Shown: in pieces, positions 1 to 64,000 of the stretch
How the letters are laid out: every line of letters begins with the position of its first letter
Numbering within the stretch: the stretch's first letter is position 1
DNA from: Arbacia lixula
Lineage: Eukaryota; Echinodermata; Echinoidea; Arbacioida; Arbaciidae
Direction of reading: 5' to 3'
DNA length: 64,000 nt
Assembly: GCA_963669155.1 (NCBI GenBank)
Contig: OZ022580.1
Coordinates: 25,975,299-26,039,298, forward strand
Notes under the pieces: model-generated
What the model saw: the letters and a program-made list of their open reading frames with translations, nothing else
Told to the model about the DNA's origin: nothing
The model's database searches: none
Program-made: the position numbers and the translations under genes

Positions 1-611
1 ACAAATGGAATTTAAGTGAATATTGGTCTCTTATTACGACAACAATATGAAGCATGTGTATAATTAAGGCAGAAGACCTACTTCTTGAAGGTCAATGACA
101 CGATAACATAGTAATACTAAACATGTTTCATTGCATAATGTTCGATATGCCAATCATCCTTGGGGTCTGAAAGTCAATTCGAAGGGGTTTCCCCGCTGCA
201 GCATGACGAAAAATTGTTCTCCCAGCACCATGGTTACCAGATTAAATCATCTGTTTTGGCCCAGTCGTTCGCAAACGGTGACGTCCATTGCAACCGAATT
301 AATCGATATACCTCGACAACAAAATATCGCGAGGCTTGTCGGAGAAAAACCTTAAAGAGACTGGGGCTCTGTAAGGAAACTGCATTTGATTTTAGTTACT
401 AGTATAGCACAGTGTCTCCAATATGACTGCCTACTTGCTTAACTCTTTGTGTGACTGGAAACTGTTTCCCTATGGGACTAGTGTGCACTACTCGAGCCAA
501 AATACAGCAATGACAAATAAAAAATTATAGGTATTGCACTAATTCAATACGATACCAACACAATCGTACAGAACATAATATCACCAACTCTATTTCGCTT
601 AGGTTACAGTT
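1..611. other. No gene recognised
   Basis: AT-rich DNA with short chance open frames only. I see no splice-flanked coding signal and no repeat shared with the rest of the window. Confidence 0.5.
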
Positions 612-775
612 CGATATTCCGAAGGTTCGTTTTTCCGAAGGTTCGTAATTCCGAACACGTAAATTGCCTATACGTCGATGCTCGTTAGTCCGAAAACGAA
701 AAAAAGGTTCGTTAATCCGAGCATTTGTCGCGTAACGTTCGGGATAACGAACCTTCGGAATAACGAGCGCTCCCC
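612..775 (+). repeat. TTCCGAAGGTTCG short-unit repeat, copy 1
   Basis: A run of near-identical words of about 16-17 bases (TTCCGAAGGTTCGTWA) starts the element. It is followed by a unique core containing CGTAAATTGCC and GATGCTCGTTA, and then the same words in inverted form (TAACGAACCTTCGGAA). The same block, inverted, lies at 20,497-20,640. The open frame running through it (525-791, minus) is a by-product of repeats with few stops and is not called as a gene. Interspersed family of unknown class, probably non-autonomous. Confidence 0.75.
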
Positions 776-1055
776 TTCGCTTATTGGGCAACCGTTTACT
801 GATTTTGAGAAAGACTTATTAACAGTTGAGTATTCATTCAGTTGACACCTCTGAAATGCTTTCTAAGAAGAGACAACAAACTTAACGTGTCCTCATCCGA
901 GTTGGTACAGGCCTCTGAAAGTTGGAAGAGAATAATATTTAGGACAAATAGTAGTCGTATTCTTACTTGTCTCATTTCGGTTTGATTAACTTCTCAAACA
1001 ATATAACAACGAAATTCGATGCTGATGACAAATGCCTTGAGACTAAAAACTCAAT

Positions 1056-1578
1056 TTAAAGACAGCCCGTCCCTTTTTCAGATCACCACAAAACCATCGA
1101 AACATTGGCAAAACATATAGAGAAGTGTTAGCAAGCTGTATATTCATAATTTGAAACCGATACGTAGTGCAAAATTCAAAGAATGCACGTGAACGTCTGA
1201 TTAATAGTCTTGACCTCAGGATCTTAGCAGTTTGTGTTGAAATATCTGCCTTATTGATTAATCTGTTTATTAAATCATGAAACGCATTATGAAAAAAAAT
1301 GTTCTATAGAAGGAATCATCTCTAAAGTTTGGTAATTACTCATAAAATCAGGATTTCACACATGCATAATAACCACATAGATACTGTAACAACGAAATAC
1401 TTTTTTCGTAGTACGAAAAAAGTCGGTTTGAAATTTAACGGCTGAACTTTTTTACATATACAGAAAGCTTCAACATGCTATATTCTTAGAAATGGTCTTG
1501 AATCACACTTTCTTCAATTTACGATCGTGATAGACGATTTCAAATGTTAAGCTTGCAAAAGGGACGGACAATCTTTAA
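1056..1578 (+). mobile_element. TTAA-target MITE, family A copy 1
   Basis: A 515-bp element (1,060-1,574) flanked by TTAA on both sides. The ends are related inverted repeats: AGACAGCCCGTCCCTTTT on the left and the complement of AGATTGTCCGTCCCTTTT on the right. Further copies are at 9,573, 22,122 and 44,647. It has no transposase, so it is non-autonomous. TTAA duplications are used by piggyBac and Kolobok; the purine-rich AGA terminus fits Kolobok better, but the class is an inference. Confidence 0.85.
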
Positions 1579-2342
1579 ACGGATAACCATATATTCTAAT
1601 AGTTTCTAAATATCAAATCAATTTGTCTTTAACATTAAGTCAATTGAAATTTGGTCTACAACTATGTTTTTCCTATCAATGCCCTTTGTCACGTATAATA
1701 TAAATAAAACGCTTCATAATGATACACAATTCCATGATTATTCAACGGGTAACCGTATATTTCAGTATCTTTTTACATGTTACATCACTTTCTCTTATAT
1801 CACACAACTTGAAATTCAGGCTTATGCTATATACATGTACCATGGACAATGATGGAAACATGTCAAATGGATAACCTCTTTTGTAATTTTTTTTTTCTGC
1901 ATTATGAATTTAAATGCTGGCTAGTAAATTTGGAATGTCCAACTAGAACTAGCCCTCAAATCCTTGAATCCTTGTGTCACGGGGCTACACTCATAGTGAG
2001 TTGCCCTACCGTATGACATATGCGCGGACTTGTATGTTCCATATTCAATGCGAGTACGTCGTCCGTCTCACACACGTATCTCGTGATTTCGACGTCCAAA
2101 CTCTAATGTTTCTGATTCATACCCACCATTCTACATCACATGGATAATGTGAAATGTGTGCTGTTAGCTGAGAATATATTCGCTGTCTCAAATAACTTGC
2201 AACATGCAGAATGCGAAAAGTAAATAATCGTGAAAATCACGATTGGCATCAGATCAGCCTATATTATCAACAAAGTTTCATACAGTCGTGTTTACTTAAT
2301 ATATTTCATAGCTGTAAGAACATGATAAAGATTACATAGACA
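1579..2342. other. No gene recognised
   Basis: AT-rich flank lying 3' of the sialyltransferase gene. Nothing beyond chance open frames is visible. Confidence 0.5.
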
Positions 2343-2348
2343 TTTATT
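2343..2348 (-). terminator. Candidate polyadenylation signal AATAAA
   Basis: AATAAA on the minus strand begins 12 bases after the stop codon of the sialyltransferase. If used, the 3' UTR would be only a few tens of bases. A later, weaker signal is equally possible. Confidence 0.3.
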
Positions 2349-2359
2349 CATCAGCCCTG

Positions 2360-2939
2360 TCAGTCGTCTTTGGGTACAGGTTTTCGCCGTACAACCCTCC
2401 TAACAATGATCTTCCTAACTTTATGATGGACATGATTTTTGTCTTCTGATTGGCCTCCTGGGTGACGCTGTTTATCGCTTTTCTTTTCAGGCTTTAAAAT
2501 ATCGTCCTTCACTTCTCTACGCTCTTCTCCATTCTCCTTCTGTCCTTCAATAACTGTATCATTGGTTTGTTTTGTGTCCGATGTGTTACTGGCGTCCGCG
2601 GGTTTCTGGTCAACACGTCGGACGCGTCTGTGTACGACGCGGAATCTCTTTCCGTTTTTGAAGACGTAATGCGGTGCATCCTTCAGCTTCCCTTTTTTCA
2701 ACGCCTCGCGGTACTTCCGCAGGAACGGCGTATCGATACTTGCCGATGCGTTTTCGATGTCCGCTTTCCACGGCGGATGGTGGAACGTCAAGTTGTAAAT
2801 GAGGGACCAGCGCGCGAACATCGCGCGCTCTGTCATGAATTTGTGTCCGTGCCCCAACTCGTTCTTATTCTGGTAGGCGCACTCCGTTTTTTTCTTCGGC
2901 TCGTAGTAGTGGTATGGGACGCTTGATTTCGGGTGTTTT
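2360..2939 (-). CDS. Sialyltransferase exon 5: motif III, VS motif and long tail
   Basis: Starts after ACATAG, with its first base completing Arg315, and runs to TGA at 2362-2360. VPYHYYEPKKKTEC carries motif III (HYYE, 325-328), and HGHKFMTE carries the VS His347 and Glu352. The catalytic fold should end near HHPPW (about 368-372). About 130 further residues follow, rich in Lys, Arg, Glu and Asp. Near the end is an Arg/Val cluster (IIVRRVVRRKPVPK). This tail is open without interruption and shows no recognised domain. Confidence 0.9.
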
Positions 2940-3987
2940 CTATGTATGGGAGAAGTGATAAACAAACAATATATAGACATTAAACTAATCAGTTCGTAAT
3001 CATTGCAATGGCCTTTCATGCGGCCCTAGGTAACAATACGCGTGATGATAAAAGTACAATAAAATGTAAAGAACATAAGTACATCACTTTGAATCGTTGG
3101 CACAAATAGATATGCCATCAATGTTTAATTGTTATGCATTTTACAACAAATAAAATGTATTGAGATTTTGCAATAGAGATACCTTTTCGCTATTTTATTT
3201 CACATCATATGAAGCAATTATCATATTCAGATGAAAACATGACACCCCCCCCAAAAAAAAAAAAACCACACACACATAAACAAACAAACAAACAAACAAA
3301 ACCAGTCCAAATACAATGTGATACTTGGGTTATGATCCGCATACGTTACATACATGATATATCTAGATATATCTGTCGCACTCACAGATCTATCTATGTG
3401 ATAAAAGATTCATCTGCCATCTGTTTTAATGTCATGTACCCATATATATAAACCTGTTATTACATTAATCATACTAATGAACATAGTATTTATATCCATA
3501 TCTCTGGCCATATCTATCATACCTATTACATCTATAATACCTTTTAAACATGACTTCCATGTTTAATCATTTATCAGCCACCCTGTTTATTTGAGGCATT
3601 TATTGCTGTTTTGTATTCAATGTATGTACCAGTCGTATACTATAGCAATTAGAAAGGTATATGTTGTTACTCACCTGCAGAAATCTACATTAGATAAGCC
3701 ATAGACCTGCACGGAGTCACACACGTCTAGCGCAAACATCATGGCTACGTAGCCCGTGCTGAACCACGTTTGTAACTCTTCCCTAAAGAAGAGAGAGAGG
3801 AGATAGATGGTGAGGCCGGACGGGAGTAGGAATGGGTGGGGGAGGGGGGGGGGGAGAAGGGATACAGGAGAGGGTGATGTGGAAGGGGGAGGAGAGGAGG
3901 GAGATTGCAAAGGGGAGCAAAATGCATAGGAAGTGAGAAAGAGGGGAAATGGATAGAGAAAGGCGAAGGTAGGGAATGGGAGAGAGA

Positions 3988-4033
<46 letters not shown>

Positions 4034-7000
4034 CAGATAAAGATTGGGAGGAAACGAGATATTGAAATATAGAGAGTAATATTGGGGCGTCTACATCATT
4101 ACACCTTGCAAGTCAATTATTGAGATCAAAACATACAATATGGCCATCGTTCTTAATTGCGCACATAAATTATGTGGTAGGTTATGATTCAAAGAAGAGG
4201 ATATTTCACAATCAAAAGTTGGCTCGAAGTGTTTTCATAACCCAATACGGTAGAACCTAAAGCTGAAGTCTACCCTGGCATTAACGGGCAAGTCAATTAT
4301 ATCTAAAACAATACGTTACTAATGGTAACCCCAAAGCTTGTCCTAGCTTTGTCCGAGCAGGAACAACTAATAGATTCAGAGTGCGTTCAATCCATTGAAA
4401 CTGAAGCACGAAATACAGGTGGACGTAATAACGCGTCACCAGAGACAGTTAGGGGGAAAGTTGTGAATACAATAATGGATTATTCTCCATCTGATCTTCT
4501 GAGCGCTAGACTAATCATTCGGACCATAATTCTGCTCCATACCTTACCACGATCTAATTCTGCCGAATTATATTTCTGAGCACACTCAAAATTCGTAGAT
4601 AATCGCAAATATAAATCTCTTTTGAGTGTAGTTCTGATTGTATTAAGACGAACTTAATTTCAAGGTGGACTATCCTTCAAAGTACATAACAGTAAAAGTA
4701 CACAAAATGGCAAAAGTGGTTTTGAGTACATGCATTACGATTATGTTGAGATGATTCTGAATACAAAAGAAAACGAGAGAACAGAAAAGGAATTAAGCAC
4801 GCTGTGAACTGAGGCCACAATTCGAAATATGTGAATATTATGAAAGAGCACAAAGCGCAAGTTACTCCAATGTTGGAAGCACCACGCGACTACACCATTG
4901 TCTCAATGCTTTGAAGATGGATAGCTTAAATGAGACGTTTAGACGATTAAACAAACATTCTGCCATCATAACATAAATCAAGGAGCTAAATTACTCTTTT
5001 TGGATAAAAAAAAATACCCTCCTAATCTGTCACAATCGATTCTACTACTTCAATCGATCGATAGAAGTAGTAGTAGAAATGCTCACCGTGGAAAACCAGT
5101 TTCCAGCTTGTATCTCTCTTCCGACTCTTCTTGTTTCTCTTTGGTCAGGAAGACGAACTTCACCTTAGGGTACTTTTTCTGAAAGCCCCTGGCGATCTTA
5201 ACAGTAGGGTGAGTCAACATGTTTACTTCCTCCCGATACAGCCACGGCACCACGATGTATTTCGTTCGAGTCTTCTGATTCCCCAAGATCTCCGTCCGCA
5301 GCTCCTTCTTCTTCACGAGGCCCCGTGGTACGTTCACCTGGCCGATGATGCGGATGTCGGTTCGAGACCCCACGTCGTGCGTCCACCCCGTGATGGCGGC
5401 CGTGTTCATGCGGAGTACGCAGTCGGCTGAGTCGATCTCGCGCCCGGCTCCTGATTGGTAGAGATGTCCACCACTTGATACCAGGGAGCATCGGCCGCAG
5501 CGTTTCGTGAACGGCTACGTCAAGAATAGGCGACAAACGCGTGGTTATCAATTGTTACGTGGAGCGTCAACAGAACAACAATATTCTTTACAAAAACAAA
5601 GGAATTGGTTATATGCTGGTGCATGTGAAAGAGGTTGCCCGTGTATCGGGAAAGGTATACCAATAATGGTCTGAACTGCGTTATCCTAAAACTCTTCTGA
5701 CCTGCACCATAATACGTCAAATTATATAAAAAAAAATGAAAGCAAATAGCTTATTTCATGCTTGTACGTACAAATACAGAAACATAGAGTTGAATATGCC
5801 TGTCTTGAAACTATCATCAATCATATTTTTTTGGAAACGGACAAAGTCTTGAAACCATACCCCTGATAACAAACATCATTTGCAAGCATCCACTATGGGG
5901 TTTGGCTCATGTGATGTTGATAGAATATTAGCGTTAACATTGAGAATGACAGTACTGCTTATACACTAACATTATTCCAGCTTTATATCTTGAACAAATT
6001 TTGCACACTCTCCCCCCCCCCCCCCTTACATTTCCTGAAGATATTATAGGCTCACCGTCTGCATTGCAAGAAAATCAAACATTGTCAATTCATTATAAAA
6101 TACGGTAATTGTCAAATAACTGCACATCACGTCGTGATATCCAATGAACATGTTGAACATCGGAGTTACTGATAAATCAGAATATTTAGGGTATTCATAC
6201 ATTCTTAGTTGAATTTGCAACTGACGTAACACGTAGCCGTAGATAAACTGTGTAACTGCTGGAAAAATGGAAAAGACGAAAAGCTGGTGCCAATGAGAAA
6301 TGTATTTCCGATGCAACCGGGTACACGGTCAATTGTCAAGATTGTTTGTTGAACAATTAGGACACAGGCAACGATAAATGTAGGAAAAGAATATTAGACA
6401 GAGCATTGCATGTGCTTCGTGAAAACAAACAGAAATGTTATTCCATTGGAGAAAAGGGAAAGAGATAGAGGAAGGAAAGGGGTGAGGGGGGGGGGGAGGG
6501 GGGGGGGGGCAGAGAGACAGATGGAGACCGAAGAGAAAGACAGAGAGAGAGAAAGATACAAGGAAAGACAAACAAAGACACGAAGACAGTGGAAAACATG
6601 ATCCAAACCTTCTTATCATCAAGGAAATAGTATCCAGTCGATGTCGTTTCGTTGTTTTCTGGCGCTGGTACCACGACCTCCAGGACCTCCACCACGGACG
6701 CGTTCTGCCCAACATACCCTGCCCCTTTTTCCTCAACATCCTCCACGTCCTCCTCCTCGATTACAGTCACATCTATCTGTTGAAACTGGGCCATCTAGTA
6801 TGTTACGATAAAGAGTGATTTTTTTAAAACTCTTTTCAAGAAATACTTTTTTTTCACATATGGGATCGGGGTCAAACTGAAAATATTATGCTTTTAGTCA
6901 AGTAGTACGTGTTTTTCTTATTTTCTTATTTTCTTAGCAACGAAGCTTCAATCTTCTACCTAGCAACGTGCAAAATACCGGGACGTACCTCTTTGCTGTT

Positions 7001-7210
7001 GTTGCTCAAGTCCTTTAACACATTCGAGAAGGACGAGGATTTATCGAGCTCACCGAGCCCACCACCGATCGAAAAGTGCCGTGATCCGACGTCGACATCG
7101 TACGTGGTGCGCATGGTTGTGGTGTTCTTGTGGTGGTGCATTATTAGGACAACGACAAGGGACATGGCCAGGGAGTATAGACACGTGACTATGAAAGCTA
7201 ACTCCTTCAT
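2360..7210 (-). CDS. ST6GalNAc-type sialyltransferase, five coding exons
   Basis: Joined exons 7210-6989, 6794-6609, 5514-5087, 3782-3675 and 2939-2360 give 507 codons plus stop with matching phases. The product belongs to CAZy family GT29. It should transfer sialic acid from CMP-sialate in alpha-2,6 linkage to GalNAc of sialylated O-glycans or gangliosides in the Golgi. It has a four-residue cytosolic end, one membrane anchor, a stem with sequons, then L motif (142-188), S motif (286-308), HYYE (325-328) and the VS motif (His347, Glu352). From memory the core aligns best with vertebrate ST6GALNAC3/5/6: LSTGW.TM.IAL.LCD and VPYHYYEP have direct counterparts. Introns are 194, 1094, 1304 and 735 bases, all GT-AG; the second donor (AAG/GTTTGG) is weak. 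About 130 basic residues follow the catalytic domain, which the vertebrate enzymes lack. The exact paralog and acceptor cannot be read from sequence. Confidence 0.92.
3675..3782 (-). CDS. Sialyltransferase exon 4: S motif
   Basis: 108 bases, from the last base of codon 279 to two bases of codon 315. It encodes EELQTWFSTGYVAMMF followed by ALDVCDSVQVYGL and DFC, the S motif that contacts donor and acceptor. The acceptor has a clean pyrimidine tract (CTCTCTCTTCTTTAG); the donor is TGCAG/GTGAGT. The breakpoint of the partial duplication (12,531) falls inside this exon near codon 285. Confidence 0.93.
3840..4027. repeat. Intronic poly-G and (GA)n tracts
   Basis: Intron 3 of the sialyltransferase holds a G-run (3,839-3,854) and a (GA)n microsatellite (3,980-4,026). 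On the coding strand these form a CT-rich tract upstream of the exon 4 acceptor. They expand independently in the copy at 12.5-13 kb. Confidence 0.9.
4305..4490 (+). repeat. Interspersed repeat E, copy 1 (inside intron 3)
   Basis: Contains TAATGGTAACCCCAAAGC, CAACTAATAGATTCAGAG and further shared words. Related copies are at 18,128-18,375 (plus), 48,243-48,430 (minus) and 54,985-55,165 (minus). A weak relative of one end is at about 19,255-19,300. The segment is missing at the equivalent place in the 12.5-15.8 kb duplicate, so it was inserted after the duplication or lost from the copy. Class unknown. Confidence 0.75.
5087..5514 (-). CDS. Sialyltransferase exon 3: L motif
   Basis: Codons 137-278 plus two bases of 279. 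It opens PFTKRCGRCSLVSSGGHL and continues through EIDSADCVLRMN to DVGSRT, the GT29 L motif that binds CMP-sialic acid. Cys168 is the L-motif cysteine expected to pair with Cys300 of the S motif. After RMN the family usually has DAP; here it is TAAITG. The acceptor follows a pyrimidine-biased tract ending GACGTAG, and the donor is CCACG/GTGAGC. This exon is absent from the partial duplicate. Confidence 0.93.
6609..6794 (-). CDS. Sialyltransferase exon 2: acidic stem
   Basis: Codons 75-136, phase 0 at both ends. It is rich in Glu and Asp (VIEEEDVEDVEEK) with sequons at Asn105 (NAS) and Asn122 (NET), as expected for a flexible luminal stem. It ends GYYFLDDKK, which lines up with the segment just before the L motif in ST6GALNAC5 (GYLGVADHKPLK, from memory). 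The acceptor is TACTAG, and the donor AAG/GTTTGG is weak. The degraded 12.5-15.8 kb copy has GC in place of this donor GT. Confidence 0.8.
6989..7210 (-). CDS. Sialyltransferase exon 1: signal anchor and stem
   Basis: Codons 1-74, starting at ATG 7210-7208. MKEL precedes a hydrophobic segment (about residues 5-24) with only small or aliphatic residues, then HHHK, which fits a type II signal anchor. Sequons lie at Asn29 (NTT) and Asn70 (NNS) in the stem. The donor is AAAGAG/GTACGT, phase 0. This start is chosen because it puts the anchor at the N-terminus. A splice acceptor-like TTTTAG abuts the ATG, so an upstream 5' UTR exon is likely. Confidence 0.88.
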
Positions 7211-7216
7211 CTAAAA
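7211..7216 (-). promoter_or_regulatory. Acceptor-like site directly before the sialyltransferase ATG
   Basis: The minus strand reads a pyrimidine-biased stretch, then TTTTAG, then ATG. This implies a non-coding first exon spliced exactly to the start codon. The promoter is then upstream (above 7.2 kb) and cannot be placed. Confidence 0.4.
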
Positions 7217-7611
7217 CATGAAAAGAGGAAAAGAAGAGAGTTGATTTTTTTTAAAGAAATGATTAGCATGGTTCGGGTTATACATGCACATAATAACCAC
7301 ACATGTGACATTTTGAAGAGAAAAGAAGAAAAATGAACGGATTACAAAAGCTAGTTTAAGATACGTTTTGTATGAATCATGTGTTAAAATGAATGTAGAG
7401 AACTAGTAAGATGGCGGCACAGCTCATTAATACAGCAAAGCAGAGCTGTCGCAATCACGTTTCCATTTCTCGTTTTTTTTCAGAATTATGTAATTTCATT
7501 TAGACGATATGTCAGGTAACGGGGGCTTCTTGCTGAGAGGTAGAATATCCGGAAAATAAGAAAGAAAATCGAAAAATCTGGAGCATTTAGATTTTGACCT
7601 TGCCTTGCCAG

Positions 7612-7745
7612 GAAAAAAACAGTTGAGACTTGACCAATTGGACCAAACGTATTCCAACTGGTAACTTTGGAAATTGAAGTGGGATTTGTCCAGTTGGACA
7701 TGTTAATTTGACTAGAAAAATTGACCCGTTGAAAAAAAAACAGAT
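7612..7745 (-). repeat. CCAACTGG-type word array, minus orientation
   Basis: Reading the minus strand, words such as CAACTGGACAAATCCCA, CCAGTTGGAAT and CCAATTGG recur. The segment is an inverted relative of 8,365-8,612 (compare CAATTGGACCAGTAATCCCA there). The two arrays may be the arms of one element about 1 kb long, with an AT-rich middle (7,746-8,364) in which I see no gene. Confidence 0.6.
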
Positions 7746-8364
7746 TCAAAATCAAGTCAGGAGTTTGATCCTATTATGTAATCCTATCCTTCCAGATTAG
7801 ACTTTTTATCATAAATGTTATTCAAGGAAATGATAATAACTACATTTTCTATCGTAGTCTAATTCAAGTCTAGTCAACGCTCTTTCTGCCAGTATTGACT
7901 GCTATGCACTTACGTTCAAGCGCATGCATATAATTATCATTGAAGAACAACTGTGTATCAAACGAAATGATGGTTAGTAAATGCACATTGATCAGCATTT
8001 CGTGGTTCATTCATTGCCCTGGCTCGTTTAAGTGACATTCACTTTTGGATGCTTGCACTTCTAAACATTAAAGTTGTCATATCGTATGTTGAACATTTTA
8101 TGAGAGTTATTGATGCAGAAGTCCTAAATTATGCCAAAATTTCATAGATATGTCACAATCATGAATTTCATGAGCATCTCATATGGGTGTCAACTATACT
8201 GGAACAACTTACTCGCTACGTGCCTGGGTTAACTATTAGTGAAATAGCTTAAAATTAAAGCTTAAACAGTAATTAGGGTTACACTAATCATATACTTAGG
8301 ACCAGACTTACATGTAAGTATGATCATGTCATATCAGATTATATAATGTTAGGGAAAGGATTAT

Positions 8365-8612
8365 TAGGAGATTTTTCCAGCTGGTGTTTTCAACTGGTCC
8401 AACTGTTTTCAAGCTGATGTTCAACTGGTGTTTCCAAGCGGTATTTAACCGTTTTTTCCAACTTTTTTTTTTCAATTGGACCAGTAATCCCATTTCAAAA
8501 CCCATGGTTCCCTGTTGACTCAACTGGTTCAACCAGTGTTTTCAACAGCAGATATTCAACTGGTTTTCCAAGTGGTGTTCAACTTTTTTTCCAAATGGTT
8601 TTTCCAACTGGG
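8365..8612 (+). repeat. CCAACTGG-type word array, plus orientation
   Basis: Degenerate units of about 15-17 bases around TTCAACTGGTGTTTCC repeat across the segment. Nine CANNTG hexamers fall in roughly 235 bases, where about one is expected by chance. The enrichment follows from the repeat unit; a binding function is not shown. Confidence 0.65.
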
Positions 8613-9504
8613 TATATGACACCCAAGAAGTAATTTCAAGGTACGTGGCAAGTAGCGGTAAATACTACATTACCCAAAATTCATGGAGTACCGTTTTGCC
8701 ATACCTATGGATCCCAAGCTAGTTTGATTTCAGGATACAAGAAACCAATTATTTAAAAGTGATAAATCATTATAATCAAATAAAATGGGGACATAATGAT
8801 GAAAGCAAAATGATGTATCGCGACTGGCCGTACTCAGTGGTAATAGCATGTACATCATGTAGGCCTACCCCTTGCCTTTAATGTCATGCTTTGCGTGCAT
8901 TTGGTCGTAAGTGTAAAAGCAAATACACGTGTAGTGTAGGCATGGACACTGATTGGTATCCAAACAAAACCTTGCTCTTTGTTACTCGATAACGCACGTA
9001 CCAGTCCATTGAATAGAGTCAGTAACCAAATGCAAATTCATGCACCGACATCATGCAACCCAACAACACACTCTTCTAGGCTTACTACTCTAGAAAAGCT
9101 GACCGGATTTTAAGAAGTTGTACACACACATTACGAATTGGAAAGATTACAGACTATACCTCCGAAGAAACGTACATACTGATGCGCATGCTTAAAAGCA
9201 AACATAGCCTACATACAAAAAGCATCCCAGAACACACAATCACAGACATTTTTCATGGAAGATACATATATACATGGATAGCCTATCATATGCGTCTTAC
9301 TTTCTGACAAGTACTTTAGAGACTGACAATCGGCTGGAGAGAAGCCCCAGTTTATGTATCGGGCTTTCTGGAAAGTGTTATGGAGATGGCGAATCGGCGA
9401 GCGCGAAGCCTGTGGCCGAGGGCTCGCCGATGTCCTTCTCAACTACACGATTGATGGTACTATAGTACTTCGGATAGGCTAACAAATACAAACATAGAAA
9501 GGAG

Positions 9505-9508
<4 letters not shown>
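8613..9508. other. No gene recognised
   Basis: AT-rich spacer with short open frames on both strands near 9,209-9,465 that show no family resemblance and no convincing splice sites. Confidence 0.45.

Positions 9509-9544
<36 letters not shown>
9509..9544. repeat. (TA)n microsatellite
   Basis: Uninterrupted TA dinucleotides abutting the left arm of the hairpin element. A second tract is at 10,289-10,325, just past its right arm. Confidence 0.95.
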
Positions 9545-9551
<7 letters not shown>

Positions 9552-10222
9552 TTTATTGGTTGGATGCTTAACTTAAAGACAGCCAGTCCCTTTTCAGATC
9601 ACCACAAAACCATCGAAACATTGGCAAAACATATAGAGAAGTGTTAGCAAGCTCTATATTCAACATTTGAAACTGACACGTAGTTTAAAATTCAAATAAT
9701 GCACGTAAACAACGTCTGATTAATAGTCTTTACCTCAGGCTCTTAGCAGTTTGTGTTGAAATATTGGCTTTATTGATTAATCTCTTTATTAAATTATAAA
9801 ACACATTATGAACAAAAATGTTGTATGGAATTAATCATCTCCAAAATTTGGTAGTTACTCATAAAATTAGGATTTCACACACGCATAATAACCACATAGA
9901 TACTGTAACAAAGACTAATACTTTTTTCGTAGTACGAAAAAAGTCGGTTTGAAATTTAACGGCTGAAATTTTTTACATATACAGAAAGCTTCAACATGCT
10001 ATATTCTTAGAAATGGTCTTGAATCACACTTTCTTCAATTTACGATCGTGATAGACGATTTCAAATTTTAAGCTTGCAAAAGGGACGGACAATCTTTAAG
10101 CTGGTCGTACAGACTGTTTCACCCGAAGGATCGTCAGCGAAGGATCGTCAGCGACGATCCTTCGGGTGAAACAGTCTGTACGACCAGCTTAAGTTAAGCA
10201 TCCAACCAATAAATTATTTATA
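9541..10222. mobile_element. Long-stem hairpin element split by a MITE
   Basis: The outer arms (9,541-9,576 and 10,189-10,222) are inverted copies containing ATTTATTGGTTGGATGC. Directly inside the right end is a perfect 40-base inverted repeat (10,096-10,135 with 10,153-10,192) around a loop of about 17 bases. The left outer arm is separated from the inner stem only by the TTAA-flanked MITE at 9,577-10,095. Without that insertion the element is one continuous hairpin with a stem of about 75 bases. No coding capacity. A foldback-type DNA element is the simplest reading. Confidence 0.85.
9573..10099 (+). mobile_element. TTAA-target MITE, family A copy 2, nested
   Basis: A 519-bp copy (9,577-10,095) with TTAA on both sides, inserted at a TTAA in the left arm of the hairpin element above. 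It has the same internal landmarks as the other copies, including the inverted pair CTTTTTTCGTAGTACGAA followed by AAAAAG near its right third. Confidence 0.9.
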
Positions 10223-10285
10223 CTCAGCTCCTACACAGTCGAGCACTATTATAGATATCGCAGTATACCACTACTCAATCGCTTA

Positions 10286-10288
<3 letters not shown>

Positions 10289-10325
<37 letters not shown>
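10289..10325. repeat. (TA)n microsatellite
   Basis: Pure TA dinucleotides lying just outside the right arm of the hairpin element. Confidence 0.95.
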
Positions 10326-10327
<2 letters not shown>

Positions 10328-10329
10328 AA

Positions 10330-11880
10330 GAAGAATATATGAGGTTGGGATGGTGCTGACAACGTAAATGTAAACACAAACAAATCAATGAAGACGCCGT
10401 GCCGGTGAAGAAAAGTTTATAGATATTACGGTCTTAAACCTTTATCAAGAGTGAACAGTTTACATCAATAAATAAATCATACTTATGTACATTGTTTATT
10501 CTTGATAAAGGTCCGAAACTGAAATAACGATAAACATTTCTTCCCGGGCGTCTTAATTTTACATACAGTTATATATATTTACTCTTAACTTACTGGGGTA
10601 ACCCCTCTGTGCCGGAGGCTTGCTCTATTACAGTTTTCTCTATTACAGTTTGGTCGCAAATTTGCGACAGCGGCATGTTACCCCTTAGTCGCAAAAATGC
10701 GACAGCGGCAGGTTAAGCGTTAAAGCGTCCACTGATATGATGACACGGCACGAGACAAACTACAATGGAATGATGATTCTTCCAAAAGTACTCTAAAATT
10801 AAAGTAGTAATTATTGTGTTTTTAGTCATTTTTTTTCGAAACCAACGAATACTGTGCCGCCCCGCCTCACCCTCTCTTGTAAAGTTGTCATTTTGTAGCC
10901 GTATATAAAGTCTCCATGACATAAGTTGTAATTACCGTATGCACCATATACAATACAAGTAGGTCTATATACCGGTATGCAATACACATGCATTATGATT
11001 TTGGTTGCTTGGCTTTAATTAATAGAGCATTCCCCTCTCCGCATAACCATCAAACGCAGGCCTTCGAAATATAATCATGATATGCATACACAATGCACCC
11101 GGCACGGGTGTGCATAATTTGTCCTCGAATTCTATGAACTGGGCGTCACTAATAAACTATCCGTATACGGAGCAAGATCTTACCTTGAGCAGACGGTCGA
11201 GGATTTTGTTCTTATTTCCCCTTTTAATGACCATCATGCACGGCCTAGTAGAAACTAATCTTCCCTGTGATCCAAGTGTTTTCACCACGTTAAATCAAGT
11301 CAATTGTTCTTTCGATCCATGCTTCCAAAATGATTAGCATCCAGTGTAATTCCAGACCACCATACCAGAGACGGTGAGAAACCGATACTGTTTCAGTAAT
11401 TCCTCAGTTTGGAGGTTGGCGTGTGTGGTAGGTACACAATGAATAGGTACGCGGTCGCCCAACCTCGCCCAATGAGCGGGCATAGCCAAATAGGTCAAAA
11501 AGCATAGCCTGAACGAACAGGCTGCACACGCTCGAGTGGGTATTCAAAATGAAATGTATTTATATTGAATTGTTACGGAGCCACCTTTGAAATGAAATTA
11601 TTTATTTTCAGGAAAACAATAACAGTGTGGGAAAAGAGAGAGATATGGAATGAGAGGCAGAGGTATGCAAACAGAGAGAGAGAGAGAGAGACAGATAAAC
11701 ACACATTGATCTGGCATGTCTGGGCCATGTCGCCTACATCATGTTCATGGTTTCAAGTATTGTAAATTACCATTGATGATAACTGTCATAGCAGTAAAGC
11801 TAGAAGCACATTTGCTGCTTCCATGGCAGTTACAACAATTGAACATAGATATGCAACAGGGTCCAGAAAGATAAAAGCAA
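10330..11880. other. No gene recognised; one short direct repeat
   Basis: Mostly unique AT-rich DNA. GTCGCAAATTTGCGACAGCG (from 10,652) and a close relative with AAAATGCGACAGCGGCA (from 10,689) form a short direct repeat. No family could be assigned to the open frame at 11,077-11,337. Confidence 0.45.
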
Positions 11881-11883
11881 CAG

Positions 11884-11982
11884 ATCAGAGGGAGTTAGAG
11901 AGAGTGAGAGAGAGAGAGAGAGTGAGAGAGAGAGAGAGCGAGAGAGAGAGAGAAAAGGAGAGAGAGAGGGGTGTGAGAGAGA

Positions 11983-12027
<45 letters not shown>

Positions 12028-12102
12028 GAAAGGCAAGAGAGGGGATGAGAGAGGGAGGGAGACAGAGAGACAGAGAGAGAATGGGAGAAAGGGAGTGAGA
12101 GA

Positions 12103-12142
<40 letters not shown>

Positions 12143-12274
12143 TAAAGTGAGTTAAACAAGAGAAAAAAAGAAAGCAGAGAGAAAAAACAAGGGAATATGG
12201 ACATATAGTGTATGTGTGCGTGTTTCAGTTTGTCATGTTTGTGTGTGTGTGTGGGGGGGGGGGGGGTATGTGTG

Positions 12275-12340
<66 letters not shown>

Positions 12341-12358
12341 GTGTGTGAGTGAGTGGGA
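11884..12358. repeat. Compound (GA)n and (GT)n low-complexity block
   Basis: An imperfect (GA)n block (about 11,890-12,100), then (GT)n (12,104-12,141), a short AG-rich spacer, a G-run near 12,253 and more (GT)n to about 12,346. The long serine/leucine and histidine/threonine open frames through it are microsatellite artefacts. Confidence 0.95.
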
Positions 12359-14699
12359 GGGGGAGAGGGAGGGTAATACGGATGGCGGGATATAATGTCA
12401 CATGTGTGTACATTTCTAAAACCATCACAGTAAAACATGATTTCATGATGGTGTTAACGCCCTACACACTGATGTGCATGTATTGTTTTTGTCTGACCAC
12501 ACTGGAGTTTCAATGTTAGGAAGAATATTTACCACGTTTGTAACTCTTCCTTAAAGAAGAAAGAGAGAGGTGGCAGATGGCGGGAGTAGGAGAGGGTGGG
12601 GGAGAAGGGATACAAGGAGCAGGAGAAGAGAAAGGAGGAAGGAGCGAAGGGAGATTACGAAGGAGAGCAAAATGAATGCAAAGTGAGAAAGGGGTATAGG
12701 GATATAAAGAAAAATGGAAGTGGATCATGATGGAGAGGAAAAAGGACAGAGAAAGAGAGAGAAGGGAGGCAGAGAGAGAGAGCGGGGGGGGGGGGCAGGA
12801 AAAATGTTGTAAGGGGTGGGGAATGAGGAATGTGCAGAATGGGAGGAGGAGGGAGAGGGAGAAGATGGGGAAGAAGGACAGAGAAAGAGGGAGAGAGAGA
12901 GGGAGAGAGAAACAAAACAAAACAATAACAAGAGTGAGCGTTAGAGAGAGATGGTGACAGGGGTATAGATTGGGAGGAAGAGAGAGAACGAAACATCGAG
13001 AGTAATATTGAGGCGTAAACATCATTACACCTTGTGAGCCAATTATCGAGATCAAAACACAGAATAGGGTCATCTATCGTAATTGCGCACATATCGTACG
13101 GTAGGTTGTGACGTAGAATCGCTGATATTTCACAATTAAAATTTGGGCCGGAGTGTTTTCATAACCTAATACGGTAACACTGCAGCACAATATAATTTAA
13201 AAACACAATATGGCGACAGTAGTTTTGAGTACATGTATATAGACGTTGAGATGAATATGATTTAAAAAAAAGCGAGAGAGCAAACAGAAGAGTTAATTGT
13301 TAAGTGAAATTTAGACGAAGAGAAGCATCCAAAATACATTGAAAATTTATATAATCATTGATTAAAGAAATAAAGTGCAAGTTAGAGATTGTGCCACAGT
13401 AACATTATTGTTAAACACGCTGTGAACTGAGGCCACAATTCGAAATATGTGGACATTATGACAGAGCACAAAGCACACATGACGTCCAATGTTGGAAGCA
13501 CCACGTGACAACACCATTGTCTCGATGCTTTGATGATTGATAACTTGAATGAGACGTTTCGACAATTAAACAAACATTCTACCATCATAACATAAATCAA
13601 GGAGCTAAATTACTCTTTTTGGATAAAAAAAAAATACCCTCCTAATCTGTCACAATCGATTTTTTGCTTTCGTTTTTTTTTTTATCGTATCTATTCAATT
13701 TTCTGTACGCTGGCGAGTAAGATCAGGTGGTGTCGCAACGTGTCGCCCTCACTTTGCCCACGCTATTCGGTGCTACAAACACAGAAACACAGAGTTAACT
13801 ATGTTTGTCTTGAAACTATCATATCAATCGTAATTTTGGAATTCGACACAGTCTTGAAACCATAACCCTGATAACAAACATCATTTGCAAGCATCCACCA
13901 TGTCCACTATCTAGTGTGGCTTAGGTTACCATGGTTACTGATGTTGATGTAATGGTAATAATGTAAACATTGAACATGACAGTTCTACTTATACACTAAC
14001 ATTATACCAGCTTTATATCCTGAACTTATGTCGCACAGTCTCTCTCCTAACATTTCCTAAATACACGATAGCCTCACCAGAAAATCAAAAACTGCCAAAT
14101 TATTATCTATACAGTAATTGTCAAATACCCGTGTTTCGCGTGATTAACTAAAATGCATTATAATGCTCACCACATCGTGATATGAAATAGTTGAACATCA
14201 TACATGTCATAGTTACTGATGAAGATTCGTTTCTAGTGTATTCATACATTCTTAGTTAGATTCGTAACCAATGTAACATATAGGTCTGGAACAATTAGAA
14301 AAACGGAAGGCTTGCGCTAATGAGAAATGTATTACTAATACAACTGGGTAAGAGTCACCATAGAATCGTCAAGATTGTTTGTTATGCAATTAGGACACAG
14401 GCAACGCTGAAGAGAGATAGAAGAAAATATTGGGCCTGGCTTTGTGTTTCATGGAAACAAACATGTATATAATTTGGTTCACATACTCCTTATAATGGAG
14501 GGATGCATGAGGGAGGGAGAGAGGGCGACATAGAGAGGGCGACATAGAGAGGGAAGGGGTGGGGGTGAGATTGGGAGGGAGAAGGAAAAACAAGATGAGG
14601 AGAAGAACAAAAAAAAAACAAGAGAGAAGCAGTCGGAAAAAAGAGATGAAAAAAGGAAGAGATCATGGAGATAAAAGAGAGATACACAGAGAGAGACAT

Positions 14700-14709
14700 A
14701 GAGAGACAT

Positions 14710-14762
<53 letters not shown>
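14700..14762. repeat. (GA)n microsatellite
   Basis: Imperfect then pure GA repeat inside intron 2 of the pseudogene. The matching intron of the intact gene has only a short GA-rich stretch at 6,470-6,560. Confidence 0.9.
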
Positions 14763-14765
<3 letters not shown>

Positions 14766-14810
14766 TAAACAGAAACACGGAGAGAAGACAGTGGGAAATA
14801 CAATCCAAGC

Positions 14811-14885
14811 CTTCTTATCATCAAGTAAATAATGACCAGTCGATATTGTCTCGTTGTTCCCAGGCGCTGGTACCACGACCTCCAG
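14811..14885 (-). pseudogene. Exon 2 remnant of the sialyltransferase pseudogene
   Basis: Reads VVVPAPGNNETISTG then HYLLDDKKAW, against VVVPAPENNETTSTG and YYFLDDKKVW in the intact gene. The first half of the exon, including the acidic run, is gone, and the donor position has GC instead of GT. Confidence 0.85.
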
Positions 14886-15202
14886 AAAACGTACAGCGTA
14901 GAAAACAAAATATTGATTGAATTTTGTTATTAGTCAACTGTTATCAATTGTTTGTGTATTATTGACCTTCTACACAAGCGGGAGCAACTAGCCATAACCA
15001 TGAATGCACGATAATGTCAATCATATTGGGGTGATTAACCGGTTGTTGTTGTGTTTTGTTTGGCCGTGACGGGGGAACACTATCGTGGCTGAAGTAGCAA
15101 ACTAGTAGCAAACTAACGCCGGAGAATAGGAATGGTAATCCACTTTCTTAGCAACGAAGCTTCAGTCTTCTATTTAGCTACTTGCAGTATACCGAGACGT
15201 AC

Positions 15203-15399
15203 CTCTTAGCTGTTGTTGCTCAACTCTTTCAGCACACTCGGGAAGAACGAGGAATTATCGAGCAAACCACCGAACCACACGTGTCGTGATCCGACGTCGG
15301 CATCGTACGAGGTGCGCATGGTTGTGGTGTTCTTCATGTGACACAGCATTAGAACAGCGACAAGGGACGTAACCAGGGAGTAGAGACACGTAACTATGA
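15203..15399 (-). pseudogene. Exon 1 remnant of the sialyltransferase pseudogene
   Basis: Reads FIVTCLYSLVTSLVAVLMLC and later MRTSYDADVGSRH, recognisably the membrane anchor and stem of the intact exon 1. The initiator region is deleted, and the Lys codon two before the donor is TAA (15,208-15,206). The GTACGT donor itself is preserved. Confidence 0.88.
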
Positions 15400-15796
15400 A
15401 AGAAAATGAAAAGGGGAAAAGAGTAGAGTTGCCCCTTTTAAGGCAGGGCTTAGCATCGTTTGGTTTGAATGCACATCATAACCACACATGACATTTTGAG
15501 GTGGAAAAGAATAAGGAATTAACGGTTGTATGAACTATGTTTTTTTTCTTTCTTTTTTTTAAAGGAAAGTAGAGAAATGGTATGATGTTGGAACAGCTTA
15601 CAACGACTCCCGAGCAGAGTTGTCGCGATCACGTTTCCAACCCTCGTTTTTATCAGGATTATGTTAATATGTTTAGACGATTCTCGTGAGTAACGGGATT
15701 TCCTGCTGAGAGTTAAAAAGCCCAGATCATAGGAATAGATTGGAAAAATCTTGGGCTTGTTGATTTTGCCTTTGCCACACCCATACGAAAAAACAC

Positions 15797-16264
15797 AGCT
15801 TTTTACACTGGCAAAGAGGGGCTACGGGGCAAGGGGCTACGGGGCAAAAGGGGGCTAAGCCCCCTCGCCCCCCCCCCCCCCTTAGGCCCCATCTATATTA
15901 CGGGGATAAGCTTGGACCACTTTCTGTTTAAATTGGTTTTTACCAAAGTGGGCTAGCCCCATGCAAGCCAAATAGTTCGGGGCTAAGAGCGCCAGTGTAA
16001 ACAACAACTAAAAATAGTACGGGGCTAAGGAAATGCGGTGCTCAGCTCGCAAGGCCGAGACGCCGTGACCAGTCAGATAATGCCCAACTGGCGAGTTACC
16101 TTGATGCGGAGTGGTAAAGAGTAGTAAATGTGTAAGACGTACACATAAATATTCATAAGCTGTCGAGAAAGTCCGGGCTAACGATTTCGAGTGGGAACAT
16201 CGTAGATTTCCTTAGTCGGGTTTAAGAAATAGTACGAGGCTAAGAAATGCCAGTGTAAAAAGCT
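15797..16264. mobile_element. MITE with AGCTTTTTACACTGGC ends
   Basis: 16-base inverted termini (AGCTTTTTACACTGGC) enclose 468 bp. Internal words GGGGCTACGG and GGGGCTAAG recur, with a G-run/C-run near 15,870. AGCT at both outer edges could be a 4-bp target duplication or part of the TIR. Non-autonomous DNA transposon; superfamily not assigned. Confidence 0.75.
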
Positions 16265-16284
16265 TCAAAAAATCATCCGGGACA

Positions 16285-16460
16285 TTTTGACTTCTCTAAC
16301 GTCACTGGAGGAGTGCGTTGTTTTTTTTCTTCAAATTTTCGTCAAAATGAAACTATATTGCGGCAAAAAACAAATGTAAAATTCGTTTTTAGTGGATAAT
16401 TGTACATAGATTAGTGGGAACTTATTTTTCTATTTTAGAAACCCTTTAAATGGCTTAGAC
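16285..16460 (+). repeat. Interspersed repeat D, copy 1
   Basis: Carries TTCAAATTTTCGTCAAAATG, TTGCGGCAAA, TTTTTAGTGGATA and GGGAACTTATTT in fixed order. Copies are at 26,698-26,850 (plus) and 47,300-47,425 (minus). Confidence 0.8.
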
Positions 16461-16469
16461 TCTTAATAG

Positions 16470-17125
16470 AATCAACTGGGCAACTTGTGAAATGTATACT
16501 GAGACACTAATTTGGTCTTTCTATGTTACCATTTAAAAAAATAGATAGCAATTTCGTAACTTCCTCAAATCCGAAAATTTCATCAACATGTACACATGGT
16601 AACGGCGCTGGTGGCCACATCCACCAGAAGTGCAATGGCAAACAGGTAGATTATGAAAACTGAGGGTCCTGCCTAAAAAGAGGGGGATGGGGGGGGGGGG
16701 ATTTTCGGTTTCTGGCCCATGGACTACATGTACTTTTCTTCTGCCTCACATTCTTTATCGCTCCATATCTATCTCTTTTTCTTCCACACTGTTATTTTTT
16801 CCTACAAATAAATGATTTAAGTTAAAGGTGGTTTCGTGACAATCATTCACAAATACATTTCATTATGAATACCCACTGAAGCGCGTGCAGCCTGCCTGTG
16901 TTTGCTTTATTTTGGCCCTGCTATGATATGGAGCTATTACGCACTTGATAATGTGTAAAGAGAGTGCAGTGCATGTGTGTGTTATGTCTATGCAGGGATG
17001 TGTTAGGAAGGAGGGACAACTCGAGTATGATATATTCAAACGTCTGTATGGATACTATAAGCGTGCTAATGAATGTCAAAAGCATTCCACAATCACTACA
17101 ATGCTTTGATGTCCCATGCGCGCCA
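16470..17125. other. No gene recognised
   Basis: AT-rich DNA with one poly-G run near 16,690. Confidence 0.45.
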
Positions 17126-17129
17126 CCGA

Positions 17130-17860
17130 CATTTAGCTGTAGTTATGTCAATGGAAGGGGTATTTATGAAATGACATGACGACTTCTAGGAGCCGTATCT
17201 CGCTTATGTTTGGATCCCTTACTCTGAAAATTTAGTATGTTGTAGCCAAGTCTACTAGCTTTCGTTGTCTTCATTTTTTGATCAGATGTCGGGATCATGG
17301 CGAAATTTCAGCTTGAATACTGATTTCTAAATCATTCTAGCCTCTGCTGGGCATTACGTGTTAAGTGAATGGGAAGATCTGCGGCTCAATGGGTAATGCG
17401 CTGTTTTAAGTTCTCGAGGCCCCCGGTTCGATTCCTGGAGTGGGTAGGGTCAATTTTTGTAATTCCTTTGCAATGTTTATTTTGCCACCTTCTCCTGTTC
17501 TATCCCTCACTTCACTTTTCTCTTTGAGATATTCTTTCCTCTCGCCCTTTTATTCAAAATGCCTGTGATATTTAGGTGGATTATGTGACCAGTTAGGCAA
17601 GTTTCTAAAATGTTAGTATGTTGTAGGTGCGCTAAGAACTTTTTTGAGCGTGCCTCTGATTTCTAATGAATAGATGGTATCACCATGGAAGGTCCATCGT
17701 GTCACCGTGCTTTTACCAGCCAATGCCTGTGAATGAATTTGCCAATGCAGACCACCTTATACTTGTCCACAAGTATGGCTCCTTCATTTTCATGTTGATA
17801 CCATTAGTAGCCTATGGATGTATGTGCTGGAAATTTATGCTAGATATAGGACGAAATATT
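17130..17860 (+). repeat. 0.7-kb repeat C with internal tRNA-like promoter, copy 1
   Basis: Matches 23,400-24,030 in inverted orientation over most of its length. Landmarks are TTAGTATGTTGTAG (twice), CGAAATTTCAGCTTGAATA, ATTACGTGTTAAGTGAATGG and TGAATAGATGGT. Near 17,385-17,440 it has a box A-like GCGGCTCAATGGGTAATG and box B-like GGTTCGATTCC spaced as in a tRNA, which suggests a SINE derived from a tRNA. The tRNA-like part sits in the middle of the shared block, so either a SINE inserted into an older repeat or the element is composite. Confidence 0.75.
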
Positions 17861-18127
17861 TTAGCCATCGCATGAATTCCAAGTGTTTTTTTGTAATCAT
17901 TTCATGATTCAAAATATGCTGGAAAATAGTCCGAATGATATGCAAGTACAAGTCAGACTACTTTCTTATTTTCTTTCTCCAAGAGGCACCGTGTGTGGCT
18001 GTAGTACTACACCCACCCACGGTACCTCTTGGAGGCTGTCGTTATCTGTGCATTCCACATTGTATTTCAAGTAACGCCTTTAACTTAATAAACAATTCTC
18101 GTTATATATGCTGTTATTTACATCGAT

Positions 18128-18375
18128 CAAACAATACGTTACTAATGGTAACCCCAAAGCTTGTCTGAGTTTTGTCCGAGAAGCAACAACTAATATATTC
18201 AGAATGCGTTCCATCCATTGAAAGTAAATCACGAAATACTATCTATTCTATTCTATTTAGCCTATTTCTCTCCACTGCTGAAGGAAGGCCTCCTCATCAT
18301 TTTTCCATCGAAATACAGGTGAAGTAAAAAAAAAAGAAAAAAAAAACCCGCGTCACTAGGCAGTTTGGGGAACAT
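18128..18375 (+). repeat. Interspersed repeat E, copy 2
   Basis: Contains TAATGGTAACCCCAAAGC and CAACTAATATATTCAGAA as in copy 1 at 4,305. It is interrupted by about 60 bases of CT-rich and A-rich sequence before the match resumes. Confidence 0.7.
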
Positions 18376-18564
18376 TGTGCATACTTAACGAAAATGGATT
18401 TTGGCCTTTTGCATTATTGCCACGCTTTACTCCCAATTTTGTATATATGACATCCGGCTAGAGATGCGGAACATTCATTGCAGATTACCTCCGTGTGGCT
18501 ACAATGAAATGGTTATTGTCGACATGCACAAAAGATGTTAGGCCTACCCCCCCCCCCCCCCCCC

Positions 18565-18745
18565 CCTCCATCGTGGACATTGTCTATCGGGTAGGTGATC
18601 TGAAAGGGCACGCTCGTCGTTGAGAGGTAGCCGCCGATATGATGGCGGTGGCCGGCTAGCCAGTGCGGAGAACCGTTGTCCAACATTGTCCTGACAACGC
18701 GCTGGCAAGCCATAACCCTGCATACCTTTGCGGGTTGATCTTACC
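18565..18745 (-). other. GC-rich exon-like stretch, unidentified
   Basis: Compositionally unlike its AT-rich surroundings and open in more than one minus frame, one reading MACQRVVRTMLDNGSPHWL. It is bounded on the low-coordinate side by a C-run (18,548-18,566). I recognise no family. It could be a decayed exon or a CpG-rich repeat end. Confidence 0.2.
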
Positions 18746-18799
18746 AACGCCGTTTTCTATACCTTAGTTTTATTTTAAGTCAAGGGGTCAAAGTTGCCT

Positions 18800-20170
18800 C
18801 TCGAAGAAATAAAGGATTCCCTTATCGATCGTTTATCAATAGCTACAATTAACTGCCTATTTCAAATTATAGGCCTGGTCTTATTAAATGATATTTTATA
18901 TCCGTATATTTCATTTCTAGGACGGATAGGAAATCATTAATAGTTAAAGTAAATCAGCAATTTTCTTCAATCGGAGCGGATTCTAATAGTTAACGGTAGA
19001 GGGACAGTCTCTTTACATGAAGCTACAATTAGTTGGCAGTTTCTTAATGACGGTGCTGGCTCTATCAATGATTATGATTAAGCGGTAGTTTCGTCAAAGG
19101 GCGCATCGGGATTAATTGATAACTACATTGCAATGAAATCGGCAGTTTTCTTCAATCTCTTCAAACGTTGAACATGCAAAATGGATAGCTAACCACGGAG
19201 CAAGGGCTAATAGACCGGTTTACAAATGTAGTAAAATTTATGGATGTTTCTTCCCTCGGGGCCTAGTAACGAGTTATTTCATTAACCTGTACCTAGAAAT
19301 GGTATACAGTACTTGGAATCCACTTTGCATACATAAATTGTTGCTTTGTCGGGCAGACATCAGGCAAGCTTTCCGATTATCAGGGGCAACCTTTGTTAGA
19401 CTGGTATGCCTACAATGTGAATATTTTAGCAAACCGATCTATTCAATCGATGCGTGTGTGTACTAACATAATCGTAAAATGTAGAAAATCCCGACTCCCG
19501 TAAATTTTTTCGGCGGACTCTTTGGCGACTGAAACTGGAAAGTAAGACGGGCTTTGTCTGGTACTTTCTGAACCAAAATCTGTTATTTTAGAGTAATGTT
19601 AAATCATTTTGAATAAAGCTTTAAATAGAATTGACATGTTTAATGGGTAAACTTGCCCTTTAAGACAGTGTATTGAACAGCAAATTTGAATAGAAGAAAA
19701 TATGTGAGAACTTTCATTCCCATTTTTTGGTTAGTATTGCATCAACCAATGATTAAAAGTTCTTCGAATTTTTCTTTAAGAGTAAGAGTGTGCTAATAAG
19801 TACTATTTAGAAACGAATTTTTAAAAATGTTATGTTTGTTTAATACGTCACCACTTATGGTCACGTGACCCATCGAAGGCAATTTAAATCTTTTCATACT
19901 TCTTATCGTTCGATGTATCATGACTTGGTGAAAACATCAGTAAAACCAAGCTTCAGTCTTATTTTGTTGTGTAGGTAGAGGAGATTATCCTTGGCAATGT
20001 TCTTAACACCCCCGTGAGAGTGGTAATAAATGTGACATTTTAAACTTCATTCCTAACAATATAAAGCTTCCAGTTTGTAAGGGCTATCATATCACTTCGT
20101 AAGCTTTGAACTATCACAAAGTCATAGTGAGACTTTATTGAAATTTGGAATGAATTTTTTAACAGCCCAC
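18800..20170. other. No gene recognised
   Basis: AT-rich spacer. A short stretch near 19,255-19,300 weakly resembles one end of repeat E. Nothing else stands out. Confidence 0.45.
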
Positions 20171-20466
20171 CGACGATATCAAGAATTCGACTTCTTGATA
20201 TCAAGTATTTTATTTCTTGATATCACGAATTCATTTCTTGATATCACGAATTCATTTCTTGATATCAAGAATTGCCATTGCTTGACTACACAAAACCATT
20301 TCTTGATATCAAGAAGTCGAATTCTTGATATCAAGAAATGGTTTTGTGTAGTTAAGCAATGGCAATTCTTGATATCAAGAAATGGAATTTCTGATATCAA
20401 GAAATCGAAATCTTGATATCAAGAAGTCGAATTCGTGATATCAAGAAATCGAATTCGTGATATCAA
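20171..20466. repeat. 22-bp-phased palindrome array around GATATC
   Basis: Twelve GATATC cores start at 20,175, 20,197, 20,219, 20,240, 20,261, 20,305, 20,327, 20,371, 20,393, 20,415, 20,437 and 20,459. Steps are 21-22 bases or exactly 44. Most cores sit in the 16-base palindrome TTCTTGATATCAAGAA. The array is itself a large imperfect inverted repeat centred near 20,319, whose inner arms share CCATTGCTTGACTACACA with one mismatch. Open frames across it are artefacts of stop-poor units. Class unknown. Confidence 0.95.
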
Positions 20467-20496
20467 GAAATAGGAATAAACGTTAAAACGGCTTGC

Positions 20497-20640
20497 CATA
20501 ATTCCGAACGTTACGCGACAAATGCTCGGATTAACGAACCCTTTTTCGTTTTCGGATTAACGAGCATCGAGGTACAGGCAATTTACGTGTTTCGGAATTA
20601 CGAACCTTCGGAATAACGAACCTTCGGAATATCGCACTGT
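20497..20640 (-). repeat. TTCCGAAGGTTCG short-unit repeat, copy 2
   Basis: Inverted copy of the block at 612-775, with the same core and the same terminal 16-base words. It lies only about 30 bases from the end of the GATATC array. Confidence 0.75.
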
Positions 20641-21627
20641 AACCGTTAATTCGTTCTCTATTGACCAGCGTATTAGTGGCCGTGGATTTTTTTCCCACCC
20701 AGATACTGAGCAACGCACGACACGAAGGCTGTGCTGAATATTCATATTCCTTATACGTCGCAAATAAACCACAACCATTTGGTTAGTGCGGTTCCATGGC
20801 AACTTTTGACATCCTTACTTGACACGGGGTCACGAGCAACGGCAGCTAGGTTAATAATTTACTCTATGAAATCTACTTCTCGTCAGTTTTCTTCAAATAT
20901 TTACTTGGTACTTCCCATATATGATGTGTTTGTGAAACACTCACTAAGAATTGAGTGCTCGTAACAGGATGTCATTAAAGTCGCATAAAATATCCAAACG
21001 CTATCCTCCCGGACTAAGGGACACGCACATCACTTCGAAAATAGTATCATATCCTAACATTGCATGTTAGGATGGAGTTATGATAGAAAACATAGTATTA
21101 AAAGCGGTATCACTGTTATTATCATTACAAGTTGTAAGCTAGTTATAACGAGTTAAATGAAACAGAACACATGATTCCTTGCTTCTAATAGAACCTAAAG
21201 TTAATCAAGCGTGATAAATAGAGTTGATGTGTGAAGGTTATAGCAATGAGAATGACTGGGTTCATGACGTAGAGTAAAGTAAAGTTAACGCAAGAGAGTC
21301 TATAGCTTTTTGACCATCCAGCTTTATTGCTCATCTCGTCGTATTCCATGCATGCGAACAATTGGCAGGGTGAAGACGGTCGACTCCACATCATAGCAAA
21401 CGATGGGTATTTCTTCTCTGCATGTTCGTAGGTGGACTAAATAATGTTTGAACCGAGAACAGTGCTGCATTGTATTAATTACTCGAGGTTATGATCGATA
21501 TACCTTAACAACGGATATAGCGTTCATTGGTTATTCATTATGAAGGAGGGAGTAATACGCTCTACTTGCGCCGATGGTAAAAGTGTACGGGTGTGACTGT
21601 CTGGATGTATTTGCGGGTATGGGTGTG

Positions 21628-21685
<58 letters not shown>

Positions 21686-22121
21686 AGCTAATGAGAGAGT
21701 CAGATACAGGGGGTATACAAATGGGTATACAGATTTGGCAAATTTGATTATGATCGTGGGAAATTAACTCCCACTATGTTCAAACAGGAACAAAGTATAT
21801 AGGGTATCTCATTTAGCGCACGAACGGGTCACCAGTCGTGCGTAAATATGGTGAAGTCGTTCTTAGCTTGAAAGCATTGCATTGTCATGGAAAGGTCTTC
21901 GGAAGAAAAATGATGCTGCATAGAGACACTGATTTAAATTTAGAATTTGTCTTGAATTGAAGAGTTAATAGTTTGATGAACGTTACATCGAAAAAAAAAT
22001 ATGTGGCATTGTTGAACATGAAAATAGAAGAGTATGAAGTTAAACATTTACAGTGCAAGTATAATTACTCCGAAAAAAGAAAAAAAAAATAAGACCTAGG
22101 AAATATACTTTAAATAGTAGG
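20641..22121. other. No gene recognised; (GA)n at 21,630-21,682
   Basis: Unique AT-rich DNA with a pure GA microsatellite. At 21,795-21,865 the words CATTTAGCGCACGAACGGG and GTCACCAGTCGTGCGTAAA resemble the inner part of the foldback element at 56,134-56,325. They are probably a diverged fragment of it. Confidence 0.5.
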
Positions 22122-22650
22122 TTAAAGACAGCCAGTCCCTTTTTCAGATCACCACAAAACCATCGAAACATTGGCAAAACATAAAGAGAAGTGTTAGCAA
22201 GCTCTATATTCACAATTTGAAACTGATACGTAGTGTAAAATTCAAATAATGCACGTAAACAACGTCTGATTAATAGTCTTTACCTCAGGCTCCTAGCAGT
22301 TTGTGTTGAAATATCTGCTTTATTGATTAATCTGTTTATTAAATTATAAAACGCATTGTGAAAAAAAAATGTTCTATGGAAGGAATCATCTCCAAAGTTT
22401 GGTAGTTACTCATAAAATTAGGGTTTCACACACGCATAATAACCACATAGATACTGTAACAAAGACTAATACTTTTTTCGTAGTACGAAAAAAGTCGGTT
22501 TAAAATTTAACGGCTGAATTTTTTTACATGTACAGAAAGCTTCAACATGCTATATTCTTAGAAATGGTCTTGAATCACACTTTCTTCATTTTACGATCGT
22601 GATAGACGATTTCAAATTTTAAGCTTGCAAAAGGGACGGACAATCTTTAA
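22122..22650 (+). mobile_element. TTAA-target MITE, family A copy 3
   Basis: A 521-bp copy (22,126-22,646) between TTAA duplications, uninterrupted and close in sequence to copies 1, 2 and 4. Confidence 0.9.
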
Positions 22651-23072
22651 GGGAATTTTGATTACAATGTTATATGAACTTATATATAATAGGAAACATA
22701 TGTATGCATTCAAATTGTCAATTAGTAAAAAAAGATATGCTCCCTTTGTCTTCAAAATAAAGAAACCTATGAGCATCTGTTTTTCACTTGTACAAAAGTT
22801 AGATTTCTCTGGAGAGATTGTGGTGATTTATTCAATTTATTGGGTATTAAAATATAGACTGAGAGGGAATTTATATTGCTATAAAACTTTTCAATGTCGG
22901 GAAGAAAGGCAGGGATTCAACGAATCTGTTAGTTCAGTTCCCCGTTAAAATCAAGACATACGGTCAAAGGTCTTTCCAGTGTGCCGCACCTAGTGTGGAA
23001 TAAACTTCCAGACTTTATTCGATAATCTAAAAATAAAGATGCATACATCCTTCGGTACACATGCTTTGTTTT

Positions 23073-23111
<39 letters not shown>

Positions 23112-23399
23112 TGTGTGAGGGTGCGTAAGTGTGTGTGAGCTTGGGTGTGTGGATGAAGGTGTTGGGAGTATTTTCGACGGGGGAGGGGATGGGAGAATAA
23201 ATGGACAAAACTTTTCTCTCAAGATTCTTTACTGTATAATGATGTTTTGTAAAGTATATATGAAAATGCATTTTTTTTCTTTTTTTATTTCTATTGAAAT
23301 TCATCTTTAATCCCAAATATCAATGTATGAAGTTAAATGAAGAATGATTTGTTCAATTAATTTGAGGGAAAATAATAAAATAAATATTTAAAAACAAAT
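22651..23399. other. No gene recognised; (GT)n at 23,076-23,110
   Basis: AT-rich spacer with a GT microsatellite. The open frame beginning at 22,625 starts inside the MITE end and has no family match. Confidence 0.5.
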
Positions 23400-24030
23400 C
23401 TGAACTCTCAACGAGAAATACTTGTGTACATGGATGAGGTGGTCTGTCAATGCAAATTCATGAATAGACATAGCTGACAAATGCACGGTGACACCATCTA
23501 TTCACTAAAAATAAAGGGCAACGCTGAAGAAAGCTACAACATACTAACATGTCAGAGAATTGCCTGAAATGGCCACATCTATGTGCTAATAAAATGTAGG
23601 GAAGGGAAATATCAAAAAGAAGGACATAGTAAGGTAAAGAAAAGGAGGAGGCAAAAATCACATTTCGAAAGGAATTAAGTAATGACCCTACCCATTCCAG
23701 GAATCGAACCGAGGTCGCACGTTCTTAAGTCAGCCTCTTAACCAATTCATCCACAAATCTTCCCATTCACTTAACACGTAATGAACGAAGGGGGCTAGAA
23801 TGGTTTACAAATTGATATTCAAGCTGAAATTTTGCCATGATCTCGACATTTTATTGAAAAAAAACAGAGACCACTTACCTGAAAGCTAGTAGACACAGCT
23901 ACAACATACTCAAATTTCAAAGTAAAAGATCTAAACACAGGTAAGGTACAGCTCCTAGAAGCTCGTCATGTCATGATTTGAAATGCCTCTTCCATTGACA
24001 TATAAGATACATACGTCCGATTTTGACATT
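23400..24030 (-). repeat. 0.7-kb repeat C with internal tRNA-like promoter, copy 2
   Basis: Inverted relative of 17,130-17,860. On the minus strand the tRNA-like part reads GGTTAAGAGGCTGACTTAAG and later CGGTTCGATTCCTGGAATGG (about 23,690-23,770). The right half has GAATAGATGGTGTCACC, as in copy 1. Divergence is substantial, so the copies are old. Confidence 0.75.
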
Positions 24031-25092
24031 AATGCGTATAATGAAATTTACACCATGAAGACGTCATCAAAATGAAAAATGAAGGCATGTTCTTTTTACC
24101 ATAGAGCAAGGTCTCAGCTACGAAATTTGGCAGTAAATTGATTAAGGATTACTGAGATACGCAAAAAATGGTGAAAAAACAATAACGTCATACGTGCAAA
24201 TTCATTTTTTCGAGTTATATGGCAATCCGATGACGTCAAAATAAATTAAAGGTCTAAATTGAACATGAACTTCCCACTCTTTCAGAATATCAAAAAAAAG
24301 AATTGGGGGTCACTGACCATTCTGATGAGCTATGGCCAATTGTAGGTAGTCATGGGTTTTATTATTTGCACACAAAAACGCATAGAAGCACAAGCGGACT
24401 TTGAACTTTGACGCATCCGCACGACCTTGTTAATACTTGAAAGTGGCTCAAAAGTGAATGTGATGTATGTAGTGTGAGACACAATAATCTAGTAGAACAA
24501 ATAAATTTTCATACTGCGTTCTCGTTTCGCGCGTAGAACATTTTTGAAATGCTTGAAATGGCCTAGAACATTTGCAAAAAAAATCTAGTTAATTTAGAGC
24601 ACTTTTAAATTTTACACGCGCGTGGATGCATTAACGTACGCGTACTTGCGCGTTTTTTGTAATGAAATTAATTGTCTACTAGTTAATTATAATCACGTCA
24701 AATTTCATTATGATCCTATGATCCATTCTAGAGAAAATTGTAATAATAGATTTTCATTAAATTGCTCGTTGATGACGTCACGATCATGTGATGACCTTGA
24801 AAAGCTTATTTTAGCCAAACTACATTGATACTATGAAGCGATGAAAGTTTCAAGAAAAAGGATGGAGGCAATCATGAGTTTAATTTGCGCGCCACAAATA
24901 CCTAGGGGACGCGAGCCGCGCACGAGGTAAGCTCGCAGAACAGCGAGTGGCGCAAGAGCTAAGTTCGAGGGACAGCGAGCAGCAATCGCAACGATTCGCG
25001 TTGACGGGAGCGGTATGCGACCAACAACGAGCCAAAGCGAGGTTGATCATGTGGCGCTCCAAAAGAAAAGGATGTGAATAATTGCGTATACT
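24031..25092. other. No gene recognised
   Basis: AT-rich DNA becoming GC-richer beyond 24,890, where GCG-containing words begin (see the inverted repeat that follows). Confidence 0.45.
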
Positions 25093-25576
25093 GTCGCTCT
25101 CTTTGGTTGCCACTCGCTTCCACCCGTAGGCGATTTGGCCTTGCACTTGATTGCGAGAGTTTAGTGCAAAAATAATATTCATAGTGGCGAGCGATGAACG
25201 CAGGGCTACGCACCAGTCTGCGCATTGAGTACGTAGTGAGCTCGCATTATTGCGTTTCACTGGGTATATCTCCGTACGTCTGCTTTCGGGCAATACGCAA
25301 CAATACGCAAACCAACTTGGCAAAGGTCTAAACTTATTCAAACGTTATGCTATAGTGACATCTTTGAGAATTTGGCTTGTATATTGTTGCGTATTGCTCG
25401 AATGCAGACATACGCATTTGAAGCGCAATAATGCGAGCTCATTACGAACTCAATACGCAGACTAACGCTCGTCGCTCGACAATTTTAAAATATTCTTAAC
25501 TCCCGCAAGCAACCGCAAAGTCAAATTGCCTACGAATGGAAGCGAGTGGCAAATAGTAAATGCGAGCAAGAGCGAT
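25093..25576. repeat. Long CpG-rich inverted repeat
   Basis: Arms of about 220 bases face each other around roughly 25,335. Shared words include GAGCTCGCATTATTGCG, GGCAATACGCAACAATA (one base changed) and TTTGCCACTCGCTTCCA (with TTGCCACTCGCTTCCA in the other arm). The arms are rich in GCG and TACGC words, unlike the flanks. It resembles a foldback or MITE-type element. Open frames in it are not credible genes. Confidence 0.75.
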
Positions 25577-26090
25577 CTTTTGAAGTTTTGATTTTGTGAC
25601 ATCACGTACAAGGTTAGTTTAGCCGATTGTTGCGCAAAGCAAAAAGCCAGTTCGTAATTACAATTTGCGCATGAGCAGATGAAGGTCATAGTGACCAAAC
25701 CAGCTTGTTGGTTTTTAAATCACTGAGATAAGCATCATCATTAATAAGTTATTTTGGAATATGCTTGTTATCCAATTTATAAAAGAACACCAAGGTGTTC
25801 AATCATGGGGTATTTGACAACAGGCCAAACGACAACAATTAGTTTACAATAAACAATGTAATAGAAGCTTTCCCAATTGTTCACAGACCGTAGCCTACTA
25901 TTCTTGTCACCTGTTTTGAGATGGTTCCTTTATTAGAGGTTGAATATCGGAAATTGCTATGTCGGGTAAGCACATTACGTAACATCTCCTTTTGAAATGA
26001 TATATTAATCAACTGCTTATCCTAATGAAAAAGGGAAAGGTCATAGTGACCAAACTTGCTCCAGAGCTAACTACGAACTGGTGTATTGTG

Positions 26091-26680
26091 CACACCTTAT
26101 TGTTCGTACATCATGAGCCCACACACTTTATAGCATCGCCGTAATGCTACCTTGTTGGCTCTTGAGTGACGATACTGAATAAATCACATGTTGACGAAGT
26201 GAGGTGGGTGACCCTATTGGTATTAGTGTTGATTGTTCATAATTTGAAAAGAGTACATCAGGTCAATACCTAACCCGGCAAGTTCTGGGTAAAATCACGG
26301 CCCCCATATGCGTTCCAGCATTCCGTGCGCCGTTTGTTACATGCGGTTGCAGGTCCCCTTTCTATTTGCAGATAATCATGAGTCAATATTACACGTTCTT
26401 CGTTTAGCCGATTGTGTGCAAAGAGATTGTTCGTACATCATGCGCCCACATGCTTTATACCATCGCCGTCTCGCTACCTTGTTTTTACATTTGGCTGTTG
26501 AGAGGCGAGTTGAACTTCGCCCATACTTTTCGTGTGTCGTAAGCCTGTACTGAATTCTGCCAATGTCATGAATGTGGGGCTGATTAATCAAATTAATCAA
26601 CCTTTACATGACAATGAAAGTGAAAGTTCTGAAGACGATACTGACTAAAGCACATGTTGGCGAAGTGCTGCGGGTGACAG
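26091..26680 (+). repeat. Two diverged direct copies of a 120-base segment
   Basis: TTGTTCGTACATCATG, TTTATA, CATCGCCGT, GCTACCTTGTT and GACGATACTGA occur in the same order at 26,104-26,200 and again at 26,428-26,650. The second copy is spread out by extra sequence. Confidence 0.6.
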
Positions 26681-26697
26681 ATTCTAAGTTTAACAGC

Positions 26698-26850
26698 GGA
26701 GTCTTTTATGGCATTTGACTCCTCTGACGTCACTTAGAGGTGTGCGTTATTTCAAATTTTCGTCAAAATGAGACTTTATTGCGGCAAACAAATGTGAACA
26801 TCGTTTTTAGTGGATAGTTTTACATAGATTATTGGGAACTTATTTGGTAC
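26698..26850 (+). repeat. Interspersed repeat D, copy 2
   Basis: Same ordered landmarks as 16,285-16,460: GACGTCACTTAGAGG, TTCAAATTTTCGTCAAAATG, TTGCGGCAAA, TTTTTAGTGGATAG. Confidence 0.8.
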
Positions 26851-29050
26851 AGCATAATCTGGTACAGCATAATATTCTAGAATAATTAGTATTACATATT
26901 TAGTATAACCTCGCTAATGTATGATATCATTTTTATTGCAAAAAAAAAAATCACACATGTAGCCAATCTTTTGTATTGTGCTGAAATACAAGTATTTGAA
27001 CTTTTCATATATCTAGCAGGCTTGAAAGTCACACTAGTTAAAGTTAATTGTGAACTTTGCATACAGACATTTTTATGAAAAAGTAAGTCAGCATAGTGCA
27101 CGCATGATTATTGCTTTTGACGAGATCTGGATTTTTAAGTGTAAGAGAATTGGGGTATTTATTTGCAAGAAATTCGAAGCCTACCCCCTCCCCCTGAACA
27201 GAAATGAAATCATACAGCAAAATCAGGTTTTACACAATGGGCACATATTTTGCTTATATTCATAACAAACGGTGTATTTCTTAATCTGTCTGTAATTCAG
27301 TCAGGCATATTTCTTAGACCTTGACCTCTTATGTTTTACACTTTCCAGGGACACAATATTTATTCATGTTTGATAGTTTAAAACAAACTATATTCTGTAT
27401 CAATCAGTGTTTTGATGAATCATGTTAACCGTATATAAATATGTGGTAAGTCACATTGTTACCCATAAGGAGATATTTGTGAATGGTCTCATGCAAAGAT
27501 TTCAATAAAATCTGAACTTGAAAGATGAAATAATTATGGTGATTTCTAGCATTTTTATTTTGATGTCAGAATTAGGCTTACATAGCATGGACATTCTCTA
27601 TGCACAGTCTATATACTAAAGCAAATAATGGTTACCAAGAGTAAGTTCTGCAGTACTAGCAATGTGATGCTTTATATATGGCAAAGTTGTCTCTTTAAAT
27701 TGATTTAAAGTTAAACAAAACCATTGAAGATTAATGTTTTTCAAAACTTCTCTTTCTGCCCATTTTAATAAAAAAAAGGTTGCATCACATAAACTGTATT
27801 ATTGGCGTAAACGAGAAGTTATCCCCTTGTTCTCCATTTTTCTTTCTGTATTAAACGATTGCAGACTATCAGTCGTTTTGTCATGAATCTCTTACTCAAA
27901 AATATATTTTGTTAACTTCTCCATATGGGCCGTTGTTTCTGTGCCTCATTGAAAATTACCCAGACTTCATGTAAATGTCGGTTTAATCTATTGTGCTCAG
28001 AATTATCTATTTAGTTTCTTACTGAAATTTATTTACTGATATTAATTTCTAACTGAATTAAGCAATTGCTGACTTTCAGTCCCTCCTCTTTGATCTCTTG
28101 CTCGAAAATCTACTCCAGGCAAATATATAGTTTGCATACTTCTGCATTCGGGCTGCTGATGTCTTTTTTCCCCCTCATTATAAAATACATGGATTTCATG
28201 TGGGAAATATGTTACTATTTGACCCTGATCAATTATTGGTCAGATTTGGACTTGTGTGTATGAGATGATTGATTCAGAGCACAAAAAACCCCATAGTGTA
28301 CCACACATGTGAGTCCACGTGGTATTTCTGCCAGAAGCATCATGTATTATTATTATAATTTTGGCCTACACTTTGTTTTCCGTTCAAGGAGGATGTTGCA
28401 TATAGGTTTTCAAGTAATGTAACTTAAATGTAGTGGTAGCTACCAAGAAATCATATCTCCAACATGGCCCTGACCTCTGATATCATCCAAACTTTCTATT
28501 CGTAAGCATTTGAAGTTATGCATATGCATCTGAACAAAAGCATAAGATTTATCGTCTCGCACGCCTGACGATCTTGCCACCATTCTGTAAAAAAAAGAGA
28601 CATATTTTCAGTCCTTCATATCTATTTTCCAAAACCATAAGGACTATCAAATTCACCCCTTCTCCTACGAGGTTTGATGTGATAGGGTTGTGCTTTACTC
28701 ATCATGTTGCAACTAAATGCATCACTTTTGATCATTAGATGATGGTGCTTCTCTCTCCCCGTTTTTTCGTCAATGTTATTTTTGCTTTTATGATTTTTTT
28801 TCTTTACATACATGTACTGTAATTGACATGTCTTCTTTGAATGAATCTTAAAAATGAATATTCCCGCGGCAGCATCTACCTGTCGCAATTGGTAGATTGG
28901 CTGCTTCATCTATCCATTGATTGATTCTATCCACCTTCGCTGTGGTCTGCCCTGCCTTCGCTTGCCTAGCCGGTACGGTGGCCAGCTGTATGTACCGTAT
29001 AGGGAGAGAGAAAGTAAGCGGAATTTGTAGTGGGAGAGAAAGTTAGAGAG
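26851..29050. other. No gene recognised; degenerate tandem pair at 27,851-28,205
   Basis: AT-rich DNA. Segments at 27,851-27,985 and 28,055-28,205 share ATTAARCRATTGC, TGACTTTCAGT or its relatives, ATCTCTTRCTC and GGATTTCATGTRG-like words in order, which indicates an old tandem duplication. No coding exon could be supported. Confidence 0.5.
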
Positions 29051-29051
29051 A

Positions 29052-29805
29052 TACACTGAACTCCAAAAGTTTAGGAACACCTGCATTCAGTGTGTTTTCT
29101 ATAATTGGTAGGCTTTATTGATATTCAGGCTCATAGCATAGATCAAGTTTTGTTTTAAAGTAAATAGTATATAAGAATGTACATTTTATCCTTGATTCAA
29201 ACAAAATTATACTCTATTAACTGGCTGCCTACCAGTCAATATGGCATTTTCTCAAAATGCTAACCTTTGTATTACATTCGCGTAATCTAGATATCCATAG
29301 CTTTTCACCATTATACAGGGTTAAATGCTTAACTTCATTCATTTTTCCTTTTCCTACTTAGAAGTCAAACGCAAAAATAAAATCAAACAATACTTAGTGT
29401 TTCACTTGTACGGAAGCCTCTTTTTTTTTAATTAAAAAACATAAATGACAAGAAAGGGGATTGAAATATGTAGACAGGGGCGGCCAATCCATGATTGCCA
29501 GGACTTGTGTCTCTTCCTTTTTCTTCAAATAGCCTTTGCATATTCTTTGAATAGTCTTGACGTGTGCTTGGGGTCATTGTCCTACTGGAAAACGAACCTT
29601 CCTCCGATCAGGCGTTTCCCTGAATGGAAGGCCTTCCGCTGTAGGATTGAATGATAGCCTTGCTGGTTGAGGATACCCTCTACTCTTTGCAAATAAGAAA
29701 GATTGGATGGTATCATGATCAGGGCCATGTTGCAGATAGGTTTTTCTTGGTAGATACCATTGATGGTAAGGTAGAATAATTTAAATCCTATGTGCAACAT
29801 GCTCC
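29052..29805 (-). mobile_element. Decayed Tc1/mariner transposon fragment
   Basis: The minus strand encodes the back half of a Tc1-type transposase. AFHSGKRLIGGRFVFQ is followed by the DDE-region signature DNDPKHTSRLFKEYAK, then DWPP and FNP as in DWPPQSPDLNP. These lie in three frames, with TAG replacing the Gln before DNDPKHT and at least two frameshifts, so it is dead. At the low-coordinate end, TA plus CACTGAACTCCAAAAG is a Tc1-like terminal repeat. I find no partner terminus upstream, so the 5' part is truncated or lost. Confidence 0.85.
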
Positions 29806-30224
29806 AGGAAAGTGTAGAAAATTAATGGACAAAAAACGGGCTGAAAAGTAATAAGAAGATGAATATGGAATAATGAGAAACGGAACAACAAAGATCATTA
29901 GGCTCTTGTTGATTGTTGTAATCAGAGATAGAAGAAGAATAACAATTAAAGTCAATATTTCAACAACAAAAAAATAAAAAGTTAAGCGATGGTATTGCCA
30001 GGAGTTCAGGTGTCGTGACTTCGGGCTTCCGCAATTAAGCTTATCACCCTTACCGACTACCATTAGTTCCCTTCTGGTATGGCGACCGGCCCATCGCGTG
30101 TCCTTTCCTACCTCCTAAAAACTGTAGCCTATAAAAACTATAGACTCTAACTCTTTAGGGGAGGAACAAGGGTGATCCCAATGCCGTTGCCGGGCCATCC
30201 GACAAACCTTGAACCTTGGTTTTT

Positions 30225-30320
30225 CAACCTTGGAGTTAGCGGGTTTCGAACCCGTGCTCGCTAGCACGAGTGTGAGGTAGTCCCGGCGCTTACCCTACCA
30301 CTAGGCTATAAGACGTCGGT
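30225..30320 (-). repeat. tRNA-derived SINE head
   Basis: On the minus strand, box A-like TAGCCTAGTGGTAGGGTAA and a perfect box B-like GGGTTCGAAACCC occur with tRNA-like spacing. Between them is a self-complementary stretch (CTCGTGCTAGCGAGCACG). There is no good cloverleaf, so this is a SINE head or tRNA-related sequence and not a working tRNA. Confidence 0.5.
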
Positions 30321-30387
30321 GGTTTTGCTTGGTGATTTTAGCGTATAGACTATTAGCTTCAAATCAACGAGAAAAAAACCAAAAGAG

Positions 30388-30460
30388 CATCTATGTCAGG
30401 AATCGAACTCACGACCTTCAGGTTATCAGTCTGGCGCTCTACCAACTGAGCCAACAGACC
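30388..30460 (-). tRNA. tRNA-like sequence, probably a pseudogene
   Basis: 73 bases fold roughly as a tRNA. The acceptor strand GGTCTGT pairs with ATAGATG through two G-U wobbles and one end mismatch. The D-arm is GCTCAGTTGGTAGAGC and the T-arm surrounds TTCGATTC. The anticodon loop reads CTGATAA (anticodon GAT, Ile if real). The anticodon stem has two mismatches and the T-stem one. The 3' half resembles elongator tRNA-Met (CTGAAGGTCGTGAGTTCGAT). Degenerate or SINE-derived is more likely than functional. Confidence 0.4.
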
Positions 30461-30479
30461 GATTCCTGATGTTGGTAAC

Positions 30480-33400
30480 TTTTCAAAGAGTATTAAACAT
30501 ATATACTTGGAGATTGTCATCATGTTTCTATCTATTACTGAGGTAATTTTCTTTTTGATATAAAGAATTGTGCAATTTATGAAAAAAAAATCACATGGGG
30601 GAGGGGGGATTTGTTGCCCAAATGTATCCTGAAAGTGACCCGAGGGCCCTCTAAATCTGATACAATCTTGTAGTACATGAACTATGATATGACATCTTAT
30701 ATCCTGTGAGATAATTGGCCACTGAAATCTTATTACTTTACCATGGCGCTCACTCTTCTCTCCGTCTCTCTATCTCTCCCAACCTCCTCTCTCTCCACCC
30801 CTCTCTCTCTCTCTCCCTCCTCCTCTCTTTCTCTCTCTCTTCCCCCTCCCCCCCCCCCACACCTCTCTTTCTCTAAAGCCATCTTCGTTGTTCTTTTCTC
30901 TTCCGATGCAAGCATTCTTTCATATATAGAGTACCGAAGTGGTGTCGTCATATGAACATGTTGTCAAGACAAATTGGCTCTAAACAAACTCACTCCACTG
31001 AGAGGTTTACCTGTCCGATATTGTATATCGGGCTAGTGTCCGGCATTCTCAATTACATTTCCTGTTGTAATCACCGCTGCTTGTTCTGCCTGTATTGTTT
31101 AGAGCCATTTGTCTTGACAATGATGCTCAAATGGAGTCATATTTCGCTACTCTATATTCAGATAAGCAGACGTAGACGGTTGCTTATTTTCCCCACAAAT
31201 ATATTTTTTTATTTTTGAATGCATCAGCATTTTCAAATTCAATGATGAAACTGATCCAGGGATAATCATGTAAATGCTCATTGCTTTGATGAAGGAAACA
31301 CTCAAATATCTATATTGTGGATGTAGAGAATTGTCCTAGTCAAAACTCAATTCAAACAGTGATGCAACACTTTGCACAAAATCAGAGTTAGAAAGTAAAA
31401 TAATTTATTAAAATATAAAATTGAAAATGAGAATGAGGGATATTAGGTGGGATATGTGACAAACATACATTTTATTTCAAGAACTAAAAATAAAAAATAC
31501 ATACCTGTTCTGTTATAATGCTGTCTTTATTAAACGCTTAGAAATATAACTTATTAAGTTGTTATTTATTCCATACTTTAAAAAATACGTACATTTATAC
31601 TAGGATCTCTTATGCCATGGTAACAACCGGCCGTCCGTGTTTTTCTACGTGGAGTTGGCAGCTTGCTTGCCATCTTCTACGATCCTTCCCTGCGTCCTCC
31701 TTGCGTCCGACTCAAGGAGTTTCCGCGAAACCCGACGCAGATCACAAGCAGAGAGAATCATATATGTCTATGTGAAGGGACATCTCGGGGGAAATCGAGA
31801 AAAACCGAGCTGTACACTTTACAATGCAAAGAAGCTAGGCCATTTGAATCACCAATTAGACACTTTACACACGCCAACACTGATTCTGATAACATGAATA
31901 TATAGATATGCAATGTACATGATGGATATCTTATATCGTTGAAGATTTACATGCAATAGAATGTCATTTGAGAGAGAAATAGTTTGTTCAAACATTGCTT
32001 TCCTCAATTAAATACAACCACAATTATTCTGCTTCTTATAGAGAATGAATTCCATGTCGTGTTCTTGCATCAATACTGTGCACTTCACATGCTATTACTT
32101 GCAACACAGGCGTGTGTGTGACGGGGATATGTGTCGAAGAATGATCCATGCCGCCTGTCTTTCACACTAATACATCATGGGACGACTTTCCCTTATATGT
32201 GCAGTATTGAGAATTTAACATGCTTCACACAATCCTTTAATTCTAATACTCACGGGGGTGCATTATTCCCCCACTCCCCGTCAATTTTTTGTCGGTACTT
32301 CCGAACCCCTCAATATTTCGAAACGAACATGATTTTTTTTTTCTATTCCTTTCCGCACATTTTGATACCAAATTTATGATGATTGGACATACCGTGCCGA
32401 TATCAGATTCCGTATACCAAACACACTGAAATTTCGCTATTTTTCTATATGACTGAGCAGAACCATATGGACAAAATCATGCAGGAGATTTTCCATTTTA
32501 TGTAAATACCTTTCTAATAGGTAGTGTAAATAATTAGAACACACAAAAAACCCACATACACCCACATTCACACACACTTACACCCAAATCGCAAAATGCG
32601 CTTGACGAAAAAAATGAAATACGTGAAAAAATAATTACCACAACCTATCCTTTTTTCAGGAATTGATGAGGGATTTTTGAATGACATTTGTACCAGAAAT
32701 TGATATTCCTGAGGCTTTATCTAGTGATTTCTTGCATAAATGAGCATACATTAATGAATCTAAAAAATAAAGGCACTTTCGTAAATTTAGCTATACAACT
32801 TGTAGAGGACATAATTCTTGACCTTTATAAAAAAAAAATAAAAAAAATGAGGGAATCGGGTAGCCCATGGCCATAATGCCCCCCCCCCCCTACCCTAACA
32901 TGCTTTGAAATAACCTGGTAGTATTAGGGTTAAGATAGGTGGTGTCATTCTTTGTTCAAAAGTATTCATGCGTGCAACCCAAATTTTCGTGAAATAATTC
33001 AACGATCATGATTTGCCTTGTGGTCTGTCCAAGCTTGATAGTTAATATGATTGCTTGATATACTATCTCTCTATCTCTCTCTCTCTGGGTGCTTTGTCGT
33101 GTGACGTAGGCGATCATGGAGTGCCAAACAGTTTTCTGTACTGAGCTCTTTGTATCAATTGCATATCATGGTAAACCAGTCATTCAGGATGCTTATCAAC
33201 TTAATAATCCTTCTTCCCATGCCCCATACCCCTGGTTCTTTTTCACCAATCCAAACTCTTTCAAGTAAACTTTACACAGTATACGACGTACAATATCTCA
33301 ACCTTCATATTCTTGGCTCACATAGTTTCATAATATACATACATGATAATGAAACATTCTTCTTTGTGTGACGTAACACATACAGCTATGACTTGAGTCA

Positions 33401-33700
33401 TATGTCACAAGTTAGGTAAATACTCGTTCTTGGCATATCTGAATATGATCCGCTATTACGGTGAACATGTCTATACTGACTGTCCGATGGGTGGATACAA
33501 AATACCTTTTGTTCCCCTGCATCAGTTATAAATACCCCAAAGGAGATGCAGTCCGCTGGTTCAATAATGATCTGCGAGTTTCCTCATGTAAACAATTAAG
33601 ATTGGCGGTTATTTCTGACCAGTAAATCCTAAAGCTCGCAGCTTAATCAAGAGAGAGATGTGTCGCTGATATTTATATAGGACATGTGTGGAGTTACCCC
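30480..33700. other. No gene recognised; CT-rich tract at 30,755-30,865
   Basis: AT-rich DNA with a CT/C-run block and a C-run at 32,880. A GC-richer patch at 31,630-31,760 is open in two plus frames but has no recognisable family or clear splice sites. Confidence 0.45.
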
Positions 33701-33712
33701 GGTGTTCCTCTT

Positions 33713-34135
33713 TGGGAAAGTCCACCTTCAATGACCTCTCCTTTAGGAGAGATGTAGCGTTGATTAGTTGAGCTACCTCTGCGCGTTCTCTTCAAATCGT
33801 TCCAAAGCCCATCCGTTAATTCATCGTGACCTTTATTTTAGGCAAGATTTAGAGTTGATTTGTTGCGCTAGCTCAGCGGGCTCTCTCTCTCCCTTACCAT
33901 TTTGTCAAGTTTCGCAAAAGTCCATCCTATAATGGCATCTCTGGTAGGAGAGATTTCTTGTTTATTTGTCAAGCTGGCTGCGCGGATTAATTATCTCCCT
34001 CACTCATCCTTCGTTAAGTCGTGGCAAAGTCCATCCTACAGTCTATAGTGACCACTCCTTTAGGAAGATTTAGCCTAGTGTTCATTTGTTGAGCTCCGCG
34101 AGTTCTCGACAATCTCCCTCACTCTTTCTCCTTTA
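33713..34135 (+). repeat. Four degenerate tandem units of about 85-120 bases
   Basis: Units begin near 33,713, 33,800, 33,908 and 34,019. Each reads AAAGTCCATCC or a variant, then a GTGACC/CTCCTTTAGGA region, GATTTAG, TTTGTTGAGCT or GCGCTAGCTC, and a pyrimidine-rich TCTCCCTCACTC end. Divergence between units is high. Class unknown. Confidence 0.65.
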
Positions 34136-34185
34136 ATTCGGCCTGCTTTGGCGCTTCCTAGAGTAGCGTTCCCGCCGATGACGGA

Positions 34186-34271
34186 ATTCTTATGGAATAC
34201 ATACATTAATACATACATTAATGAATCATTATGAATTATGATTCCCCAAGATGTAAATTACTGCTGAGTTT
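34186..34271 (+). repeat. Direct duplicate of 34,582-34,668
   Basis: ATTATGAATTATGATTCCCC, AAGATGTAAATTACTGC and TGAGTTT occur in both places, with ATTCTTATGGAAT upstream in each. The left copy contains the end of the DUF829 pseudogene; the right copy lies in the DNA between its two exons. Confidence 0.85.
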
Positions 34272-35351
34272 CTCTAACTGGAACGTGCGGCAGCGCTGCA
34301 GTGTCAGCTTTCCCATAAAGCCGTAGATGCTCTCCTCCTACTCGTGACTGTGCTTCGCGAAGTGGGGAGCTCTGTATCACTTGACGTCAAGGTCGCTCTC
34401 CACATGCTTGCGCCACTGCTCGACCAACTCGTCGTTTTCCTTGGCCGTGGCGATGGGGTCATCGCGAGAGAAGAGTTTCAGGGCGGGGGGCTTGACCGGG
34501 CGGCCAGTAAAGATCTCATTCACCTGAAGGACAATGCAGAACAATAGGACCGTTGATAAACTCTGCTTTGCTTCTTTGGAAATTCTTATGGAATTCTCGC
34601 TTTCCTTCATACATTAATGAATAATTATGAATTATGATTCCCCAAGATGTAAATTACTGCTGAGTTTATGCCTTGTAAAATGTTAGAAATATGTGGCTTG
34701 TTTGAGACCGAGTCTCCGCGAGACTAGACGGGTCTCCGAGAAGTCATCGTGAATTCGAATGCGTTTGATTTTTTTTTTCAAGTCTCCTGTAAGTCTCTGT
34801 AACTTATCTATGCTGTCGTTGTGACATCTCCACCAATGAGACGGACCTTTAACTCTTACATTACCATTCCCTGAAAACCAAATTGGCTTACTACACATCT
34901 TCACGCTAATGCTCACGGGAGAGTTCACCCTTTAAGCTCACCTTGACGATGCTATCCATGGTGTACTTGTTGGTCAGCCAATAGTAGGTCTCTGCAACCC
35001 TCTTGATGACAAACTGCGTAAAGGAGTTGTTGGCGGCCTGCGAGTAGATACCCTCGTAGCTATCCCTGGAGAGAATACAACTGTACAGGATCTGATCAAC
35101 GATGCGGTAACGCACCGATGCATAGGCCTAACGGCTTCTCCGCTCCACAGACGCGCACTTCTTCTCCCTCTGATGTATCCATCAGGTCGAGCATCTCGGC
35201 GTACACGTGGCTGCTGACGGAGAAGGCATGGACCAGGAGAGGGCGTGTGCCGCCGTCCGTGACATAATCCAGGATCTCCCGCGCGATCTCCTTGGCGTTG
35301 GCGGGCCAGGCGATGTCGATGGGTCACGTCTTGACCACCAGTACATCGAAT
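34236..35351 (-). pseudogene. DUF829/TMEM53-like protein pseudogene, two exons
   Basis: Exon 35351-34942 (acceptor TTCTTCTAG, donor GTCAAG/GTGAGC) reads FDVLVVKT, then IDIAWPANAKEIAREILDYV, RPLLVHAFSVSSHVYAEML and, after a frame change, YRIVDQIL. Exon 34523-34236 (acceptor TGTCCTTCAG) reads VNEIFTGRPVKPPALKLFSR, DDPIATAKENDELVEQW, then YRAPHFAKH. These match the order of the DUF829 alpha/beta-hydrolase-like family (vertebrate TMEM53): LLxHxFS nucleophile elbow, LFSxxDP, and H in xxPHxxH near the end. There are stop codons at 35,326 (TGA after KT), 34,379 (TGA) and 34,340 (TAG), plus a frameshift near 35,125. The upstream exons are not found. Either a dead gene copy or a poor-quality consensus. 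Confidence 0.8.
34582..34668 (+). repeat. Direct duplicate of 34,186-34,271
   Basis: Second copy of the segment described at 34,186, lying in the intron of the DUF829 pseudogene. Only a few substitutions separate the 57-base core. Confidence 0.85.
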
Positions 35352-35506
35352 CTAGAAGAACTAAAAAAAATATATATACAACATTGAAACATGTATTATA
35401 TCAACATATGACTTAACATAGGAAAATATAAATAGTGACTGATCGGCAATAGCGACGATTAATAAACAGCAGCAAAACATTAGTATTGCAGAGATGTAAT
35501 TATAAA

Positions 35507-35507
<1 letters not shown>

Positions 35508-35541
<34 letters not shown>
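35508..35541. repeat. (GATT)n microsatellite
   Basis: Eight tandem TGAT/GATT tetranucleotides. Confidence 0.9.
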
Positions 35542-35689
35542 AAGAAATTAACGACACTACTAACACTTGAGTGTCATATAAGTGTCGAACAGTTCATCTA
35601 AGATTATACAATTCAAGTTTCCCCAATGTGATTTACAGAATTTGAGCAGGACTATAAAGCAGAAATAAATCAATATGTTAACTACTTCC

Positions 35690-35885
35690 TCGGGATAACT
35701 TTCCTACTCTTTATGAAGAGAGAAGCAGGTTCTTTAACGTGCCAATGGTGTGACTCTCCTTTACACGGGACCGACGGTTTAAAGTCTCTTCCGAAAGACT
35801 AGGCAATTGGAATAAAATAACTTGCCCAAGGGTATACCTGTTGTGATTGGGATACGATCAGTTTCCCACTTAAAATCTAGTGTAA
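35690..35885 (+). repeat. SINE-like interspersed segment
   Basis: GTGCCAATGGTGTGACTCTC, ACACGGGACCGACGG, CGAAAGACTAGGCAAT and TTGCCCAAGGGTATACCTG occur in order. This wording is familiar from dispersed repeats of sea urchins and other deuterostomes. Family name not assigned. Confidence 0.5.
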
Positions 35886-36696
35886 AGATTGATCTTCTAT
35901 AGAAAGTTTATAACATATAATCGCGAAATATCTCTAAATAATGTCTTGAGGTCAGGACAATCAAAAAGTTAATACGAATATTTGCAAGTTCAACACATTC
36001 AAGGAGAATGTGTTTAATTGTTAGTGTATAATTACATGATATGCATTAAGGTGGATTTTCTACTGCAAATAAGTATGCATGAGTCAAATGAGAATGCCCA
36101 ATTCGAGTACGGGTCAAGTATAAACAATGCAGAAAAAGGTTTACCAGTAAATGCCTCAGCTGGCTTGATAAATTGGGTACACCTGTGTAAAAAGAGCATG
36201 CAGATAAATAAAATAATTACACCGGGGAGCTAAAGCTGTTAACTTATTTTATTCTATGTTGCGCCAGGTAAAGAGTATTTAGAGAGGAGGAATGCTGTTT
36301 GTCACATTGTGGGGTTCTTCATAAATAAAATAAATAAAGAATAAAAATCGGAACTAATGTTTATATAGTTTCAAATTGAAACTTTAATATTAAGGAATGC
36401 ATGAAATAATCAGATTGTAATGAAACGCAATAACATACACATAGCAATTGAATTGAACAGTGAAATGATGCCTCAATACAATAATCTTTAAATAGGAATG
36501 AGGATGGATAAACAATCAAATATTTTCCGATTGACTCTGTCTACTAGTCATATATATATATCAAAATGAATGAATGAAATTATGGGTTTATATCAAACTA
36601 TCTTCGGTACAGATATCAACACCTGCATATGGCCGGTTGATAATGTTCAGCGCAGTGTGCAGCATCAATACAACCCGGTTGCCTTGACGACGCGAT

Positions 36697-36883
36697 CACG
36701 ATAACGTTGATTTTTGAAGCGCGAGTTCATCAAAAGACCCGCTGTCGAGGTTACACGGTAGGACGTCGATGCCCGAGCTGAGCCTGAGGTGGTTGTAGTT
36801 GCGATCCTCAATGCTCGGCGACGTCGATGAGGGAGACCAGGGAACCGAACAGTCACCGCCCGGTCTGTGTGCAAGGGCACGTG
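36697..36883 (-). other. Candidate terminal coding exon, unidentified
   Basis: After an acceptor-like GGGTTCAG, one minus frame stays open to TGA. It includes DCSVPWSPSSTSPS, EDRNYNHLRLSSGIDVLP and SGSFDELALQKSTLS, a composition typical of a polar cytoplasmic tail. It is GC-richer than its flanks. Another frame is also open here, so the choice is uncertain. It may be the last exon of the transcript that uses 37,645-37,944. Confidence 0.3.
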
Positions 36884-37644
36884 ATGGCTGAACCCTTGAT
36901 TACGTCTGAAATATAGTTACACCGCATCAAATATATATTCAACCCAAGTATAACTTGTATACGCTTGAACTTTATATCTTGTAAAGCACACGACATCTTA
37001 AAATGACAATAATCACACCATTTGCTTTACCAAATAGACTTCGCAAAAAAAAAATAGCAACCGGATATCTCCTCGATATCTCCAATTAGCAGAATAGCCA
37101 TTTACTAGCCTAATAATGTCCAGTGCTAGAATGATTCATACCTCTGCTATGTACAATACTTCCATTTAACCAGCAACCGTTACTTATGACCGCTTGTTAA
37201 CAAAATGCGTAAGTTGCATAAACCATTGATTATCAAAACATATAGCCACGCTAAAGTAGTTCTCATTTTCATCCCAATATAAATATATGCCGTAAATACA
37301 CGGTGGTACCAATCAATGAGAAATAACCAACAATATAGGCTTCCTCAAACATGGCTGACATAAAATGGCCGACTTTTGTTACTTGCCAAAAGAGGGCGTT
37401 TATGACACTTGACTACTAATTAAACAAATTTCAGTTTTTGCTGAAAAATACATACGTTCAGTTTCCGAACTAGAAGAAATCATTCAATTTGGAATGGTAA
37501 TTTTCGTGTCAGAATTTTTTTGCATTTTAAATGTTCACTTTAGTTGAAAGCACTGATTTTTAGAAAGCCAAACTTCAATCTGAAAGACTTGCCTATACAG
37601 AAATTAAACAGTTGTAGAACCCCCCGCAAACTGGCATGTTTCAG

Positions 37645-37944
37645 ACTTACAGTTATTTTGAAGAATTGAAGACCCTGTTGCCTGCCTCCCGGAGGAATTT
37701 GTGTCCACACGACGGCCGTCTGCACTTCCCGCTCATGACAGCAGAAACAGTGGCAGCTAGAGTTGGGGCGGATACACTCACTCTCATGTAGCAAGTCCCC
37801 AGACTTCTCCGACTCTCTCCCGCACACAGGACCCCTCCCCGTGGGTGACAAAACAGGTATTTCGTCAATCACGCAAAATAGCTCCTCACACCACTCCCTC
37901 AAACTCATGTACTCTCGGACCCTCGTTCCATCATACCAAAACAA
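37645..37944 (-). other. Candidate coding exon, unidentified, cysteine-rich
   Basis: Reads EYMSLREWCEELFCVIDEIP, then CGRESEKSGDLLHESE, CHCFCCHEREVQTAVVW and IPPGGRQQGLQFFKIT up to a strong donor, AACT/GTAAGT. The upstream edge may be an acceptor (TTGGTAG) or the ATG at 37,944. I do not recognise the family. It could join the exon at 36,697-36,883 across about 760 bases. Confidence 0.35.
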
Positions 37945-37949
37945 AATCT

Positions 37950-38627
37950 ACCAATCATGTTCTCCCATATGTGCTCACGTCACTTACTCTGACATAATAC
38001 CCTTAGGGCAAAATCAGGCAAACCGAAAAACGCGGGTAACAATAAATTAGGCACGGCTACTAGCTGCGAGAAGGATTGACAAAGGAATTAAGAATGCGAT
38101 GCATCCAGTGCGCCACAGAGCCTAGGTTACCTGTATTATGAAACATGTGCATGGTATAAGGGATTTTAGAAGATGAGTCGAATTAACTCGGTCATGTGGT
38201 GTTTAAAGCTATTACAAAAGAAACACATTACTGAGCAACGTGGCTTCCATTGCCAGTCAGTTAACATTTGTTATTTGGCTCACATTTTATTTTGACACTG
38301 TTTACAAGTTGATTTTAAAAGAATTACGAAACGAAGCATTCTGAATGTGGGCTGGTAATGAATTCTAGGTTACTGGACCTAAACAGCGGGCTGATTTGGA
38401 AAGAGTATTTTGTATTTAACTTTCCACATGTGGAATTTAACAGGTTGAAGGGTATTGTACTGATGAATTTCAGCATTCAATGAAAACATGTGATTGAGAT
38501 ATTAGGTTTGAAAAGTATCTACGCATCAAACAGGCAATTTGCATCGTATTTAATCAAAAACATTAAGCAACGTTCGAACAGGGGTAACGCAGATTCAAGG
38601 TAATGAGAACTGGCACATAATACGCAG
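37950..38627. other. No gene recognised
   Basis: AT-rich spacer without repeats shared elsewhere in the window. Confidence 0.45.
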
Positions 38628-38764
38628 GAATCTCATTTCAGTCCCCTTTCATCACACAAACGAAAGCAAACAAGATTGTTTGTTATACTTGTAAACAATC
38701 TATTTAATACATGTTTTACACTTGGGAGAGGTGCGGTCACCGACACCTCAACAACAAATAGCGC
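38628..38764 (+). repeat. Direct repeat F, copy 1
   Basis: Shares AATCTCATTTCAGTC, GCAAACAAGATTGTTTGTTA, ACTTGTAAACAAT and CACCGACACCTCAACAACAA with 40,133-40,261. This copy has eight extra bases (GAGAGGTG) before CGGTCACC. Confidence 0.9.
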
Positions 38765-39510
38765 GGGACGACACCTCAACATCAAATCATTCTCGACAAA
38801 ATTAATGACACCTCGAGGACATATAAAGCGCCGACTAGCGTCTAACACAAACTGGTAAGAACTTGGACGTACGCTAGCTTGCATGGCGATATGAATTACT
38901 AAGACTCTACTCGTAATCGTCAAATTGCATATTCTCAAGAACATTGCTGTCATGTATGACGTGTGAAAATCTTGCATATTCATGAAACGTCACAATATTT
39001 AAAATATTGGTCGTATATCAATAACACTGACCGAACACGCTTGTGGATTTTCTTTGTGATTAGGAATGTGACACGATAACTAGGATTTTGAGAACTTGAA
39101 TTGTCATTCAACCTAATACCTAAACGATTTTGCTTACATAAACAAGCAAATTCATTGACCTTGAGAAAGGCGAAAACAGAGCTAAACCTGATGAGGAAAA
39201 TTCTCTGAAATTCCTATCTGACCCCGTTAAGGCCATCGAGCAGACCAAAAATTTAGCTCCGAGGTCAATTTATATTTTCTATTATATTCCACATACTAAG
39301 AATGTTGCTATATGATTGGTCAAGAGTTGATCACGTGATGAGGCGTAGTTTTTCCTATCAGATCACCTGAGAATGAAAGTTCGTTACACTCTAGGTGATA
39401 GTACTTTTTGGTTTCGCTTATCTCTTCACTCCTAACAGTCCTAATGCGTGATTAATATCTTGAGTACGCGCAAAATAAAAGTGCGTTACACTCGGACTAT
39501 CACTTGACAT

Positions 39511-39593
39511 CTAACGCGTCCTAACGCGCGCCCTAACGCGCGTCCTAATGCGCGTCCAAATAAGCGTCCTAATACGCGTCCCAATGCGTGTTC
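39511..39593 (+). repeat. 12-bp CpG-rich minisatellite
   Basis: About seven units of TAAYGCGCGTCC, with the first units nearly identical and the last ones degraded (AATAAGCGTCC, TAATACGCGTCC, CAATGCGTGTTCC). Confidence 0.9.
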
Positions 39594-39698
39594 CCCATGG
39601 CAGCGGCTCGGGGTTATGGAGATAAGTGAACATTACTTTTTTTTTACGTCAAATTGTCATTTTTGGTATAGATAGTTGGTTTCAGATGTGGAATATAA

Positions 39699-39868
39699 AG
39701 CAAATAATCAACTTTTGGTTTCAAGCAATGAGACGAGCTATCACTTCCTCGGCGATCTGAATGTATACGCTATCTTTCCTCAGCTGCGCTTCGGAAAGAT
39801 AGCTACATCCAGATCAACTCGGAAGTGATAGTTCGTCCCATCACCCTCACCAACGTTGATTATTTGCT
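39699..39868. mobile_element. Small foldback element
   Basis: Outer arms AGCAAATAATCAAC and its complement. Inner arms share ACGAGCTATCACTTCC with one mismatch, and CTATCTTTCC faces GGAAAGATAG. 170 bp, non-coding, lying between the two F repeats. Confidence 0.8.
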
Positions 39869-40132
39869 TACTAACCCTATCCATCATTTGTACAGAAAAT
39901 AACTGTTTGACCTACTGAGAATATGGATTTATAAATGTTCGTAATTATCGAAAGCTTGTGGGGAAAATGTTTTACTGGTCTGTCTGGTGTGGTGATCGCG
40001 AATGAAAGCTAAACCGAAACCTCCCTTCCAACTAACGTAGCAACAATAACGTGTTGCGTAACCATATGCAAATCAACATTCCCCTTCAAATGAGATAATA
40101 ATTATCTTTCTATACAATGCTAAGAGAATTTT

Positions 40133-40261
40133 ACAATCTCATTTCAGTCTCCTTTCATCACACAAACAAAAGCAAACAAGATTGTTTGTTATACTTGTAA
40201 ACAATTTATTTAATACATGTTTTACACTTGGCGGTCACCGACACCTCAACAACAAATAGCG
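40133..40261 (+). repeat. Direct repeat F, copy 2
   Basis: Partner of 38,628-38,764, same orientation, with only a few substitutions and an 8-base length difference. Confidence 0.9.
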
Positions 40262-42430
40262 AGGTAAAAGATCGGATGGGGTAAAGATGAATGATTATAC
40301 GGACTCATTTGCGCACCAACGATGTGCTTATATATATGGGTACTTCCAAACTACTTAAAGTACAACCGTAAGAGTATTTCCTCTTTGTCCTTACGCAGGG
40401 AAAACTAGAATTAGACAAGATGTGATGAAATAAGATCCGTTACAATTTTCAAGTACAGATATAAAAAGAGCGAACATTATGAAAATACTATACTAACAAA
40501 ATCAGCTGAACCAGCTGAAACAGATAAACTATTTTGCCGTTTGATTGAAACATAAGTAACTTCGGAGATTCGTTGCCCTTGTAACGGATAATTTCTTTGA
40601 AATCGAATCTCATGAACGTGCCCTTAGAAGATGTGGACTCCCAGCCACGTTGCTATGTAGAGCATCTCTCATTAATGGAGCTGAAGAGGTTTCCGATGCT
40701 CCACCAGCTCGTAAACTGTGCGTCCCGAGTGTGGAAGGATTAACTGACCCAGCTGCTTATTTTTCCTCCTTGGGACTTATAAAGCCTGCTGATCATGAAA
40801 GAAAGATACATATCTGTTATGTACAGATGTACAAAATCTCGTCGCACTTCAAACTACCAGCGAAAACTACCAATCACATGGGGCAGTCCACGCAAATATC
40901 ACACGAGTTGCACGCTCCTCATGTCCGCAACTCGCAAACACAGGTCTAAATTAGAAAATATTGGAGCTGAATTTATTACTCAATCGAGCAAACCAGCCAT
41001 CTAAACCTTGACATGGCACCCGTAAGACACAGCATGCGCCACCCGCGCGACACCCATATGGAACGGCCCATATGACATGTATGAGTACAAGATGAATATC
41101 GCGAACAGATACGTCCTAGCCCCCTTTAACTGCTACCAACTGTGCCAAGTCTGATGATGATACTGGTTCTTTGGGTAATATTCGTGCACGAAGTATTGTG
41201 GAGAGGACGTGAACTCGAGAAGATACTTGTTGGTTGCACCAGAGAGGTGTAAGGAATGGAGTCAGCACGAAGTGTAATTTATTCCTACAGCAGTCGTGTG
41301 CATTGATGTCACAATGGAATATTTTACGCGTTTGGCTCTTTGATCGAGGGAGATCCGCCGCCAAACAAGCATGACAAAATGTAGATGCATTTTGAGGAAT
41401 ATATATTCTGTATGCGCAGAAGATTTCAGAACCACTACATGAACTGAAGTGCATGTGCAGTAGTATTACATCTTATAAAGATACGATTCTGTGAATTTCA
41501 GATTATATTGTTGCTTCGTTTTTGTGATAAAAGGAGAATACTGTAGAAAACATGCCAGAGAAATGCCTCCATATCGCACATTTCCGAATCATATTTCCTT
41601 AAAAATATCTTGTAAATCGTTTATTGAGTGTTTCATCTTTCATGGAAACAACCTCAATTTCGTGTGCGGAGGTGTCCGAAAAAGTTACGGACCAAATTCT
41701 TTCTACAATTTTTTCAAAGTTTCCCTTCGCTTACCCCAAAACTAATTCACAGTGTGTGTAAAAAGATCAGCAACGAGCTCCCAGCGAAGGCTGAACGGTT
41801 GGCATACTTCTTAAAACAGATTTTCTTTTGTTATTCAGAGGAAGGCACTACCTAATTAGAAATACAGCTAGTTGTTTAAAACACCTGAATATCTTGGATT
41901 TTTATGAGGCGGCGGACCTCATAGATCAAAGGAAGTCTATCCGAGCGCAGTCCATCCATAATAGGTCCATGGTTGCACTCTCTGTGTCTGAAGAGAAATC
42001 GGCCCCTGTTCCAAAGAAAAGAACATCTGAAAAAAGAAATGGCAGTAAGTGAACCTGCAAATGGCAGGAATGAGGCGAATTCTCTGACATTACTAGATTG
42101 TGTGTGCATAAAAACTTATATCGTTATTTTCTTTTATATCATTAACAAGTCTTTACAGTGCTTAAGTTATACTTAAGGGTTGAAAGTACATGTATTTGCA
42201 ACACTCGCTGTCGGAAAAACAATATTGCGACTGAAGTATCGGTCAAGATGTTAAAGACAGTTGCTCGAACTTTAAATGATATAGTTTCGCCGATTTGGCT
42301 AAACCTGAAATTAGCATCTTTTTAAATACATCATAAAAATGTCAAAGGCAATGTTGTGACTTAAACAACAGCATTGTATCTATCTACGGTTAATCTTTAG
42401 CTCTGAATATCAGCGTATAATGCATATCAT
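40262..42430. other. No gene supported; possible transposase scrap at 41,116-41,454 (minus)
   Basis: The minus frame at 41,116-41,454 reads IYIPQNASTFCHACLAADL, vaguely like the cysteine-containing N-terminal region of Harbinger/DDE_4-type transposases from marine animals. The resemblance is weak and there is no catalytic part. Plus-strand open frames at 40,650-41,000 and 41,490-42,180 have no recognisable features. Confidence 0.25.
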
Positions 42431-42639
42431 GATGATAATCCGTCTTCATGATAATAAGTCTTCAAAATGCCGCTCAATGGCTAATCCGTAACTGCCTCTC
42501 ATGGGCTAGTCCATAAGTACCCCTTATGAGATAATGAGATCATCCACAACTGCCTCCTCTGGGCTATATAGCCCCCAAAACGTCCCAGGGGGAAACTTTC
42601 TTTTATATTTTTAATACTTTTTCTCAAGAATTACTAACT

Positions 42640-42950
42640 GGAACCATCGTTAGGTACTAGGGACCTTAAGTTGTTAGAATGGGGGTACATAAATGGCAAG
42701 GACCTGGGAGGGGGTATCCCCCCCACACAAAAAAGGCCCCATTGGGCAACCTCCCCTTATTCTTGACTTTTCAGAAGGTTGAACAACGGGATTTTAAGCA
42801 AACATGATAAGAATCATCATTAGGTAATAGGGACCTTAAGTTCTTCACATGGTGGTAAGCAAGTGGCAAGGGGCGGGGCGGGGGGGGGGGGGAGGGGGGA
42901 GCCCCTTCCCCCCCCCCCCCCCCTTTGCTCTGACAATGGGGAAGATTTGG
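42640..42950 (+). repeat. Two direct copies of a 180-base segment
   Basis: AGGGACCTTAAGTT, then a GGGGGTA/GTGGTAA word, GTGGCAAGG-like sequence and a G-run facing a C-run occur at 42,658-42,770 and again at 42,828-42,925. The long homopolymers may be miscounted. Confidence 0.6.
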
Positions 42951-43089
42951 TACAAATGGGGAATCCTTCTGACATTAACTAGCTACAACACATCCCCTCC
43001 CCACCACCTCTGAAATGCTCCTTGCGGTTCAACTTTTTAAGAAAAAAAAAGGAATGTTTTCTCGAATGTATCCAAACTGTACTCATCTG

Positions 43090-43790
43090 ATGAGGAGACA
43101 GGAAGATCCAAGATGGCGTCCAAAATGGCTGCTAAAGCCATGTATTTGGCTTTATTCTATTCTAATTTTACATCCAAGCACTAAATTTGGTACATAGGTT
43201 AATGATTATGAACTCAGCAAAATTAGATATAAAGGCACAGATGGCCCGTCCATTTTTATCTGCAAACTTCATCAAAGTTTGCACATAATTTAGCACGCAG
43301 CTTTGGGATACTAAGTGTGAAATTCTAAGGTCAGAGGTACTATAACTCCCGTAGGATAAATGAAAATCTAACAAGTTTTCACTTAGATTTTACTTTTACC
43401 GTGGTACGATCAATTATCGAAGATTATTTCCTCAAAACCGAATATCACGCTTTGTCGCTTCCAGGGAAGGGTTATATAGTCACTCTCTCCCAAATGATGA
43501 CAAAGTCAGGGAACTTTCAGAATTAGGTCCGCAAAAGGGACGGGATACCTTAAAACATGTGTCCTTAAGATGCCATTTTCAAGTAGAGGTCCAAAGTGTC
43601 TGCCAACGCAATGCTTTTAGCTATACAGGTGTATTCTGTTTTACTATAACCTACAAGAATGAAATTTGTACATAGGTTTCGAATCATAAATTAGGCAATT
43701 TTATAATATAGAAGCAATAAAGAATTTTTATCTTGAGGCGCCATTTTCCAAGATGGCAGTGAATCTAATATATTAATCTTTATTCCCTCC
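43090..43790. repeat. Diverged CAAGATGGC-type dispersed repeat
   Basis: CCAAGATGGC, ATGGCTGCTAAAGCCATGTA, AAATTTGGTACATAGGTT and GGTCAGAGGTACT recur in modified form (for example AATTTGTACATAGGTTTCGA near 43,660 and CCAAGATGGCAGT near 43,750). This suggests two worn units. Confidence 0.5.
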
Positions 43791-44460
43791 AATTTGTTTC
43801 ATTTGATCGAGATATGTTCATAGTGAGGGCATGAATAAGAAAAGAGATTATTGGCAATGTATAGTGACAAAAGAACAAAGAGTGGCCTTGAAAACCAACC
43901 CCTAAACATTATATGGCCCAAAATTATAACATGATCTAAAATATATGCATATATGATGTCGATATTTGGTTTTTTAAAAAAAATGGAGTTTGATGTTTTA
44001 TCACTAATCTGTCTATCCATATTGCAAACATTGGCTAGAAAAAGGAACATGACTTTCAAAACTATCTTAAATATCAAATGTACATTTTAGTCGAAGTCTT
44101 AACTACATTATGAGATGATATAAGTTGTTACCAATCCGTATAAAATATTTAATTGATGTCTGAAAATCACCCATAATATGATTGCCCATGGCTCTAAAAG
44201 CATTGATTTTAATGTAATATATATATATATTGTTTGTGAGGATTTTCCATTAGAGTTAAAAAAATATATAAATATTTTTAGCATTTATGATGAACATTCT
44301 CCTTCACACGAACAAAGGGCTGTATATGCAAGCTCTGCCTTTTTGCACTTGCATCTTGCTGTCTTGCAGCCTTTGGAACACCCACATGAAATTAGTTTTA
44401 GAGGCCTCAGGACTGGTGACTATGTCCATATAATGGCTGGGAATGTCTGTCAGAACTCTT

Positions 44461-44521
44461 GGTCCATCGCCATACCATGGACCCAACCACGTAGTATGGT
44501 ATATGGTAAGGCGATGGACCA
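44461..44521. repeat. Short inverted repeat
   Basis: GGTCCATCGCC and GGCGATGGACC face each other around a loop that also contains ACCAT/ATGGT pairs. It lies in otherwise unassigned DNA (43,800-44,640). Confidence 0.75.
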
Positions 44522-44646
44522 ACGGTTTATATAGAGGAAGGACTGGGCAGCTCCTGAAGACATGGAAGAGGAACATGACTTTGAATTGTATGAAAAGTAT
44601 ATCACCATGAATCTATCAAAGAAATAACAGCATTTATTTGTATCAC

Positions 44647-46132
44647 TTAAAGATTGTCCGTCCCTTTTGCAAGCTCAAAATTTGAAATCGTCTATCACGA
44701 TCGCAAATTGAAGAAAGTGTGATTCAAGACCATTTCTAAGAATATAGCATGTTGAAGCTTTCTGTATATGTAAAAAATGTCAGCCGTTAAATTTCAAACC
44801 GACTTTTTTCGTACTACGAAAAAAGTATTAGTCTTTGTTACAGTATCTATGTGGTTATTAAGCGTGTGTGAAATCATAATTTTATGAGTAATTACCAAAC
44901 TTTGGAGATGATTCATTCTATAGAAAACTATGCTGTTTGGTTCAAACCGTAAATTAACAGGTAAAAAATTGGCAATAATGTACAAAAATGATATCCTTGA
45001 ACATGTCAAAGAACTTAAATATCTTGGTGTTGTGTTGGACGGGAGTCTTAATTGGACTAGTCATGTTGATCATGTTGTAAAAAAGATATCACAAGCAATT
45101 GGCTGCATACGTAGAGTAAAGTATTACCTTACAAAAGAAATAATGATAGATCTGTTTTATTCTCTTGTTTTACCACACATTGATTTTTCTTGTACAGTAT
45201 GCAGGTATGGGGAAGCTGTGCCCAAACAAATATTTCACGTATCCAACGATTGCAAAACAAATACGCTCGAATGGTTCTTGGCATGGATTTATTCACTTCG
45301 GCAAGTTTTCTATTAAGCACTTTAAATTGGCAGTCAGTTAAGCAAAGAATCCGGTATCAACAAACGGTACTTGTATTCAAAATTCTCCATGGGCAAGCTC
45401 CCCCTTACTTAAATACCTTAATACAACGCAGAGATGTTAACTATACAACCCGTTACGCAACCCGCAGCCCGTTATTTGTTCCCACACCTAGAACTGAATA
45501 CATGAAAAGATCAATCTGCTACTGTGGTAGTAAACTCTTTAACAGCCTCCCAATCACTGTTCACTGTTGTAATACTCTCACAAAATTTAAATCAGATGTG
45601 CGTCGTATAAGCACCTGGGCACTGCGTTAGGCCGGGGGGGGGGGGGGGGGTCACTCACTCACTTACACATTTGTGTGACTTTTTTTTTCTTTTCCTTCTT
45701 CAAATGTGTTTTTGTGTTAGTCTTTGTTATTGTTATCTTTGATCTTTGTATTAACTGTATTTGAATGTTACATATTTTGTTATGTTTACGTGATTTGTAT
45801 CACAGGGCTCCTTTGGAAAGCAGTCCTCGAGACTGAAAGGACTACCCTGTCTAAATAAAACGTGAAATAAAATAAATAGAACAATTTTTTTCATAATGCG
45901 TTTTATAATTTTATAAACAGATTAATCAATAAAGCAGATATTTCAACACAAACTGCTAAGAGCCTGAGGTAAAGACTATTAATCAGACGTTGTTTACGTG
46001 CATTATTTGAATTTTACACTACGTATCAGTTTCAAATTGTGAATATAGAGCTTGCTATAGTATTTCTCTATATGTTTTGCCAATGTTTCGATGGTTTTGT
46101 GGTGATCTGAAAAAGGGACGGGCTGTCTTTAA
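44647..46132 (-). mobile_element. TTAA-target MITE, family A copy 4, split by a LINE
   Basis: TTAA at 44,647-44,650 and at 46,129-46,132. The minus-strand family A sequence runs 44,651-44,927 and resumes at 45,876-46,128. The interruption is the LINE fragment at 44,928-45,875. Without it the copy is about 530 bp, as expected. Confidence 0.92.
44928..45875 (+). mobile_element. 5'-truncated LINE (non-LTR retrotransposon) 3' end
   Basis: Encodes the C-terminal end of reverse transcriptase and the following domain. KELKYLGVVLDGSLNWTSHV, then LFYSLVLPHIDFS and, in a second frame, MQVWGSCAQTNISRIQRLQN, RIRYQQTVLVFKILHGQAPP and LFNSLPITVHCCNTLTKFKS to TGA. The frame changes once near 45,185-45,195, so the protein is broken. 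The fragment ends in an A-rich CGTGAAATAAAATAA tail. Its flanks ATAGAAAA and ATAGAACA (8 bases, one mismatch) look like the target duplication. The order of words resembles CR1/L2/Jockey-type LINEs; the clade is not certain. A G-run lies at 45,635-45,650. Confidence 0.9.
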
Positions 46133-46576
46133 TTCAACATACATAATGTTTTAAAGTTAAGTAATTAGCGCATATCTTCCCGTTGGCACTGATTTTGTTT
46201 ACGAATTTCTATTCTATCTAGCCTTTTCAGAATCAAAACTATCATACATACATCTATTCATGACTCACAGCTGCTCTTAACAATACGATGCATATGCATA
46301 TGCGATTGTGTCACGTCCACCTGAAATTTACAATAGGGTACTTTCATTCTCAACCATGCAAACAATTTAATCTTTCGCTCATGAACAGGAAGTGTTGTCA
46401 GAAAGGGCTTGTTATGCGTTTAATCCAGAGAATCGTCGGCATCTTTATGAAGCATTCTTTTGTGACTAGAAGGAGAGAACAATGAATCTGCCTCTGTACC
46501 AACGGTTCATGGTACTCAATAGTGCCATTCTCATTGGGCTTTAAAAAATTGAGAAGTTAGAAAAATCGCGAAGTTA

Positions 46577-46648
46577 GGGGGCGTGATGGGGGTGGGTGTG
46601 GGGTGGGGGTGGGGTGGGGGGTTGATTCAACCCCCCCCCCCCCCCCCC
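46577..46648 (+). other. G-quadruplex-like G-runs followed by a C-run
   Basis: Seven or more runs of three to six G within 45 bases (46,577-46,621), then GATTCAA and a C-run (46,631-46,648). A second G-run/C-run pair lies at 47,255-47,282. The remaining DNA to 47,299 is AT-rich with no gene. Confidence 0.8.
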
Positions 46649-47299
46649 TCTTGAGATCTCGGCCATCGGTCGCGCGATTGCGACAAAATTTGGCACGCAC
46701 GATACCTAAAATAAAAAAATTATTTTGTTATATTTTCCAAAATTTTTAATTGTTAATTTTAATGATTTAATTATGCAAATTTAGCCAACAATTATATAAA
46801 ACACTACATAAAAACATTTAGAGTCTAATATTTGGTTTGTATATCTGTTACAATATGTTTAAGAATTGGTCATCAAAAAAATTTTTTTGGAATTTCTCAT
46901 ACATCTCTTTGTTTTTTTTAACTTTTTTTGTGTGTTTTTTTATTGAAAATTGTCACTGACCACTTTTCAGTCATGATCAGCATCAAATTAATCAATCAAA
47001 ATTATCAAATGGAAAGATAATTAGGCTTTTATGAGTTTTATGAACGAGCACTGTTTTCCATAGGAAATGCACACAAAATTGCAAAATTGTGCACGTTTTG
47101 GGAGAACATACGTTAAGAAAACGTGTGTTGCTCCGTAATGGTATGCGTGAATGTCGCGAATTTGGTCTCAAATATTTGAAAGAAAAAAGTCAAGAAGTGT
47201 CGCGATGAGTCTTTCTTGCGTTGCGACATTATTGCACGAAAGGTTGAGGAGGAGGGGGGTCGATTCACCCCCCCCCCCCCGGCCGTTTTAGGGTTAAAA

Positions 47300-47425
47300 A
47301 TGGTTCCTTAAAGGGTTACTTAATTAGAAAAATAAGTTCCAACTAATCTATGTAGAATTATCCACTAACCCGAATTTCACATAATAAAGTCTCATTTTGA
47401 CGAAAATTTGAAAAAAAAAAGAAAA
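47300..47425 (-). repeat. Interspersed repeat D, copy 3
   Basis: Inverted relative of 16,285-16,460 and 26,698-26,850 (CATTTTGACGAAAATTTGAA, AATAAGTTCC). It lacks some of the internal words. Confidence 0.75.
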
Positions 47426-48242
47426 TTTAAAGTAATGTTTCATGCATTTTCCAATAGTACATCATGCGGAACAATGTAAAATTGCGACTTTTGTACTACA
47501 ACTTGATATCATGTTTAGAGCCTTTTTGCCATATTGTAACAATATTCCTCTATTGAGTCTTTATAGATGCATTGTAGGTATTAAATGTCACAACTGCGCA
47601 AGCAAATGGGGTCAGGATATTTCCCCAAATTCCTCTGCCCATCCGATTTTGTTTATACGTCAAATCCAGGCAAAAATCACCTAGAGAATCATTGAATATA
47701 TAGATCAAAGGAAAAATCTTTGTAAAGCTTTTTTTGTGACTAGAAGGAGAGTACAATGAATCTGCATGAAGGAAACTGCTGCTGGCACTCCATGTGCTTA
47801 AACATCCTTGATCAGATCACCATATTCTACATTAAAGAATTACTGATAGTCACAGCCTGCTTTCTGTAAACATGTTGAAGTTTACTAGTACTCCAGTGAA
47901 GGGGAAGAAGTAAGTAATACATTGTTTGTCATTCGAACATCTCCTTTTTCGGTTTTATCTCCATCATACGCACACGTTCACCCCTCTCTCCATGCGCTCC
48001 GCACCCCCCCCCCCCCCCCCTCCTGGACCAACACCAAACCATACGACAGATTGTCGCGCTAAACACATTAAACAAAAGCTGTAAAAGCGCAACATTGAAC
48101 AATACACTATGTAATCTTATAAAACATTATAAATCTCATAAAATGATAAAAGTGATAGAAATCAATCAATCCTCCTACGCCCCTTGATGTGCCATGGACA
48201 TCCGGTGTCACAATAATGCCTTCTTTTAGCATTTTAAGGAGA

Positions 48243-48430
48243 ACCAATAGACCATTCTCGTAACGTATTCACAACTTTACCCCTAACTGCGTAGTAACGC
48301 GTTATTGCATTCACCTGTATCTTGTCATTCAGATTCAATGGATGGAATGCACGTTGAATCTATTAGTTGTTGCTACTCGGTCAAACCTCGGACAAGCTTT
48401 GGGGTTCCCATTGGTAACATATTGTTTGAA
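48243..48430 (-). repeat. Interspersed repeat E, copy 3
   Basis: Inverted copy containing GGGAACCCCAAAGCTTGTCC and GCAACAACTAATAGATTCAA on the minus strand. Inherited by both duplication units (partner 54,985-55,165). Confidence 0.8.
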
Positions 48431-49061
48431 CGGCGTGAATAAAATTTGCATACATAACGAAAAGGGTCTATTCGAATCTCCACGGACTGTAGGAATGGAA
48501 CCCAACCTGCCAACGTTCAGGCTTATTTTGTATGAAAAAAAACTCATATCTCGATACAACTGTTAATGTCACGCATAAAAACTCCCTATGAAAAGGGGCA
48601 AACAATAGCGGTCAAAACAAAGAACACATCGCTCTTCTCACGATGTCGGCATCGCCCTATCTTTAAACCTGTGTTTCTATATAATCCAATCATAGTAGGA
48701 CATCAAAGTTGCGCCTTTTAAGTGAGGCAGTAAACATCGCCAAGCATGCATGACACATGCCAAAACATGCCTTCTCTTATTGTTATCTTCAAAAACAAAT
48801 TGGTCAAAGAGTTGAACGTGATCGTCCCAATCTTTTGTTCCCATTGCAAATAAAAACGCATGCGGAGCTTGGAGGGTGGATATAATTTATTGCCTTTACA
48901 TTTATTTGTACGAAGACAAAAAGTTCTAAGAGTTGGTATTTTGATATAATCATCTCTATGTTGGCATGCTTGTGTAAACATGCGATTACTGGGAGAAAAG
49001 AGCATGTAGAAACGTTCATAGATTATTTATTGGAGGGAGAGAGGGAATATTCTGTGTTGCA

Positions 49062-49100
49062 TATATATCTAGAGAGAGAGAGAGGGGGGGGAGTGAGAGA

Positions 49101-49148
<48 letters not shown>

Positions 49149-49162
49149 GAGAGGGGGGGGGG
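49062..49162. repeat. (GA)n with G-runs
   Basis: Microsatellite in unit 1. The partner at 55,818-55,912 differs in length and interruptions. Confidence 0.95.
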
Positions 49163-50426
49163 ATGGTGAAGAAACTTTGACCTCTGACAAGCTGAATTAC
49201 CCCTTTTTTGTCGTCACGGTATGCCTGTTAAAGCAATGAAAACAGATCATGCAGAGGGTGACGAACAACGTTGTTATTAAACCCCAGATGTGTATATCGC
49301 CCTCATCGTTTCTCGTCTTCATCAGCATGATCAGCCCTACGATCACTATCGCACCCTCGAACATGTCTAGCAGTGCCAGGTCACATTGATGTTCCCTTTC
49401 TGATGTTGTATATATGTACTCAATATCGTTGTCCTTTTATAGCGACGGAACTCTCTAGGAATGAATATGTGGTGTGGGCCCATGTGAGATGGAGGGGAGG
49501 GGTGGGACTCTACGGGCTTGGGATCGTGTTGATAATAATACATATACATTTTATAGGTGATGGGTGTAAAAGTGGAAGGGCTAGATTGTTTGGTCGTGGG
49601 CTCATGTTTATATCATGTCGTTTGTTAACATAGCCTACCTTATGGAAAACCAGGCTTACGGTGTCACTACGCCCTCACGCGGCGCGGCGCCGTATGATGC
49701 CAGAAAATCCTTCAGCGGCTGCGCGGTCCAAAAAGACAACAACAACTCTTTCTGAGTAATGTGTCGGCCCTAACTTAGCATGTGTCAGACGGTGGCAGCT
49801 TAATCTGGTATCAACTTAAAGCTTAGAGATCAGACAAAATGGAGATTCTAAAATTGAAGTGAAAATTTTTAGAAATCTAACAGTTTCATATTGATTAAAA
49901 AACACACGCGAATACTTGTTCTTTCTATATTTGCGCCATCTGTACCCGCAAACCTTGCGTTTTGACCAATTTCACCCCATTCATACAATGATATAAAATA
50001 TCTGGAAAATATATCAGTATTTATAGATCGATAGGATGAAATAACTGATTTTATCAAGTTGGTCACATTTTGCATTGAAACTCACAATATGTTGATTTTT
50101 AGCGGATTGAAATATACACGTTTACTTTTTATATAGTAGTTAAATATTTTAACGAAATATTTTTCAAAGTACTGTGTTTCCACAAGGCATGACAAAAAAA
50201 AAATCCGAAACTGACGGTTCGCACTCATTGGTATCACCCTGGCCGACTGTCAGCGGTGTGAGCCTAGTAACCATGGTGACGTCTTTCTCGGCGTTGCACA
50301 TGTTGTTAAAGCGGTTTTATAACCTAGTCATACCAAACTAGTTCTCCCTACGTTCTTAAAAAATTTGCGAAACGATCTTAAGCTTAGACGCAGCACAAAT
50401 TTGTTCGTGCTGCTTTTTTTACGAAC

Positions 50427-50870
50427 TTAAGGGGATAGTTAACATTGAAATTAAGCTTGTTGCGATAAAAGCAGAAACATGAAATAAACATAAAAGTGAA
50501 AGTTTGATGACAATCTGTCAAATGTTAAGAAAGTTATGATCTTTTCAAGTTTTGATTTTGTGACGTGACGTGCGAGACGCTCTTCCATATGTTATGTATG
50601 ATTTTTCTCTCAAAAAAACATGCATCCTTTTACCTGTGCATTTGATATATCATGAGCGATACGTTTTTACGTGTATGAATAAAAAATCGTTCCGTAGTCA
50701 GACACTGTATACAACATAATTATGGGCGAACTCCTCGCACGTGACGTCACAAAATTCATACCATAAATTTACTACCCATTGACTGATTTTCTTCAAACCT
50801 ACACTAATATGTTTCTTTTATATTTCCGATCTTCCCGACCTGAAAACAAAATAAAGTCAAAATCGTAGAC
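50427..50870 (+). mobile_element. TTAA element G, unit 1 copy (right end unclear)
   Basis: Begins TTAAGGGGATAGTT and continues with ATAAAAGCAGAAACATGA, GTTTGATGACAATCTGTCAA and TTTTGATTTTGTGACGTGAC. The same words occur in the complete copy at 56,643-57,123 and in unit 2 at 58,194. The expected ending ACTATCCCTTTAA is not seen here. A fragment of the family may also lie near 25,575-25,610. Confidence 0.6.
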
Positions 50871-50941
50871 ATGGTAGAGAGAGCGGCACAGTGGAAAGGG
50901 GGCTTAACCAATTTGCACCATTCATTGTCTAAGGATGTTAA

Positions 50942-51603
50942 AGGTCCTATGACATGAAAATGTATGTTGACTTAATTTGATGCAACTTTATACGTATATA
51001 ACAAAATCACTTACTGTTCAATGAAATTATGTGTCCTGTATCTTAAAATATTTTTTCTTTATTTCTTTATTTTTCTTTAAGCCCCGCCTCCAGAATATCC
51101 TCCAACTCAAGATTCCCCTTGTGACACCATCAAAGGTAGAAATTAGCTGAACAATAGACAGAATTTATGCACAAACTAAACATTGTAAAACTACGTGCAA
51201 GTGCTTATAATAGCAGCACGTGCTTATACAATGCATATTTTTCCCTCTTGGCATAGCTAGCACATTTCTGACATAAGGAAACGATCATTCCTACATGAAG
51301 GTTGTTAGATTGCATGGATGGTATTGTGTGAAGACATGTGATGCTCTTGTCGGCAAGTGGAGGTAGTCATTGCAATGTTTAGTTTGTGCCTAAATTTTGT
51401 CTATTATCCTTCTCATTTCTACCTTTGATGATGTCAAAAGGGGAATCTTGAGTTGGAGGATATTCTGGAGGCGGGGCTTATCAGTGCTGTAAAATAAAGA
51501 AAAATATAGGACACATAATTTCATTGAACAGTTCCAGATTTTGTCATATACACATTAAGTTGCATCAAATTAAGTCAACATACATTTTCATGTCATAGAA
51601 CCG
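50942..51603. mobile_element. TTAA foldback element with long arms, unit 1
   Basis: TTAA flanks (50,938-50,941 and 51,604-51,607) surround inverted arms of about 230 bases. GACATGAAAATGTATGTTGA, GCCCCGCCTCCAGAATATCC and CTCAAGATTCCCC each face their complement. 662 bp, non-coding. The partner in unit 2 is 58,687-59,341, so insertion preceded the split of the two units. Confidence 0.9.
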
Positions 51604-53948
51604 TTAAGACTTTTATCTCCCTGTTCAGTTTCTATTCACCTTGGCTGGGAATTCCTTTGATATCTATATATAGCAGTCTTAATTGCTCGGTTATGTACAG
51701 CATAACAACAAAGCTGTTATGAGACCTTTGCTTTACCTGGCATAGTTTCATGACAATAACAAAGGAGTACAATGAGGCAATACAAAGGTAGTGAGAAATG
51801 CTCAATACCCATTATTCTTGTAACGTAAAATAGATGTCAGAAACAAATATAGAGCCGGATTAGTTTGTGAAAAGACCGTCTCAAAAGGAACGATGCACGA
51901 ACAACGATCCTAGCTGATCGATGACTTTCGTGGGGGAGATGGGCTATTGTGCTTGGACAATGGATACATCGAGTTATTATAGGTACATGTACGCATAGGG
52001 GGGTACGCTTGAAGGGTGTGCTTCGGGGAAGGGGAAGGGGAAGAAAGGCAGCAGGTACTGGGGATGTTAGGGGGAGGGTCTGCGGTTAGGATGGGCTGTG
52101 GGCATGCTGGTAAGGTTTAGATGACTGGGGTCGGATTGAGACCACCGTGGCTGGCACTCTTCCCATGGCTGACTGTGTAACCATTTCAAAATTTAAAATA
52201 CGATAACATGATTTTGTGCTTGTCACCACCTTTAAACCATGTAAAAAGATGGCATAATTCCTCCACCAGAATGTTGTCCTAATCTGCATTCCACAATGAG
52301 GCCTGCACCACCCTCATGTTCGAATACAATATTTTTGGGGATAAAACGACATATAAAAAACATAACAAATACATGTAAGTGTGTCAATGCAGAGTCACAT
52401 ACCACACGCCACGCTTCCTTTTGGACTTGCACAAGAACAACAGAGTTTTTAGTTTTAGTTATATTCTCTAATTCATCTGTTTATTTCATAATAAGCTAAC
52501 TATTAGTTAACAAATATTTTACTCTTCTGCATCTCTTCTTTGTTGATTTGCATTTTATTGTAAATGTATGTATGTTTTTGTGAGAGGATGAAATCCATTT
52601 CATATCTTGAATTGGAGCCAAAAGATGACGGGGGTAGGGGGGGGGGAGGTTTGATAAAACAATCTTGGGGATATTTTGTTATTGTTTGAACTTCCTGAAG
52701 AAATGGATTTTCACGAGACAGATATTAATTTACAAGATCGATCATGCAATTTGTATCATGGTTATTGCTAGATGTAAATCAATAGTTTTTATGCAATTCA
52801 AATATGTATTGCTTGTCATTAAAAACCGTTTTTATGGAAGTTCAGTATAATATCATGTCCTATATATATCATAATTATGTTACATGTTTTTCTAAGAGTA
52901 TGTGCATCTTTCTGAAGTAAAATGTATGATTTTACGAGCACGCTGAAAGAGAATGAGGGTTGAGATTTTGAGGAGGAGGCTACAGCTCACTTTGAAACTT
53001 CCTCTAAACAAGGGGTAAAGTAACGGATTGTGGGGAAGTTTCTCTTCATATAATTGTCCTTGACACATAACCGAGCATTACACTCACCCGTCTAGAAATT
53101 ATGCAATTCAACCCATAACAAAATATGGAGCTCTTTCCCGTCAAATTTACTATGCATCTTATAACGTCTTACCATATCAAATTGTAAGTTGCTCTCCTCT
53201 CACACACCCCACCCCTGCTCCACTCCTTTGTAGCAACCATTTAAACAAGTTTCATAAAAGCCGAAGAATGTTTACTTTTCTTATCTCTTTATCATGTTTC
53301 TTTCTAATTCTTTGGGAGGTTTGAAAGGGGGAAAGGCTTTCAGCCTTTCATTCTGTCAGGTTTGTGTATGTCAATCAATATCGAATGTTAGCGTATTGTA
53401 TGTAGGAGTAATTCAGCGACATCTCGGGGTATAGAAACGAAGAACAGACTACAAAGAGGGTCGGGCATAATAGTTGCTCAATACAGAGAGTAGATGGCCC
53501 TTCAAATGCATTGTTTGTCCGCAAAACACACACAGGCGTGGGAGAATGGATGTAACACGTGGGCATTCCGGCAAATGGTTGTACAAAGAGATTTTGACAA
53601 TCATTTGTTAACTTGTCTCCATGGCGCTCTGAATAAGAAAAACAACAATAGTCGTCAATAAATAGGTAGCAAACAAGATATATATCAGAAGTAGCAACAA
53701 CAACGCAGATCTAACTACCACTAAGATTGCGGTTCATAGCATTTATATTTATTCCTTATTTTCATTTCCAACATTTTTAAATCATGTGACGAGATGCACT
53801 CATGAAAGCTCCAGCGGTATAAGTACAGGTGACAATAGTTACAGTAGTAGAAGCAGCAGCAGTAAGAGTAGCAGCAACAGTAGCAATAGAAGGAGTAATG
53901 ATAACAGTAACAGTTATAGTAATAATTGCAGTAGAAATAGTAGGCCTG

Positions 53949-54006
<58 letters not shown>
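53949..54006. repeat. (AGT)n microsatellite, long allele
   Basis: About 58 bases of pure AGT in unit 1 against about 19 bases at 61,872-61,890 in unit 2. Surrounding AGT/AGC-rich sequence yields polyserine or polytyrosine frames that are not genes. Confidence 0.95.
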
Positions 54007-54395
54007 AAAGAGTAGTTGTAGTAGTACAAGAAGAAGAAGTAGTAGAAGAAGTTGAAGGACACATAGTATATCTACTAGTAGTTCTATCAGAAGCAGAAGT
54101 AATAGTAGTGAACATGTAAATAACAAGTAGTGGTCATTGATGCACGCACTTGATGACAATCAATCCAAACGAACCTTTTAGATTGTCATAGTGCAATTAA
54201 TTTCCGCATACCATCATACTGCAAATAAAGACAGATAATATCTATGCAGATTTTAACTCAAATCGGTATCGATATAAATCTATTTCACATAGGCCCTCAT
54301 CCCCACCTGTGAGATGGTGGACACGGGGGAGGAGGGAGGGGTGGTAGAAGGGGCGGATGCGAAGGCATCACAGGGTGTTCATTCTGTCAGTCATG

Positions 54396-54595
54396 NNNNN
54401 NNNNNNNNNNNNNNNNNNNNNNNNNNNNNNNNNNNNNNNNNNNNNNNNNNNNNNNNNNNNNNNNNNNNNNNNNNNNNNNNNNNNNNNNNNNNNNNNNNNN
54501 NNNNNNNNNNNNNNNNNNNNNNNNNNNNNNNNNNNNNNNNNNNNNNNNNNNNNNNNNNNNNNNNNNNNNNNNNNNNNNNNNNNNNNNNNNNNNNN
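54396..54595. other. Assembly gap, 200 N
   Basis: Exactly 200 N between the two duplication units. Its size need not reflect real distance. The 47 bases right of the gap (54,596-54,642) do not match the sequence left of unit 1. Confidence 1.
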
Positions 54596-54984
54596 AGGAA
54601 AAACATGTCCCCTCCACCTTCGGGGAGCGATTTCCGCCCATGCTCCAGTGAAGGGGAAGAAGTAAGTAATACATTGTTTGTCATTCGAACATCTTCTTCT
54701 TCGGTTTTATCTCCATCATACGCAAAAGTTCACCCCACTCTCCATGCGCTCCGCACCCCCCCCCCCCTCCTGGACCAACACCCAACCATACGACAGATTG
54801 TCGCACTAAACACATTAAACAAAAGCTGTAAAAGCGCAACATTGAACAATACACTATGTAATCTTATAAAACATTATAAATCTCATAAATGATAAAAGTT
54901 ATAGAAATCAATCAATCCTCGTACGCTTCTCGATGAGCCATGGACATCCGGTGTCACAATAATTCCTTCTTTTAGCATTTTAAA

Positions 54985-55165
54985 GAGAACCAATAGACCA
55001 TTCTCGTAATGTATTCACAACTTTACCCCTAACTGCGTAGTAACGCGTTATTGCATTCACCTGTATCTTGTCATTCAGATTCAATGGATGGAATGCACGT
55101 TGAATCTATTAGTTGTTGCTACTCGGTCAAACCTCGGACAAGCTTTGGGGTTTCCATTGGTAACA
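54985..55165 (-). repeat. Interspersed repeat E, copy 4
   Basis: Unit 2 partner of 48,243-48,430. Confidence 0.8.
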
Positions 55166-55817
55166 TATTGTTTGAACGGCGTGATTAAAATTTGCATACA
55201 TAACGAAAAGGGTCTATTCGGATCTACACGGACTGTAGGAATGGAACCCAACCTGCAAACGTTCAGGCTTATTTTGTATGAAAAAAAAAAAAAACTCATA
55301 TCTCGATACAACTGTTAATGTCACGCACAAAAACTCCCTATGAAAAGGGGCAAACAATAGCGGTCAAAACAAAGAACACATCGCTCTTCTCACGATGTCG
55401 GCATCGCCCTATCTTTAAACCTGTGTTTCTATATAATCCAATCATAGGACATCAAAGTTGCGCCTTTTAAGTGAGACAGTAAACATCGCAAAGCATGCAT
55501 GACACATGCCAAAACATGCCTTCTCTTATTGTTATCTTCAAAAACAAATTGGTCAAAGAGTTGAACGTGATCGTCCCGATCTTTTGTTCCCATTGCAAAT
55601 AAAAACGCATGCGGAGGTTGGAGGGTGGATATATTTTATTGCCTTTACATTTATTTGTACGAAGACAAATAGTTCTAAGAGTTGGTATTTTGATGTAATC
55701 ATCTCTATGTTGGCATGCTTGTGTAACCATGCGATTACTGGGAGAAAAGAGCATGTAGAAACGTTCATAGATTATTTATTGGAGGGAGAGAGGGAATATT
55801 CTGTGTTGCATATATAT

Positions 55818-55818
55818 C

Positions 55819-55901
<83 letters not shown>

Positions 55902-55912
55902 GGGAGGGAGGG
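55818..55912. repeat. (GA)n with G-runs
   Basis: Unit 2 partner of the tract at 49,062, different in length. Confidence 0.95.
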
Positions 55913-56133
55913 GGCTGGTGGAGAAACTATGACCTCTGACAAGCTGAATTACCCCTTTTGTGTCGTCACGGTATGCCTGTTTAAACAATGAAAGCAGAGC
56001 ATACAGAGGGGGACGAACAACTTTGTTATTAAACCCCAAATGTGTATATCGCCCTCATCGTTTCTTGTCTTCATCAGCATGATCAGCCGTACGATCACTA
56101 TCGCACCCTCGAGCATGTCTATATAGCAGTGCC

Positions 56134-56325
56134 TGGGTGGTATTTCACCAAGCTGTTCGTAAGATACGAACGACATAATGAACGACTGGTAATCCCCTCT
56201 TGTGCTAAGTCAGATTCTAAGTGAACAGAGTGTGGTATTGCATTTAGCACAAGAAGGGATCACCAGTCGTTCGTAAAGTAGTTCGTAACTTACGAACAGC
56301 TTGGTGACCCCCCCCCCCCCCCCCC
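56134..56325. mobile_element. Foldback element, unit 2 only
   Basis: Left arm TTCACCAAGCTGTTCGTAAG faces CTTACGAACAGCTTGGTGA, and inner arms pair around GACTGGTAATCCC and GGGATCACCAGTC. The left edge reads TGGGTGGTA; the right edge has decayed into a C-run. Unit 1 has the empty site (GCCAGGTCACATTG, near 49,375). Confidence 0.9.
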
Positions 56326-56642
56326 GGTCACATTGATGTTCCCTTTCTGATGTTGTATGTACTCAATATCGTCGTCCTTTTATAGCGACGAAACTCCCTA
56401 GGAATGAATATGTGGTGTGGGCCCATGATCACATGTGAGAGGGAGGGGAGGGGTGGGGCTGTACGGGCTTGGGATCGTGTTGATATTAATACATACACAT
56501 TTTATAGGTGATGGGTGTAGAAGTGGAAGGGCTAGATTGGTTAGTCTTGGGCTCATGTTTATATCACAACGTAAGGAGAGCGATGTAGAAGAGAAAGTGG
56601 TGAGGTGTTCTCCCTGGGGCTCAGTGCATATCATAACATTAA

Positions 56643-57123
56643 AGGGATAGTTCGCCCTGAAATTATTTTTGTTCCAATAAAAGCAGACACATGACACATA
56701 TTAGTGAAGGTTTGATGAATCTCCGTCAAAGGAGAAGAAAGTTAGGATCTTTTAAAGTTTTGATTTTGTAACGTCACGTGCCAGGTGCTCCCCCATATGT
56801 TGTGTACATATTTTTTTCGAAAAAATTTCATTTTCTAAAAGAAAAAATAAGTATATATGTGTGCATCCTTGTCCCTGTGCACTTGATACATCATCAGAAA
56901 TACGTTTTTACACACATACCTTTTTGCAAAAATATCATTCCTTTATCAAAAACAGAAAAAGAAGCAATATGTGTATTTATATTATACATAACATAATGGG
57001 AGAGAACCTCGCATGTGATTTCAACATGTAATAACTTTCTGTTCCTTAAACTGATTTTCTTTAAACTTTAACCTTAAACCTGCTTATATCAAACCTAAAA
57101 TCATTTAATGGTGAACTATCCCT
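56643..57123. mobile_element. TTAA element G, complete copy, unit 2 only
   Basis: TTAA at 56,639-56,642 and 57,124-57,127. Termini AGGGATAGTTCGCCCT and AATGGTGAACTATCCCT are inverted relatives. 481 bp, no transposase. Piggybac or Kolobok target preference; superfamily inferred only. Confidence 0.9.
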
Positions 57124-57619
57124 TTAATTGTACGGTGTACAAGAGGGAGGGGTAGATTGCATTGGTCGTGGGCTCACGTCTATGCCATTACATTGCAGAT
57201 CATGTGTATGCGAGAGAGAGGTGTGGTCGGTTGGGATTGCGCCCATGTCTAACGAAGACGGGTATTGAAAATTAAATCGGCTGGGGTTGAAATAATTTTA
57301 AACACATTATGACGTCATGGAAATACCGATTTTGTTGGTTTTCTTTAAGTGAGGACTTGCACTACGCAACTCATTGATCAGGGATGGTAGCCTGCATTTG
57401 TGTTCAAGGGTTGCTGTGAAATAAGCTTGGTTTATGCATGGACCCTACCACAAAGGTCCATGGTTTATGTTTCTGGCATCATTAGATAAACTGCAATTGT
57501 ATACAAGATGAAAAATAACCACCTTCACACCCTACCTAGACATACCTGTACATAAGACATGTGCAATGGTGCTTTTTGACATACAAGTTCATACCTGTAT
57601 TGTATTTTTTTTCTCTCTT

Positions 57620-57706
57620 TAATTTGCTCTGAAGCGTCTTGAGCATCTACAGTACTTAAGATGGAAAGTGCGCTATATAAATTCTATGTATTATTATTAT
57701 TATTAT
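57620..57706 (+). repeat. SINE-like 3' tail
   Basis: GAAGCGTCTTGAGCATCTAC, GATGGAAAGTGCGCTATATA and a terminal (ATT)n run form the kind of 3' end shared by many deuterostome SINEs. The upstream part (57,130-57,620) shows no clear tRNA-like head. Specific to unit 2. Confidence 0.6.
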
Positions 57707-58193
57707 CTATACCCGCAAACCTTGCGTTTTGACCAATTTCACTCCATTCATACAATGATATAAAATATCTGGAAAATATAGCAGTATTTATAGATCGATA
57801 TGTTGAAATGATTGATTTCATCAAGTTGGTCACAATTTGCATTGAAACTCACAATATGTTGACTTTTAGCGGATTGAAGTATACACGTTTACTTTTTGTA
57901 TAGGAGTTGAATATTTTAATGAAATATTTTTCTAAGTACTGTGTTTCCACAGGGCATGACAAAAAAAAATCGAATCTGACTTTTCGCGCTCATTGGTATC
58001 ACCCTGGGCGACTGTCAGCGGTGTGAGCATAGTAACCATGGTAACGTAACATGTTGTTAAAGCGGTTTTATAACCCAGTCATACCAAACTAGTTCTCCCT
58101 ACGTTCTTAAAAATGTTGCGAAACGGTCTCAAGCTTAGACGCAGCACAAACATGACAAATTTGTTCGTGCTGCGTTTTCTACGAACTTAAGGG

Positions 58194-58600
58194 AATAGTT
58201 AACTTTGAAATTAAGTTTGGTTCAATAAAAGCGGAAACATGAAAGAAACATAAAAGTGAAAGTTTGATACCAATCTGTCAAATGTTAAGAAAGTTATGAT
58301 CTTTTAAAGTTTTGATTTTGTGACGTGACGTGCGAGATGCTCTTTCATATGTTGTGTATGATTTTTCTCTAAAAACATGCATCCTTTTACCTGTGCATTT
58401 GGTATATCAAGAGCGATACGTTTTTACGTGTATGAATAAAAGAAATCGTTCCGTTGTCACACACTGTATACAACATAATTATGGGCGAGCTCCTCGCACG
58501 TGACGTCACAAAATTCATACCATAAATTTACTACCCTTTGACTGATTTTCTTCAAACCTACACTAATATGTTTCTTTCATGTTTCCGATCTTGCCGACCT
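58194..58600 (+). mobile_element. TTAA element G, unit 2 partner of 50,427
   Basis: Same starting words as 50,427 (TTAAGGGAATAGTT). It shares the incomplete right end with its unit 1 partner. Confidence 0.6.
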
Positions 58601-58686
58601 GAAAACAAAGTCAAAATCGTAGAGAGAGCGACATAGTGGAAAGGGGGCTTAACCAATTTGCCCCATTCATTGTCTAAGGATGTTAA

Positions 58687-59341
58687 AGGTCCTATGACAT
58701 GAAAATATATATTGACTTAATTTGATGCAACCTTATACGTATATAACCAAATCACTAACTGTTCAATGGAATTATGTGTCCTATATCTTAAAATATGTTT
58801 TCTTTATTTCTTTTTATTTCTTTAAGCCCCGCCTCAAGAATATCCTCCAACTCAAGATTCCTCTTGTGACATCATCAAAGGTAGAAATAAGCTGAATAAT
58901 AGACAGAATTATTGTACAAAATAAACATTGCAAAACTACGTGCAAGTGCTTATAATAGCATCACGTGTTTATATAATGCATATTTTTCCCTCTTGGCATA
59001 GCTAGCACGTTTCTGACATAAGGAAACGATCATTCCCACATGAAGGTTGTTAGATGGTATTGTGCGGAGACATGTGATGCTCTGTCGGCAAGTGGAAGTA
59101 GTCATTGCAATGTTTAGTTTGTGCATACATTTTGTCTATTATCCCTCTCATTTCTATCTTTGATGATGTCAAAATGGGAATCTTGAGTTGGAGGATATTC
59201 TGGAGGCGGGGCTCATCAGTGCTATTAAAAAGAAAAAATAAAGAAAAATATAGGACACATAATTTCATTGAACAGTTACAGATTTTGTCATATACACATT
59301 AAGTTGCATGAAATTAAGTCAACATACATTTTCAGAAACCG
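58687..59341. mobile_element. TTAA foldback element with long arms, unit 2
   Basis: Partner of 50,942-51,603, with TTAA at 58,683-58,686 and 59,342-59,345. The right terminus has lost six bases (TGTCAT) relative to unit 1. Confidence 0.9.
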
Positions 59342-60196
59342 TTAAGAATTTCATCTCCCTGTTTAGTTTCTTTTCACCTTGGCTGGGAATTCCTTTGGTA
59401 TCTATATATAGAAGTCTTAATTGCTCGGTTATGTACAGCATAACAACAAAGCTGTTACGAGACATTTGCTTTACCTGGCATAGTTTCATGATAATAACAA
59501 AGGAGTACAATGAGGCAATACAAAGGGAGTGAGAAATACTCAATACCCATTATTCTTGTAACGTGAAATAGATGTCAGAAACAAATATAGAGCCGGATTA
59601 GTTTGTGAAAAGACCGTCTCAAAAGGAACGATGCAGGAACAACGATCCTAGCTGATCGATGACTTTCGTGGGGGAGATGGGCTATTGTGCTTAGACAATG
59701 GATACATCGAGTTATTATAGGTACATGTACGCATAGGGGGGTAAGCTTGAAGGATGTGCTTCGGGGAAGGGGAAGGGGAGGTGGGGGGAAGAAAGGCAAC
59801 AGGTACTGGGGATGTTAGGGGGAGGGTCTGTGGTTAAGGTGGGCTGTGGGCATGGTGGTAAGGTTTGGATGGCTAGCGTCGGATTGAGACCACCGTGGCT
59901 GGCACTCTTCCCATGGTTGACTGTGTAACCATCTCAAAACTTACAATACGATAACATGATTCTGCGCTTGTCACCACCTTTAAACCATGTAAAAAGATGG
60001 CATAATTCCTCCACCAGAATGTTGTCCTAATCTGCATTCCACAATGAGATCTGCACCACCCTCATGTTTGAAAACAATATTTTGGGGGATAGAACGACAT
60101 ATAAAAAAACATAACAAATACATGTAAGTGTGTCAATGCAGAGTCCCATACTACACGCCACGCTTCCTTTTGGACTTAAGCACATGAACAACAAAG

Positions 60197-60349
60197 CTAG
60201 ATTTTAATGAAAGGGCTTTCTGGGGTAATTTAAATTTACAAAGAAATTTTAGGCATACACCCAGTAGTAAGGATAGCGTGCTCCATCTTGTAAATGAACG
60301 AAAAAACAAGTCATTTACAGGGTGTATGCCTAAAATTTCTTTGTAAAAA
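60197..60349. mobile_element. 153-bp foldback insertion, unit 2 only
   Basis: Perfect 28-base arms (60,235-60,262 with 60,320-60,347) around AAATTTTAGGCATACACCC. The insertion is bracketed by the 11-base direct repeat GAACAACAAAG. Unit 1 has the empty site near 52,430 (AAGAACAACAGAG). Confidence 0.88.
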
Positions 60350-62281
60350 GAACAACAAAGTTGTTAGTTTTAGTTATATTCTCTAATTGATCTGTTTATT
60401 TCATAATAAGTTAACTACTAACAATTACAACTATTCAAATATTTTACTCTTCTGCATCTCTCCTTTGTTCATTTGCATTTTATTGTAAATGTATGTATGT
60501 TTTTGTGAGAGGATGAAGTCCATTTCATATCTTGAATTGGAGCCAAAAGATGACGGGGGGGGGGGGGGTATGATAAAACAATCTTGGGGATATTTTGTTA
60601 TTGTTTGAACTTCCTGAAGAAATGGATTTTCATGAGACAGGTATTAAAGTACAAGAGCGACCGTGCAATTCGCATCATGGTTATTGCTAGATGTAAATCA
60701 ATAGTTTTTATGCAATTCAGATATGTATTTCTTCTTATTAAAATATGTTTTTATGGAAGTTCAGTATAATATCATGTCTTATATATATCATAATTATGTT
60801 ACATATTTTGCTAAGAGTATGTTCATCTTTCTGGAGTAAAATGTACGATTTTACGAGAGCGCTGAAAGAGGATAAGGGTTGAGATTTTGAGGAGGAGGCT
60901 ACAGCTCACTTTGAAACTCCCTCTAAACAAGGGGTAAAGTAACGGATTGCGGGGAAGTTTCTCTTCATATATTGTCCTTGACACATAACCGAGCATTACA
61001 CTCGCCCGTCGAGAAATTATGCAACTTAACCCATAATAAAATATGAAGCTCTTTCCGGTCAAATTTACTGTGCATCTTATAACGTCTTATACTATCATAT
61101 CAAACTGTAAGTCGCTCTCCTCTCACACACCTCACCCCTTCTCCACTCCTTTATGGCAACCATTTAAACAAGTTTTATAAAAGCCGAAGAATGTTTGCTT
61201 TTCTTATCTCTTTATCATGTTTCTTTCTAATTCTTTGGGAGGTTTGAAAGGGGGAAAGGCTTTCAGCCTTTCATTCTGTCAGGTTTGTGTATGTCAATCA
61301 ATATCGAATGTTAGCGTATTGTATGTAGGAGTAATTCAGCGACATCTCGGGGTATAGAAACGAAGAACAGGCTACAAAGAGGGTCGGGCATAATAGTTGC
61401 TCAATACAGAGAGTAGATGGCCCTTCAAATGCATTGTTTGTCCGCAAAACACACACTGGCGTGGGAGAATGGATATAACACGTGGGCATTCCGGCAAATG
61501 GTTGTACAAAGAGATTTTGACAATCATTTGTTAAATTGTCTCCATGGCGCACTACATAAGAAAAACAACAATAGTCGTCAATAAATAGATAGAAAACAAG
61601 ATATATATCAGAAGTAGCAACAACAACGCAGATCTAGGTACCACTAAGATTGCGGTTCATAACATTTATATTTATTCCTTATTTTCATTTCCAACATTTT
61701 TAAATCATGTGACGAGATGCACTCATGAAAGCTCCAGCGGTATAAGTACAGGTGACAATATTTACAGTAGTAGAAGCAGCAGCAGTAAGAGTAGCAGCAA
61801 CAGTAGCAATAGAAGGAGTAATGATAACAGTAACAGTTATAGTAATAATTGCAGTAGAAATAGTAGGCCTGGTAGTAGTAGTAGTAGTAGAAAGAGTAGT
61901 TGTAGTAGTACAAGAAGAAGAAGTAGTAGAAGAAGTTGAAGGACACATAGTATATCTACTAGTAGTACTATCAGAAGCACCAGTAATAGTAGAGAACATG
62001 TTAATAACAAGTAGTAGTCATTGATACACACACTTGATGACAATCAATCCAAACGAACCTTTTAGATTGTCATAGTGCAATTGATTTCCACATATACCAT
62101 CATACTGCAAATGAAGACAGATAATATCAATGCAGATCTTAGCTCAAATTGGTATCGATATAAATCTATTTCACATAGGCCCTCATCCCCACCTGTGAGA
62201 TGGTGGACACGGGGGAGGAGGGAGGGGTGGTAGAAGGGGCCGATGCGAAGGCATAACAGGGTGTTCATTCTGTCAGTCATG

Positions 62282-62574
62282 CATTGCGATGCTCTGACAT
62301 GATCACTGCGCACACTTCGGATCATCCGCCGCTCATTATATCTCGTACGACTGGCACAGACCCACATACAATGCGCGGGCAGTGAGGGGAACGAGTTGGA
62401 ATGATACTTGGACGTGGTGCAGAATATACACGTATATACTTGTACGTTAGGTAAGTTTGATGATTGATTCGATATGTGGCCTATTTCGAAATATGAAGAT
62501 GATGAACAGGCTACATTACCTATCTTAATTTGATAGCATTATCATGATAAGAACTGGATATAAATTATGAATAC

Positions 62575-62636
<62 letters not shown>

Positions 62637-63105
62637 GAGGGAGGAGGACAAGGAGGATACGCTAGAAATACATATCCAATCATGTTCCTCCTTTTCCCCT
62701 TTTTTTTCTATCTACAAACGGACGTTGTTATATATTTTTTTTCTCACTACGTTTTCTTTGTAATTGTTTGTTTTTTTTCGCCCTGCATTCAACAGTAATT
62801 TCATTGTGACCTGGGCTATGTACGTTTATAGGCTTTCCCGTTTCTTTCCTGTAGGGATTATAAAGTGATCTTGAACAAAAATGAGTGCTTTTGTGACGAA
62901 TTACGACAGCTTTTACAGCTAACGCTGCCTAAGGCAAACCGAACGTATCGTCATTAAGATTCCATAATTGGAAACGTTATCTGTGTTGTCAGATTGGTTG
63001 AATGTCATATAGTTAAATACACTGTGAGTGTTACCCCGACCCACATTTCCTCTTTTGCCATGCTTCACACCGTTCGTTAGCGCTTTCCTCTCTCTCTCTC
63101 TCCCC

Positions 63106-63178
<73 letters not shown>

Positions 63179-64000
63179 ACCTATCATACCTATGGCTATC
63201 TTTTGCTCTAAATTGTGGTCTTCTCGTACTCCTTCCATCCAGTGACCCACCTTGCGATGTCATCATCAAGTTTATCACGTTTTTAACCATATTGAATGTT
63301 GACACATCACGTAATGGCAACCCGTTGACCAAAATTGTCATTGAGAAATATCCAATGGTTTGCGTCATAATAATCAATATCAACAATGACCGGCAACCGT
63401 TTGTAGAGTTTTCTGAATATTGTTAGTATTTGAAGGGCAGAGCTGAATACTTAGGTGCGCAATTGTGTTTTCTCTGCTGCTGCGTGTAACTCCTTATCCT
63501 TCCTCTCCTTCGGATTTTCTGTACTCCTTTCCTCCCCTCCCCCCCCCCCCCCCCGTAATTTCGTTAGCTGAAATGCCACATCCTGAGTTCAATGTGGACA
63601 TGGCGGATCCATTTGTGCTGTTGATTCTGGAAGCACGTCACTTACTTGATAAACGACGTCCTTTTTAGCTACACGAAGATGATATTGTCTTTTAAAGTCT
63701 TGACGTTGTTTCTTCTATAGCTAAGAGCTTAAACAAAAAATTGTTGTATACACTGTATTACCCTGTACATGTGTATTCAGCACACAAGAAAATACATGCT
63801 AAGTTCGTCTTGTTTTTGAAAGCTATATCATTACGCTATGTAAATACAATAAAGAGAGAGAGACGGGGAAAAAAAGAAAGAGGGAGAAAGAGATAAGAAG
63901 ACACAGACAGATAATGAAAAAGATAGGGGAGATAGAGAGAGATGATTGAAAACAGCGAGAGAGAAAAGGAGAGTAAGAGAGAACTGGGGTGGATATGCAA
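62282..64000. other. No gene supported; (GA)n 62,575-62,628 and (CT)n 63,088-63,170
   Basis: A CpG-richer stretch at 62,280-62,400 could be an upstream exon or promoter, but nothing confirms it. At 63,563-63,668 (plus) a C-rich tract and CGTTAG precede an open stretch containing MPHPEFNVDMADPF and LLILEARHLLDKRRPF ending in TAG. It has the layout of a terminal exon, but no recognised family. GA-rich sequence continues to the window end. Confidence 0.4.

Follow-up and report, generated by a model that had tools for sequence, protein, structure and literature searches.

What has produced, in the genome of the sea urchin Arbacia lixula, a ladder of GATATC palindromes that keeps a 22-bp period and folds about a single centre? 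The original prediction, made on the window (the whole stretch of 64,000 nucleotides analysed here), offered a hairpin-propagated repeat or an array of sites for a dimeric DNA-binding protein, and named dispersed copies with defined ends as the mark of a mobile element. We found that the array is a 5'-truncated copy of a dispersed cut-and-paste transposon, and neither a unique regulatory array nor a satellite. We also consider it likely that this copy is a decayed transposon of the foldback or MITE type, whose family is moved in trans by its own IS5/PHIS-type transposase.

The array and its repeat unit

Between positions 20175 and 20464 the window holds 12 of its 26 GATATC hexamers, which start at 20175, 20197, 20219, 20240, 20261, 20305, 20327, 20371, 20393, 20415, 20437 and 20459. 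The successive steps from core to core are 22, 22, 21, 21, 44, 22, 44, 22, 22, 22 and 22 bp, and this phase was reached in none of 100,000 trials in which the ten inner cores were placed at random between the two outer ones. The longer motif TTCTTGATATCAAGAA, with up to three mismatches allowed, has 12 sites in the window, 11 of which lie in the array, against a mean of 1.0 and a maximum of 4 in the shuffled window. Tandem Repeats Finder describes the array as 13.6 copies of a 22-bp period, and folding of the single-stranded DNA gave z = -26 relative to shuffles. Pairs of GATATC are centred at 20318.5-20319.5, and the exact dyad lies at 20318/20319 with 66-nt arms that are 97% complementary; ungapped symmetry drops to 61% at 130 nt, and gapped symmetry covers nearly the whole array. 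The steps, the random placement and the dyad therefore confirm that twelve cores stand on a 22-bp ladder folded about one centre.

The consensus of the repeat unit, GATATCAAGAATTCGAATTCTT, was built from 207 units, taken wherever the next core lay exactly 22 bp away in 33 two-tip relatives (described below) and in the window copy. When rotated, it is identical to its reverse complement over all 22 positions, of which the six core bases are fixed by the way the units were selected, and it has two dyads, GATATC and TTCGAA. Since the unit is self-complementary, a tandem array of it is mirror-symmetric at every core; local palindromes and global symmetry are thus one property, and the three independent levels of order that had been proposed collapse accordingly. 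The single centre of the window array is due only to two inverted spacers and to directional variants of the unit. The spacer, S, is a conserved directional sequence of 29 bp, TTGCCATTGCTTGACTACACAAAACCATT, which takes the place of one core and so accounts for the 44-bp steps. Allowing up to five errors, S occurs 64 times, in 32 of 34 elements, and a forward S stands ahead of a reverse S in 19 of the 34. It had also been suggested that the sites share one helix face; at an assumed 10.5 bp per turn, each 22-bp unit advances by 34 degrees, so that a common face would extend across neighbouring cores only and not along the whole array.

The copy in the window

What is left of the element is a non-autonomous, 5'-truncated copy of about 326 bp at 20175..20500. 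The predicted extent of 20171..20466 holds for the array and stops short of the element's end, as the inverted-repeat tip continues at 20473-20500. From its left the copy comprises five GATATC cores at 20175..20266; spacer S on the forward strand at 20272..20300, in place of one core at the first 44-bp step; two central cores at 20305..20332, flanking the dyad; spacer S reversed, on the reverse strand at 20337..20365, at the second 44-bp step; five further cores at 20371..20464; and, on the reverse strand at 20473..20500, the 3' terminal inverted repeat tip, which is the reverse complement of TATGGCAAGCCGTTTTAACATTTATTCC with one mismatch and ends in CCATA. With the outer half-unit and the 5' tip gone, the left array starts mid-unit at 20175. 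With five cores on either side of the spacer pair, the copy was probably once a short symmetric one, like those of 340-370 bp elsewhere in the genome, and we infer that it is now a dead remnant with no host role.

By the 6-bp rule of the family (see below), ATTCCG at 20501..20506 is the presumed right copy of the target; the left copy was lost with the 5' end, which leaves a single copy of the target at this element. The remainder of the repeat that hosts the insertion, made of 16-bp TTCGGAATAACGAACC units, extends over 20501..20644 on the reverse strand and matches 602-745 in inverted orientation (94% over 145 aligned columns). This similarity starts right after CCATA, and the element had therefore inserted into that repeat, the left part of which is likewise missing here.

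A dispersed family with defined ends

The assembly holding the window (607 Mb, 590 contigs) contains 1,890 exact occurrences of the 16-bp TTCTTGATATCAAGAA, against none of the reversed control. With up to two mismatches, the 28-bp tip TATGGCAAGCCGTTTTAACATTTATTCC occurs 299 times forward and 294 times in reverse, the control again being absent, and the resulting number of family copies is a lower bound. An intact end consists of this 28-bp tip, starting with TATGG, followed by the self-complementary 22-bp units, usually with the directional spacer S. We assembled 33 distinct copies with two tips, from 100 bp to 10.7 kb long, allowing up to six substitutions and counting identical copies once. 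They were drawn from 65 loci, mostly the first-listed perfect tips on contigs C1-C5 and C7; this sample is biased to well-kept tips and does not include copies in which a second tip was unrecognizable, L005 and L006 among them.

Loss of phase in other copies had been named as a possible refutation of the ladder. Of the 320 gaps no longer than 140 bp in the 33 copies, 300 deviate by at most 1 bp from a multiple of 22, and the phase is thus kept. TATGG stands at the 5' end of 29 of the 33 copies, CCATA at the 3' end of 30 and both in 26. Most copies (28 of 33) measure 100-832 bp, and their tips match those of the larger, gene-bearing copies save for one base. The number of cores varies from 1 to over 20. 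In short copies the two ends are almost or quite joined, which accounts for the large palindrome. A search for tips that share the first 14 bases but differ at all of positions 25-28 returned three places, all of them with the family's letters, and two joined units gave no match in viral contigs.

The 6 bp on either side of the element are identical in 15 of the 33 copies and agree at five of six positions in another 13. In the rest, namely L011, L065, L034, L025 and L047, they agree at four (two copies), three (one copy) or one (two copies) of the six bases; an alternative 3' end is possible for L047, whose flanks would then agree at four. When flanks of different copies were paired, six of six matched in 8 and five of six in 72 of 1,056 pairs, the latter background of about 7% being due to the biased target. 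Other boundaries or lengths gave a match in at most two of the 33 copies (0-2), with two exceptions that the 6-bp rule itself entails, the four inner bases of the six (21 copies) and the six together with the adjoining A/T (five copies). A second set, located by exact tips, comprised eight of nine further tip pairs (C20:1841900-1846043 was left out); all eight have identical 6-bp flanks as well as TATGG and CCATA, and five of them bracket the transposase gene. The targets mostly read YGNNCN: among the 15 identical ones, YG stands at positions 1-2 in 14 and C at position 5 in 14. Empty sites are also available, since a 917-bp copy in L007, nested within another family sequence, has CGTGCG on both sides, and uninterrupted paralogous sites at three distinct places have a single CGTGCG each.

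Two other descriptions of the ends were considered and rejected. A TA duplication with a terminal inverted repeat of TGGCAAG is contradicted by the duplication of six bases outside the TA and by the empty sites, which hold one CGTGCG and no TATA. An 8-bp duplication is likewise discarded, as the five of 33 copies with eight matching bases show the six bases plus neighbours.

Many dispersed copies with a common spacer, defined ends and target duplications bear out the mobile alternative, and with hundreds of such copies the idea of a single conserved, bound locus is not supported. Nor is there support for a need to invoke propagation through hairpins, which had also been envisaged, on top of ordinary transposition by terminal inverted repeats.

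A transposase gene in the larger copies

A transposase gene of the IS5/PHIS type is found in larger copies, of about 9.5-10.7 kb, which share the ends and the 6-bp duplications of the family. L014 and L015 overlap and together make up a single 10.7-kb copy, whose inverted ends, about 700 bp long, are 86% alike; its gene is split over two frames, with matches to THAP-like, HTH_Tnp_4 and DDE_Tnp_4 domains. An unsplit frame of 500 codons in L066 matches DDE_Tnp_4 (E 2e-41), HTH_Tnp_4 (4e-16) and THAP (6e-4), the THAP match being partial and, at 21.0 bits, below the Pfam cut-off of 23.9. The NCBIfam model for IS5 family transposases gave E 6e-5, its 22.5 bits lying far below the cut-off of 140. 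A coiled coil is predicted at about residues 136-185 (the Pfam matches there are below cut-off), and a comparison of the transposase with solved structures returned no match.

Ten loci hold the second half of the gene at a protein identity of at least 96%, and all ten have a family tip; among them no near-identical gene copy was found at a place without one. At six of the ten the reading frame of the gene runs uninterrupted for about 490-500 codons; the open stretch is shorter at C1 and C21, and stops or a shift disrupt the frame at C7 and C20. Two more distant relatives of the gene, with 61-63% identity, lie on C9. Both tips are present at eight gene loci (C1, C7, C12 twice, C13 twice, C20 and C21), and one tip was found at each of the two on C14. 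In the second C12 copy, the 3' tip lies in L068 and the 5' tip 16 kb upstream of the gene; at copy position 1485-1490 it is interrupted by about 11 kb of other DNA. Sequence adjoining the gene on both sides was found at the same ten loci, at some of them split in two, among the 40 candidates scored per search. Parts of it that occur elsewhere, again among the 40 candidates scored, comprise a gene-less piece near a tip on C20, two dispersed repeats, and pieces on C4 and C12 that have diverged. Those of the other open frames in the coding copies that were scanned gave no match over a Pfam cut-off. Among three gene copies dN/dS ranged from 0.5 to 1.8, with one value undefined, few changes and one copy shifted over part of the compared region; the copies are too young for this ratio to inform on selection.

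Not every interior is related to the coding one. Three copies of 5.9, 2.5 and 2.1 kb (L046:1007-6941, L047:993-3451 and L048:989-3119) combine the family ends with interiors unrelated to those of the coding copies, and no transposase domain was found in the 20 frames scanned, half of them from the longest copy and half from the two shorter ones. The family ends can therefore carry passengers, and the gene could be one of them.

Relation to known transposons

Superfamilies are filed by the length of the target duplication, the letters of the ends and the type of transposase, and these characters are expected to agree. In this family the ends and the duplication point to IS3EU, and the gene to IS5/PHIS. 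IS3EU elements are described with TA..TA ends and 6-bp duplications in the pertinent part of PMC10045372, and those of rust fungi with TAYGG..CCRTA in that of PMC12730594; the family shares all of these traits. It differs from IS3EU in that its only recognized transposase is a DDE_Tnp_4 protein of the IS5/PHIS type, no IS3-type one having been found in the frames examined. With ISL2EU, a group of the PHIS superfamily, it shares the architecture of the transposase, namely THAP-like, HTH and DDE_Tnp_4 (as outlined in PMC4482050 and PMC9179366), the THAP and IS5 scores being below cut-off in our case. ISL2EU elements are, however, described in PMC4482050 as duplicating AT and as having, in most cases, YqaJ as a partner gene, whereas the family duplicates 6 bp and has no YqaJ partner. 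For the IS5/PHIS kind, duplications of 0, 2 or 3 bp are given in PMC12730594, and the length for NuwaII is left between 3 and 5 bp in PMC4482050, in both cases in the portions dealing with these elements. Because it fails a tested feature of each, the family is filed under neither IS3EU nor ISL2EU/PHIS. A duplication of 6 bp may be possible for the DDE_Tnp_4/IS5 fold, since in bacterial IS5-family elements duplications range from 2 to 9 bp.

The family also has the hallmark of foldback elements, long inverted ends containing tandem repeats. The TU foldback elements of sea urchins, whose long inverted ends contain short tandem repeats, resemble the present family by their description; their units are of 15 bp and their duplications of 8 bp, unlike the 22 and 6 bp found here. 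Galileo encodes a P-type transposase, unlike that of the family. Long inverted repeats with tandem arrays, and modular, variable copies, are shared with the Tetris and Galileo foldback transposons, and the tandem repeats in the terminal inverted repeats of Galileo contain extra THAP transposase sites, according to the portion of PMC4079207 on these elements. The family is set apart from both by its 6-bp target duplication, and from Tetris also by its self-complementary unit of 22 bp, versus about 220 bp in the same account, which cites a work of 1983 on sea urchin foldbacks.

The motif TTCTTGATATCAAGAA had no occurrence in the open-access literature, and in the titles and beginnings of abstracts examined we met no description of the family, which may already have an entry in Repbase; the two papers that contain CTTGATATCAAG concern, by their titles, cell fusion and viral entry. 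We read the family as new, set apart from IS3EU and ISL2EU by the descriptions of these groups, and it is probably a new variant among transposons.

Alternative explanations

The most serious alternative is that the family is simply one of IS3EU and owes its mobility to an IS3-type transposase encoded elsewhere in the genome, the IS5/PHIS-type gene being a passenger or the old remains of a nested ISL2EU element. The published IS3EU traits listed above (PMC10045372, PMC12730594) favour it, as do the mutually unrelated interiors between the same tips and the fact that a dispersed repeat of about 1 kb forms part of the same interior as the gene. A helper may also exist elsewhere, the genome-wide search for rve having been swamped, with 150 of 794 candidates scored. 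Yet no rve domain was found in the frames examined, the gene stays open for some 490-500 codons at six of ten loci, and each of the ten has a family tip. As to a nested ISL2EU element, no PHIS-like ends with an AT duplication surround the gene in the ranges searched, which held no exact inverted pair of 12 bp; inverted pairs matching at 12 of 14 bases with a duplication of 2-3 bp numbered three, none of them AT, where by our estimate one or two are expected. The genome holds ten YqaJ matches (12 candidates scored), none of which lies inside the ten gene-bearing loci, although two transposase relatives of 39% identity, on C5 and C8, have YqaJ at 2.7 and 3.3 kb. We therefore regard the IS3EU explanation as worth keeping in mind and, on balance, rather improbable.

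A regulatory array kept by the host, with phased palindromic sites for a dimeric host factor, would agree with the conservation of phase and palindromes across copies; we hold it to be highly improbable, given hundreds of dispersed copies with tips and target duplications, and a window copy that is truncated and sits inside another repeat. A satellite or simple tandem repeat, palindromic by chance or through replication slippage, would fit the 22-bp period reported by Tandem Repeats Finder and is scarcely credible, since the arrays are short and the same tips delimit them at either side, with no long head-to-tail arrays lacking defined ends, the spacer runs forward and then reverse in more than half of the elements, and target duplications flank the copies. 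Defined ends, dispersal and target duplications reject both.

Putative mechanism and implications

Under the transposon reading that we prefer, the IS5/PHIS-type protein would move all copies in trans, and the arrays are most likely binding sites for it. The dimeric protein on palindromic sites that had been predicted may thus plausibly be the element's own transposase: the predicted coiled coil suggests a dimer, which would suit palindromic units and might bind them as such. By analogy with the THAP sites of Galileo, as presented in the corresponding part of PMC4079207, the ladder would give each end several sites and so could aid the recognition and pairing of the two ends. The arrays would have spread by tandem expansion inside the ends. 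A strand-symmetric unit can be duplicated or inverted with no change in what the protein would see, and arrays varying freely between 1 and over 20 cores would follow from this symmetry.

With slightly more doubt than belief, we propose that the family represents an undescribed group of transposons that combines a THAP transposase of the IS5/PHIS type with 6-bp YGNNCN duplications, ends convergent on those of IS3EU, and a strand-symmetric ladder of 22-bp operators that keeps its meaning when lengthened or inverted. If the gene is indeed the mover, the PHIS group varies more in the length of its duplication than has been described, and assignments of families to IS3EU based solely on their ends may be wrong. 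The self-complementary unit also offers a clean natural setting in which to ask how transposition depends on the number and phase of binding sites, because copies with 1 to over 20 cores coexist in one genome.

Other repeats in the copies and in the window

Several further repeats accompany the elements. Upstream of the gene, the coding element contains the dispersed repeat of about 1 kb (L066:1746-2750), which has copies of 81-87% identity on many contigs (40 of 3,692 candidates scored). The coding copy on C1 contains a tandem repeat with a period of about 157 bp (L015:4719-5527, or 8019-8827 of the joined copy); both C12 copies lack the stretch 7912-9069. At L069:4100-4160 (G000:C12) two transposon copies stand head to tail, separated by one 6-bp CGCCCG and bordered on the outside by CGCCCG as well, the outcome of either a tandem duplication or an unequal exchange between ends. 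The insert of about 11 kb in the second C12 copy, from L069:6076 to L067:1653 (G000:C12:14566375-14577652), has the inverted ends CCCTTGTAAAAAAG ... CTTTTTTGTAAGGG and is flanked by TATA on both sides (its inside was read for the first 1.65 kb); it looks like another transposon nested there.

In the window, the 200 N at 54396-54595 are an assembly gap that yields false perfect palindromes in a symmetry scan. The stretches 602-766 and 20501-20644 are copies of another palindromic repeat with 16-bp TTCGGAATAACGAACC units; for a 21-bp seed of this repeat the genome has 1,932 forward and 1,893 reverse matches at no more than one mismatch. Among the first 100 places listed there are several inverted pairs about 100-170 bp apart, and this repeat looks like a second, more abundant foldback-like family.
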